From NCBI GenBank assembly GCA_038093975.1, contig JBBPTG010000171.1, positions 1-52,202 on the forward strand: a stretch of 52,202 nucleotides of DNA, written 5' to 3'. Shown piece by piece: positions 1 to 52,202 of this stretch. A program made the position numbers and the translations under genes. This DNA is from Chalciporus piperatus. Lineage: Eukaryota; Basidiomycota; Agaricomycetes; Boletales; Boletaceae. Each line of letters opens with the position of its first letter. Position 1 is the stretch's first letter. Under the pieces are notes generated by a model. That model ran no database searches and was not told where the DNA came from. It saw only the letters and a list, made by a program, of their open reading frames with translations.

Positions 1-330
1 GCATTGGTATGAAGGGACGGGGTATGAAGAGAGAGCGAGACTCGCCGGTACTCACCCATCGTTTATATACACAACAGCGAACAATTGGTGGTAGCAGAAT
101 AAGGTAACTTGTAGGGCCGAACTTGAAACCGCAGAATACATTTTATCGGAATTATTCTCGAAGGGAAAAATCAAGAAAGTCGATCCACTCGCAAAACTTC
201 ATTTGATGCAGGTCAGACATCGTTCAAAGGATGCAAAGGAAACTCGATGAGTTGAGGCGTGACAGTGGGCGTCCGGCGCGAGATCGCCAAGTAGTGCTAG
301 TAGCGTTGGAGTTTCACCTCGGGATTCCGC
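1..330 (-). promoter_or_regulatory. 5' flank and start codon of a sedolisin gene cut by the left edge (copy 1)
   Basis: On the minus strand this block resembles the flank upstream of the sedolisin copies at 2024 and 34867. The shared parts are the pyrimidine-rich leader just before the ATG, a TATA box (TATATAAAC, 70-62) and an upstream block with GATC-containing segments. The start codon falls at positions 4-2, so essentially all coding sequence lies outside the window. It is called a sedolisin only because the leader and start context match the other copies; whether the gene beyond the edge is intact cannot be seen. Confidence 0.6.
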
Positions 331-377
331 GAGATGGAAGAGGCAATTGGGCTTGTCACCGGGGTAGAGCCTCCAGA

Positions 378-429
378 CGTTTTAGGGACGTGGTAGCAAC
401 GGGGTGTCAGCCCCGAGCGTCCTAAAACG
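378..429. other. Nested stem-loop
   Basis: Outer arms CGTTTTAGGGACG (378-390) and CGTCCTAAAACG (418-429) are complementary apart from one extra G. Inside, CGGGG (400-404) pairs with CCCCG (411-415) around a 6-nt loop. It lies just beyond the sedolisin flank block. Function is unknown; it does not fold as a tRNA. Confidence 0.5.
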
Positions 430-890
430 CCTGGTTCGAGACTATCTAATGCCTACTTTCAGTTAGCCTCTCATCCTGTGCAGTGCAGTTTTCTCTCCTC
501 TAAGGCAACATGACACCGTTAAGACAAAGAAAATGACCCACGCTAGCATATGCAGCCCACAGAGTTGAAACCTCGGTGTATTGGCCGCACACTGATCAGA
601 AGAGATTTCCAAGGAAATCCAAGACGCCAGTCGTGCCAATGAACACATCAGAGAATCTCGTGTGTACACTGCCTGAGCAGACCTATGATTCAATACTCGG
701 ACGGGAGCGAGGAATAAAATAACGAGCGTACTTAGCGTAAGTTGGATTAATCGAAGAAATTTACTTAGAAGTTGGTGAGTGAAAGGTTGTAGCTTACATA
801 ATATTCCAATAAGTCCGAACTCGCTCCATCACCCGGCACCCCTGTGTACTTTGTGTGTACTCCACCGCTCTTGCTACTTTATCGTATAAC
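430..890. other. Intergenic stretch, no gene seen
   Basis: Short unrelated ORFs only, without splice-consistent extensions or recognisable motifs. Confidence 0.5.
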
Positions 891-893
891 ACG

Positions 894-989
894 CAGATCA
901 TCGCAAAGACCCTCGCAGGCAAAACAATCACATTTGAGGTTGAATCCTCTGACACCATTGACAACGCCAAGATTCAGGATAACGAGGAA
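894..989 (+). pseudogene. Ubiquitin N-terminal remnant
   Basis: Translation of this stretch follows ubiquitin from residue 2 to about residue 34, including KTLAGKTITFEVESSDTIDN and KIQD. Ubiquitin is one of the most conserved eukaryotic proteins, so changes such as I-A for F-V, F for L and loss of two residues before KIQD point to relaxed constraint. The codon before Gln2 is ACG (891-893) where ATG is expected, so the start appears lost. The frame then runs on into the next ORF with no ubiquitin C-terminus or Gly-Gly. It could be a dead retrocopy or a fragment captured by a neighbouring gene. Confidence 0.7.
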
Positions 990-1010
990 TACGCTCAGCT
1001 CAACTCTGCA

Positions 1011-1511
1011 ATGGCTACTACTCCGTCGACCTCCACATCGTCCCCTTCCGTAACAGTCACGGCAGATGGACTAGCTCATGCACTTGATAAAATGGGTCTG
1101 ACAGAGTCGGTATCAGCGACATTGCTATATGACACAATTCTGCAAGCGCAGTCTGCGCAGTCGCCACAGTCGCCACAGCCCCCTCCTCAAATCACCCAGA
1201 GCCCTGTCCCTCAGAGTAAGTCAAATCACGACATTCTTTATGCTGATGAATAATATAAAACTGATTCTGTAGCCCGAATGGCGAAGGCAGATTACCCCAA
1301 AGCCACTCTTTGGGCAGGTCCTGGGCCCCGTAACCAACGATGGAAATTTGAGACAACGACACCAGGCCCCGAATTTTTCGACCCAGTTCGTGTCGAGAAA
1401 CGCCGTAAGCTGCGGGAAATGATGAAGGCAGAATTTCCCAATGGCGTTCCAGGAGGTACCTGCCAGTGCCAGTGCCAGCTCCAGGGAACAGATGCAGGTG
1501 GTAAAAGGTAG
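1011..1511 (+). CDS. Hypothetical protein downstream of the ubiquitin remnant
   Basis: Likely model join(1011..1215,1273..1511), 147 residues. The first in-frame ATG after the ubiquitin remnant is at 1011. A 57-nt intron with GTAAGT donor, CTGAT-type branch region and TGTAG acceptor joins the two parts in frame. The N-terminal half is Ser/Thr-rich, then Gln/Ser/Pro repeats; the second exon is basic (VEKRRKLREMMKAEF). I do not recognise the family. The ubiquitin remnant is in the same frame upstream but has no ATG, so it is either 5' UTR or evidence of decay. It could be non-functional. Confidence 0.4.
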
Positions 1512-1688
1512 GGAACAGGGGAGGTGATCAACGAACGAGGTCGCTCAATAAATGGGGTGTAAGATTGTGGATATCTCATCTCTTGCTCATTCACGTTAGA
1601 TCGTCCTAATAAATAGTTGTAATAAGTAAATCGAACGGTCTACATAGACTATACACCGAGTCAGCCATGTATGCAAGTGCGTAAATCC

Positions 1689-2024
1689 GAGAGCTCGATA
1701 CGGTGCGGCTCGATGCCGCTTTCGATGAGCCAGTTCCGGACAGGTGAAAGTCTTCGCTACCTGGCCAGCGGACCAGTGTTTGCCATAGTTAGGCGAATTT
1801 GGGTGGGACACGTCGTAGAGATAGTCCTCGATAATCTCGATGTTGTTCTGTGCAAGAGCAAACCGGAGGGGAATAACAGCAGAAGCGTCATGTTTCCTTG
1901 CGATGTCCCATCCTGGAGGCACGGATGAACGCCGCTCGTGCAATGTAAAGGGAGAGAGAACCGGATTTGCATTCACAGCAGCTAATCCGAGAGACAAAAC
2001 GAAAGGAAGGAGAGAAGCGCGCAT
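1689..2024 (-). pseudogene. Truncated sedolisin (S53 peptidase), pro-domain remnant (copy 2)
   Basis: Starts with ATG at 2024-2022 and a signal peptide, then the pro-kumamolisin activation domain (VPPGWDIARKHDAS, SPNYGKHWSAGQVAKTF). It matches the intact gene at 34867 almost base for base. After AKTF a 23-nt deletion relative to that gene (29 versus 6 nt between shared blocks near 1745) shifts the frame. Similarity stops near 1689, so the rest of the pro-domain and the whole catalytic domain are missing. The open frame runs on to 1596 in unrelated sequence. It cannot make an active protease. Confidence 0.85.
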
Positions 2025-2510
2025 TGGTGTGAAGGGAAGGGGTATGACGAGAGTCTAGCGAGCGAGACTCACCGTTCATTTATACACACAACAGCGCACA
2101 CTTGGCGCTAGCGTAATACGGTAACTTGCAGGGCCAAACTTGAAACCGCAGAAAGCAGTTTCAAGAACCTGTTCAAGCATCGGTAGAGTTTTTACGGCAG
2201 CATCGGAATCACTCTCGAAGGGCAAAATGAAGAAAGTCGATCTACTCGCAAAACTCGATTGACGCGAATCGGACACCGTTCAAAGGATGCACAGGAATCG
2301 TTGCAATAAGTTGATGCTATTGGATGCTTATTTGATTTCTCGGTGCTGACTTGGCGTGATGCATTTGGTGGGCGAAGGCGCGACAGTGGAGTCTGGACAT
2401 CCAACGTGAGATCGCCTAGTAGTGCTGCCGAGGTGAGGTCGAGGTAGCGTCGGAGTTCAAGTTTCACCTTGACTGCATGCAAGGCTTGGCAATGGGGCAA
2501 AGACACCTAT
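2025..2510 (-). promoter_or_regulatory. Upstream flank of sedolisin copy 2
   Basis: Homologous to 1-330 and to 34399-34866. A TATA-like TATAAATG lies at 2084-2077, about 55 nt before the ATG. Conservation continues several hundred bases further upstream, so the duplicated unit includes promoter sequence. Confidence 0.65.
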
Positions 2511-3140
2511 CGGAATCTTTGTATTGCATCTCCTCCTGGTTTCGTTCGCTTTCCCCCAGAGCTGCAAGGTCGGAAGTGAGTGCGACGCGTTCGAGCGTGT
2601 CAAAGCGCTAGAAAATACTTTGGCGAGTAAAGCCTAGAATCAAGTCTAACTCAGGACCAGCCTGATACATGATACTAAGGGAAGAAACACGAAGAGATCA
2701 TCGCTTGGGAAGAAATCAATGTTGAACTTACAGGAATTGTACGTGGACGAGGAATGCGTTACAGATAACTTGTAGATGTTACAGTATGGCTGCGTAACCA
2801 TGGAACGTCGAACGTGCCGGCTAGAAGGTGAATGAATGAATGGGTGGGCAGGTACTAAGTCCTCGAGTCTTTTTGGCTGTCGTATGCTCTCGGTTTTCCT
2901 GACAGTCTTCCATGGACAACTGGATGATGGCCCAACAGTGATCGTTGTCACCAACTTGAAGTACACTGTACAAGCTTCAATGCCGCGGAGTACGTAAGTC
3001 GGCCGGAGTCTGCGAAAAACCCTTGCCGGCCGACGACGCTTGGCCTTGCCGGCAACCAGGCTGTTCGGTCTCCTGGACATTAGTGACCATGATATCCTCC
3101 CTGGTAGGAGCCACTCCTCAGCACACTCAAACCTGAAAGG
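2511..3140. other. Intergenic stretch, no supported gene
   Basis: Open frames exist on the minus strand (to 2646) but have neither splice logic nor family features. Confidence 0.4.
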
Positions 3141-4074
3141 ATGTTGATACCAATGCAAGTCCTATTTGATGATCCAGTGATGTTGCTACGACCTCCTCTT
3201 CCTCCGGAGCTGCAGAGGGAGATCTTCCTTCTAACGGCTCGGAGTTATCGTGGAGTTGCTACACGTTTGATGCTCGTTGCATCCCATGTGAAGGAATGGT
3301 CAGTCCGGCAAGTCTGTACTGCAACTGTAGTTGATATCGGTGTCCAGGATCGAACCCTGGGTGTATAAGACCGTCATTCTCCGCGGACCCGGGCATGCGT
3401 TTCGGTTTGTTGCAGCGCTAGCATACCGCTCTCCCCAATTCGCCAAATCGCACGTGAAGGCACTCTGCGTTCGTCCGACCATTCCACTCAGCTTAACCAT
3501 CCAAATTCTGAGTGCGTGTTCCGGACTCGAGAACCTCGCTCTCTGGATATCTCCCCAGTCTGACACCGCAGAGCTCATCGATGTGATCGCGTCCCTCCCA
3601 CTGACATTCCTCTCGCTCGACCTCATGTCTATCATACCACCAAGCTCCCCAAAGTCTGTCTTGCAGAACCCCGTATTCGTCAGCCTGACACATCTGGATA
3701 TCGTCAATCATTGGTTACTTTGGACGTCTTCTCTCGGAATCGAACATCTTCCGCTTCTTACCCACGTCGCTTTTCGTTTCTGGTGTCGAGGCAGTGTCAA
3801 TTCTGCACTCTCGATGATTCTCAACGAGAGCCCCAAACTTGAGGTGTTAATCCTCCTGGCAGATTCTGTGGTTCTTCCAGGCGCGAAAGAATACCTCGCA
3901 AAGGAGGGGATTCAAGATATCCGAGTTGTTGTTTTGAGGCATACCCGAGATGCAGAGGAATGGGAAGCAATGGAGAGAGATGCGGAGGGAATGTGGCAGC
4001 GTGGAGAATCTGTCGTGCGATGGAGAAGGCGAACCAAAGGTTCGTGCATGGTGTACGGAAGTGTCGCGAGCTGA
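3141..4074 (+). CDS. F-box/LRR-like protein of the mushroom-expanded family
   Basis: Model join(3141..3298,3348..4074), 294 residues. The intron (GTCAGT...CCAG, 49 nt) restores the motif HVKEW-IEPWVYKTV. The N-terminus has LPPELQREIF, the usual F-box-like opening of these proteins. The remainder is leucine-rich repeat-like (LENLALWIS, LTFLSLDLM, LTHLDIVN, LEVLILL). The C-terminus (EEWEAMERDAEGMWQRGE) is the charged tail typical of the family. Function is presumably substrate recognition or a protein-interaction scaffold, but this is inferred from the family only. The start could instead be the second ATG at 3153. Confidence 0.75.
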
Positions 4075-4991
4075 ACAACCACAACCCATTATAGCTGGAC
4101 CATTTGATTTTCCTCCAGACTTTCCGACGGTATATTTGGAGGCTACGACCGGAACGGTTGCGAGAGCATTGGTTGTTTGATATGCACCTCGTACATGATC
4201 CCATCTGTATGTTCGTTCACGATTTTAAACTGACGAGTTTTGCAGAATATGAACATTGAGAGGTGTACCGTATCATCAGGATGTCATCGCCGATTAGAAC
4301 AGGATATCGATGACCAGCTGCCGGGCCCACCTGTGATCACCACTGGACGAGGTTGAATGTACAGCAAGGATGATCTGGAACGTGCTGTACTGCCAGCCAT
4401 CTAGGTCTCCAGATGCTAGCCGGCTAGACTGATGTGCCTTGGTGCATTGTCGCTTCCAGAGACATTCCGACACTGCGGAAGTTTGCGCGCAGCGGTAGGA
4501 TTTGTAACTCGCCAAGCTCATTGACAGTTGGGGGCGCACGCAGCCGAGGCATGTGTCGTTCCTGGACATAGACGCGCATGACTCAACGAATCAACGTCCA
4601 CTCATTTTGACTCATAACAAGTCACATTCACTTGCGACGGCCCCGGGGTGGAGGCTCCTGTCAAATGCACTTCCTAATGGGAACAATAAAACCTGCGGAG
4701 ATTACATGGTTCTACCATTGCGCTGCTTTGCGGGCATCTTTCAACTGTGCGTTGGTTCCAATGCATGCAATCTTACAGGTTGACCATGACTCGACCGGAA
4801 GCGCAGCCTGACTCTGCGCAGGCAATCTGTTTGCGTCGCGATGCGTACGCGCTTGGTCGTCTGGTGCGAGCGTATAAGTATGGTGGCCAACAGTCTCAGA
4901 GCCTCATCTAAATCATCATCACAAAGACATTGCAGATCTGATCTACCAACCAGACCATCACCGACACCCAAGCCATCGATTTATTCCTGAT
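4075..4991. other. Intergenic stretch with a likely promoter at its right end
   Basis: No coding evidence. GTATAAGTA near 4872-4880 is a plausible TATA element for the gene at 4992. Confidence 0.45.
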
Positions 4992-5405
4992 ATGACCTAC
5001 CAACCCACTTCTTCTTCTAAACACACTGCCACTGTGTATCCTACGCCGCAAAAAGATTACGCCGCTGCATTTGGTGCATTACAATCACAATACGGCTTGG
5101 GGGGAGGCTACCTTCCTCCTCACGTCTCATCCGCTGCCGCTGCCTCTCCGAGTCCAGCGCCTTCGAAAGATTCCCATTCACGGAAATGGTACCAGTCGGG
5201 ATCGTCCCCCTTTTCGTCCACCGCTTCCCTCCTCAGCTCTCATCCGAGCACTATTTCGATGCCTCGCGCATCAAAAGAATCCAGCTCGGCACCCTCGGGC
5301 TCCCACTGGCGAGGGAGTGCTAGTGAGTCCGAGGCGCGCCTTGGCGAGTTGATGGCACAGTACGGATATGGATCCGTCTCACGTTCGCCTCATCATCCCA
5401 AATGA
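4992..5405 (+). CDS. Small Ser/Pro/Ala-rich conserved-looking protein
   Basis: Single exon, 137 residues, ATG in good context (CTGATATGAC). The body is low complexity (Ser, Pro, Ala) with two related Tyr/Gly motifs, FGALQSQYGLGGGY near residue 27 and LGELMAQYGYGS near the end, which look like short linear motifs. No signal peptide or membrane segment. A TATA-like element sits about 115 nt upstream. Family not recognised and function unknown. The repeated QYG motif and uninterrupted frame support a real gene. Confidence 0.55.
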   Translation: MTYQPTSSSKHTATVYPTPQKDYAAAFGALQSQYGLGGGYLPPHVSSAAAASPSPAPSKDSHSRKWYQSGSSPFSSTASLLSSHPSTISMPRASKESSSAPSGSHWRGSASESEARLGELMAQYGYGSVSRSPHHPK

Positions 5406-5897
5406 CTGGATGCCTGATACCATATTACGATGTCATGGTGAGTGATTTCGCGTTGCTCTCTTGTCTTCGTCAAACGGTACTGAAGGATCGGTATGTTCTT
5501 TCAGATATGTTCGCCTTCAATCAGTTTCCTCCGTTCGTGCCAGTGGCTCTGAGAGGGTTGTTGTAAATTTGAATAAACGGGGAGGAAAAGTAGATTATGT
5601 GCCTCTCATATTGAGATTATCATCGCGAAACTCATATGTCTGAACTATATAACTTAGTATGTATCGAATACTCTAGCGGTGCATATCATTCTGCTAAAAC
5701 TTCATTCGTGCGGACGAAGTGAGGTTCCTACGAGACTAGGTGTCGTTTGCATGCCTTTCGTCTCTTGCCATCATGGTGGCCTTCGGACAACAGCTTGAGC
5801 TCGGGCCGTGGATCAATTTCCTTATTTGGTAGTGCAATATTTGTGTCCTCGACTTCGAGCTTTGTTCACGTTGCACTTGTTGTAGTTGTCCTTCACG
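5406..5897. other. Intergenic stretch, no gene seen
   Basis: Holds the 3' flank of the small protein and the 5' flank of the uS19m gene. Confidence 0.45.
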
Positions 5898-6333
5898 ATG
5901 CGGCCATCATTCATTCTGCAGAAAGGCAGATCAGCCTGGAAAGGTTTGGATTTCGTTATTCGAGCGGGAAATTGATGTTGAGTTGCGCTTCAGGCCCATA
6001 CTTTGTTGCTTTCCCAAACCTGAAACAGGCCTTGGAAGACAACATCCCTATACGGACGAACGCGCGGTCCTGCACTATTTTGCCAAACTTTGTCGGGTGA
6101 GTTTACTTCTTGGATGACAACTTTACCGTCTGGACAGTCAACTCTACAGCATTCGGTTCATGGTGCACAATGGAAAGGATTACCTTCCAGTGACGGTTAC
6201 GCAGGATATGATTGGACATAAACTTGGTGAATTCGCCCACACGAAGAAACGATTCACTTACAAGTAAGCACCCTTTCAAATCGTTTATTGAACTCGCAAC
6301 TCAACTTTGAACAGGGCAACAAAGAACCGGTAG
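5898..6333 (+). CDS. RSM19: Mitochondrial small-subunit ribosomal protein uS19m
   Basis: Four short exons, join(5898..5943,5994..6096,6150..6263,6315..6333), 93 residues. Introns are 50, 53, 51 nt with GT...AG ends. Spliced protein opens [19 protein letters not shown] and continues through [20 protein letters not shown] and [10 protein letters not shown] to a basic end TKNR. These match the bacterial and mitochondrial S19 signature (TIFPNMIG, VHNG, VTDEMVGHKLGEF). The protein binds the head of the small mitochondrial ribosomal subunit near 3' rRNA. There is no separate targeting peptide, as is common in this small basic protein. It lies 540 bp upstream of the CLA4-type gene on the same strand. 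Confidence 0.9.
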
Positions 6334-6873
6334 TAAAACTCGTTTTTCTGCCACGGTAGCAGTACGGTAGCCTCTGCCGACCACGCCATTTGCTCACTCT
6401 ATCACTGTTCCCCCGAACTCCCGAATTATCCGTGGTACTACAAAGTTGCCATGTCAGATCACGCCACAGGTCGTTGCGTTTTGATGGATGCTCGGAATAG
6501 AGCTACTGAATGTATAGATTGATATTTTACATCTTGGAGGACGTACAGTGTTAGTTTGAGTCCATAATTGCAGTCGATCATCATCGTTACCGTGGTGATA
6601 AGTTGCGCGGGTAGATCCGAGCTGAGCCAGTGCTAAACGTTTGGTCAAGAGTTCACTGCCTCGCCAGACCCGTCTCATATCGTTGTCCATCTCCCTCACC
6701 AGAACGCCCACGAGCTCGCTGTTCACCACGGCGATCAGCCACCTAGCGCGACGTAATAACCGGCGCTGAACCGAGCTATCGGCCTCGTCATCAGGACCCT
6801 AGTCTGGACAACCGACAAACAACACCCCCCAACGGCTGTCTGCCTCGTGCTTCAATTTTTGAATATTATTACG
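6334..6873. other. Intergenic stretch upstream of CLA4-type gene
   Basis: No gene seen; presumably the kinase promoter. Confidence 0.45.
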
Positions 6874-9779
6874 ATGGGGTTCAACGTCACGGCCACCAAT
6901 TTGACCCCTTCCCGACCTGCTCCACAAGCACCTCAGCGGCGAGGAACAGACCTTCCATCAACACCATCCTCGTACAATAATAGCGCGCTGCAAACCTCGG
7001 GCTACAACACCGTCTTTTCGTCTGGCTCCTCCTACTCTTCAGATTACACAGGTATAGGCGGATCGCCGAATCGATATTCGGACGTAGCGATGAACTCTCA
7101 CATAGTACGATGTGGTATGGTCAGCATGAAGGAGGAGGGCTTTGCCAGCTTCATGTTCTTGAGAAAATGGCTGGTCCTCAAGGAGTCTGTATTGTCTATC
7201 CATAAAACGGAGGTGCGTCGGATTTGCCTTCGATTGGTGCTTTGGGCTCGGCCGATTGATCATACATTACACAGTCCGCACCAGCGCAGAGCATGATCGC
7301 GTTGAACGATATCACCAACATCGAACGAGTTGAATTGAAACCTTACTGTCTGTTGTTGGAAACCAAAGATAAAAGATACAACATCGCACTCAAAAACGAC
7401 GAAGAGCTCTATGGTTGGCAGGACGACATCTACTCTCGTAGTCAGTTGGCTGGTGTTGGCAACCCGACGAACTTTGTGCACAAAGTGCACGTTGGGTTTG
7501 ATCCCATCTCTGGAGCCTTCACGGTGCGTTTACATCTCCCTCGCATTCGAGTTTTACATTCTAATCCTCTCTTTTTTTTCTTATCCGCAGGGCATGCCCG
7601 ATCAATGGAGCAAGTTGCTCACGAAATCTGCCATCACTCGGGAAGACTACGCAAAGGACCCGCAAGCCGTGCTTGACGTCCTCGAGTTCTACACCGATCA
7701 CCAGAAACGCGAATTAGAAGACGCTGGCATGGGAATGGGCATGCCCCCAGTTTCACGGTCCATCTCAGCTACCTCTGGGGGTTCCTCGCTCGCTCCATAC
7801 TCCGTAGATGGTACCCCTCCTCCGCGGTTCAATGCCGGCACTGGTCTGGGTGGTACGACCATCGGAAAACTACCATCTCCACTTGATCGGCCAGCAGGAC
7901 CGAGAGGGCGCCAGGATAGCGCGCCTGCTGATTCGTCCTCTCCAAACGGTCTTTCCTCCACCGCACTCGCGGCTGCCCGCGCTGCCGAGCTCGTCGGCAG
8001 CTCGCATACCCAGCATGCACATACCATCTCATCCGGTCAAGGCAATCGTCCACCGATCCCGCAGATGATCCAGACGTCGGCGTCGCTTCAGCCGAGTAGG
8101 CCTGCTCCGCCTCGTCCGTTGTTGACTCCCACCCGGCCTGCACCTCCTGCTCCGAAGCCGCCTGTACCTGATCATACGCCATCGACGGCAAATTTGCGTG
8201 CGAGGGCGCAGGCGCGTGGTGATCAGGGGATATCGAAGCCTTCTTTGGACAAGGTGTCGTCTACGGATGGGCTCGGCCAGAAGGAACAGGAACAACGTGA
8301 GCAGCGGAGGAGAGAGGAGCGCGAGAGGGAGAGAGAACGAGAAAGAGAAAGAGAACGGGAGAAGGAGCGAGAGCGAGAGCGGGAACGGGAACGGGAACGA
8401 GAGAGGGAGAGGGAGAGGCAACAAGCCAAGGAAGATACCGAGCGCGCTCTCGGTCTTCCCACCAAACCGCTGCCTGTTCCTGTTCCTGTCGGTGCACCAC
8501 CCCCTGTGAAGCCGTTACAACCGGCGAAGAAGAAGGAGTTGCCTGCTCCTGATCTCACGGTTACTGCACCGGAGGGCGAGGATTCGGGTGTTGCTGAGGC
8601 GGCTAAGAAGCTTGAGAAGCCGAAAGAGAAGGAGAAGCGGATCAGTACGATGACGGAGGCTCAGATCATGGATAAACTCCGGTCAGTGGTGTCCGACGAT
8701 GATCCGAAGACGCTATACAGCAAAATTAGGAAGGTCGGCCAGGGGTGAGTTGGCACAATCGTTTCAGTAATTGGTGTTCGTTGATCTGGGGCGATGCAGT
8801 GCATCTGGTCACGTTTACGTCGCGAAGACACTGGCCACGAACAAGAAAGTGGCCATCAAAGAGATGGATCTTTCGCACCAACCACGAAAAGAACTCATCG
8901 TGAATGAAATTCTCGTCATGAAGGAATCTCAACACCCCAATATTGTCAACTTCCTAGAGTCGTATCTCGTCAAAAATACGGAGCTTTGGGTCGTCATGGA
9001 GTATATGGAGGGAGGTGCGCTTACGGATATCATAGAGAACAACACGTTAGAGGAGGATCAAATTTCAAGTATATCTTTCGAGGTGAGATTTCTTGTTGGT
9101 TTCAGGTCTTTGGGTCTCTTGGTCTAATCTCCCCCAATCCAGACTTGCAAGGGCTTGTGTCACTTGCACAACCAATCGATCATTCACCGTGATATCAAGT
9201 CAGACAACGTGCTACTGGACGCGGAGGGGCGGGTCAAGATCAGTGCGTAGTGTTCGCCAATTACCGGTCGCTCTTTACTGACATATCCATATTTTCGCAG
9301 CCGATTTCGGTTTCTGTGCCAAACTCACTGACCAGAAGTCGAAGCGTGCGACCATGGTGGGTACGCCATACTGGATGGCTCCCGAGGTCGTCAAGCAGAA
9401 GGAGTATGGTGCCAAAGTCGATGTTTGGTCGCTCGGTATCATGGCGATCGAAATGATTGAGAACGAGCCACCATATTTGGACGAAGAACCTTTGAAGGCG
9501 CTTTACTTGATCGCTACCAACGGTACACCGACGCTGAAGAAGCCCGAGGCGTTGAGCAAGGAGCTCAAGAGCTTCCTTAGCGTCTGTCTCTGCGTCGATG
9601 TCCGGAGTCGAGCGAACTCGAGCGAGTTGTTGCAGGTCAGTGATACCCCCGAGCCTTTTTCTACGATAGGATGGCTGATCAATCTCCCTTAGCATGATTT
9701 TATGAAGAAGGCATGTGCGCCGTCCGGCCTGGCCCCTCTGCTGCGGTTCAAGAAGAAACAACAAACGTCAGGATCATGA
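6874..9779 (+). CDS. CLA4: PAK/STE20-family Ser/Thr kinase, Cla4 type (PH-CRIB-kinase)
   Basis: Seven exons, join(6874..7212,7275..7523,7591..8744,8800..9082,9143..9242,9301..9635,9693..9779), 848 residues. PH domain about 78-168, CRIB about 176-205 ([10 protein letters not shown] then GMPDQW), proline-rich and then Arg/Glu-repeat linker about 430-475, kinase about 570-830. Kinase landmarks: GQGASG near 579-584, VAIK with Lys601, HRDIKSDN (Asp692), DFG (710-712), GTPYWMAPE (729-737). PH plus CRIB is the diagnostic layout of Cla4-like PAKs, which act under Cdc42/Rac GTPases in polarity, septation and mating. ATG at 6874 is the first true ATG of the frame. All introns splice in phase. Confidence 0.93.
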
Positions 9780-10169
9780 GTTCGTTCGTTAAACTAGCCC
9801 GTTCGACCGCTCTTTCTCTTCTTTTTGCATATATAACCCTTTCTCCTTTCTGCCATGCTTGACGGGTTGTGACGCCGCCGAGCACCTTACCCTTTTATCT
9901 TACCCCTTGCCCACCCTTCACCACCTGACGATCTATGTACTACCTTATGCTGGCCTTCAGTGTGTTGAATCCCTTTCTACTTTGTGCATAGTGGTAATTT
10001 GTCAAGTACCAAGCTTCTGTTGTAATTCTGGAAACTTTGTCTTAGAGAAAAAGTTGGTTCAATTGATCGAATCCTGGGCAGCTGACCGCGGCAGAGACCT
10101 AGATCCCCTATCAAAAGGGGTCATGCTTCCCTTCCCTTTCGATCCTCCAGAGTCCTCCAGCCGCGCCAA
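9780..10169. other. CLA4-type 3' flank and RBR-gene promoter
   Basis: Pyrimidine-rich; no coding evidence. Confidence 0.4.
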
Positions 10170-10966
10170 ATGATGGCGGCCTTTAAATTAACCAGGCTTC
10201 CGCCCATTCGATGGTTCGTCAAGGAACGGTCGGAAACGAAAGGTGAGTTTACTTCAAAGCTATCCACTGGCGAGTGAACTAATTTTTATCTCCTGCTGCA
10301 GCCCTTACAAAAAGTGATGTAGCCAGGTACCTACACACCATTGGCAGTGCATAAAGTCTTCCTCACATACAGTCCAGGAACGAATGTGTCGTTTGTCGTG
10401 ACGAATTCAAGTCCAAATACCGTCTCAGGGCGCCCTGCGGGCATCTCATCTGCCATGATTGCCTAAATCGAATGGCAGAAGCTGCCATTCGCAACACGGG
10501 ACTCGTCCCTCTGCAATGCTGCCAGAAGGAGCTCTCATGGATAAAAGTCTTCGCCCTCTTGCCTCGCTCTGAAACGCGAAGAAAATTGAACGAGAAATAT
10601 CGAGAGGCAGCCATTCCCCCTGGCAAGCGCATCTATTGTGCCAATGGGGCATGCGCCACATTCATTGGCGAGTCGATGACGCGGGGCTACATCAAGTGTA
10701 ACCTCTGTTCCACCGAAGTGTGCGTGGGGTGTAAAAGGAGAGCACACCCGGGACAAGTCTGCCTGCCAGAGTATGAGAATGTGCAGTTTCTTGAGCTCGT
10801 CAAGGAGAAACGTTGGCAACCGTGTCCTCGGTGCAGTGCGATGGTGGAGCGAACTTTCACTGGCTGTAACATCGTGCATTGTTTGTGCAGGGGTTATTTC
10901 TGTTACGTTTGTGGGCGACCGCTGGATGGCTATGGCATCTGCAACCACTGCCAGTGCCAGCGTTAA
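10170..10966 (+). CDS. RBR-type RING protein, probable E3 ubiquitin ligase (tandem copy A)
   Basis: Model join(10170..10242,10302..10326,10378..10966), 228 residues. Cys/His spacing gives three zinc modules: RING1 (C36, C39, C53, H55, C58, C61, CC80-81), in-between-RING (C120, C125, C140, C143, C148, C151, H156, C161) and RING2 (C182, C185, C196, C201, C203, C208, C211). C201 sits where RBR ligases such as HHARI keep the thioester cysteine, so catalysis is possible. The protein is short, with no recognition domain beyond a 35-residue N-terminus. Exon 2 is only 25 nt. Copy B downstream has the same intron positions, so the pair is a tandem duplication. Confidence 0.8.
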
Positions 10967-11225
10967 CATCTTGGTGGACTCGGATAGTTTCTTTTTGACT
11001 ATTTCTCCCTTTCATCATGACAATGCATGTACTAGGATGAAGTCCAGTTTTTTTTATCCGCTCTTGGACTTGGCTTCCGTTGTGATCCTGGAATTTTATT
11101 AGAACTTATAAGGTTCAGGCATTTTGGTCTAGGCTCCTATCGCATTGGATGGTTCTAGACCCCTGTTTTCTCCAAACCAATTTACATATAGGGGTGCGTT
11201 GCGCTTCGCTTTTGAGCGTCGAACG

Positions 11226-12014
11226 ATGAGGCTCATCCTGACCAGAATCCTGCCAATACGGTGGTTCATCAAGGAGAAGTCCAACACGACAGGTGAGTTC
11301 GCTTCCAGGTTACTCCGAGTGAATCAGCTTTACATCTTCCTGCTATTACAGAAAGTCGTACAACAACCAGGTACCAACATACTTCTGACAGTGCATAATG
11401 TCTCCCTCACCCAGTTCAGGGTCGAATGTGTCGTTTGTCGTGACGAATTCAAGTTCCGGGTCAAGTCCAGGACGGGTCTCAATGCGCCCTGCGGGCATTC
11501 CATCTGCCGTCCTTGCGTAACTAGGATGGCAGAAGTTGCCGTTCGCAATGCGGGACTCGTTCCTCTGCAGTGCTGCCAGAAGGAGCTTTCAAAAGAGGTT
11601 CTCTTCGGCATCTTAACGTCCTCGGACACCCGAACAAAACTGGACGTGAAATATCAAGAAGCAGCTACGCCTCCTGGAAAACGCATCTACTGCGCGAATA
11701 TGAGATGCTCCATGTTCATCGGAGATTCAACGAACCACGTGTACATCAAGTGCAAACTCTGTTCCACTGAAGTGTGCGCGAGGTGCAAGTCTCGAGCTCA
11801 CCCAGGAAAAGTCTGTTTGGAACTGCAAGGGCATGAGAGTGTTGAGTTTCGTGCAATCGTCCAGAAGAATGGTTGGCAGACGTGCCCCGGGTGTAGTGCG
11901 ATCGTGGAGCGAGTCGATGGATGTGACACTGTGTATTGTTTGTGCAGGGGGTATTTCTGCTATGCGTGTGGGCGACCGCTCGAAGGTCACTACCTGTGTT
12001 CTCATCGTGGTTGA
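11226..12014 (+). CDS. RBR-type RING protein, probable E3 ubiquitin ligase (tandem copy B)
   Basis: Model join(11226..11292,11352..11370,11420..12014), 226 residues. It shares intron positions with copy A and the same RING1-IBR-RING2 cysteine pattern (ECVVCRDEF, APCGH, QCCQKE, KLCSTEVCARCK, CPGCSAIVE). The putative catalytic cysteine is kept in YCLCRGYFC. It has a small RING1 insertion relative to copy A and a shorter C-terminus ending CSHRG. An unspliced reading from 11145 also stays open, so intron retention would give a longer N-terminus. The spliced form is preferred because it aligns with copy A. Substrate unknown. Confidence 0.8.
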   Translation: MRLILTRILPIRWFIKEKSNTTGEFASRLLRVNQLYIFLLLQKVVQQPGTNILLTVHNVSLTQFRVECVVCRDEFKFRVKSRTGLNAPCGHSICRPCVTRMAEVAVRNAGLVPLQCCQKELSKEVLFGILTSSDTRTKLDVKYQEAATPPGKRIYCANMRCSMFIGDSTNHVYIKCKLCSTEVCARCKSRAHPGKVCLELQGHESVEFRAIVQKNGWQTCPGCSAIVERVDGCDTVYCLCRGYFCYACGRPLEGHYLCSHRG

Positions 12015-12244
12015 CGTTTCACGTTACGATGGATATTTGTTCCCCACTTCATTTGGTGATTCTTGGGATTGATTCGTTGAATACCACTACTTTCACTGTG
12101 ATCTTGGAATCTTTCTATGACAGAATACTGTGCGATTTGATGAGTGTTGGCTCACGCATACGCCTTTCCTGTCTTCTCTCCCTGCGAGTAAAGCCAAAGG
12201 ATTGAAACGATGGGCGACGTCAACTAAGAGTCGGCGGCATTGGT

Positions 12245-12600
12245 GGCTCCCAACTTTGGAGATGAAGGTTCGGTTGAAAAGTGAGTTGGTTTATTTTCGA
12301 TAATGACGAGAACTTACATGACGTCGAATATGTTGTCTGTCGTGACATCTCCAAGGTCTGGGACGTCTAGATGAAAGCGTCGCTGCAGACTCACGAGGCA
12401 ACGACTTCACCTCGTACGCACATCTGCTGTCTCAACGGGGGATATTCCGAAGACGCTTGGGACGGTGCACTACCGTCGGATTCGAAAAGGTTTGTCCTGT
12501 GGCACTCAAGGTCTCCATGAGGTGCGGGAGGCGAACATACCCAATTAAAAAAGCTCATTACAGTTATATTTGCGGGGCGACCGCCAGAATGGGCCTCTTG
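12245..12600 (+). pseudogene. Decayed third copy of the RBR gene
   Basis: Isolated landmarks remain in order. A leader resembling the exon 1/intron 1 junction ends in GTGAGTT. A VEYVVCRD block (from about 12323) precedes an in-frame stop where the intact genes have VECVVCRDEF. Near 12562-12590 a segment reads YICGATARMG over DNA sharing GGGCGACCGC with the RING2 end of copies A and B. Most cysteines are lost and frames are broken. Confidence 0.7.
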
Positions 12601-12736
12601 ACGAGACCATAGATGTTCTAGATACTCACGTACTATGCTTTTTCGTTTCCCCTCTTCGTATCTATAACATTTGGATTAGTGGGACAACTACTTACCTGTG
12701 GGGACCCTTCTCAAAACGCAATCCCACCAACGTGGT

Positions 12737-12806
12737 GGCGTGCAAAAGAGCCCAAAAATTGAAATGAGTACGGCGTGCAAAAGAGCCCAAAAATTGAAAT
12801 GAGTAC
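12737..12806. repeat. 35-bp tandem repeat, two perfect copies
   Basis: Units 12737-12771 and 12772-12806 are identical and begin GGCGTGCAAAAGAG. They end 20 bp before the BET2 start codon, so they lie in its leader or core promoter. Confidence 0.85.
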
Positions 12807-12826
12807 GATTGAAACGCGCCCGGCAT

Positions 12827-14167
12827 ATGCCGACAACTGAGCAAGGTTCGCTGTCGCCGACGATGAACACACAAGACAAACTGCTTGTCCCACTTCATGT
12901 ATCTTACATTCAGTCGCTAGGAAACGTGAGCGCACCGTACAAACCGTGCTGGATAATACTTATCATCGACTAGAGCAAAGATGAGCTCGCATATCATCTC
13001 ACCGCACATCTGCGTATGAATGCCATTTATTGGGGACTCACTGCGCTCTGCATCATGGACCATAAGGACGCGCTCGATCGAGAAGAAATGATCGACTATG
13101 TCATGAGCTGTTGGGACGACGAGGCAGGTTTGTTCTCTCGCTCTTCTCATCCGCTGCGTTTGATATATCTTGCATGCCACTAAACTCCAGGCGGCTTCGG
13201 GGCACACCCAGACCATGACGCCCACATCCTATCCACGTTGAGCGCGATTCAAATCCTAGTCACTCAAGACGCACTTGACAGGCTTGACATCGATCGTGTC
13301 GTCAAATGTATGTCACTGAGGCATATTATATGCAGTACCTGATTCCAGGATGCCCGCAGTCATCGCTTCCCTTCAACAACCCTCAGGGGTGTTTGCGGGA
13401 GACTCTTTCGGTGAAATAGACACAAGGTTTCTATACATCGCTGTCAATGCCCTTTCCCTCCTGGGACGTCTATTCGCAATCGACATCGAGAAAGCCGTGG
13501 ACTACATCAGGGAGTGTCGAAATTTTGACGGTGGATACGGAGCTACTGCTGGTACAGAAAGCCATTCTGCGCAAGGTATGAATATAACTTCACTGGGATG
13601 CACACGCGAGCTCAACTTCATTTCCAGTTTTCGTCTGTGTGGCCGCTCTCGCAATTCTCGATAGATTAGATGAAGTCGATCGCGACATGCTGTGCTGGTG
13701 GCTGTCAGAGAGGCAGCTTCCCAGTGGTGGACTGAATGGGCGCCCAGAAAAATTGGAAGATGTAAGATCTGCGACACTCTTCTGATGTTGTTGTGTTATT
13801 GACTGCTGTCCAGGTCTGTTATTCGTTCTGGGTACTCTCATCGTTGTCTATCCTCAACAGGATTACTTGGATTGACAGCGAGAGGCTTATCTCTTTTATC
13901 CTCTCTGCACAAGACCCAGAGACTGGTGGGATCGCAGACCGCCACGGCGACATGGTAGATGTCTTTCATACCCACTTCGGGATTGCAGGTATGTTTAACT
14001 TGACTGTTTGAACTTGCTGCGTTGTATAATTATGAATTACAGGTTTGTCTCTATTGGGATATCCGGGTCTGGTGGATTTAGATCCGGTGTATTGCATGCC
14101 CGTGAACATCATCGAGGCAATGGGACTCAGAAAAGGGTGGAAGGGACTACCACGAAGATCGACATGA
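12827..14167 (+). CDS. BET2: Rab geranylgeranyltransferase (type II) beta subunit
   Basis: Seven exons, join(12827..12925,12974..13127,13191..13307,13360..13575,13628..13761,13814..13988,14043..14167), 339 residues, close to the usual 325-345. The protein carries repeated prenyltransferase alpha-alpha barrel motifs ([57 protein letters not shown]). Zinc ligands are seen as Asp240, Cys242 and His292. Lack of the farnesyltransferase and GGTase-I hallmarks, and the [17 protein letters not shown] end, favour the Rab enzyme. It adds geranylgeranyl to C-terminal cysteines of Rab GTPases with the alpha subunit and REP. It is not the enzyme that would prenylate a CaaX pheromone. Confidence 0.92.
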
Positions 14168-14511
14168 TGTTATTTTGTAATTCTAGGCTGCTACGAATCG
14201 AACGACCAACCTGGGAAAGTGCGAGACTTTTCAAAAATGGTCACCTCCCGTCGCGGTTGGGGTGCAGTGTTCCTCGGCAAACGTGATGGCAGCTCAGTGA
14301 AACTCGTGTTACTTCTTGAATGGTCCGGCGGCTAGCTCGTCGGTCTCCCTAACCCCGGGTACAGCTTCGGGCCGGGGACAGAACACATGACAACTTACAA
14401 ATTGTTCCTGACACCAGGTTGCAATGTGCACAGACTCATTCCCGTGCCCGTCACCTCGAAACCGCTCTGGGCCAGCAACTTGAAGTGCCAACTACTGAAG
14501 CTGTGGTTCTA
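14168..14511. other. Intergenic stretch with a GC-rich stem
   Basis: CCCCGG...CCGGGG near 14353-14378 can pair. The segment from about 14431 (ACAGACTCATTCCCGTGCCC) recurs at 16348 upstream of the next F-box-like gene. Confidence 0.45.
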
Positions 14512-15776
14512 ATGTTGCTGTTCGAATGTTCAAGTAAGCCCCGTGCTCCATGCTATGGTTCACCTTTTCAAGGGACTTCCCCACCTGCAGCTCCTGAGCG
14601 TGGTACTGCGGAGAAACGGCTGTCCATCATACCGAATGGAGTCTATATGACGATTCTCGATCACCTTTCCCCACCCTCGAACACGGCCAGCTCCTTTGAA
14701 CGCGAAGTCTTGGAAAATCTTTCCCTCACCTGTAGACTATTCGCCAATATCTGCCTCCCGCGAATATTCCAAAATATCTTCATCGACGTTGCCACCTCCG
14801 CCCACGATCATGTTGCTTGCGGAGTGCTGTGCAAACCAAGATTTTTGGAACAAATCACCGAGAAGCTACCCCTGGCACTACTGCTTGCTCAGAGTGTCAA
14901 AGTCCTTTATTTTCGTAGTTTGACAGTTCGTGACCGGCAGCCTCTGCAATCACACTACATCGCTGCAATGCCTTACATGAAGAACCTTTGCCAACTCACC
15001 TTCAACCACTGCTACGTATATGCCCACCACTGGGATGCCATCATCGGTCTCGAGCATCTCGACGACCTAAGCCTCGGGGGTTGCCAGTTCGGGGGAGAGC
15101 TAGAGCCGAACAGAACTGCAAAGATCAAAGTCGGTCATCTCTCCTTGCTCAAATGCATGTCACCCTGCCATCACGTTGCGGTCATAGACCCCCAGCATTT
15201 GCACACTCTGGTGATAGACGGAATGCCCGAGGCAGAAGTCGAGTTGCTCCCCAAAACCACACTCACGAATCTCCGCATCGTTGGTTTGAGCGACAGTGAC
15301 CTCCATCAAGCGAAGAGATTCTTCTGTAACATGTCTCGTCTCGAGGTGTTACAGTTTCCTATCCAGATGGTCCCTGCGCTCGCAGAGTTGTTCTCGCATC
15401 CCATATGGAAGGAGATGCCTGTCCTTCGCTCCCTCACCTTTGATGTCGGTCGGTGGGAGGAAGTCATAGAACCTTTGATGGTGCGTATTTGTATCGTCGT
15501 CACACCAAATCTTAACGGATTCCACAGGTCGCCCAGTTGATTTATCATGGGATTCGCGCTCATCGAGGCTTAACGATCGTTCGTATCTTTCATTCGCGTT
15601 ATTTGTTGTACGGCACGGCACGAAGCATTGCAGCACATCTTCGAGATTTATTGCAAGATTCAGGTAAAGAAATGCCTGGACTGGGTTTTGTGGGGTTCAC
15701 CGAGACAGGATTGCGTCGAGTGGATGGCACGTGGAGAATCTCCGAAAGGCAAGGGGGCAGCTTTTATAAGTATTGA
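14512..15776 (+). CDS. F-box-like/LRR protein, tandem copy 1
   Basis: Model join(14512..15480,15528..15776), 405 residues. The first ATG in the frame starts MLLFECSSKP. An F-box-like helix pair follows (IPNGVYMTILDHLSP...LENLSLTCRLFANICLPRIF), then leucine-rich segments (YMKNLCQLTFNHC, LEHLDDLSLGGC, LTNLRIVGLSDSD, MSRLEVLQFP). The last intron (GTGCGT...CACAG, 47 nt) joins EPLM to VAQLIYHGIR. Roughly 80% of residues recur in copy 2 at 16380. These proteins usually serve as SCF substrate receptors, but no substrate can be inferred. A possible GTAAGC donor near the N-terminus leaves the first exon slightly uncertain. Confidence 0.78.
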
Positions 15777-16214
15777 ATTCGAGCCTCGTTTGTACACACC
15801 GGCATTGAGAACCAGCACTACGAACAACTCCCAGTCTGCCACCATTGTGTTACTGTCAGCATTCCACAACCTCACTGGCTGAGTAGTACCTCGCAGTCCA
15901 GCAGCACCGCTGGCGACACTGCAAATCTACTTTCGGGAGGCAGCCTGAGCGCTCTGGGTTCGCTGTCGTTATCTGACATTGCGGCAATGACCGGGACTTC
16001 CTCTGCGACCACGATGACCCCGGCATCCAGAAGCCAACTGCTATCTAATCATGAATCTGATCCCTATGATGTCTACGTTACTGATGTCGATCATATCTTG
16101 CGCCCTTTCTCACCCAATCTGGGCTCCGACTGGGCTCCGTTCCACAGGTCAACTCAGAGTCTGCCCCGGTCGCAAATTAGCGGGGTGAATCCTTGGATTA
16201 GACGACGACGATGA
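15777..16214 (+). other. Orphan coding-like segment between the F-box paralogues
   Basis: The frame directly after the stop of copy 1 stays open to 16214. It reads like protein (HYEQLPVCHHCVTVSIPQ, then Ser/Thr-rich, ESDPYDVYVTDVDHI, ending NPWIRRRR). The tandem duplication ends near 15745 and resumes near 16348, so this is a non-duplicated insert. It has no start codon of its own near its 5' end. It may be the end of a lost gene, or an extension reached by read-through or alternative splicing. Not recognised. Confidence 0.35.
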
Positions 16215-16379
16215 TTTCTATACATGAAGGAATCGGGTTCGTTGCTCAGGGAGGAAGAGTTCTTTGAAGTATGATATATACTACTGGTCCAAGTCCTGAG
16301 TTCGAGGTGTGAGTGCGCGCGCGGGTGCATTTGGACCACCATAGTACACAGACTCATTCCCGTGCCCGTGGTTCTAATC

Positions 16380-17635
16380 ATGATGTTGCTGTTCGAATGT
16401 TCAAGTAAGCCCCGTGCTCCATGCTATCGTTCACTTTTTCAAGGGACTTCCCCGCCTGCAGCTCCCGAACGTGGTACTGCGGAGAAACAGCTGTCCATCG
16501 TGCCGAGTGAAGTCTATATGATGATTTTCGATCACCTTTCCCCACCCTCGAACAGGGCCTGCTCCCCCGATGAACGCGAAGCCTTGGAAAATCTTTCCCT
16601 CACCTGTAGACTATTCGCCAATATCTGCCTCCCGCGAATATTTCAACATATCTTCCTATTCGGTGGGATCATCCCCTCCACTCACGATCATGTTGCTTGC
16701 GGAGTGCTATGCAAATCAAGATTCTGGGAACAAATCACCGAGAAACTACCCCTGGCAATACTGCTCGCTCAGAGTGTCAAAGACCTTGTTTTCTATGATT
16801 GGACATCTCATCGCCTGCTGGCCATACAATCACACTACATCACTGCAATGTCTTACATGAAGAACCTTCGCAAACTCACCTTCAGCCACTGCAACGTATA
16901 CGCCCACTACTGGGATGCCATCATCGCTCTCGAACATCTCGACGAACTACGCCTCGAGAATTGCGAGTTCATGGGAAAGCTAGAGCCCAACAGAACTGCA
17001 ATGATCACAGTCGGTCATCTCTCCGTGCTCCAATGCATTCGACCCCGTTGTTTTGCTGTGGCCATAGACCCTCAGCGTTTGCACACTCTGACGATAGACA
17101 GAATGTCGGAGGAAGAAATCGAGTTGCTCCACAAAACCGCACTCACGAATCTCCGCATCGTTGGTTTGAGCGACAATAACCTCGGTCTCGCAAACAGATT
17201 CTTCTGTAACATGTCTCGTCTTGAGGTCTTGGAGTTCCCTATCCAGATCGTCCCTGCGCTCGCAGAGTTGTTCTCGCATCCCGTATGGAAGGAGATGCCT
17301 GTCCTTCGCTCCCTCACCTTTCGAGTTGGTCAGTGCGAAGAAGACATGGACCTTTTGATGGTGCGTGTTTGTATCGTCGTCGCACCAAATCTTAACGGAT
17401 TCCACAGAGCGCCCAGTTGATTTATCATGGGATTCGCACTCATCAAGGCTTGACGATCGTTCATATCGTTCATTCGAGTTATTTGAGTTACGGCGCAGGA
17501 CAAATCTTTGCAGCACATCTTCGAGATTTATTGCAAGATTCAGGTGAACAAATGCCTAGACTGGGTTTTGTGGGGTTCAACGAGACGGAATTGCGTCGAG
17601 TGGATGGCACGTGGAGAATCTTGGAACAGTACTAA
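16380..17635 (+). CDS. F-box-like/LRR protein, tandem copy 2
   Basis: Model join(16380..17360,17408..17635), 402 residues; the adjacent ATG at 16383 matches the start of copy 1 and may be used instead. Same layout as copy 1: F-box-like opening (VPSEVYMMIFDHLSP), leucine-rich middle, 47-nt final intron after LLM, and end RVDGTWRILEQY. It differs by small indels (FLFGGIIPS) and loses the C-terminal tail of copy 1. Both frames are intact, so either or both may function. It is convergent with CNOT11. Confidence 0.78.
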
Positions 17636-18057
17636 TAGGTTGCGATTTGGCAATGAACCAAGAATCGTGGTCTTATCGTAGCTGCACGTAAGAAAAACCA
17701 AAGCCCAGCCATATGCATATGTCGTACTATCAAAGAAAACGGAAACAAGTCTGAATCACATGGTTGACATACAAACGAGAGCCATGAGTTGCATAATCCG
17801 TGAGTACGAGGTGCAGATAAAAACGCGCGACAGAGTCAAGGTGAAGAGATAAAAAGTAAAAGCTGAGTAATAATGGATCCAGGATGAATAGCGAGTTACG
17901 TATGCGTGTTCTGCATAGAGTGCGTGGTGGACGAGCGTGAGTTTGCATAAGTCAAAAGAGCCGGCGAGCCATATCGTAAAATGTTGACAACTTTATAACC
18001 TATAACCATGATTCGAGAAAGAAAGTGTCGGATGCATAGATTCCCATGCAGGAGCGT
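17636..18057. other. Convergent intergenic stretch
   Basis: Between the 3' ends of the F-box-like gene and CNOT11; no gene seen. Confidence 0.45.
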
Positions 18058-19659
18058 TCAGAATCTCCCAGCAGCCAAGACACGGTAGAGCGTGTTGGCT
18101 TCTTCGAAACGAGAATTACGCACGGTGAAATGCGCCATTTCAGTGATATCTGCGTCGGAATGTGGATCGACGATGGAAAGTCTCAGGAGGGAGGAGTAGA
18201 AGCGACATAGCTGGCACGTGCAAAAGATGAGTGAGCCATGAAGACAGACGTACCCAGTTGCGTGATTGGCACTCACGTTCTGGACACCCTTTGCAAAGCG
18301 ATCGTCACTGATGAGTCCCTCACGTTCTTCTCTCTCAGCATTGGTGAGCCACTTGATACTTTCATGGATGAACCTTCCGAGAGCCTCGACACGGACGATA
18401 TCAGCAATGGTTGTTTTACCCCCTGTGACGGGGTCGATGACGATCGACGTATCCTGAAGCAGGCGGACGAGGAGATCAAAAGAGGGCAACGTTGGAGGAA
18501 GCTCCTTGAGGACATCTAGATACACGATCAGGCCTTGTGACTGAGGATTAGACGAGGAAGTCAGGAGGGCCAAGAAAAGTTGATAAGCTAGATTAGGATT
18601 ATTAGCGACGATGGGTGGCAGGTCCATCGACGTGATCACGGGGGGCGACGTTAGGTTGGGTATCGAGGGGTTCAAAATCTGAAAAGCGGTGAGCCAAGAT
18701 CTGTCTGATACTCTCGCGAAAATGGCGCACCCGTTGTTCCGACAGTGTGAGTACACGCTCACGAGCTGCTAGGAGTAGTTTCATGCCGTACACGATTCGT
18801 TCGTTCTTTTCATCTTCTTCAGGGGTCACTTTCGTCTCGACACTCTGCACCGGAGATGGAGACTGGGCTTTAGCCTGCACGGGCGTCTCGCGATTCCCCT
18901 GTTGGGGGCTGATGGCGGAGGTACCGCTGTAATCAATATAGCAAGATCTTCACCGAAGCAGGCAGATTTCTACTTACGGCTGGAGCGCGCTCGTTTCCGT
19001 AAAACTCTCTTCCTCCAAAAACAGATTTGATGCTCTAAGCTCAGGGAGAAGCGGAGACCGAGTCAGTGTGCTGGGTGAATAGGGACCAATCTATCAAATC
19101 GATCAGCTGTGAGACTGTTGACGAAAGAGAGGATATGCACATCGTTGCCGTCCCCTTTGAGAATCTTCCAAAGGACCCATACTAATTGTTCATTTTCACT
19201 AAAACCACCCTCTGCGGCAATCTTGCTAGCATAACTTCTCTCGTTTACGAACGTAGCATAGAGGGCAGACTTGAATGGGTTGAGGGAAATCGGGTAAGGA
19301 GCGTACATTGAATACAAGATGAAGGAAACGAGAATGCGTTGGGCGAGCTAAGAAGTCGCAAGGAGGTGACGTAGCGAAATATGTCAGAGTATGGAAGCCA
19401 TAAATGGATGTGCACTAACTTGGACTGAAGGATTGAGAAGGGGCAACAACGCGTCAAGAGCCAGCTGAAATCGCGCGGTAGGCTGAACGAGCTGAGAGAA
19501 AGCTTGTGCAGCAGTGGAACAAGGAAGGGTATAAGCGCGGACTAGGAGATGTGCAACTGACGCCCGGACAGGGTCCCCTGAACTGATCTGACCCGGGAAA
19601 GTTGGAGATAAGATATTCGATGCTGTTGAAGACTTTGGGAAGAGTCTTGAGCCAGCCAT
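18058..19659 (-). CDS. CNOT11: CCR4-NOT complex subunit 11
   Basis: Six exons, complement(join(18058..18210,18277..18678,18731..18926,18978..19090,19141..19347,19420..19659)), 436 residues. The order of blocks follows animal CNOT11: a helical N-terminal part (FQLALDALLPLLNPSVQ, then SLNPFKSALYATFVNER), a variable Ser/Pro linker, and the conserved C-terminal DUF2363 region (LPPIVANNPNLAYQLFLALL...RFYSSLLRL...TVRNSRFEEANTLYRVL). Each intron is GT...AG and keeps phase. CNOT11 binds the NOT1 N-terminus with CNOT10 in the deadenylase complex. Budding yeast lacks it but many fungi keep it. The ATG at 19659 is the first in frame with a plausible N-terminus. Confidence 0.85.
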
Positions 19660-19896
19660 GGCTGGTGTAACTGAGCTGACCCTGCTCGTTGTCGGTAACG
19701 GCGACGACGAGTTCATCCAGGTCATCGTCCATAACCAACTTATGCCACGTCCAAATTAACAACTCAATTGACCATCTGATGTTTGTCAGTGTTTACTAAA
19801 TGTGGCACAAGTGGGTGGCTTACATAATCAGGCTATGCTACGAACCGATCGGGCATCATATCATGTGTCCTTGACCGCAGTCTTCTTCAGCCCCCC
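19660..19896. promoter_or_regulatory. Divergent promoter region, CNOT11 and small membrane protein
   Basis: The two start codons are 237 bp apart and point away from each other, so control elements are probably shared. No TATA box is evident. Confidence 0.5.
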
Positions 19897-20571
19897 ATGA
19901 CTGCCATCCATAGCTTTCGTCCTAGGTCCACCGATAATTCCCCCACCAGTAAAGTGAGTTCAATGCAGCATCTGGAGCGCTATGACTGACATGCCTGACC
20001 AGGTTTATTTCATTGTTGCGGCGGTACTTGTCATATCATTCATAGGCATCAGGTAGGGCAGTGGTAGTTTTAAAAACTTGAATCTAATACTTTCGTGCAA
20101 AGGATCACTACCCTCCGGAGGCGCAATCAGGCCATTTCTCAATTCTTCCGGTTCGGCGTTGGTCCCTATGCAGCACAGCTCCCAAATGATACCAGCTACG
20201 GATCATCGTATCGGCCATATACTCTATCTCGATTAGCGCCTCTCCCAGCTGCTCTCCACCGTGATCGCAGAGTACGTGCTGTGGATACCGATGAACAAGG
20301 GCGTCGTCTCGGTCCCGCTGGCGAGGACTGGGACGGAAAGGACGTTCTTCCTGCATATGATGGTCACGATCGGCTACCGATGTACGTCGAGGCTCTGTCG
20401 CAGGCACCGCCTCATCAAGCCATGGACCAATCTGCGGGTGATCCCGCAGGGGAGCAGAGCAGAGCAGGCAATGTTCATGACAATAGCACAAGGAGCGAGA
20501 GCCAGCCGCATGTGAATGCGGATGATCTATCACGATTGCCTCCGGTATACCACTACTCTTCCAGTAGTTGA
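19897..20571 (+). CDS. Small single-pass membrane protein, unknown function
   Basis: Model join(19897..19953,20003..20052,20103..20571), 191 residues, introns of 49 and 50 nt. A short hydrophilic N-terminus (19 residues) is followed by one membrane span (VYFIVAAVLVISFIGIR). The basic stop-transfer stretch TTLRRRNQ comes next, then a long cytosol-type tail that is Tyr/Pro- and Ser-rich (LPAYDGHDRLPMY, LPPVYHYSSSS). The PPVY and LPAY motifs could bind WW or sorting adaptors; this is inference. The layout is common in small basidiomycete proteins of unknown role. Confidence 0.7.
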
Positions 20572-22700
20572 CGACTTGATACGTTTCATTTTTTTCATGA
20601 TGCTTCATCTATCACTTCTGCTTCGAGGAATGTTTAGGTACGTAGTCATTAATACCCCATTCCATCCACACTTTACGGACCTTTGTTTCCAACATTTCCT
20701 TATCTTATGTACACTGTGCTATTAGCAGCCCAGCTCTACTTTCGAGATACCTACAGAAAGAATGCGATTCTTCCTCTGCGGACCGTGTATTTGATATCTG
20801 GTGTAGAAGACGTGACGAGCGTCGCTGTGGAGATGCGGCGTGGCTCCCACAGGTTCTGGGATTGATGTCGTATTAATACCTAGTCTCCCCTAGGCAGACC
20901 CAAGAGTCGGGATGAAGACAGTCGTTCACCCTTGACTACCTACCTTTTGATGCCTTTGTCCTACCGAGCCCGGCGATTTGAGGTATCGTCGGAAGTTGGT
21001 CGGAAGCGCAGCAAGCTCCGACAGATCTTGCGAATGGGTTAAACATTCCGCCGGGAACCGAGTCGAGGAGGTGTAACCAGTGAGCCTGACGAGCCTCCTC
21101 TATCGCCGAACGTAGTTCGTGACGCCCTCCTCGGATTCATAGATCGATTCAGATATCAGAATACCTGGTATTTCGCGAGCCATTGGCCAATCCTCTTTGG
21201 AAAGACTTGGTACACTTGATGAAGATCGTAGGTGAGGGTTTTATCTGCCGATGACAACGTCGAAGGGCCAGCGGCATACGTTCAAGAACCTTTGTCACGC
21301 CCCGTCAGGAATCTGTGCGCGCGTCAATAGGGGAAGAGCAGAAGTAGGAGAATCTGCAAGTTAACAGCACCGACAGCGAGGATCAGCCCCCTGAGACTGG
21401 ATGCTCCGGAATGATTATTTCCAACGTGCCATGACCCATCTAGCACTTGATCGCTTGATACACTGCATTATCAATAACTCTTCATGTAACTCTTCTCCGT
21501 GCAATACCCATCTGATTTATCGCGTGTGTTCGATAGCCCAATTCTGCCTCCATGATCAGACACACAGTGGGCGGATTTCCTTGCTTGTCTGATACGCTGG
21601 GGGCTATCGATGATTACGCAGGCACGTTACTTAGGGAAAAGAATGGGGAATGGATCATCGATTCGTGAATTTCTAGCTTTTACGCCGGCTTGGGAAAGCT
21701 CCGGTGCCCATTAGGGCGTGGGGCTTTCACGCCCATCGGTCTAGACCTCTCGCTATTGTGTTAAGAGAAGGTTCCCCCCTGGAATGCTACATCATGAAGA
21801 TGTGAAGTAAAATTCCCTGCCACAACACCTCTCTCAATTTACGTCTTAGCGTGGAGTGAATCTGCAAGGACGGAACTCGTTGGAGGATTTCCAAGACAAA
21901 GGCGATTTAGTCAGATGGGCTTACTTATTATTTAGCTGATACCCATGATATCATGGACGTTTACGTTCATGAGATTATTTCTGCGATGAACAGGATGTGG
22001 TCCGAGGAGTGTCAAGTAAAATGTTAAAATAGCCTGTCTCGCCATAAACGGCAAGTGTAATGGTTGGCGTGGCTGTGCCAGCATGCGACTTATTCCCGAC
22101 CTAATTGTTGTGTTGGTCAGATCAGTCCATATCAACGTGGCGAACACAAAAAGCTTGAAGAAGCACACAGTCAGCTCACAGTCTTCAATGGATTGCTCGT
22201 ACCTGCCCCGTTACTTCTCCGCTGGCACGTTCCTAGGTTAACGGTCCTCAGTATTTTTAGCCGAAACATCTAATTGTCTAGGTGCGACGTGGGTAGACTT
22301 TCCTCCATGACAATGTTCCGTGCGCGCATGCGCACTCACAGTCAAAGTGGTTCGAGACCGTGCATCCGGTCCTGGGCCTTATTCGTCAGGAACTGCTCCG
22401 GGATCCAGGTGACGTCCACTGCTCTCTTTGGGAATTACTCTTTTTGTTCTCACATATGGGTACATATATACCAAATGGCAACCAGGAAGCCTGCATCCTT
22501 CGTCGGTATGGTACGTGGTGGAATTGCCCGGAATGAGCTGACCTACACAATAAGCAGAGCCACCTGACAGGCCCCATCCTCCGGGATACTGTACCCGCGC
22601 CGACGCATCATGAAGATGGAAGATCGTGGAAGGGCTATTGTGAGTACCTCATTCCCTGTCGATTGTCTTCTATGGCCGCCATCAGGCTGGAAAAAAAATG
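20572..22700. other. Gene-poor stretch
   Basis: No gene seen in either strand. A perfect 7-bp stem with 7-nt loop (GGGCGTG at 21714-21720, CACGCCC at 21728-21734) lies within it. Short ORFs lack ATGs or family signs. No seven-helix receptor exons were found. Confidence 0.5.
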
Positions 22701-22708
22701 TATATATA
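22701..22708 (+). promoter_or_regulatory. TATA box of the pheromone gene
   Basis: TATATATA, preceded by an A-run, lies 116 bp before the ATG at 22817, a fitting distance for a short leader. Confidence 0.55.
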
Positions 22709-22816
22709 CTGTGTCGATGACACGGACTCCCAATCATCAAGTCCACTTAGGTCGTCTTCGGTTCTTACGCTTTCGTGAAGTCCTTCTGCGATACACCACT
22801 CTTACTACACAAAACA

Positions 22817-22936
22817 ATGGACTCCTTCTCCACTATTGCTTTTGCCTCGACCTCTCCCTCCACCGAGACTGAGGTACCACAAGTGCCAGCTGACGAGCAG
22901 CAATCGAGTGGTTTTTCCTATTGTGTCATTGCATGA
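22817..22936 (+). CDS. CaaX mating-pheromone precursor (lipopeptide)
   Basis: Single exon of 39 codons plus stop. It begins MDSF, has an acidic Thr/Glu/Pro middle (TETEVPQVPADEQ) and ends SGFSYCVIA. The CVIA end is a CaaX box, expected to be farnesylated on Cys36, trimmed of VIA and carboxymethylated. The MD[ST]F start, 35-60 residue length, acidic centre and Tyr/Gly/Ser-rich tail are the standard form of Agaricomycete B-locus pheromone precursors. Mature peptide probably starts near the ADEQQ segment, giving roughly 10-12 residues; this is inferred. No receptor gene lies within the window. ATG context ACAAAACAATGG is good. It is too short for routine gene callers. Confidence 0.85.
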   Translation: MDSFSTIAFASTSPSTETEVPQVPADEQQSSGFSYCVIA

Positions 22937-23604
22937 ATGACGAATTGTAAGCTCCCTCCTCCCGTCGTTCAAGTTTCGACTGCTAAACTACAGCTTTCAG
23001 AACCATACCTTCGTCCTTCACAGTGTACCGCAAACGACTTTCATCTACTCACCATCTACATCATATCTTGCACCTTCTTCATCCGCGCTCGCACTTGTAT
23101 CGGCACACATCCATCCATCTGCCAGTGATTGACCTTGCTTAATTCGATTCAATTTCGTTCGTACGTGCTCCAGGAGTACTTATTATTTTGTTGCAAAGAC
23201 GGACGTTGGTAATTATTTGGGGTTGTAATTTATTGGGTTGGTAATCGGGGCCAGGACTCGAGGGACGGCGGCGGTTCATCAGGAGGCTGCTACTGAGAAG
23301 AGACTGGTTATCATTGTGCCATAGCGGTTATAAAACCACCTTATAAACCATTGTATAGACAACCACAGCACGCACTCTCCTTCCTAGTATCTGCGATAAC
23401 TTTCCACCCCTTTTCCTTATATCTGGTTGTTATCTTTGTCTGGGCGCTGGGGCTTATCCGATTCAAATACGATTTTCTATTCTTGTGACTTGCAGTGGAA
23501 CAACTCGGACCTGAGATTAGTTGAACTGATTCACGAACCCACTTGAAGGATATTCTGACCTATTCTGACATACTTGGCCTCCACTAACAGTAACTTGAGG
23601 TGCG
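22937..23604. other. Pheromone 3' flank and F-box gene 5' flank
   Basis: A possible 3' UTR intron (GTAAGC near 22946 to an ACAG near 22995) follows the pheromone stop. Otherwise nothing coding seen. Confidence 0.4.
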
Positions 23605-25436
23605 ATGCCAGGCGATGACCTTTCTCCCGCGCTTGCCACGTCAAGGCTACGGCTCAGTGGATCTCACCATGATAATCAGCAACCTGATGTCAATGGCACA
23701 GGCAGGCCCAAGTTCGTGACCCTTCCGATAGAGACTATACTGCGCATTCTGTTATACGTGGACCCTCGGGATCTTATCCGTTTACGAGCAGTGAGTATAA
23801 TTGACCTCCTACAACAATTGAAGCCTTTCTTCACTGAGGACGATATTCCTGTAACCAGGTTTGCAATCGGCTCCACGACATCATCGATGACCCCTCCATT
23901 TGGAGAGAAGCGTATGCCAGCTCTCATCTGCCTCTTCCGCCCGGACCATTTCCATGGCAGTCGAACCGAACTATCCAGCGCGCTATAGTCGAATCGGATC
24001 GATTAGGGACATCCTGGACCTCCCAACCACTTACTCTCATCTCGAAAACCACATTTGATTTCGACTCGGTTATCACGGGACCGAACTTGAAGACTCAACT
24101 TGAAGACAAAGATCGTTTCGTTTGGATACGTGGAAGATGGCTCCTCCTGAGCAGGCAGATGAAGCAAGTCGTATGTCGTGACGTTGAAACGAAGTCTGAA
24201 CAGATTTTGTGGGAGGGAGACGTATTCTCGCAATGTGCGGCTTGTTCAGTCATAGGGGATCGAGGACACTTGATTTACGTCGCAATGCGCATGGGCCCTC
24301 TGTGCCGTCTTGCAGATCCAGTGCAAGTGTCTTCACTGCAGAACATCTCGCACGACCTCTCACATGCTTTTCGCACAGGAAACTTGTCGAATTCGCTGTA
24401 GACGATGACACTGGCCGGTTGACTAGTCCAGTCACCTACGACGTACCTACACCTACCTTGCGATCAGAGATGTTCGATCCCCAACTTCGACTTGCGAGTG
24501 CTCATTCGCCGCTCGTGGAGATATTCCTCAACCCATCCCAGACCCCCAAGAGGACGCTGGTGTTCGACTCGCGGACTCGTCGTTTCTACAAGTATCCGCC
24601 CTTCAGATCGAAATTGGTGCGTCGCGATGAGAGGTTTGAGACTGAGGCGCTCGATGTTCATCGTCATCGTAATTCAGGACGATATTGTGAACTATCCGGG
24701 AGCGTGGCTACCCCATCTCATTGAGACTTATCCGACGGCCACACATATCCTCGTCCTCTCTCGTTCGTGGCTCACCCATGGCGACTCCCCCGGGATGGTG
24801 GAAGTCCTACAGACGTTCGCCGTCCCAGACGATGTGGATGCTGCTCCGGACATATTTGGTGTCAGAGAGCTCCGTCTCACCCACGAATATCTCACGCGGG
24901 ACAGGGCCCAGATGTCCATGGAAATCACCCTCATCCGGAACTCCGTCGTTGATCCGGGGGAGAAAACGACGACGCTGAGATACTTGCACACTTTTGATTC
25001 ACTGGAGGAGTCTACGGTCCGGTTCGTCTGCACGGACTATATCCTGCACGACACACCTACAACGGACGTTGGTCCGATCCTCGTCGAGTCGCACGAGGTT
25101 TTTAGGTTGAATGGTGCATGGCATGGCAATTTCATAGAGGCCTCTGATGAGGGACGTGTCAGGGGTCTGACCACGATGTTACCTGGATTTGTCGGTTCTG
25201 ACCCTCTGCCGGACGTCGTTCACAAGTACGAGATGGATGCCAGTGGAGAAAGATGTATCGTGGTTATCAGCGATCCTTCCCCACAGGTGCTCGGCCTCGA
25301 CATCTCTACTCCATCATACGAGTATTCGTTTGATGGTTTCCGAGGGAAGCTTTGGTTCACGAGGGGGGATACTGGTGAACAAGACTTTGCAGGAGAGAAC
25401 GATGATGTACTTGCTTACGTCGTTGACTTCAAATAG
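23605..25436 (+). CDS. F-box protein
   Basis: Model join(23605..23790,23859..24322,24379..24616,24678..25436), 548 residues. The F-box is at about 35-80 (FVTLPIETILRILLYVDPRD LIRLRA, then VCNRLHDIIDDPSIWREAY across intron 1). The rest is beta-rich with repeated strands (ILWEGDVFSQ, LVEFAVDDDTGRL, KTTTLRYLHTF) that could fold as a propeller-like module. Intron 2 (24323-24378) only keeps phase if its donor is GC (GCAAGT), giving DPV-KLVEFAV; every GT alternative breaks the frame. It probably serves as an SCF adaptor; substrate unknown. It is the gene next to the pheromone. Confidence 0.75.
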
Positions 25437-25894
25437 GTAAATAAATATCTTGGTGCAAAGATCATAGAGTGCTGCATAAACTACTGGGGTCTGCAAATCA
25501 TCAACGTACATGGTGAATGAGGCATAGTCCGTGAATCGGGGTATCATTGCGAAACGTTAAAGAAATGGGTTCCTGCTCCATCTCCATCTCCATGCTCCTA
25601 GACTGGTTCTGGCAACATGGTATACGACCAGCCGACCATGCTTAAAAACCATATCGGTTTTCCACCTCTGAACCCCGACAACTTCTCATATTCTGCACCC
25701 GATCTACGGGCTGATAATCGATTAATTGATTGATGTAATCTAGAGGTATGTCAATGGGAATGCGACTGTGAGAAAAGAAATGCGAACATCGTAAGCGGAT
25801 GAAAGGAATATCTTTCCAGGCGGCTCATTCGCAGCGGAAAGCTACTGCAAATGGTAAATACACCGGCGATGCGGCACGTGTACAGGACATACAG
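25437..25894. other. Convergent intergenic stretch
   Basis: Between F-box and WD40 3' ends; nothing seen. Confidence 0.4.
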
Positions 25895-26955
25895 TTACAA
25901 TAGATGGTCCTATCAAGGTCAGGATATCGATTTATACTCGGATGGTAAGGACTCACATTATTAACAGGTCCCTTGGGAGCTTTCCAGATATAATTTCCAC
26001 AAGCAAGGAACTCGCCATTGGGAGAGTAGGCGACACAGTACATCGAGCGAGGAAAACTGTATCGTGCGATCTCCCGAGCGGTCTCCAGGTCCCATACGTA
26101 GACTGTATCACCACGAACATTCGCTAGGAAACTTCCGCAGGGAGATATTGATATGCAGATGTAAGGCCACTGGTTGGACGGAATCCCACCGACAGCACGA
26201 TCACGCCAATAGCGAATCTGAGCGCCAGTGGTTGCGTCGTACATGGTCAGTTGACCATTGGCGAGGTTGTTCGCGACGACGTGAAGCCCATCGTTGGTCC
26301 ACTCCAGTGAGTGTGCACGATGCTTGATCTCGAGTGATGGGCGACCGGAAGCCAGATCCCATATTTGTATGCATTGGCCACATGCTGCGAGGCGCGTGTC
26401 GTCTGGCGAAAAGCGGGTGCATCTTGTATTTCCTTTCCGAGGCTCGAGAACGCTAACCGAACTCCCATCAGCGACATTCCTGACTTCCACACTGTCAGAC
26501 ATGTATTCCCGCTCGAATGCATAAGCGAGCAGCCGCGTGTCACTGCTGAAGTGGACGACACAGCAGCAACGACTGATCGCAGGTTTGTCGAATGTGTGTT
26601 CGACGCGGCGTGTGTTGGCGTCCCAGAGTAAGACCTGTCCTCCGTCTCTATACGTGCCTCCGGTAGCAAACTTCTTTCCGTCCGTCGAGACTGCAACGGT
26701 GGTAAAGTTGGTGAAGAAGCCGCCCCGGATGGCCTCGCCCTCTCTCGTTCTTTCCTTTACATTCCAAATCTGCAACCCCGACCCGACGATTGCGATTAAC
26801 TTGGACCCGTCTGGCCAGAACGCCAAGCATGGGATGGTTGCCTGTTGCTCCTGGATGATGGACTCGGGTTGGTCCATGTTTGAGGTGGGATGGGCGGGGA
26901 CGGGTTGAGAGGGTGTGGTGATCACTTGTAGCGGTGAGGCAAGGGCAAGATGCAT
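25895..26955 (-). CDS. WD40-repeat protein
   Basis: Model complement(join(25895..25909,25957..26955)), 337 residues. Repeated WD units are visible: CLAFWPDGSKLIAIVGSGLQIWNV, VAVSTDGKKFATGG...VLLWD, RFSPDDTRLAACGQCIQIWDL, LEWTNDGLHVV, SISPCGSFLANVRGDTVYVWDL, VAYSPNGEFLACGNYIWK, so at least six blades of a propeller. A GTGAGT donor after PVNN with a 47-nt intron gives a short last exon DHLL. Unspliced, the frame would run to 25825 with a less convincing tail. A second start at 26877 (MDQPES) would remove a 26-residue hydrophobic N-terminus. Role unknown; no catalytic domain. Confidence 0.75.
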
Positions 26956-28461
26956 ATCAGGACGATGGGTTGTGGATACAAGTCTGATTGGATTGGAGTT
27001 TATTCAAGGAAGGTGCACTGCCACTCACCACCGTCAAATCACGCCGAGCCGGCGGGCCCCGTTGGACCTACAACCATGTCGAATTCAATCATTGGGCGTG
27101 TGAGTCAGAGAAGGAGAAATCGGAGGATACAAGTCACTTAGTACTGACTTCCAATCGCTCTCCTTCCTTTTTTCGCTTTTTATATCGCGGGCCTTTGAGC
27201 GGCCTTGGCGGTCCGACGGATTCTTGGAAGGTACGCGTGCCCCAGTCAATCACGAAGATGAAGGCCTACGGAGGTGCACCACGCTACTACGTCTCGAGGC
27301 CTCGAGCACGACCCCTACGAGAACCCCAAGATACTTTTGATCTGTTAGGCCCTCACAGGATTATAAACTGAACCCATCTTCTCATACGTTTCAGCCTTCT
27401 GAGACTCGGAGGCAGCGTATCATACATATGGCCGAGCCAATCAATGCCCATGTACCATTGCACACGTTCTCGAGCCCCTTGCGGTGTCAGGCACTTTCAG
27501 AATTCTCGCCATGTGTTCATTTATATGAACTTGATGGTACGCATGGGTCAATTGCTTCTGACGCTAATGTCCCAGTTCAAAGATAGACTGGCTGAAGGCA
27601 CAATGTCGCGTCTCAGCGCTCAACCGGCATGCAGAGGTTTGCTACCATCCAGGCAGCCTGAGGCCACCGGCTTACTTCCTTGCTGAACGGGTTGGACGTT
27701 ATACTGAACGTTGAACGTTGAACAATAAGGTCGATTAAAGTGCGATCTCCAAATAGGCGGTAGCTCCGACACCTTCCTTCATGCTTTCTGATCCTTTGTG
27801 ATGTCGTCAGATTGCGAGCCGCGATTCTCCTCTAGGTATCTAAATGCTTCCGTGAAATCACCTATAGCAATAAACGATCAATTTGACAGGCTCTGGATGC
27901 GCATGCACGCACCTCTGCCTTATCCTCCTGCATCATTTCCTTATCAATCGACCCAGTTCCTTCAAATATCTTGGTGCAATCAACACGGCTGTCGATGCAG
28001 CCCTGGGCGACGCTGGAAGATTCTTCCCCATGCTCGTCTTCCAGTTCTTTATTCCATCGCTATCATTGAATTCAGCGCACACCCGACAGCAGATCTCCTT
28101 TCAGCTTTCGCAGCCGTCTGACTCACAAGAGACTTGTCTACATAGCCAACTGAGTTGGCCCTAAGTTCACTCACCCTGCTGAGTGCTCACCTCAAAGTGG
28201 TACCTCTGCTATCAGCATCTCCCCACTTTCCTGTCTTTCACTCGACCTGTTCCATCTATTGACAGATTTCGTGAACATTTGGTCAGGATCAACATCGAAT
28301 GGAGTATGGACTTCCGACTGGTATAGACTTGAGCAAGCACGAGTTTTTGAACGCGACGCGACAGGACGCGACGCGGCTGCTCCGAGTATGACAGGTTGAT
28401 TTGTTTGAGTTTGTGATTTGGCTTTGCTCAACTTCAAAATTTAATCAAACAGCGCCACAAT
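26956..28461. other. Gene-poor stretch left of the hAT-like element
   Basis: No supported gene. Small direct repeats (TGAACGTT near 27700; GACGCGAC near 28350) occur. Confidence 0.45.
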
Positions 28462-29614
28462 TAGGGTTCGTCACGGGTGACACCGCGGGTCTACCAACAG
28501 ACACCGTACCCGTACCCGCCAATACCGTACCCGCACGGGTACGGGTTCTACACCGACCCGTCACACCCGCGGTGTTCGATCTGTGCTAGCAATGCCAAAC
28601 CACACCGAGCTCGTTGATGCAGCTGTAACAATGATACAGGCTAGAAATCAAGCAAATGAATACATGGTATTTATTCAGAAGCACATTTTCGTTTCTGTGT
28701 ACCACGACGAAGGACAGTCACCAGTTCATTCAGAGATACAAGGTCATTCCGAATCCATGAACCAAGACAAAGTAAAGCTCGTGTTGATTGGCCTGATAAC
28801 CTGTTGCGTGTAAAATGGAGGAGTTGTCGACCTTGTGAAAATACCCGCTCGACTGGAGTTGAAGTTGCTGTTTAACCATGTCATCGACAAGCTACCGTGA
28901 CTCAGAAGTGTGTAAACTGATCTGGGGCACTAAGATAGTCTAATGCCATGCGAGAGAGGGATGGGTAAGTTGACTTGTGGTTTGTCAGGAACCGGCGCCG
29001 ACTGAGAGGGTTTTGCCTTTTTGACGGCCCGGGGCGGGATGACAAGGGTCAGCTTTCCAGAATGATCCTTATCACAAGGGTGGGGACAAGGCAACAAGTA
29101 GTAGGAAGTGGTGCAGACGATGGGCAAGTTGATTGGTAGCAGGTGAAAAGATGACAATACTGTTGACCATCGTTGCCTCAGGCGTCCGCGCCCTCTTTAT
29201 ACCGAGGGCAAGAAGATTCTTATCATCGTTTCGTGTTCGGTGCAGTGAGTGGCCGATGGATTTGTTCGTTTGCTTTGCAACTGATTCACAGATTCTACCA
29301 GCGTGAATCAGCAACTCGAGCGGATGCGAAACAAGAAATAGTAATTATCGTTTTCATATTGAAGAGGATGCAACTTATTTTGTCTTCTACTCGTATTTCG
29401 ATTCACGACGCCGGAAGGCTCGGGGGATGAGAAGGCTACTTACTTTGATTTACAACACGATAAGCTTAAGGTCCACTGGTGAGATAAGGAACACCGTACA
29501 CCGCGGGTACGGTGCTCGGTATTGGCACAAGAGTTAACCTTCCCTACCGTACCCGAACCCGCCAGACCCGTACGCCAAAACCCGCGGTGTAACCCGTACC
29601 CGTGGCGAACCCTA
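28462..29614. mobile_element. Non-autonomous hAT-like transposon, 1153 bp
   Basis: Ends are inverted: TAGGGTTCGTCACGGGT at the left and, read on the opposite strand, TAGGGTTCGCCACGGGT at the right. An exact 8-bp target duplication GCCACAAT flanks the element (28454-28461 and 29615-29622). The 8-bp size and TAGGG-type ends fit the hAT superfamily. Subterminal 120-130 bp on both sides are dense in ACCCG/TACCCG motifs in both orientations, the usual arrangement of transposase binding sites. The interior has no transposase, so it would need help from a related autonomous copy. Confidence 0.88.
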
Positions 29615-29811
29615 GCCACAATTGCTTGGCGATACTAATTATTGGCGAAAAATTGAGGTACAGTAGCGACGTGCTGTACACTGAGTACTGAAGTGTTTTG
29701 CATATCCCCGCCCGCAGCGAGGTGAAGTCACAGACAATTTGGCAGCCAATGTATATATCTAACCTCAACCTCGCGGAATCGAGGCAAATGCTACCTCGAC
29801 CTCATTTATAA

Positions 29812-29874
29812 GGGCCTGTTCGAGATGGGCAAAGTCGCCAAAAGTGCTGCTAAGCGCGTAGCCACACTCGCTTA
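29812..29874. repeat. Left terminal inverted repeat of the Harbinger element
   Basis: 63 bp, perfect inverted match to 34333-34395. Confidence 0.92.
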
Positions 29875-29920
29875 CCTATAGCCGTCCCTTACCTATAGCC
29901 GTCCCTTACCTATAGCCGTC
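29871..29920. repeat. 17-bp triplication next to the left end
   Basis: CTTACCTATAGCCGTCC occurs three times in a row (29871, 29888, 29905; last unit one base short). The right end has a single, slightly different copy. Confidence 0.88.
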
Positions 29921-30080
29921 TGAGACAAAGAGACCACAACAGAAGTGAAAATCCCTCAGAGTCTCTTTGTCCTCGGACGGTGGCAAACAGCAGCTCGTTG
30001 CTGTTGTCGTTGCTGTTGTCTCCTCGTTGCTGCTTTCTCCTCGTCGAGTGTCTCACTAGTGAGACAGTTGCCATCCTCGG

Positions 30081-30510
30081 TCGTCATCATTGCCAATGGT
30101 GTTCTCACGCCTAGGCCCGCCCACTGTTGTGCAACATTGTTGCACAACAGCGCCGCCGTTGTCTCCTCGTCACTGCTGGCTCCTCGTTGAGTGTCTTACT
30201 AGTGAGTCAGTATGTACCTGCTACCTCACCCATCCCCGGTCTTTACCTGCAACACAGTCATCATTGCCAACAGTGTTTTCCTGCCTAGGCGCGCCCACTG
30301 TGCAAGCTCATCACTGTTGTTTCCTCGTCGCTGCTGTCTCATTATCGAGTATCTCACTTAGGGAGTCAGCATGTACCCGCTACCTCATTCATCCTCAGTC
30401 TTGACGGTCATCATTGCCAATGGTGTTCTCACGCCTAGGCCTGCCCACTGTTGTGCAACAGTGTTGCACAACAGCGCCGCTGTTATTTTCCATGCTCCCT
30501 CTTCTTTGAG
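30081..30510. repeat. Internal repeats with 12-bp palindromes in the left arm
   Basis: A block beginning GTCATCATTGCCAA recurs at about 30084, 30248 and 30406. The first and third copies carry a perfect 12-bp stem, CTGTTGTGCAAC / GTTGCACAACAG, with 3-nt loops (30124-30150 and 30448-30474). The middle copy has lost the palindrome. Possible promoter, transposase sites or a byproduct of slippage. Confidence 0.8.
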
Positions 30511-30862
30511 ATGTTTGGTGTTCCCTTTCATTTACTGTCAGTGTAGTAGATAAAACACAATGTATCGTTGCTGTAGAAGTGTCTTCAAACTGTTCATGGA
30601 ACTGTCTGGACTTGACTGGATATTCGGAAACATCAAATTTGGGCACCTTCCGCCAGCAGGTGGGCCTTGCGGAGTTCTGCAGGCGAGCCTCGCGGAATTC
30701 TAGGCCATGGTGTGTTCGGAGCTCAAACTTTCACTTTCCACACTAACACCCAGCATGAACCCTTGCCACCACCCTCATCTTCAGCTCGACACTCACTACG
30801 TCCATCGCCTCTTACTTGGCTTCAGCGTCTTAATTGTTCTCTGTGGCATCAAGACACTTCAA

Positions 30863-32791
30863 ATGATTACCATCCAACAGGCATCAATGAAACGCGCTTC
30901 CTGGCCCGATCCCACCATACACGCTATGCTCGACATCCTCACCGAGCATAAGTCCAGGATGGGGCAGGCAGGTGGTTTTCCCCCCACTGTGTTCGCTGAA
31001 GTGGCAAGAAGACTCGGGACCCCGGATAAGACCCCGTCCAAGGTCTCCAGCAAGTGGACCAGCGTATGTTGTTTCGACCCATGTTTTCTCAGCGTCAGCT
31101 TGACCTTTCGTTCCATCCACAGCTCAAGAAAACGTGGAGGGCCATCGAGGACTATCAATACAACAAGTCAGGTACCTACTTTGACCCCTTCCTGGGTGCA
31201 AATATCCAGACTCCTGCTGAAGTCGAAGCATGGGAGGCGTTTATTGCCTCTGGCACTGCTCAGGTATGTCTTCCAAAGCATTCATCTGTATTGAAACCGC
31301 ATACTAATATCTATTTAGAGCAAAGAAATGGCCAACTTCCGGAACAGAGGTTGGCCATTCTGTGATAAAATGGCCGTGCTTTGTCCACGTGGTACAGGCG
31401 CCACAGGTGGTTATTCATACGCTGGTGGCACAGAGTTGCTGGACTCCGACGAGGAGATACTAGTAGATGATGGGTCGCTACCAGATTCCCAATCCTACTC
31501 AATCCCCGCCACACCTAGCTCGCACTTCAGCATGTCGCAATTCACACAAGGGAACTTATTGGACCACGAGCTTAATTTTGATCAGCTGATGCAGCTCGGT
31601 CAAGATTTCGCCTCACCCAATCATACCACCCAGCTTACCGCCGTCAACAGTGCGCTCTCCATGCTCAATCAGGTCACTTCTCAATCTGGCACTCCCCAAC
31701 TTGAATACGGCACTCCCCCTCCAAGCTTGCATGCGCATACATTATCCTCCGGTAGTCAGAGTCAGAGTCACCGCCCATTCTCCATGGCATCAGGCGCTCG
31801 CCCCCCCTCCTCTCGCACAAGCCTCATTTCCTCTGCCAAAATATCCAAGGATAAAAACAAGGGACGCAGCTCCGCCATCTCTACAGCAACTTCTTCCCTA
31901 GGCTCATCTGCTATTGCCAGCCGACGATCCAAAGTTACTCCCAGTCAGTCTTCCCGGACCACTGCCGCCGCAACAACTGGAATGACCGCCGCCATCAATC
32001 GTGCTACGGATGTCATGAATGACATCAAGGGTATGCTCCATGTAACGCAACCAGAACCATCAGTATCTATTCCTGCTGCTTCCGCTCAGACATTGCCCCA
32101 AAGTTTCCTTTCAACTCCACCAGACGCTTCCCCGCTGCAATGTACCAAGAGTTTTTCATCACAAGCAGTGGCAGTTCTCCTGACCGATAAAGAGATTCAC
32201 CCTACCATTCGCGGTCAACTTGCTGCCTCTTTCCTCTCGGATCCACAACTTTGCCAGATGTATATTGCCTTGACCGACCCCGCTGTTCGTCAAGAGTTTG
32301 CTATCAGCTGGTTTAACCAGAACTTTCGTTATTCCTCGAGCACCATCCCTGCCAGCGGGCCGCCACCGCCTGTCAACGCAGGATACCTGGCAGTCCCTGC
32401 GGGCACCTCTCCCGTGTCGTCACCTCCCGCCAATCATCATGTAGGATACCCTGGTACTACCACCATTTCCGCAAGCACCATTTCCGAGTCCGTGTTGTCA
32501 CCTCCCATCAACGCAGGACACCCAGGCGCCACTGCCTCCGTGGGCAGTAGTATCAACATGGAACGTCCATATTCCACCGTCGGAAATCAGGCAGCCTTCA
32601 CAGGTCCTAGCGCAGCTTTGGCATCGTCATTTTCCTCTTCTGAGTCAAGTGCTTTTCATCCAGGCCTCTTCTTCAGAGATCTGCCTCCGGCTGTAGAGTC
32701 TGATGATGCTGGTGGTATGTCGTCCACGTCTGAGGCAGATCCCTATGCTATATACTTTGATGGACCCTATGACAACTCTTCCTTCCAGTGA
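30863..32791 (+). CDS. Harbinger-associated Myb/SANT-like DNA-binding protein
   Basis: Model join(30863..31063,31123..31263,31319..32791), 604 residues. The N-terminus is a trihelix domain (KRASWPDPTIHAMLDIL, KWTS|LKKTWRAIEDYQ, FDPFLGANIQTPAEVEAWEAF, FRNRGWPFCDKM), the Myb/SANT-like type found in the second gene of PIF/Harbinger elements. The remainder is Ser/Thr/Pro-rich. In this superfamily the protein binds the ends and imports the transposase. Two introns (59 and 55 nt) are canonical. The frame is open upstream to an ATG at 30707 with a hydrophobic stretch; 30863 is preferred because the domain begins soon after. Confidence 0.85.
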
Positions 32792-32926
32792 TTCTCTGCG
32801 GCTGCTTTGTTGTACTATTACAAGTCTTATGTGTCGCCCTGTTGACTCTTCCACACGACCGTCATGTATTTATTCGTTGTAATGTTCCAATTACATCGTT
32901 ACCCAAGTCCCAGGCGAAGTCCAAGT

Positions 32927-34232
32927 CTACCCATGAAAATGTATATAATCCGTCCACATCTCATCCGCAATCCTATCGCGCAAATGCACACCTTCATCTT
33001 CTTCAGCTTCGGGGTCAAAATCATCAGGTCCGTCCTCCATGCCACCATTGGGATCGTCATCAGTAGTTGGTTCTTCATCAGCCTCGTGGATGCGAATGAA
33101 GTTGTGAAGAGCACAAAGTGCTGCTGGAATACGCGCCTGAATTTCCAGCGGGTATGCAAGCCCAAGGAGGAGAATCCGAAAACGTTTTTTTAGAACACCG
33201 AAGATCCGTTCGACAACGTTTCTTGCAGAGGCATGCCGCAAGTTGAACAGTTCCCTTTTATTGACAGGTCTGCCAGCGTTTCGTCAGCCCGACTCGGACA
33301 TGATCAAACAAAGTTAAATACATACCTTACATTTGCCCGGCCCCATTCAGCCAGGTGATACCGCACACCGCGATATGGAACAAGTAAAGTCCGCCGGGAG
33401 GGAAAGCCAAGGTCGGCAAGGAGATATTTACCCTCAGGGATAATGAGATTGCGCGAAATGGCATCATCATACACCCGTGCATCTGAAGCGGACCCCTCCC
33501 AGCCTGTAAGAGCATAAGTGAACTGGAGGTTGAAGTCGGATATGAAAAGGCAGTTCTGGGAGAGCGAGCCCTTGCGGTCCCTGAATGCGGTGGCGACGAC
33601 AGCAGGAGGTGCCGCGACCGGAATATGGCTGCCGTCAATAGCACCAATCGCGTCCTTGAAATATGGCCAGAATTTTGGGTTCGATCTGAAGTTTGACGAG
33701 ACTGTGTTGATACCAGGGGGGGTGATGAAAGTTGTATAGAAAGGAGGAGAGGAGAAAATGATGACCATTTTGCGAAAGTAACTGTTTAAAAAGACAATTA
33801 GGTTTGACTTGGACTGACGCCCCCATCTCTGTATCCAACGTACTGTGAAACTGTACCATTTGACCGTTGAAATCTCTCGCCAACATGCCTTACAGGCAGC
33901 CCAGTGACGCATGTGTATAGGAAAATGGCGAGTTGTTCTTCTAATGAAACAGACCTCGCATTGGAATGGCCATAGCCTCTGAGAATTGATATGAGTTCGT
34001 TGAAAAGTTCTGCATGGATGCCGAGTTCATTGCGGATGCGTTCTGGATGGCCTGTCAGAAGTTCGAGCAACCATCCTTCACCGGAAAGGACTGAAGTGTG
34101 GTAGGGCTCTGGGTCTCTGCGGGGTTCAGAAAGCGAAGAGACTGTGCTTGCCACAGCACAGATAATGATGCTGAGGAGGAGGGTCATATATTGGATGATG
34201 CGCTGTCGTTGTTCTGGTCGTAGGTTGGTCAT
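32927..34232 (-). CDS. PIF/Harbinger DDE transposase
   Basis: Three exons, complement(join(32927..33269,33326..33781,33844..34232)), 395 residues. A helix-turn-helix region precedes residue 133 (LPVRHVGERFQRSNGTVS). Catalytic triad as seen: Asp179 in AIDGSHI, Asp230 in GSASDARV, Glu302 in ARNVVERIFG. The motif PYRGVRYHL and the end ALHNFIRIH are also characteristic of the DDE_Tnp_4 family. Introns of 62 and 56 nt splice in phase and no stop interrupts the frame. The C-terminus is acidic. ATG 34232 is the first true start. It excises and inserts the element at TWA sites. Confidence 0.92.
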
Positions 34233-34332
34233 GGCTGCGGAGTGATCGCTCAATCACTTCCAAATCGGGAGGACGATGACGAGAATGAAAAGCTACTAGT
34301 TTGCCTCTCTTTGTCTCGGACGGCTATAGGTA

Positions 34333-34395
34333 TAAGCGAGTGTGGCTACGCGCTTAGCAGCACTTTTGGCGACTTTGCCCATCTCGAACAGGCCC
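34333..34395. repeat. Right terminal inverted repeat of the Harbinger element
   Basis: 63 bp, perfect inverted match to 29812-29874. Next inward is a single copy of the CCTATAGCCGTC motif that is triplicated at the left end. Confidence 0.92.
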
Positions 34396-34398
34396 TAA

Positions 34399-34866
34399 GG
34401 CGGCAGCACTATAAGTCTCGCCAAGATCTCACGGTCGGATGTCCACTGTCAGGCAGTGCCACAGCGGGGCCTGGCAGATTCAGAGTCACCGTCCCGAGCC
34501 AGCACCGAGAAATCAAAAAAGCATCCCATTTCATCCCATCTCAACCTCAACTTATCGAGTTGCAACGATTCCTTTCCATACGGTGTCCACCCGCATCAAA
34601 TCAAGTTTTGCAAGTGGATCGATTTTCTTCATTGTGCCCTTCGAGAGTGATTCTGATGAGGCTGCCGTAAAAACTCTACCGATATTTGGGCCAATTTGGG
34701 CTTCTAGTAGAACTTCCTTCCGGCAATTGTTTTCTGCGGTAAGTTCTAGTTCGGCCCTGCAAGTACCTTATTCCGCTAGCACCATGTGCATTGTGTGCAT
34801 AAATGAGAGGTGAGTCCTGCTTGTCTTGCTCTCTAGACTCTCTTCATACCCCTTCCCTTCATACCA
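34399..34866 (+). promoter_or_regulatory. Upstream block of sedolisin copy 3, split by the Harbinger element
   Basis: Homologous to the flanks of copies 1 and 2. Its continuation (GCTACCTCGACCTCA, about 29790-29805) lies on the far side of the transposon. The TATA site reads GCATAAATG (34797-34805), weaker than in the other two copies. An intron-like GTGAGT and CTCTAG lie in the leader. Confidence 0.65.
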
Positions 34867-37285
34867 ATGCGTTGTTCTCTCCTTCCATTCGTTTTGTTGT
34901 CTCTCGGATTAGCTGCTGTAAATGCAGATCCGATCCTCTCTCCCTCTACATCGTGGCACGAGCGGCGTTCATACGTGCCTCCAGGATGGGAAATCGCAAG
35001 GAAACATGACGCTTCTGCTGTTATTCCCCTCCGGTTTGCTCTTGCACAGAACAACATCGAGATTATCGAGGACTATCTCTACGACGTGTCCCACCCATAT
35101 TCGCCTAATTATGGTAAACACTGGTCCGCTGGCCAGGTAGCGAAGACTTTCGCCCCATCTGGCGAGACCGTCGATGCCGTCCGGAACTGGCTCATCGAGA
35201 GCGGCATCGAGCCGCACCGTATCAAGCTCTCTGCGTCGAGGGGGTGGCTTGAGGTGACGACAACCGTCCAGGAAGCGGAGGAGTTGTTGCACACGACCTA
35301 TGACGTCTACGAGCATGAAACTGGGGCGGAACACGTCGGTGAGTGCCACATCTTCAAGGACGTATTAGGTAAAGCGCTGATCGACACATTTGTAATGGCA
35401 TAGGTTGCGAGGGCTACCGTCTCCCCGAACACCTGGTTTCCCACATCGACTTTGTGACCCCGACAGTCCATTTTGATGCGAAGATTTCCAGACGTTCGGG
35501 AGGTAGCCGGCCGCCCCTTTCGGTCGGTCTTCCTGGCTCTGGGAACGGACCAAAGACGACGGGTCAGGTCAGCAACTGGCTCAACGAGCTCGCGGATTGT
35601 GACAAACATATCACGCCTATCTGCCTTCGTGCGTTGTATGGACTCATCTATGAACCGATGTCTCAGAACAACAGCTATGGGATTGGTGAGTGGCGTTGTT
35701 TCTTCGGTGGAATTGGGTCTGATCCGAGGGTAGTCGAGTATACTCCACAGTCATATCGTCAAAGTGATCTCGACTTGTTCGCTCGCAATTTCTCGTCCGA
35801 CCTTGTCGGGGTCAGTCCTGTTATGAATTCGATCGACGGAGGTGTGTACCCACTATGTTTGGATTATCCAGCACAAGCTTATGCTCCCCACCAGGTGTGC
35901 TTAGTACGCAGGAAGATTTCAAGACCAACGGAGAGTCCAACCTTGACCTGGAGTATGCCATGAATCTCGTCACATCAAAGCAGCTTGTCTCCCTGTATCA
36001 AGTCGGCGACACGGTTATAGGTCAGAGTCTGGCACAGTATTCTGATCGACTGTCTAACACGTGTTTGCTTAGGTGGATCGTTCAACACCTTCCTTGATGC
36101 GATCGACGGGAGCTATTGCACATTCGAGGGTGGTGATGACACCACCCAGGATCCTGTGTACCCCGATCTTCAACAGGGCGGATTTAATGGTAGGCTATCA
36201 CTTTCCCCTTTGATCCGCATCATTCTGACGTATATCCAGGCCCGACAGCTTGTGGTACCGTGAAACCCGCCAACGTGATCTCCACTTCCTACGGATACAA
36301 CGAAGCCGACTTGACCCTATTCTATGCCCAACGTCAGTGTGCGGAGTATGCAAAACTGGGACTCATGGGGGTTACCGTTGTGTATAGTTCGGGTGACTAT
36401 GGCGTCGCAGGTAATGGTGACACCTGTTTGAACCCAAATGGTAATGGCCCTTCACACTCCGCGAAGCGAATGCTGATTGGCATCGCCGCACACAGGTACA
36501 CAAACTAAGGGTGGTAATATCTTCAACCCAAGTTTCCCCTCCACCTGCCCCTACGTTACCTCCGTTGGTGCGACGCAACTCAGCCCTGGAAAAACTGTGT
36601 TTGAAAGCGAGGATGCATGTGAAACGGTTATCTACTCGGGTGGTGGATTCAGCAACTACTTTGCCACGCCCGAGTATCAGAAAAACGCTGTCGGCTCATA
36701 CTTGAAGAACTACCCTCCTCACTATCCGAGCGACATCTGGAACTCTACCGGAACGGCAAGTCACCGACTGTTCTGTCACTCGTTATGTTTATTGATATAC
36801 ATCATTTCCTTAGTCCCGTGGTTTCCCTGACCTTTCTGCCAATGGTGCCAACTACGTCGTCGCGGTAAGTGGAATATCATTCTTTTGTGTGCCTGTGTGA
36901 TCAGTTGTTGACATGTGAGCTGGCCAGATCGATGGCAACTTCAGCCTCATCTACGGAACCTCCGCATCTGCGCCTGTCGTGGGTGCCATTCTGACGATGG
37001 TCAACGACGTCCGAATCACTGCAGGAAAGAGTCCCATCGGTTTCATCAACCCTCTGGTACGCCCTCTTCCCTCTTTAGCGATCCACCGTCCAAGGCATTC
37101 TAACACTCTCGACAAAACAGATTTACAGCACCAATTTTACTGACGCATTCCACGACATCACCAATGGGACTAACCAGGGATGTGGCACGCTCGGGTACAA
37201 TGCAACCAAGGGGTGGGACCCTGTGACTGGGCTTGGGACGCCCAATTTCCCCATGCTCATTGAAAAGTGGCTCGCTCTGCCTTGA
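34867..37285 (+). CDS. Sedolisin-family (S53) secreted acid serine-carboxyl peptidase, copy 3
   Basis: Ten exons, join(34867..35338,35404..35685,35734..35841,35895..36020,36073..36189,36240..36440,36496..36755,36814..36864,36928..37056,37121..37285), 636 residues. A signal peptide (MRCSLLPFVLLSLGLAAVNA) precedes a pro-kumamolisin domain about 35-190. The catalytic core has Glu301 and Asp305 (GESNLDLEYAM), Asp421 (SSGDYG) and Ser551 (GTSASAP). The calcium-site end (HDITNGTNQG, GWDPVTGLGTPNF) is complete. Such enzymes release tripeptides or cleave proteins at low pH outside the cell. One intron (36756-36813) uses a GC donor. It is the only copy in the window that is intact. Confidence 0.9.
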
Positions 37286-38230
37286 AGGAGGGGGAGGATT
37301 CGTTGGATTTTTGGGAGTCCCCTTGATGCAGGGAGGACTCTGTTGGCGCTACTGACGTGCATACCTTACTGACCCGGTATATCGGTCTATGTAGGCCGTT
37401 TAATTCACTCGTTACCACTATTTATTGGGGGGAGGATCGTATCGGACGATGCGCTGCCGGTTGAGATTATAATGTCAACTTCTCAGTGCCGTTCCGACAG
37501 TTCGAATTTCTCTTGCCTGCGTCATTATCTATTGGCAAAGATGTCCGACAAACAATTATACCAGGTTGGTAGATCAGCTTCCCACTAGGGCTTCTTCCGA
37601 TCCTTCTCTCCGAGTCGATATTGGAGTGCGCAGAGTGAGCTAGACATGTCGGACGATGATGAGGGGGAAAGCCAGATTGATTCTGTAGTACTTTCTCTCT
37701 ATTATGTGTAACCGGCGGACACGAAGGAATTGATAGATTACTAGCAACTGAATACGCATTCCTCAGTAACTCAGTAGCATACGCCAGGTACCAGAGCTCG
37801 TTTCGGCGCGGATGCTTCTTTTTTAGCCTGCCGCCGTTCATCGACTGATACTTATAACTTATAAGCATCGAGCCAGCGACTTCTCGACCCATCCTTTCTT
37901 TCTTCCCTCCCATTCGCAGCGCTCCCAGTCGTCTGAACATTTTTGTCGCGTCCCACCCACCTCTCAAATCATCTACAGTCACGATTCCAGCGTGTGGTGA
38001 TCCCCTTCGTGCCCCTGTCCGGCCCGCGTCTTTTCTCGTCGACCTCGGCGCGATTCGAATTCTCCGTGGGCTCTGAAGGTCAGGCCTCAAATCCGTTGGT
38101 CGCCACACCTGTAAATGAACATTCACCGCTGAGCGAAAAACAAACCAATCTAACTCCTGAACCCGCAGTCAGCCTGACAGAACGCCTCGATCTAATCTGA
38201 TTGTCCATCATTCACGCAACTACCTCTTCC
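37286..38230. other. Intergenic stretch, no supported gene
   Basis: A plus frame near 37943-38200 (RLFSSTSARFEF) resembles a mitochondrial leader but lacks an ATG; it may be remnant. Confidence 0.4.
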
Positions 38231-39109
38231 GGCCAAAACGTGCCCGCCCTCCAACTTTCCGCGGACGTTGGACCTGACTGCTGGGGTCGCACTCAACGTC
38301 CACAGCCCATCCAACTCACCATTGAACTTCATCTCACGCCAAACTTGGGGTGACCGACAAAGTGAGGGATTCGATACACTACGGACATCTCGCCGAGGTG
38401 ATCGAACAACGTGTCCGCGCTCGCGAGGTGTACCCCTGGGTTCTCCATCTCACAGAGGACGTCATGGATGCGGCATTCACATTCGTTGTAGGAGGTGACT
38501 TGGATGCGGTGCGCGTTATCGTGGCGCTCCCGAAACAGCTCCCCCAGACAGAGAACTTTGAGTTAGAGATGACAATGCCGGCAGCGGTCTGGCCGCTGCA
38601 GCGCAGCGCTTTGTCTGACCCCTTATCTTCGCTCGCTCTTTCATCCATCCCAAATCCACCAGTTACGATCGTCTGTGTGACGTATCGCGTTTCACGTCCT
38701 GGTCGGTATAAACGGGCCCGAGCACCTGATCAGACAGCGTATCATCACCCACCTTACCTTCCGGGGGCCCGATGCGGTGAAGGCAGACTACCCTGGCATC
38801 ATCAATCATATAGCAAAGGTGTGTCTCACGAATTGATCACTCTTTTGGCTTTAGTATCGCTTACACACCCACCTTCCCCTCCTCGATACTTTCCTAAAAA
38901 TGAAACAGAAGGTCGAGGAGACAAAATATTTAACTCTTGAAAAGCTCGTCATGGATATTATCCAATCAGCCTGCACCGACTCCCCCACTTCGTTCGCGTC
39001 TGACGTTATCACTGTCCGCTGCCAGAAACCAAGTGCGATCTCATTTGCACATGCATCTGCGAGTTTGGCCCCTGAGTTCTACGGTTGTAGTTACGCATCC
39101 AGTTTGTAA
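38231..39109 (+). pseudogene. Broken dihydroneopterin aldolase (FolB) paralogue
   Basis: Parallel to the intact gene at 39297: NVPALQLSADVGPDCWGR, then DSIHYGHLAEVIEQRV, then VGINGPEHLIRQRIITHLTF, then ETKYLTLEKLVMDII and RCQKPSAISFAHASA. These lie in different frames: a deletion after HLTPNL leads to a stop (GGGTGA), and a 2-nt deletion near 38690 shifts the second FolB domain. A large intron before AAGGTCGAGG matches the last intron of the intact gene. No clear start codon. Best read as a decaying duplicate. Confidence 0.72.
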
Positions 39110-39296
39110 ACTTACAAGTGCCAGGTACGAGTCCATCAGATCACAGATATATAAACAACTTGAAATTCATCCGTCCCCAACTTCGTAAAACTCGCAGCTA
39201 ACGTGAGTGTCTGCGTCCGTTCCAAAAAAGATCTCATGCCAGTTTGTCGACTTATCTGAATTCTAGCCATCTTCTCACCCGACTCCCTATCAAATC

Positions 39297-40258
39297 ATGC
39301 CCACCGATATCGTCTCCGTAGTTGCCCTTCAACTCTCTACGACCGTTGGACCAGATTGCTGGGACCGCAAACGTCCACAACCCGTTCAGCTCACCGTCCA
39401 GCTCCATCTCATCCCAAACTTTCTCGATGCAGCTGGACAGACTGACAGCGTCACGGACTCGATACACTACGGTCAACTGTCCAAGGCTATCGAACGACGT
39501 GTCAGTACACGCGAGGAGGGATACGATGGAGTTCACGCTCTCATGGAGGACGTCATAGATGCTGCATTCTCTTTCGTGGTCGAGAGTGCGGGAGAGGCTG
39601 GCGGTACTACGAAGAGCGTAAATGCAGTACGGGTCGCTGTGACACTCCCGAAACAAATCCTTCTCGCGGGAAACTTTGAGACAGAGCTGACGATACCCGC
39701 GACAGCGTGGGTGCAGCAGCACTCCCGGGTCTCTGCATCCGTCTCTTCACTGGCAGCCCCGTCGCTCACACCATCATCTGCACCGATACCGCATGTACCG
39801 CATGTACCAAGGCCAGGTGCAATCGCCCGCGTGACGGATGTCGTTCTCGCTGTCCTAATCGGCGTAAATCCTCCCGAGCGCCTGTCGAAACAGCGTGTCA
39901 CCTTTTACGAGCCCGCTGGTGTGGCGGGGGAAGTGGACGTGAATTATCCAAAGATCATCAAGGACATATCACCGGTGGGTCTCTCTCGATGTCGTCGCTT
40001 TGGGAGCATTCATATTTCTTCCACCATGACGCTGATCTCACCCTTTTTTGCCCGGTATCCTTGGTTTGAATCAAACAGAGTGTCGAGAAGACAAGATACC
40101 TAACTCTTGAGAAGCTCGTCATGGAGATCATCAAGATAGCTTTCCGTGCATCAGATGTGTTTGATTCTATCACTGTGTGCTGTCAGAAACCGAGTGCACT
40201 CTCGTTTGCACATGCATCCGCAGTAGAGATCACTCGGCGACGGGAGGATGTAGTCTAG
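39297..40258 (+). CDS. Dihydroneopterin aldolase, double FolB domain, monofunctional
   Basis: Model join(39297..39974,40079..40258), 285 residues, 104-nt intron. FolB domain 1 is about 1-135 (SIHYGQLSKAIERRV, VHALMEDVIDAAF), linker rich in Ser/Pro, FolB domain 2 about 165-285 (LIGVNPPERLSKQRVTF, LTLEKLVMEII, CCQKPSALSFAHASAVEI). Domain 2 keeps the GV.P.ER glutamate and the QKPSA lysine expected for the active site; domain 1 has WDRK instead. In folate biosynthesis the enzyme converts dihydroneopterin to hydroxymethyl-dihydropterin and glycolaldehyde. Most fungi carry this as the N-terminal part of a trifunctional FOL1, but here the frame stops after the second FolB domain. Confidence 0.8.
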
Positions 40259-40983
40259 GGTTTGTGTTACACAAGCATACCCTTGTAATTGCTGTAACCC
40301 CACTGAAGCTATGCTGTATGTCACTATACGAAGACCATTCGTTTGATATTTGCAATGTAATCATGAACGAACTGATAGGGTGATGAGTTCACCTGGAGCA
40401 GTCCGAGTCCTGGCACACGGAAGATTAGTGAATGTGTCTTTGATATCCTCCGAGTCACTTGGTGATTGATTTCAGGGATTCAATATGGGCTCAAGCGACG
40501 AGCCCGGTCATTGCGTCGCGTGATCAGCAACTTCAAGTTAGCCATCCACTCAGGAGTTACATGCATTCATGGTTTTCGCGCGGCAATGTTTCATGCACCA
40601 ATTCAAAACGTGCACAGAAGCGCTCCGAGCAACGTGGGCCAATGCCAGAACGCAGCTCACCGCGATCTACTTCCGGGGCTCGGAACTTCTGGGGTGGAAT
40701 GATGAGCAAAAATTATGACGATCGCCGTAGACGAAGATGCACATCAGCGTTACTCCGCTCCTAACAACAATTATTTCCCCCTGCAGTAAACTATCCCTTC
40801 GAACGAATCACCCGTGATCTGAGAGACAATGACGCTCTCCTTCGCGGAGGAAGATTCACAGACAGATCCAGTATCGGTCAAATCACAAGTTGTCTCATAC
40901 TAGCCTGACCAGGGTCCTTGAACCATCTGTCATAGAGGTAACCCACCACAATGCCTACGTAGTAGAAAGGACGAGGCAAGTGT
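40259..40983. other. Convergent intergenic stretch
   Basis: No coding evidence. Confidence 0.45.
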
Positions 40984-42257
40984 TTATTTCAGGTTTTCGG
41001 TTAGACGATTTAGCATGTGCTGCTCGAATATCTGCTTCCCCGGTTGCGACACCCACTCGGGATCACCCGATCGATGCTCCTTGGTAAATTCTTCGGGATC
41101 GATGCCTATGTAGTCTTGCGCGGCATCACCGCCGAGAAATTGAACTTGCAGAGTGTGCCGGAAATGTCTGCGAAGAAAGTTCTCGCTGGGTCGTGTGGCC
41201 TCATTGATAGATGAAAAGTCAAGATACGTCGGATACTGTGAAGGCAAGCTGGGATCCACATCCGGCCTAAAGTCAACTACGCGATAGTTATCCTGTCGGG
41301 TGAATTGCATATACGTCAGGCGATCACAGTAGTGCAGAAAAACACTCACATCCACATCAATTCCAAGTTGATTTCGCCTGAACAAGTTCGCAACATCGGT
41401 ATGGAGAGTGAGAGCGTTGGTCGCATTTAAATATGGTGTCAGATCAGTCTCAGGCTGCTTGCTGGGAGGCTAAATTTCCGCAAACGTAAACACACAGAAA
41501 CGTCATGAAAGAGACGGAGCTGACCTTGATGCCGAGCCATGGGGGGTATATCCAGGTTACCGTTAGGGCTGTGGCGGCACCAGTTAAGACGCAACGGATG
41601 TCTCGTTGTAGAACCTTCTTGCTTTCATCATCCGACAGCGAGCACTCTTCCGACGCCGCCGACTGCAACTGAAAGTAAGGTGAATCCGGATATTTGCCCT
41701 GTGCGCGTTCCTTGCGCATCGCCTCCTCTCTTTCGAGCATGGATCCCGCGCGGCCAGGGAATTGCATACGAGTTCCTTCAACTAGCGGAAAGTAAAACGA
41801 GTGAGCAACATGTTTTCAAGCACAATGTGTAGATGTATATGTACTACCTTGTGGACGTACGCCTAGGTCACCTGGCGGAAGCGGCTCGTTCGACTTGCGG
41901 TCAAGAACACCGTGACGACGCGTAATGTGAGGCTGGCAAAACTGGCTCTCTACGAGTTCGATGGGACACAGCTCGACACAAATCGGCGGCACCAATACAG
42001 GATCAGCCCAGCGGTGCTGGATTGTGTTGGTCAGAATAAGCTCAATCCAACGATACAACGTCGAAGCTGTGATTGAATTCTTGAGATGAAGTCCTGAATG
42101 TGGTGAGTAGTTAGCGACTTGCAAAGAGAAAAGCGAACTTACCACCCAGGAAGCCCCTGTCCCCCATTACCTCCATACGCCATACAAATAGGTTGCGCTT
42201 CCGCTCCTTCGATAGTGCCGAAAGGGTATGCGAAGGGTTGTACGTGGGTGCAGACAT
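40984..42257 (-). CDS. Four-exon protein of unrecognised family
   Basis: Model complement(join(40984..41469,41525..41781,41848..42093,42143..42257)), 367 residues; introns of 49, 66 and 55 nt all keep phase. Start MSAPTYNPSHTLSALSKERK. Visible features: ITASTLYRWIELILTNTIQH, a Cys-containing block VPPICVELCPIELVESQFCQ, RRHGVLDRKSNEPLPPGDL, a hydrophobic GAATALTVTWIYPPWLGIK, and a Leu/Arg-rich C-terminal third (NFLRRHFRHTLQVQFLG). No signal peptide, repeat or catalytic motif I can name. The in-phase splicing and codon consistency support a real gene. Confidence 0.65.
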
Positions 42258-42947
42258 TGGGCGGAAGATAGAATGTAGTCTTGGTCATGTTATAACACCG
42301 AGGCCTGGCATAGCCGCACGCACGAAGCGAGCCTCTGCCGGTGAGAAAAGGGAAGATGCACTACGTAGTCGGAAAACTCGCAAATCCTGTCAGCGGTACT
42401 GCTTGGCAGGCAGTTGGAACTGCATGCTGACTATTGGATAAGATGATATCAGATGATGTGCTGTTAATGTAAACCCCGGGCCATTCAAGTTCACGCCTCC
42501 ATCCTCCCAGCAGTGGCGTTTACGAGAATAAAAGTTGAAGTCGAAAACAATGTGCTCCGTTAGACCGTCTGAATCTTCCTTGATGAGCAGGTGAATCAAC
42601 GATCGCTACAAGCACGCATACATGCTTCGACAGACGTTCAACACTTGTGGAACGAAAAGCGCTGTACAAAACACAGAGTGAGACGGGGGGAGTAGCTGTG
42701 AATGGGACAGACTCGAAAACTCTACAACAGTGCAGCAGATCATCGACGACCAAATAAAATATAGAGATGGAGAAGAGAACTCGAAAAGACGACAACTTGA
42801 AACGGCAAACGACAAACGACGAACCAAAAACGTTACTCCCCAAACGAGCCAAGATTCTGCCCGTCTTTCCATAAACGATGATAAATTACAATCCCGGGCC
42901 ACCTCTACAGATCCAGATCCACGACTCGCAAGGGCGACGGGCTAGAA
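42258..42947. other. Intergenic stretch
   Basis: Probably the 3' flank of the trehalose gene and the promoter of the gene at 42257. Short ORFs here look spurious. Confidence 0.45.
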
Positions 42948-45900
42948 TCACTGCCCGATCGCGAATTGGGAGAGCACGGAGACGACGTCCTTGGGGTCGA
43001 GTTTCCACTTGGCATCCGTTCCTTTGCGGCTGGTAGACACTGTCTCTGCATCGTCCAGTTCGTTCAACCTTCTCAAAAGCTTCTCGTCCCCTCCGACCGC
43101 GAACACGAAACTCGTCTCGTCGGTCACGCTATCATGACCATCCCCACGCCTTCCAGTCCCATTCGCACCTCCATACTCGATCCCAAGCCCGCTCCGTGGC
43201 GAGTGCGCAGGTCCACCAGGATGCAGGATCGCACCCACGGCGGTCGAGCGAGAGATGTTGTTCGGCAAGACGAGGAAAGAGTTGGCGCCGGGAATGATCC
43301 GGAGACCATAACGTTCCCCGAGACTGTCGAAGATGTGGTTCTGTGCCTCGGCGGCTTGACGACGTGCCCATTGGCGGTCCGAGCAGTCGTCCGTCGGTCC
43401 GGTCCAGAACCGCCAGACGATAGATGCCTCACGTTCCTCAACGAACGAACCGGGAGTGCGTTCCGCGAACTGTGAACGGAGATATCAGCGGGGTCACGAG
43501 GGGGGCGCACGAGGTGGATGCGTACGTAGTTGAGAATCTCGACACATGGCCCTTTCCAAGTGAAGTTCAGGTTGGCAACCATGTCAATCCACTTGGCAGG
43601 TGCCTTCTTGGTCTCCCTTGTTTTGATGAAACATCCGTTCTCAGCGACGATGCCCACGCTCGGAACAGCCTCGGAGACCTTATCGAGGACACCCTTGACA
43701 GGCAGCCCACTCAACAGCCAGACCTCGTTCCTGGTGTCGTCCGCAAAGCGCTTGAGCAACGCCAAAATGTCCTTCTGCGGCTCAAACGGAGCAAGTAGGC
43801 CGGCGCGTGACATATCACGAATCCAGATCGCACCTTCGAAATCGAACAACAGAAGGCGTTTGGAGGAATGTTTATACCGAGGAAGCAACCTGGCCATGTC
43901 TACCACGGGTACAGAGGAGAGCTCGCTCTGAGTGAGGTGCTCCGTGTTGGCGCGAAGGCAGCGCGTGAGGAAGGACGTGACAAAGGTCTGGGCAGTTTGG
44001 GTGACCACATGGTTGTGAAGGTCCTCCCACCGGGACAACGCCTCATCGTCACTCATGGTCAACGCCTAGATATCCAGTTAGCGTGGGATCCTTCTTTTGC
44101 AAGTTAAGATGCCTCACCTGATGGATGGCGTTGGCAGTCCCGCGAGTGTCGTAAGGATTGATAGCAATGCAAGAACGGAACCCCGAATAGCTGTATGAAC
44201 CAGTAAACTACAAGGTTCCATCAGTACGAAGCACATTCCCGAGTCTCGCAGACTGTACCTCACTCAGAATGAGAGGTCTATATCTTCCCTCCTGGCATTC
44301 CACGAACTCGTGCGTACGAAGGGCCATGCCCTCACGCAAGCTCGTAACCAAAAACGCATCCGCTATGGTTAGCAGTGCAAGATACTGGCTAAACGTGACC
44401 TCTTGTGTATGCAAGAACACGACAGGCTGGTATGTCAGCGTTGAAAACGCAGAGTTGACTCGGGCGACTGCGTCCGAGACACCACCTGCAAGCTCGTTGG
44501 ACTCGGTGGTCTGCAGTGCAACTTGGATGAGAACGACCTATGACGATGCATAGTTAGAAGAGCAGTAACTAGTAAACGACGGAAATCTCACCTTTCCCTG
44601 GAACTCGGGGTGTTTCTTGAGGAAACGTTCAAAGGCTTCAATCTTATGTCTGACACCCTATGGCGTCACACTTTAGCGGGAGATAAGCGTCGCAGGAAAC
44701 ATCACGGACCTGAATCTCATCCAGCTTATCTCGTCCTACGATCATCTTCATGCCAGCGTAACGCTGCCTGAGAAGCTGAACCCAGTACTGAACATCTGGC
44801 TCACGTCTGTGCTTTACGTATTAGTATCCGCGTCGATCACCCAAAGAAGGGCCTCAGAAAAACAAACCCACTTCTTCTCCCTCAGAGTATTGACATCAAT
44901 ACCCATGGGAAAGACCCCTACATCGACGAAGCGTCCCTTGTTGGCGCCTGTGCCGCTCCCAAGAGTCCCTTCAACCTGAATACCCTTCGGCAAAGCTTCG
45001 AGGGCCAAGATGCGACTGACAGTTTGCCTAAAGTGACGGGCATAGCTCGCGGTTTGGAACCCAACGAGATCTGCTGCGAGGACGCCACGCAGTAACGGCT
45101 CGCGCACGGAAAGGCACCGGAAGATTTCGGAGGATGGGAAAGCGACATGGAGGAAGAACCCGATTGGTGCGTTGGTGAGCTTTGGGTGAGCACGCAACAT
45201 GGCAGGAAGAAGCATGAGATGATAGTCGTTCACCCAGACTAGAAATGGTGATCAGTGGCTATAAGATGAAAGTGGACGAACGAGACTCACTGATGTCGCC
45301 CTCACGATAGTTTTCGATGATGACATCCGCGAAACGCTGGTTGACAGACATATATTGCTTGAAAGACGCGCTCTCGTAGAAGAGTTTCGTCTTTGGAGCG
45401 TCGGGAACTGCGTAGTGCAGACATGGCCACAATACCTAAGAGACCACGAGCGTAAGATCTAGAACTACAAGAAAGGGGTATGGTAGACTGACCTGATGAC
45501 AGAACTCATCATAACAGCTTTCGAATTCTGCATCTGGGATCCAGACTGGGACGCTGCTGCACAGCTCGCGCATCCTCGAATCGATGCTGGCGCGAAGATC
45601 CGGGCCGAAGCCATCCGTGCTGTTACCAAGGGTGCCAACCCAAAGTTTCTGGGTCAGGCGCTCCTTGACGCTGTCTACGGCGTTCTTCAAACCACCATTG
45701 CAGTGTGAGTTGGGGGCGGTGTGCCAGGGATGGTAACCTTCGATTCCATTGGATGGATAGCCATCAGCAGGACGACGGGATGATGAGCGGGACTGCTTGC
45801 GCTGGAGTCGAGGAGAATGATGTACGTCCGTGTGAGTTGTCTGAAACTTGCGCGGTCTCCAAGTCGATGTGAATGATCTGTCAAGACTGGGCATCGCCGG

Positions 45901-46325
45901 GAGAGGCGAAGGAGAGCGTGAATCCAAAGTAGAACCGTTCGGTGTGCCATTCGGCTGAGGACTTGCGATGCTAACGAACTTTGCGAACGGGTTCTTTACA
46001 GCCTCGGAAGAAGGGGTGGTGAGTGGTGTGGCGGCACGAGACTAGATGATCGGGAAATGTCAGGTTCTGGGAGATGGAAAATGCTAAAGGGCCCAACCTT
46101 GAGGTCATCTACGATGCTCCTGAGGGGTGTACCACCCCCATGTGACCCCGAAGGCCGATGACCGAAAGGTGGTCTGGACGACCCGTTTGGTTTTCCATTG
46201 ACCTGAGGAGGAGGAGTATCTCTGGAGTGGATGTCGGGGGTGGGTGGGTAGGACTCGCCGGGGACAGCAGTTGTCGGGAGGAAGAGGGAAGCGATGATGA
46301 CCCGGTGGTTGCGTAGGGAGTTCAT
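42948..46325 (-). CDS. Trehalose-6-phosphate synthase complex subunit (Tps2/Tsl1/Tps3 family), likely regulatory
   Basis: Ten exons, complement(join(42948..43469,43526..44065,44118..44207,44259..44537,44592..44657,44710..44806,44872..45238,45291..45435,45493..46041,46098..46325)), 960 residues. After a Pro/Ser-rich N-terminus comes a GT20 domain about 170-610 (WVNDYHLMLLPAMLR, GFFLHVAFPSSEIFRCLSVRE, LIVGRDKLDEIQGVR-type, SLREGMALRTHEFVECQ). A HAD trehalose-phosphatase-like domain follows from about 675 (LLLFDFEGAIW, ...TSRKGTDAKWKLDP). The phosphatase nucleophile motif DxDGT reads DFEGA: Asp682 is kept but the second Asp is Glu684 and Thr is Ala, arguing for a Tsl1/Tps3-like regulatory role rather than the Tps2 phosphatase. 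It acts with Tps1 in cytosolic trehalose synthesis under stress. Confidence 0.88.
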
Positions 46326-47464
46326 CGTGTGCGACTACGAATACAAGAAGTTCTGACAGAAACAGACCAAGAAATTATTATACAGGGGATCAGAGAAACA
46401 TAGTGGTGGGCGGAAGTAAATTTTGTGGTCGGTGTAGGGGAAATGAAGAGTCTGATCAGAGTCACGGTGGTAGTCGAATCTTATATCCTTGACAAATTTC
46501 AACCTCAATCGCTCTCGACGTGTCTAGATTGGTCTCGCACCAAAAACTAGGATAAAACGCTCAAAGGGGTAGTGGAAACTTCGGGCGCACATCGATCAGG
46601 ATGATTGACCCGTACCGTTCGTCGATTAGGAATTGCATCCTGATTAGACACATCCCATGGCACGTTCGTACAGCAACCCTTCCTGGGGTGACCACATGAA
46701 CTCTTATGTTCACATGCTCACAATAAATACTACGCCGGGATGGCGCGGAACCGGTCGTCCGACATTCAGCAACTGTTGACCCGCAACGACGTCCAAGCCT
46801 GCTAGAACTATGTGTACGTGCGGTTGGCACGGAGGTGACGGGGGTCAGGAAGCATCATGCTGCAATCCATCATGGAGTACAATCGTGTCGGCCAATGAAC
46901 TACGTTGCCAGATCAGCTCCCAGGATTGATGGACAGATGTGGGTCACGACTCACCTAGTACCCAACGAATCTACTCTCAAGGTGACCACAAAAGTAGCAA
47001 CCATGGCCAATAGTGGCGACGTCAATGCTACTTCGAATTGAAATTACAGATAGAATCGAGTGATGTTTGCATGTCCCGACTTCTCAGCCGCTTCCTCAAC
47101 TGCCAAGGCACAGTAGCTAGAATAGTTCCTAATGATACCCATTGACTGTCCCTCTTTTCCTATCACACCCTGAGCTCCACATTGTTGTGTTCCTGGTATG
47201 TTTTTGCAAGTCTCCTGAGTCTCTGGTCACTTTCTCACGCTTTTTGTATGACATTTGCTTTCTCCTGCACTCAATCCTGAAGCTGACCCCCAGTGAGAAG
47301 TCGTGCTATGGGATCGTATGTCAGCATATGTAAATATAGGCCATAGGCACACATACGAGTGCATAGGAAATGGACGTATTCATAAGTCTTTCTCGTATGG
47401 GTAAAGATGTAGATAAATGCCTACCTATGTCCATAGATCTCATAGATCTACATAGTTCAGGCTC
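46326..47464. other. Upstream region of the trehalose gene, up to the LTR
   Basis: No gene seen. Direct repeats of CATAGATCT near 47430-47450 lie just outside the assigned LTR. Confidence 0.4.
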
Positions 47465-48051
47465 GTCACAAAACTGGTTCTGAATCGTGTATGCGATTCT
47501 ATGGCTTTCTAGCAGTTACAATGCCGCAATACAACTATGCTAGCCTATGCATATCTATGATGCCAATGGGGAGCTGAAACGACTCAACTCAACTAAGAGC
47601 TAAGACTCACACTAGACAATAGCGAGCCGATGAACTTGGCTGAGGTTCGATGAGGAAACTCCAGGAGAACAAGACTGGGGAGTCCAGTGCTTGTCGACCC
47701 GGGTTTATATACTATTGTCAATGTTTGTACATGTTGTGGCTAAACCTTATCGTAGGTGACTGGGTATGACTCATACTGACTACTAGCCAATGGCGTAACT
47801 AGCTCTACTGCGGAATGAGTAAGCGCGAGTCATATGATGAGTAATGCTGACTGATGCTGACGAATGAGCAGTAAGTCATCAGTTAGTAAGCGAAGGTCTA
47901 GACCTAGCTTATGTAAGTAAGTCACGTGATGCGATAAGATAAGATAACAAAAGAGAAAGTGAAATAACTAAGTCCAAGAGACGAAGAGAAACCTAGTAAG
48001 CGTAATGGAATGTAGAGATGATTAGGATAAGGAAATGAAGCGTTCGTAACA
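47465..48051 (-). repeat. 3' LTR of the gypsy element
   Basis: The element-strand start TGTTACGAACG (48051-48041) follows the polypurine tract directly. A TATA sequence (AGTATATAAACCC) lies within it, near 47715. The inner boundary is secure; the outer one is not, since only an imperfect inverted match (CGTCACAAA at 47465) marks it and the 5' LTR is not visible. An alternative outer end is near 47575. Confidence 0.55.
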
Positions 48052-48064
48052 CTACCCCCTCTCT
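48052..48064 (-). other. Polypurine tract
   Basis: AGAGAGGGGGTAG on the element strand, adjoining the LTR start; expected plus-strand priming site for reverse transcription. Confidence 0.75.
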
Positions 48065-48085
48065 ATGGATCGTATTCCTAGACGA

Positions 48086-48652
48086 TCAAACTTCGACGAG
48101 TGGACCTTGATTCATCCACGGTACTCCATTTGCTGGCGGAGCAGTAGCGACCTGAAGATTGTTGTTCGTCCAGGTTACTGGTGGCTCGAATGGGTTACCA
48201 TCGTTTTCATCGACAGGAATAGGGTGGGGAGCACCTACGAGTGCAGGGTCGGGAATAGGAGGCTGAGCGAGATCAGGCCAATTTGTGGGCCATTCCTGTT
48301 GATCAGGGTTCTCTTGTTGTACCTCTATCACGTTGTCCCACTTGCTCAGATCCGGATGCCATACGACTAGCTTCATCCACTTTGTCGTCCAGTCCCAGTT
48401 AACCTCAATAGACGTGGACCGTCTGGTGACCATCATATGAGCGAACATGAGGTATTGAATGGCGATGGTGACGACAATGATAGCGATGAAAGCGAGGAAG
48501 AAGGGGATGAGCATGCGGAAGATCCAGCCGTTGCAGATGATGAACATTATAAAGAGGAGGGAGAGGACGAAGTTGCCTCGATCCCGAGTGAAGTTTCGAA
48601 TGAAAATGTCGCGGAGGACACTTTCCCAAGCGTAGACGTCGTTGAGATCCAT
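48086..48652 (-). CDS. Membrane-protein ORF in the envelope position of the gypsy element
   Basis: Single 188-residue frame from ATG 48652. It starts 63 bp after the pol stop and ends about 20 bp before the polypurine tract, so it belongs to the element. N-terminal 26 residues are polar (MDLNDVYAWESVLRDIF). Two strongly hydrophobic segments follow at about 28-45 and 48-70 (FVLSLLFIMFIICNGW; FFLAFIAIIVVTIAIQYL). Then comes a Trp-rich segment (WDWTTKWMKLVVWHPDLSKW) and a Pro/Asn-rich tail. There is no signal peptide, furin-type site or glycoprotein pattern, so it is not a recognisable viral envelope. Function unknown. The open frame and in-element position argue for selection. Confidence 0.7.
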   Translation of the reverse strand: MDLNDVYAWESVLRDIFIRNFTRDRGNFVLSLLFIMFIICNGWIFRMLIPFFLAFIAIIVVTIAIQYLMFAHMMVTRRSTSIEVNWDWTTKWMKLVVWHPDLSKWDNVIEVQQENPDQQEWPTNWPDLAQPPIPDPALVGAPHPIPVDENDGNPFEPPVTWTNNNLQVATAPPANGVPWMNQGPLVEV

Positions 48653-48715
48653 TGATGATGATGGTGGTTTGTGGAAGAGAAACCGTGAGAGCGAAGACCG
48701 TCAAACATCAGTCTC

Positions 48716-51700
48716 TTATACCTTTTCGGTATCCGGCACGGTATTCAACCAATTGATTTGTCCATCATCCACATGACTCGTTAAGTTGTCATACGGCTGG
48801 AAGAGTGACTCGAATAGACTCCGTGACATGCGAAGGAATCGTGGAGCGGACGGATGTATCTTGTTGAATTCCCTTATTGCATCTTGTGCATTCTTGAGAT
48901 TAGATCTTGGTTCCCATGTCCGATCAGATTCCTCATAGCCTTTCCAGTGCACGAGGTATTTCAGGGTTTTTCCCTGTAAACGAGAATCAACGATGTAATC
49001 CACCTCATATTCATCATCTCTGTCTTCTGTCACAATCACAGGCCCAGGCTTGTCAACGGTTTGCTTCCGTAACCTGTCCTTATATGGTTTGACACGTGAA
49101 ACATTAATGACGGGGTGAATTTTCATGGTACGCGGAAGCTTCAAACGTAGTGCGTTCCGTCCAATCAGGGTTGTGATTTCGTAAGGGCCTAACCATCGTG
49201 GGGAAAGTTTCTTAGATCTCTGCGCCAGGCGGAGATTAGCTGTAGACAACCAGACTTTCTGACCAATTTCGTAAGATGGTGATTCAGAACGATGTTTGTC
49301 GGCTTGCGTCTTCATACGTTTCTGAGCTTCTATTATGTTATCTTTGGTTTCTTTCAACGTGTTGGCGAGTGTGTCAACAAAGTCCGTAGCAGCTGGTGCT
49401 TTAGACGTGTAATTCTCTATTCCCATTCTTGGAGAATATGTGTGCGTGACGTTGAAAGGTGCCTTAGATGTAGAAGCTTGCTTCTTCGAGTTATATGAGA
49501 ATTGCGCAATTGGCAACCAATCAGTCCATTCTTCTTGCTTTTCTGACGTGAATAGGCGGAGATACTGTTGTAGATCTCGATTCATACGTTCAGTTTGTCC
49601 ATCAGTCTGTGGATGAAAGGCGGTGGAGAGTTTGGGCGTAATGCCAAGACGTTTGCATATGTCTTTCATCACTTGAGATGCGAATTGCGGACCTCGATCC
49701 GATATGATGGTTTTAGGAAGTCCATGATGTTTCCACACATGGGTTAGGTAAAGACGAGCAGTGTCGAGAGCGGTGACTGTCTTGTTGCATGGAATGAATT
49801 CGACTTCTTTGGAGAATCTGTCAACTACTACAAGAATAGAATCGAATCCGTTCGAGAGTGGCAGATCGGTAGTGAAATCTGCAGAGATATGTTCCCAGGG
49901 AAGATCCGGAACTTCGAGGGGACGGAGTTTTCCAGAAGGAGCATAGTTTATTCCTTTGAAACGTGCACATCTGTCACAGCGTGAGACGTAGTCTTTCACG
50001 AGCGTAGCCATTCCTGGCCATGTGTAACTGCGCTGTAGCAGTTCAATTGTCTTTTCATATCCGGGGTGTCCAGCAACGGGCGTGTCGTGATGAAGTCGAA
50101 TAATCTCCATGCGGAGATCTTCTTCTTCAGGCACGTATAATCTTCCTTTCTTGTCAATCAGAATCCCATCAGACTCTTCACAAATGCCGTGTTCTTTACA
50201 GAGTTTCATGACTTCTGTTTCACGTATTTTGAAGGTTGCTTTTCTGATTTTATTCTTGATCAGATCGGAATCGGTTGAGAGTTGAACAGTTGACGTGGCA
50301 GCTATTCTGTCCGGAGGTATTACAAGGACAGCTTTGTTATCTGCTTCGATACCAATTGTGTGGTCTTCTCTTCTTGATAAGGCATCGGCTTTTCCCATTT
50401 GGGAACCTGCCTTGTGTAACCATTTGAAATTGAATCGGCTAAGATATTGAGACCAGCGTGCTTGGCGTCGATTTAGATCTTGCCGAGTCATGAAGAACTG
50501 AAGATTCGCGTGATCGTTCCAGATCTCAAACTCGTGCTTAGAACCTTCTAGATAATGTCTCCATTGTTCTAGACTTCTGATAACGCTTAGCATCTCTTTA
50601 TCCGCAATGGGGTAGTTGCGTTCTTCCGGTGACATGGAATGGGAAGAGAATGCGACGGGATGCCATTTGTCTCCTTGTTCTATAGATAGAACAGCACCCG
50701 TGGCATAATTAGATGCGTCCGATTCTAAACGGAAGCGTTTGTCATTGTCTGGGAAAGCGAGTATGGGAGCGGTGATGAATTTCTGTTTCAACGTGTTGAA
50801 GGCGTTTCGTTGTGCGTCTTCCCATGCGAATTTCACATCCTTCTTGGTAAGGTCATTCAAGGGTCTAGCCACTTGGGCGTAATCCTGAATGAAGCGTCGA
50901 TAGAAATTTGCTAACCCAAGGAAGCTTCTGACACCTCTGACATTTGTTGGAGTTGGCCATTCGGTGATTGCCTTGACCTTATCGTCGTCCATTCTGATTC
51001 CCTCGGGAGTAATTGTCATTCCCAAGAATTCTACTTCTTTGGTATGGAAGACACATTTCTCTGGTTTGACGAAAAGGTCATTCTCTTCTAGGCGACGAAG
51101 AACTTCTCTGACTATTTTGGCATGGACAGCAGGGTCGTCGGATTTAGTAAAGATCATGATGTCATCGATGTAGACAACAACGGCGTCTTCCATATCCGAG
51201 AAGATGTCGTTCATCATGGTTTGGAATGTTGCAGGGGAATTGCATAATCCGAAGTACATGACCAAGGGTTCAAAGGCGCCACGGAAGCACACGAATGCGG
51301 CTTTAGATTCATCGCCTTCTTTGATGCGGATGTTGTTGTATCCCCAGCGCAAGTCCATTTTGGTAAACAGTTTTGCGCCTTTCAGTTTATCAACCAATTG
51401 GGAAATGAGGGGTAACGGATAATTGTTTTTCACCGTGTGTTCATTCAGATAACGGTAATCTTGAACCATGCGTTTCTTGCCATCTTTCTTAGGAACGAAG
51501 AACACGGGAGAAGTCTGCTCGGATTTGGAAGGACGAATGTATCCTTTCTTGAGCTGATCATCAATGAATGCGCTGACTTCTTCTTGTTCCGTGACGGATA
51601 GTGGGATAAGACGACCCTTTTTCGGCTTGTAGGTGTCTTTCAAGTCAATTGCGTGATCCCACGGCTTACGGGTTGGCATGCGTTCAGATTCCTTCTTCTT

Positions 51701-52202
51701 GAACAGGTGAATATACTTGTGATATTCTTTTGGAACAAGTTCTTCCGGAGTCTTTTCCGTATTCGGTTCAGGTGCATCCTTCTTTGCGGCATTGATGTGA
51801 CGAAGAGAATTCCGTTCTTCATCATCAAGTTGACGTGCGAACGGTGGTTTATCTCGTAAAACGGAACACGACCAAGGACAACGTGTCATGTGGACCGTTC
51901 CTTTGTTCCAATCTATCTCCGGATTGTGTTGCTTCAGCCATGCGTATCCTAATATCACCTGATTCTTTCCGAGATCAGTGACTTCTGCAATGGCCTTCTC
52001 ACGATGTCCGTTGAAATGAATAATGATTTCCGCACAGTGTGTTATTTGTCCAGCGGAGTTATGTGTTCCGTCCACGTTGTATACCATAAGTGGATGTCTG
52101 AGTTGCACGAGGGGTAATTTGATTTTATCAGCCCATCTCCGATCAACAAAGATAGCGTTAGCTCCTGAATCGAGAAGTGCTTCCGCTCGTGTGAAAGCAG
52201 AG
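48716..52202 (-). CDS. Ty3/gypsy pol polyprotein, partial at the 5' end
   Basis: Frame open to the right edge (first full codon at 52201). Domains in order: aspartic protease (LLDSGAN at the edge), reverse transcriptase (TSPVFFVPKKDGKKRMVQDY, YIDDIMIF), RNase H (LESDASNYATGAVL, DHANLQFF), integrase with HHCC zinc site (GHPGYEKT, CDRCARFKG) and DDE core (ADFTTDLP, SDRGPQFAS, TDGQTERMNRDL), then a chromodomain (VDYIVDSRLQGKTLKYLVHW, KGYEESDRTWEP). About 1161 residues are visible with no stop or shift. Reverse transcription and integration happen in virus-like particles and the nucleus. The chromodomain probably steers integration to modified histones. Gag lies beyond the window. Confidence 0.93.
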   Translation of the reverse strand, partial: SAFTRAEALLDSGANAIFVDRRWADKIKLPLVQLRHPLMVYNVDGTHNSAGQITHCAEIIIHFNGHREKAIAEVTDLGKNQVILGYAWLKQHNPEIDWNKGTVHMTRCPWSCSVLRDKPPFARQLDDEERNSLRHINAAKKDAPEPNTEKTPEELVPKEYHKYIHLFKKKESERMPTRKPWDHAIDLKDTYKPKKGRLIPLSVTEQEEVSAFIDDQLKKGYIRPSKSEQTSPVFFVPKKDGKKRMVQDYRYLNEHTVKNNYPLPLISQLVDKLKGAKLFTKMDLRWGYNNIRIKEGDESKAAFVCFRGAFEPLVMYFGLCNSPATFQTMMNDIFSDMEDAVVVYIDDIMIFTKSDDPAVHAKIVREVLRRLEENDLFVKPEKCVFHTKEVEFLGMTITPEGIRMDDDKVKAITEWPTPTNVRGVRSFLGLANFYRRFIQDYAQVARPLNDLTKKDVKFAWEDAQRNAFNTLKQKFITAPILAFPDNDKRFRLESDASNYATGAVLSIEQGDKWHPVAFSSHSMSPEERNYPIADKEMLSVIRSLEQWRHYLEGSKHEFEIWNDHANLQFFMTRQDLNRRQARWSQYLSRFNFKWLHKAGSQMGKADALSRREDHTIGIEADNKAVLVIPPDRIAATSTVQLSTDSDLIKNKIRKATFKIRETEVMKLCKEHGICEESDGILIDKKGRLYVPEEEDLRMEIIRLHHDTPVAGHPGYEKTIELLQRSYTWPGMATLVKDYVSRCDRCARFKGINYAPSGKLRPLEVPDLPWEHISADFTTDLPLSNGFDSILVVVDRFSKEVEFIPCNKTVTALDTARLYLTHVWKHHGLPKTIISDRGPQFASQVMKDICKRLGITPKLSTAFHPQTDGQTERMNRDLQQYLRLFTSEKQEEWTDWLPIAQFSYNSKKQASTSKAPFNVTHTYSPRMGIENYTSKAPAATDFVDTLANTLKETKDNIIEAQKRMKTQADKHRSESPSYEIGQKVWLSTANLRLAQRSKKLSPRWLGPYEITTLIGRNALRLKLPRTMKIHPVINVSRVKPYKDRLRKQTVDKPGPVIVTEDRDDEYEVDYIVDSRLQGKTLKYLVHWKGYEESDRTWEPRSNLKNAQDAIREFNKIHPSAPRFLRMSRSLFESLFQPYDNLTSHVDDGQINWLNTVPDTEKV

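What the first reader, a model, noticed from the sequence alone, without database searches (positions are those of the whole stretch)
22817..22936. Unannotated CaaX mating-pheromone precursor in a gene-poor stretch
A 39-codon ORF opens MDSF, has an acidic Thr/Glu/Pro middle and ends YCVIA, the CaaX form of Agaricomycete B-locus pheromone precursors. It has its own TATA box at 22701 and a good ATG context. It is below usual ORF length cut-offs and would be missed. No STE3-type receptor is in the window, so it is either the edge of a B mating locus or an orphan, possibly non-mating, pheromone gene.
Basis: partly seen in the sequence, partly recalled or inferred. Interest (0 to 1): 0.86.

Follow-up and report, generated by a model that had tools for sequence, protein, structure and literature searches.

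The report
Dispersed mushroom pheromone-like precursor gene
The small gene looks real: it encodes the precursor of a mushroom lipid-tagged pheromone and belongs to a known but little-studied set of scattered pheromone-like genes that lie away from the pheromone receptor genes and whose job is not known.

Summary
The ORF is confirmed: MDSF...CVIA*, 39 aa, TATA box at 22701, good ATG context; no STE3 match on this 52.2 kb contig. It is one of six related CaaX precursor genes on contigs without STE3 matches (C171, C82 x2, C18 x2, C91): four of the five distinct proteins, used as queries, each return exactly these six places, while the one B-locus precursor tried returns only itself. Relatives occur in Serpula ('fungal mating type pheromone-like peptide'), Hebeloma and Schizophyllum. 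[quoted passage not shown] So 'orphan, possibly non-mating' is favoured. 'Edge of a B locus' is not dead: RSM19 and a CLA4-type PAK, MATB flank genes in Trichaptum, share the contig. Eight of eight receptor-linked genes have ACAATG/ACAAAG sites within 300 bp upstream, none of the six dispersed ones does, though five of these have one within 600 bp. Expression, farnesylation and receptor are untested. A new member of a known kind, tied to an open question: the ligands of orphan STE3 receptors.

The parts
22701..22708 (+). TATA box, 116 bp upstream of the ATG
22817..22936 (+). pheromone precursor ORF, 39 aa, MDSFSTIAFASTSPSTETEVPQVPADEQQSSGFSYCVIA*
   Evidence: PF08015 19.3 bits, cut-off 22; five paralogous places
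22892..22897 (+). residues 26-27 Asp-Glu, predicted N-terminal maturation site (charged pair); inferred
   Evidence: position; DE listed among maturation pairs in PMC8305134 section 15
22898..22924 (+). predicted mature peptide QQSSGFSYC (residues 28-36); inferred
   Evidence: alignments
22922..22933 (+). CaaX box CVIA (farnesylation predicted)
   Evidence: Cys, Val and final Ala are invariant in the five dispersed sequences aligned
22947..22993 (+). [quoted passage not shown] weak branch site
   Evidence: found with the looser pattern (6 of 6 dispersed and 6 of 8 receptor-linked genes; random stretches 17.65%), missed by the stricter pattern
7101..9692 (+). CLA4-type PAK kinase gene (PH + PBD/CRIB + kinase over several exons; span approximate): a MATB flank gene in some species
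6151..6261 (+). exon of a ribosomal protein S19 (RSM19-like) gene, beside the PAK gene: a MATB flank gene in Trichaptum
   Evidence: E 6.3e-13, over the cut-off; reading frame seen

Best explanation
The ORF is a functional precursor gene of a farnesylated peptide of the 'non-mating-type pheromone-like' family of Agaricomycetes. Shown: the ORF, its TATA box, its relatedness to five other dispersed places in this genome and to pheromone-like peptides of other mushrooms, and the absence of a receptor match on its contig. Predicted: a 3'UTR intron. Inferred from what is established for CaaX pheromones: the Cys is farnesylated, VIA is removed, the Cys is carboxymethylated, the N-terminal part is cut at the Asp-Glu pair, and a lipopeptide of about 9-11 residues (QQSSGFSYC-farnesyl-OMe) leaves the cell. 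Inferred, weaker: it is not a mating-type determinant but a signal of the mycelium to itself, read by one of the STE3-like receptors that have no precursor-like gene close by (C236, C32, or the one at 26.3 kb of C92), and its promoter is wired differently from the receptor-linked genes, which carry HMG-type sites close upstream.
For: Closed family: queries from C171, C18 (two genes) and C91 each return the same six places and no receptor-linked gene at E<=10; the one receptor-linked precursor tried as query (C92_c, 1 of 8) returns only itself. Window protein vs dispersed members: 58, 58, 55, 45, 41% identity, z 4.3-6.9 against interior shuffles; vs the eight receptor-linked: 28-54%, z 1.3-3.1. 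Outside relatives: 27 proteins at E<=10 of 162 candidates, among them two Serpula proteins named 'fungal mating type pheromone-like peptide'. A profile of those 27 scores 6 of 6 dispersed genes (22.7-37.9 bits) above 8 of 8 receptor-linked ones (7.3-22.2). No STE3 match on C171, C82, C18 or C91. ACAATG/ACAAAG sites within 300 bp: 8 of 8 receptor-linked (19 sites), 0 of 6 dispersed; 29-36% of random 300-bp stretches have one. Purifying selection in the C82a/C18a pair: coding divergence 2.6% vs 10-12% in flanks, 2 gap runs both in frame vs 17 flank gap runs, none a multiple of three. Published: dispersed, expressed pheromone-like genes with a 3'UTR intron in Agaricus; four similar precursors in Pycnoporus.
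Against: The window core is deviant: none of the other sequences has Phe there (they end SGNSYC, SGGNAYC, GVGYC, SGTGMYC, SGIAYC and the like); its end SSGFSYC also resembles receptor-linked C92_c (SSGFYC), 54% of the shorter length in the global comparison, z 3.0. Its profile score (29.8) is barely above the best of 200 shuffles with fixed ends (29.7), and the 27 profile proteins were gathered with a query in which the window was one row of seven. The tree is weak: it joins the dispersed genes at 83/86 in a group that also holds long-branched C480_c, and the dispersed genes are one side of a branch in 31% of bootstraps. The C18b/C91 pair is not more conserved than its flanks (coding divergence 22%, dN 0.289, dS 0.17). 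The charged pair is not constant (EE, DA, DE, DK, DE in the order). With 600 bp upstream, 5 of 6 dispersed genes do have an HMG-type site, so the promoter difference is one of distance. The stricter intron pattern missed this gene. RSM19 and CLA4 on the contig hint at linkage to MATB. No transcript, peptide or receptor evidence.
Confidence: 0.72

Rival explanations
1. It is a true B-locus mating pheromone at the edge of MATB; the receptors lie beyond the end of the contig.
For: RSM19 (6.2 kb) and CLA4-type PAK (7.1-9.7 kb) are on the contig, both MATB flank genes in Trichaptum (PMC8970355, passages); PAK is about 19 kb from MAT B in Serpula (PMC3564976, passages). The peptide end resembles C92_c. 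The Serpula relatives P0005/P0007 lie on a contig of 2744376 bp, which would fit the scaffold that carries MAT B at 2.70-2.72 Mb and PAK up to 2742489; that identity was not checked.
Against: The sequence groups with five other dispersed places rather than with the eight receptor-linked genes. No STE3 match within 22.8 kb left or 29.3 kb right. No HMG-type site within 300 bp, unlike 8 of 8 receptor-linked genes. RIC1, another MATB flank gene of Trichaptum, is on contig C7, which has no STE3 match; CLA4 is unlinked to matB in Flammulina (passages).
Confidence: 0.15
2. It is a decaying relic of the family: the ORF is open by recent descent but no longer expressed or useful.
For: Deviant core; no second copy found by a DNA search of the genome; one dispersed pair (C18b/C91) is not more conserved than its flanks.
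Against: Full length with the columns that are invariant in the five dispersed proteins (M, D, F, T, T, E, P, G, Y, C, V, A, which includes this one) and a TATA box. Against C82a, 22.5 of 27.2 synonymous sites differ but only 30.5 of 86.8 nonsynonymous ones.
Confidence: 0.11
3. Chance ORF that happens to start MDSF and end CVIA.
For: Loose forms of the motif are expected about 3.4 times per genome; Pfam score under the cut-off.
Against: Five paralogous places retrieved by sequence; 0 of 400 shuffles gave the strict form; the score against C82a was reached by 0 of 300 interior shuffles.
Confidence: 0.02

Closest known systems
[quoted passage not shown]
   Same: In Agaricus: short MDS/AF...CaaX precursors, four per genome, scattered and away from receptors, a charged pair before the core, 3'UTR intron in the ESTs of three of four. 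Cores end in YC.
   Different: The consensus cores given are GGGSGNGAYC (C. cinerea) and GGGSGNNAYC (L. bicolor); here four genes have STSGNSYC, one NGGGGVGYC and the window gene QQSSGFSYC. Only the consensus cores were seen, not the published precursor sequences.
Serpula lacrymans 'fungal mating type pheromone-like peptide' (P0005, P0007)
   Same: 43-aa single-core precursors, MDSFT..., a Pro and a charged pair (DE) before the core, ending SGGNSYCVVA.
   Different: Core SGGNSYC instead of SSGFSYC; their scaffold may be the one with MAT B.
Pycnoporus cinnabarinus presumed non-mating-type precursors (PMC4101180)
   Different: Sequences and genomic places were not in the passages I saw.
Receptor-linked (MATB) pheromone precursors of the same genome (C92, C480)
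   Same: MD/ME start, CaaX end, 3'UTR intron candidate in 6 of 8.
   Different: 40-58 aa against 38-40 aa, beside STE3 genes, HMG-type sites within 300 bp in 8 of 8, lower sequence kinship to the window gene.

Membership tests
Agaricomycete CaaX lipopeptide pheromone precursor | Short precursor with MDS/AF-type start and C-terminal CaaX | tested here: met
   MDSF...CVIA, 39 aa
Agaricomycete CaaX lipopeptide pheromone precursor | Pfam PF08015 over its curated cut-off | tested here: not met
   19.3 bits, cut-off 22, full-length match. In one search only two of the eight receptor-linked precursors pass the cut-off, two more match below it, and neither the other four nor any of the six dispersed genes is listed, so this cut-off does not define the class here.
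Agaricomycete CaaX lipopeptide pheromone precursor | Charged pair about 9-14 residues before the end of the mature peptide | tested here: met
   Asp26-Glu27, then 9 residues to Cys36 (pairs as listed, lengths of 9-14 as)
Agaricomycete CaaX lipopeptide pheromone precursor | Farnesylated, methylated, secreted peptide | not testable with these tools
   needs mass spectrometry
[quoted passage not shown]
   tree support weak
[quoted passage not shown]
   no STE3 match on the 52.2 kb contig
[quoted passage not shown]
   QQSSGFSYC keeps SG..YC but not the Gly run or the Asn
[quoted passage not shown]
   needs crosses or strain sequences
MATB mating pheromone | Adjacent to an STE3 receptor in the B locus | tested here: not met
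   no match within 22.8 kb left or 29.3 kb right; linkage beyond the contig ends unknown
MATB mating pheromone | Lies in conserved MATB flanking order | tested here: inconclusive
   RSM19 and CLA4 present, RIC1 on C7 and a weak DML1-like match on C11

The most novel reading that the evidence does not exclude
The six dispersed genes form a second lipopeptide signalling system with its own receptors: they lack the close HMG-type sites of the mating genes, and their peptides are read by STE3-like receptors that have no precursor gene close by, giving self or developmental signalling. The window gene, with a core unlike the other members seen and a place beside RSM19-CLA4, would be a member that moved to, or never left, the MATB flank and acquired a new specificity.
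Probability: 0.3. Interest if true: 0.75.

Novelty: new member of a known kind. Interest (0 to 1): 0.45.

Why it matters
Non-mating STE3-like receptors are found in many mushrooms, and those of Schizophyllum commune (Brl3, Brl4) are called orphans with self-pheromones suggested as possible ligands, although the same paper also argues that Brl roles may not be tied to pheromones (PMC8161036, passages). Here one genome gives a candidate ligand set (six genes, five distinct proteins) and three receptor genes without a precursor-like gene close by, plus a promoter difference between the two sets of precursors. That makes the ligand question directly testable with synthetic peptides.

Tried and rejected
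Pfam-only recognition was rejected as a yardstick (see the membership test). Its weak C42 hit has no plausible precursor frame by eye. A protein-database search with the mixed alignment found nothing at E<=1 among 65 candidates; the dispersed-only alignment and its extension succeeded. A tree of the 13 distinct precursors is too weak to prove the split. I first took the contig as unrelated to MATB; RSM19 and CLA4 made me withdraw that. RIC1 and DML1 searches failed to bridge C171 and C92. A translated comparison of the window with the other fetched stretches showed only the PAK on C6 and a transposase piece on C236, so no shared flank genes with the other dispersed loci in the few kb held. The species could not be identified. 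The dN/dS of single pairs of 38-aa genes is too noisy for a claim of positive selection in C18b/C91. An earlier count said the C92 receptor at 20.3 kb has no CaaX ORF near; that is wrong, as C92_e lies 2.6 kb upstream, and I count only three receptors without a close one.

Full report
Observation. The ORF at 22817-22936 reads MDSFSTIAFASTSPSTETEVPQVPADEQQSSGFSYCVIA and stops. TATATATA starts at 22701, 116 bp upstream. The window is one whole contig, C171, 52202 bp, of a 35.47 Mb, 484-contig assembly. In 400 dinucleotide shuffles the loose motif came up 0.005 times per window (about 3.4 per genome size), the strict motif never. PF08015 matches at 19.3 bits, under its 22-bit cut-off.

Where the mating receptors are. 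PF02076 matches fall on C92 (six places from 3.9 to 27.3 kb), C480, C236 and C32, none on C171. Scanning C92:1-40000, C480:1-10000, C236:10001-36996, C32:190001-200000, C42:38001-48000 and the window for ORFs with a CaaX-like end listed 26; by eye, on an MD/ME start and a CV or CL end, I took nine as precursors: five on C92, three on C480 and the window gene. The rest, including three on C236, one on C32 and five others in the window, were set aside. C236:1-10000 and the rest of C32 were not scanned. C480_c (core SPWRPATFC) resembles a published Rhizopogon B-locus precursor (...SQYWRPGTFCIIS, passage), and C92 carries an ICMT gene at 28.3-29.1 kb as Boletales B loci do (PMC5473757, passages). 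So C92 and C480 are taken as MATB.

The dispersed family. The window protein as query returns C82:1539, C82:34463, C18:259182, C18:243030 and C91:97351 besides itself. Queries from C18 (both genes) and C91 return the same six and nothing else at E<=10; the search scores only the best candidates of a first look. Receptor-linked C92_c, the only one of eight tried, returns only itself. The five distinct proteins are 38-40 aa, with 12 invariant columns. The two C82 genes encode the same protein and lie in an inverted duplication 97.8% alike over 2.5 kb; the C18:259182 locus is a paralogue about 83% alike by blastn. C171, C82, C18 and C91 have no STE3 match; linkage beyond contig ends is unknown.

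Gene form. With the looser pattern, a candidate intron starts within 110 nt after the stop in 6 of 6 dispersed and 6 of 8 receptor-linked genes; random stretches have one in 17.65%. A stricter branch-site pattern had found one in 5 of 6 and 6 of 8, missing the window gene, whose branch site is weak. In Agaricus, ESTs of three of four pheromone-like genes show a 3'UTR intron (PMC8305134, section 15 read). The dispersed genes are not independent: they form about three lineages.

Promoters. ACAATG or ACAAAG (either strand), chosen beforehand from recalled knowledge of HMG-box pheromone response elements, lies within 300 bp upstream in 8 of 8 receptor-linked genes (19 sites; composition expectation 2.52) and 0 of 6 dispersed ones (expectation 1.59). 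Random 300-bp stretches have at least one in 29-36%. Within 600 bp, 5 of 6 dispersed genes have one. So the receptor-linked genes are enriched close to the start; the dispersed ones merely lack close sites, and 0 of about three lineages is no proof of depletion.

Selection. For C82a against C18a, coding divergence is 2.6% against 10-12% in the flanks, with 2 in-frame gap runs in the coding part and 17 flank gap runs none of which is a multiple of three. For C18b against C91, coding divergence is 22%, no less than the flanks (15-22%), with one in-frame gap; dN 0.289, dS 0.17. The window gene is too far from the others for flank comparison; against C82a it differs at 22.5 of 27.2 synonymous and 30.5 of 86.8 nonsynonymous sites.

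Relatives elsewhere. The alignment of the dispersed proteins found two weak relatives (E 0.36 and 0.68), one from Schizophyllum commune. With these two added as rows, 27 proteins of 162 candidates scored E<=10, 23 of them below 1e-3, the two rows included: S. commune, S. fasciatum, two Serpula proteins named 'fungal mating type pheromone-like peptide', two from Hebeloma, and proteins without an organism name. A profile built from the 27 ranks all six dispersed genes (22.7-37.9 bits) above all eight receptor-linked ones (7.3-22.2). The 27 were gathered with a query in which the window was one row of seven and the other dispersed proteins four, so this is not independent, and the window's score (29.8) is hardly above its best shuffle with fixed ends (29.7).

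The contig's other genes. RSM19-like at 6.2 kb; a PH-PBD-kinase PAK of CLA4 type at 7.1-9.7 kb (that the PH domain marks CLA4 is recalled). In 30 ORF pieces scanned, others were RING/IBR, F-box-like, CNOT11, a THOC3-like WD40 protein, FolB, trehalose phosphatase, pro-kumamolisin pieces, a DDE transposase piece and a Ty3-type polyprotein at 48.7-52.1 kb; not every ORF was scanned. The genome's other PBD genes are on C6 (PBD plus kinase; no PH test made) and C173 (WASP-like by eye). PAK, RSM19, DML1, RIC1 and SNF2 flank MATB in Trichaptum (PMC8970355, passages); PAK is about 19 kb from MAT B in Serpula (PMC3564976, passages); CLA4 is unlinked in Flammulina (PMC3140503, passages). Here RIC1 is on C7 and a weak, below-cut-off DML1-like match on C11. 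So C171 carries part of the MATB flank, and whether it adjoins C92/C480 is open.

Interpretation. [quoted passage not shown] The mechanism (farnesylation, cleavage at Asp26-Glu27, release of a 9-11 residue lipopeptide) is inferred from the class. The receptor is unknown; STE3-like genes without a close precursor-like ORF in the stretches scanned are C236, C32 and the one at 26.3 kb of C92. In S. commune such receptors are called orphans and self-recognition is suggested, though the authors also argue for roles not tied to pheromones (PMC8161036, passages). Earlier statements that such pheromones exist: PMC4101180 (passages), PMC8305134 (passages and section 15), and the Flammulina authors expected further pheromones away from receptors and unlikely to have a mating-type specific role (passages).

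Limits. No transcript, no strain comparison, no species name, and mushroom genomes were not available beyond the protein search and papers.

Noticed in passing
proteins P0002, P0006, P0008-P0020, P0022, P0024-P0027: 20 of 27 outside relatives (two from Hebeloma, the rest without an organism name) carry two pheromone cores in one ORF, each ending YCVVA, the first followed by a linker. An internal CaaX cannot be prenylated before a cut; tandem precursors with CAAX-like repeats are known in red yeasts (PMC3236058, passages); the one search made for mushrooms listed five papers, whose text I did not search for this.
   Followed up: partly
window 6151-9692: RSM19-like and CLA4-type PAK side by side, part of the MATB flank of Trichaptum, while RIC1 lies on another contig.
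   Followed up: partly
G000:C82:1539-1652 and C82:34463-34576: Two pheromone-like genes with the same protein in an inverted duplication about 33 kb apart, 97.8% alike over about 2.5 kb.
   Followed up: partly
G000:C92:7333-8212: STE3-like place whose matches read through one TGA (7333-7578) and three TGA plus one TAG (7754-8212): a receptor pseudogene or introns read through.
   Followed up: no
G000:C92:28254-29087: ICMT gene (pheromone methyltransferase family) beside the receptor cluster, as reported for Boletales.
   Followed up: no
window 48716-52087: 1123-aa open frame with reverse transcriptase, RNase H, integrase and chromodomain: Ty3-type chromodomain retroelement at the contig end.
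   Followed up: no
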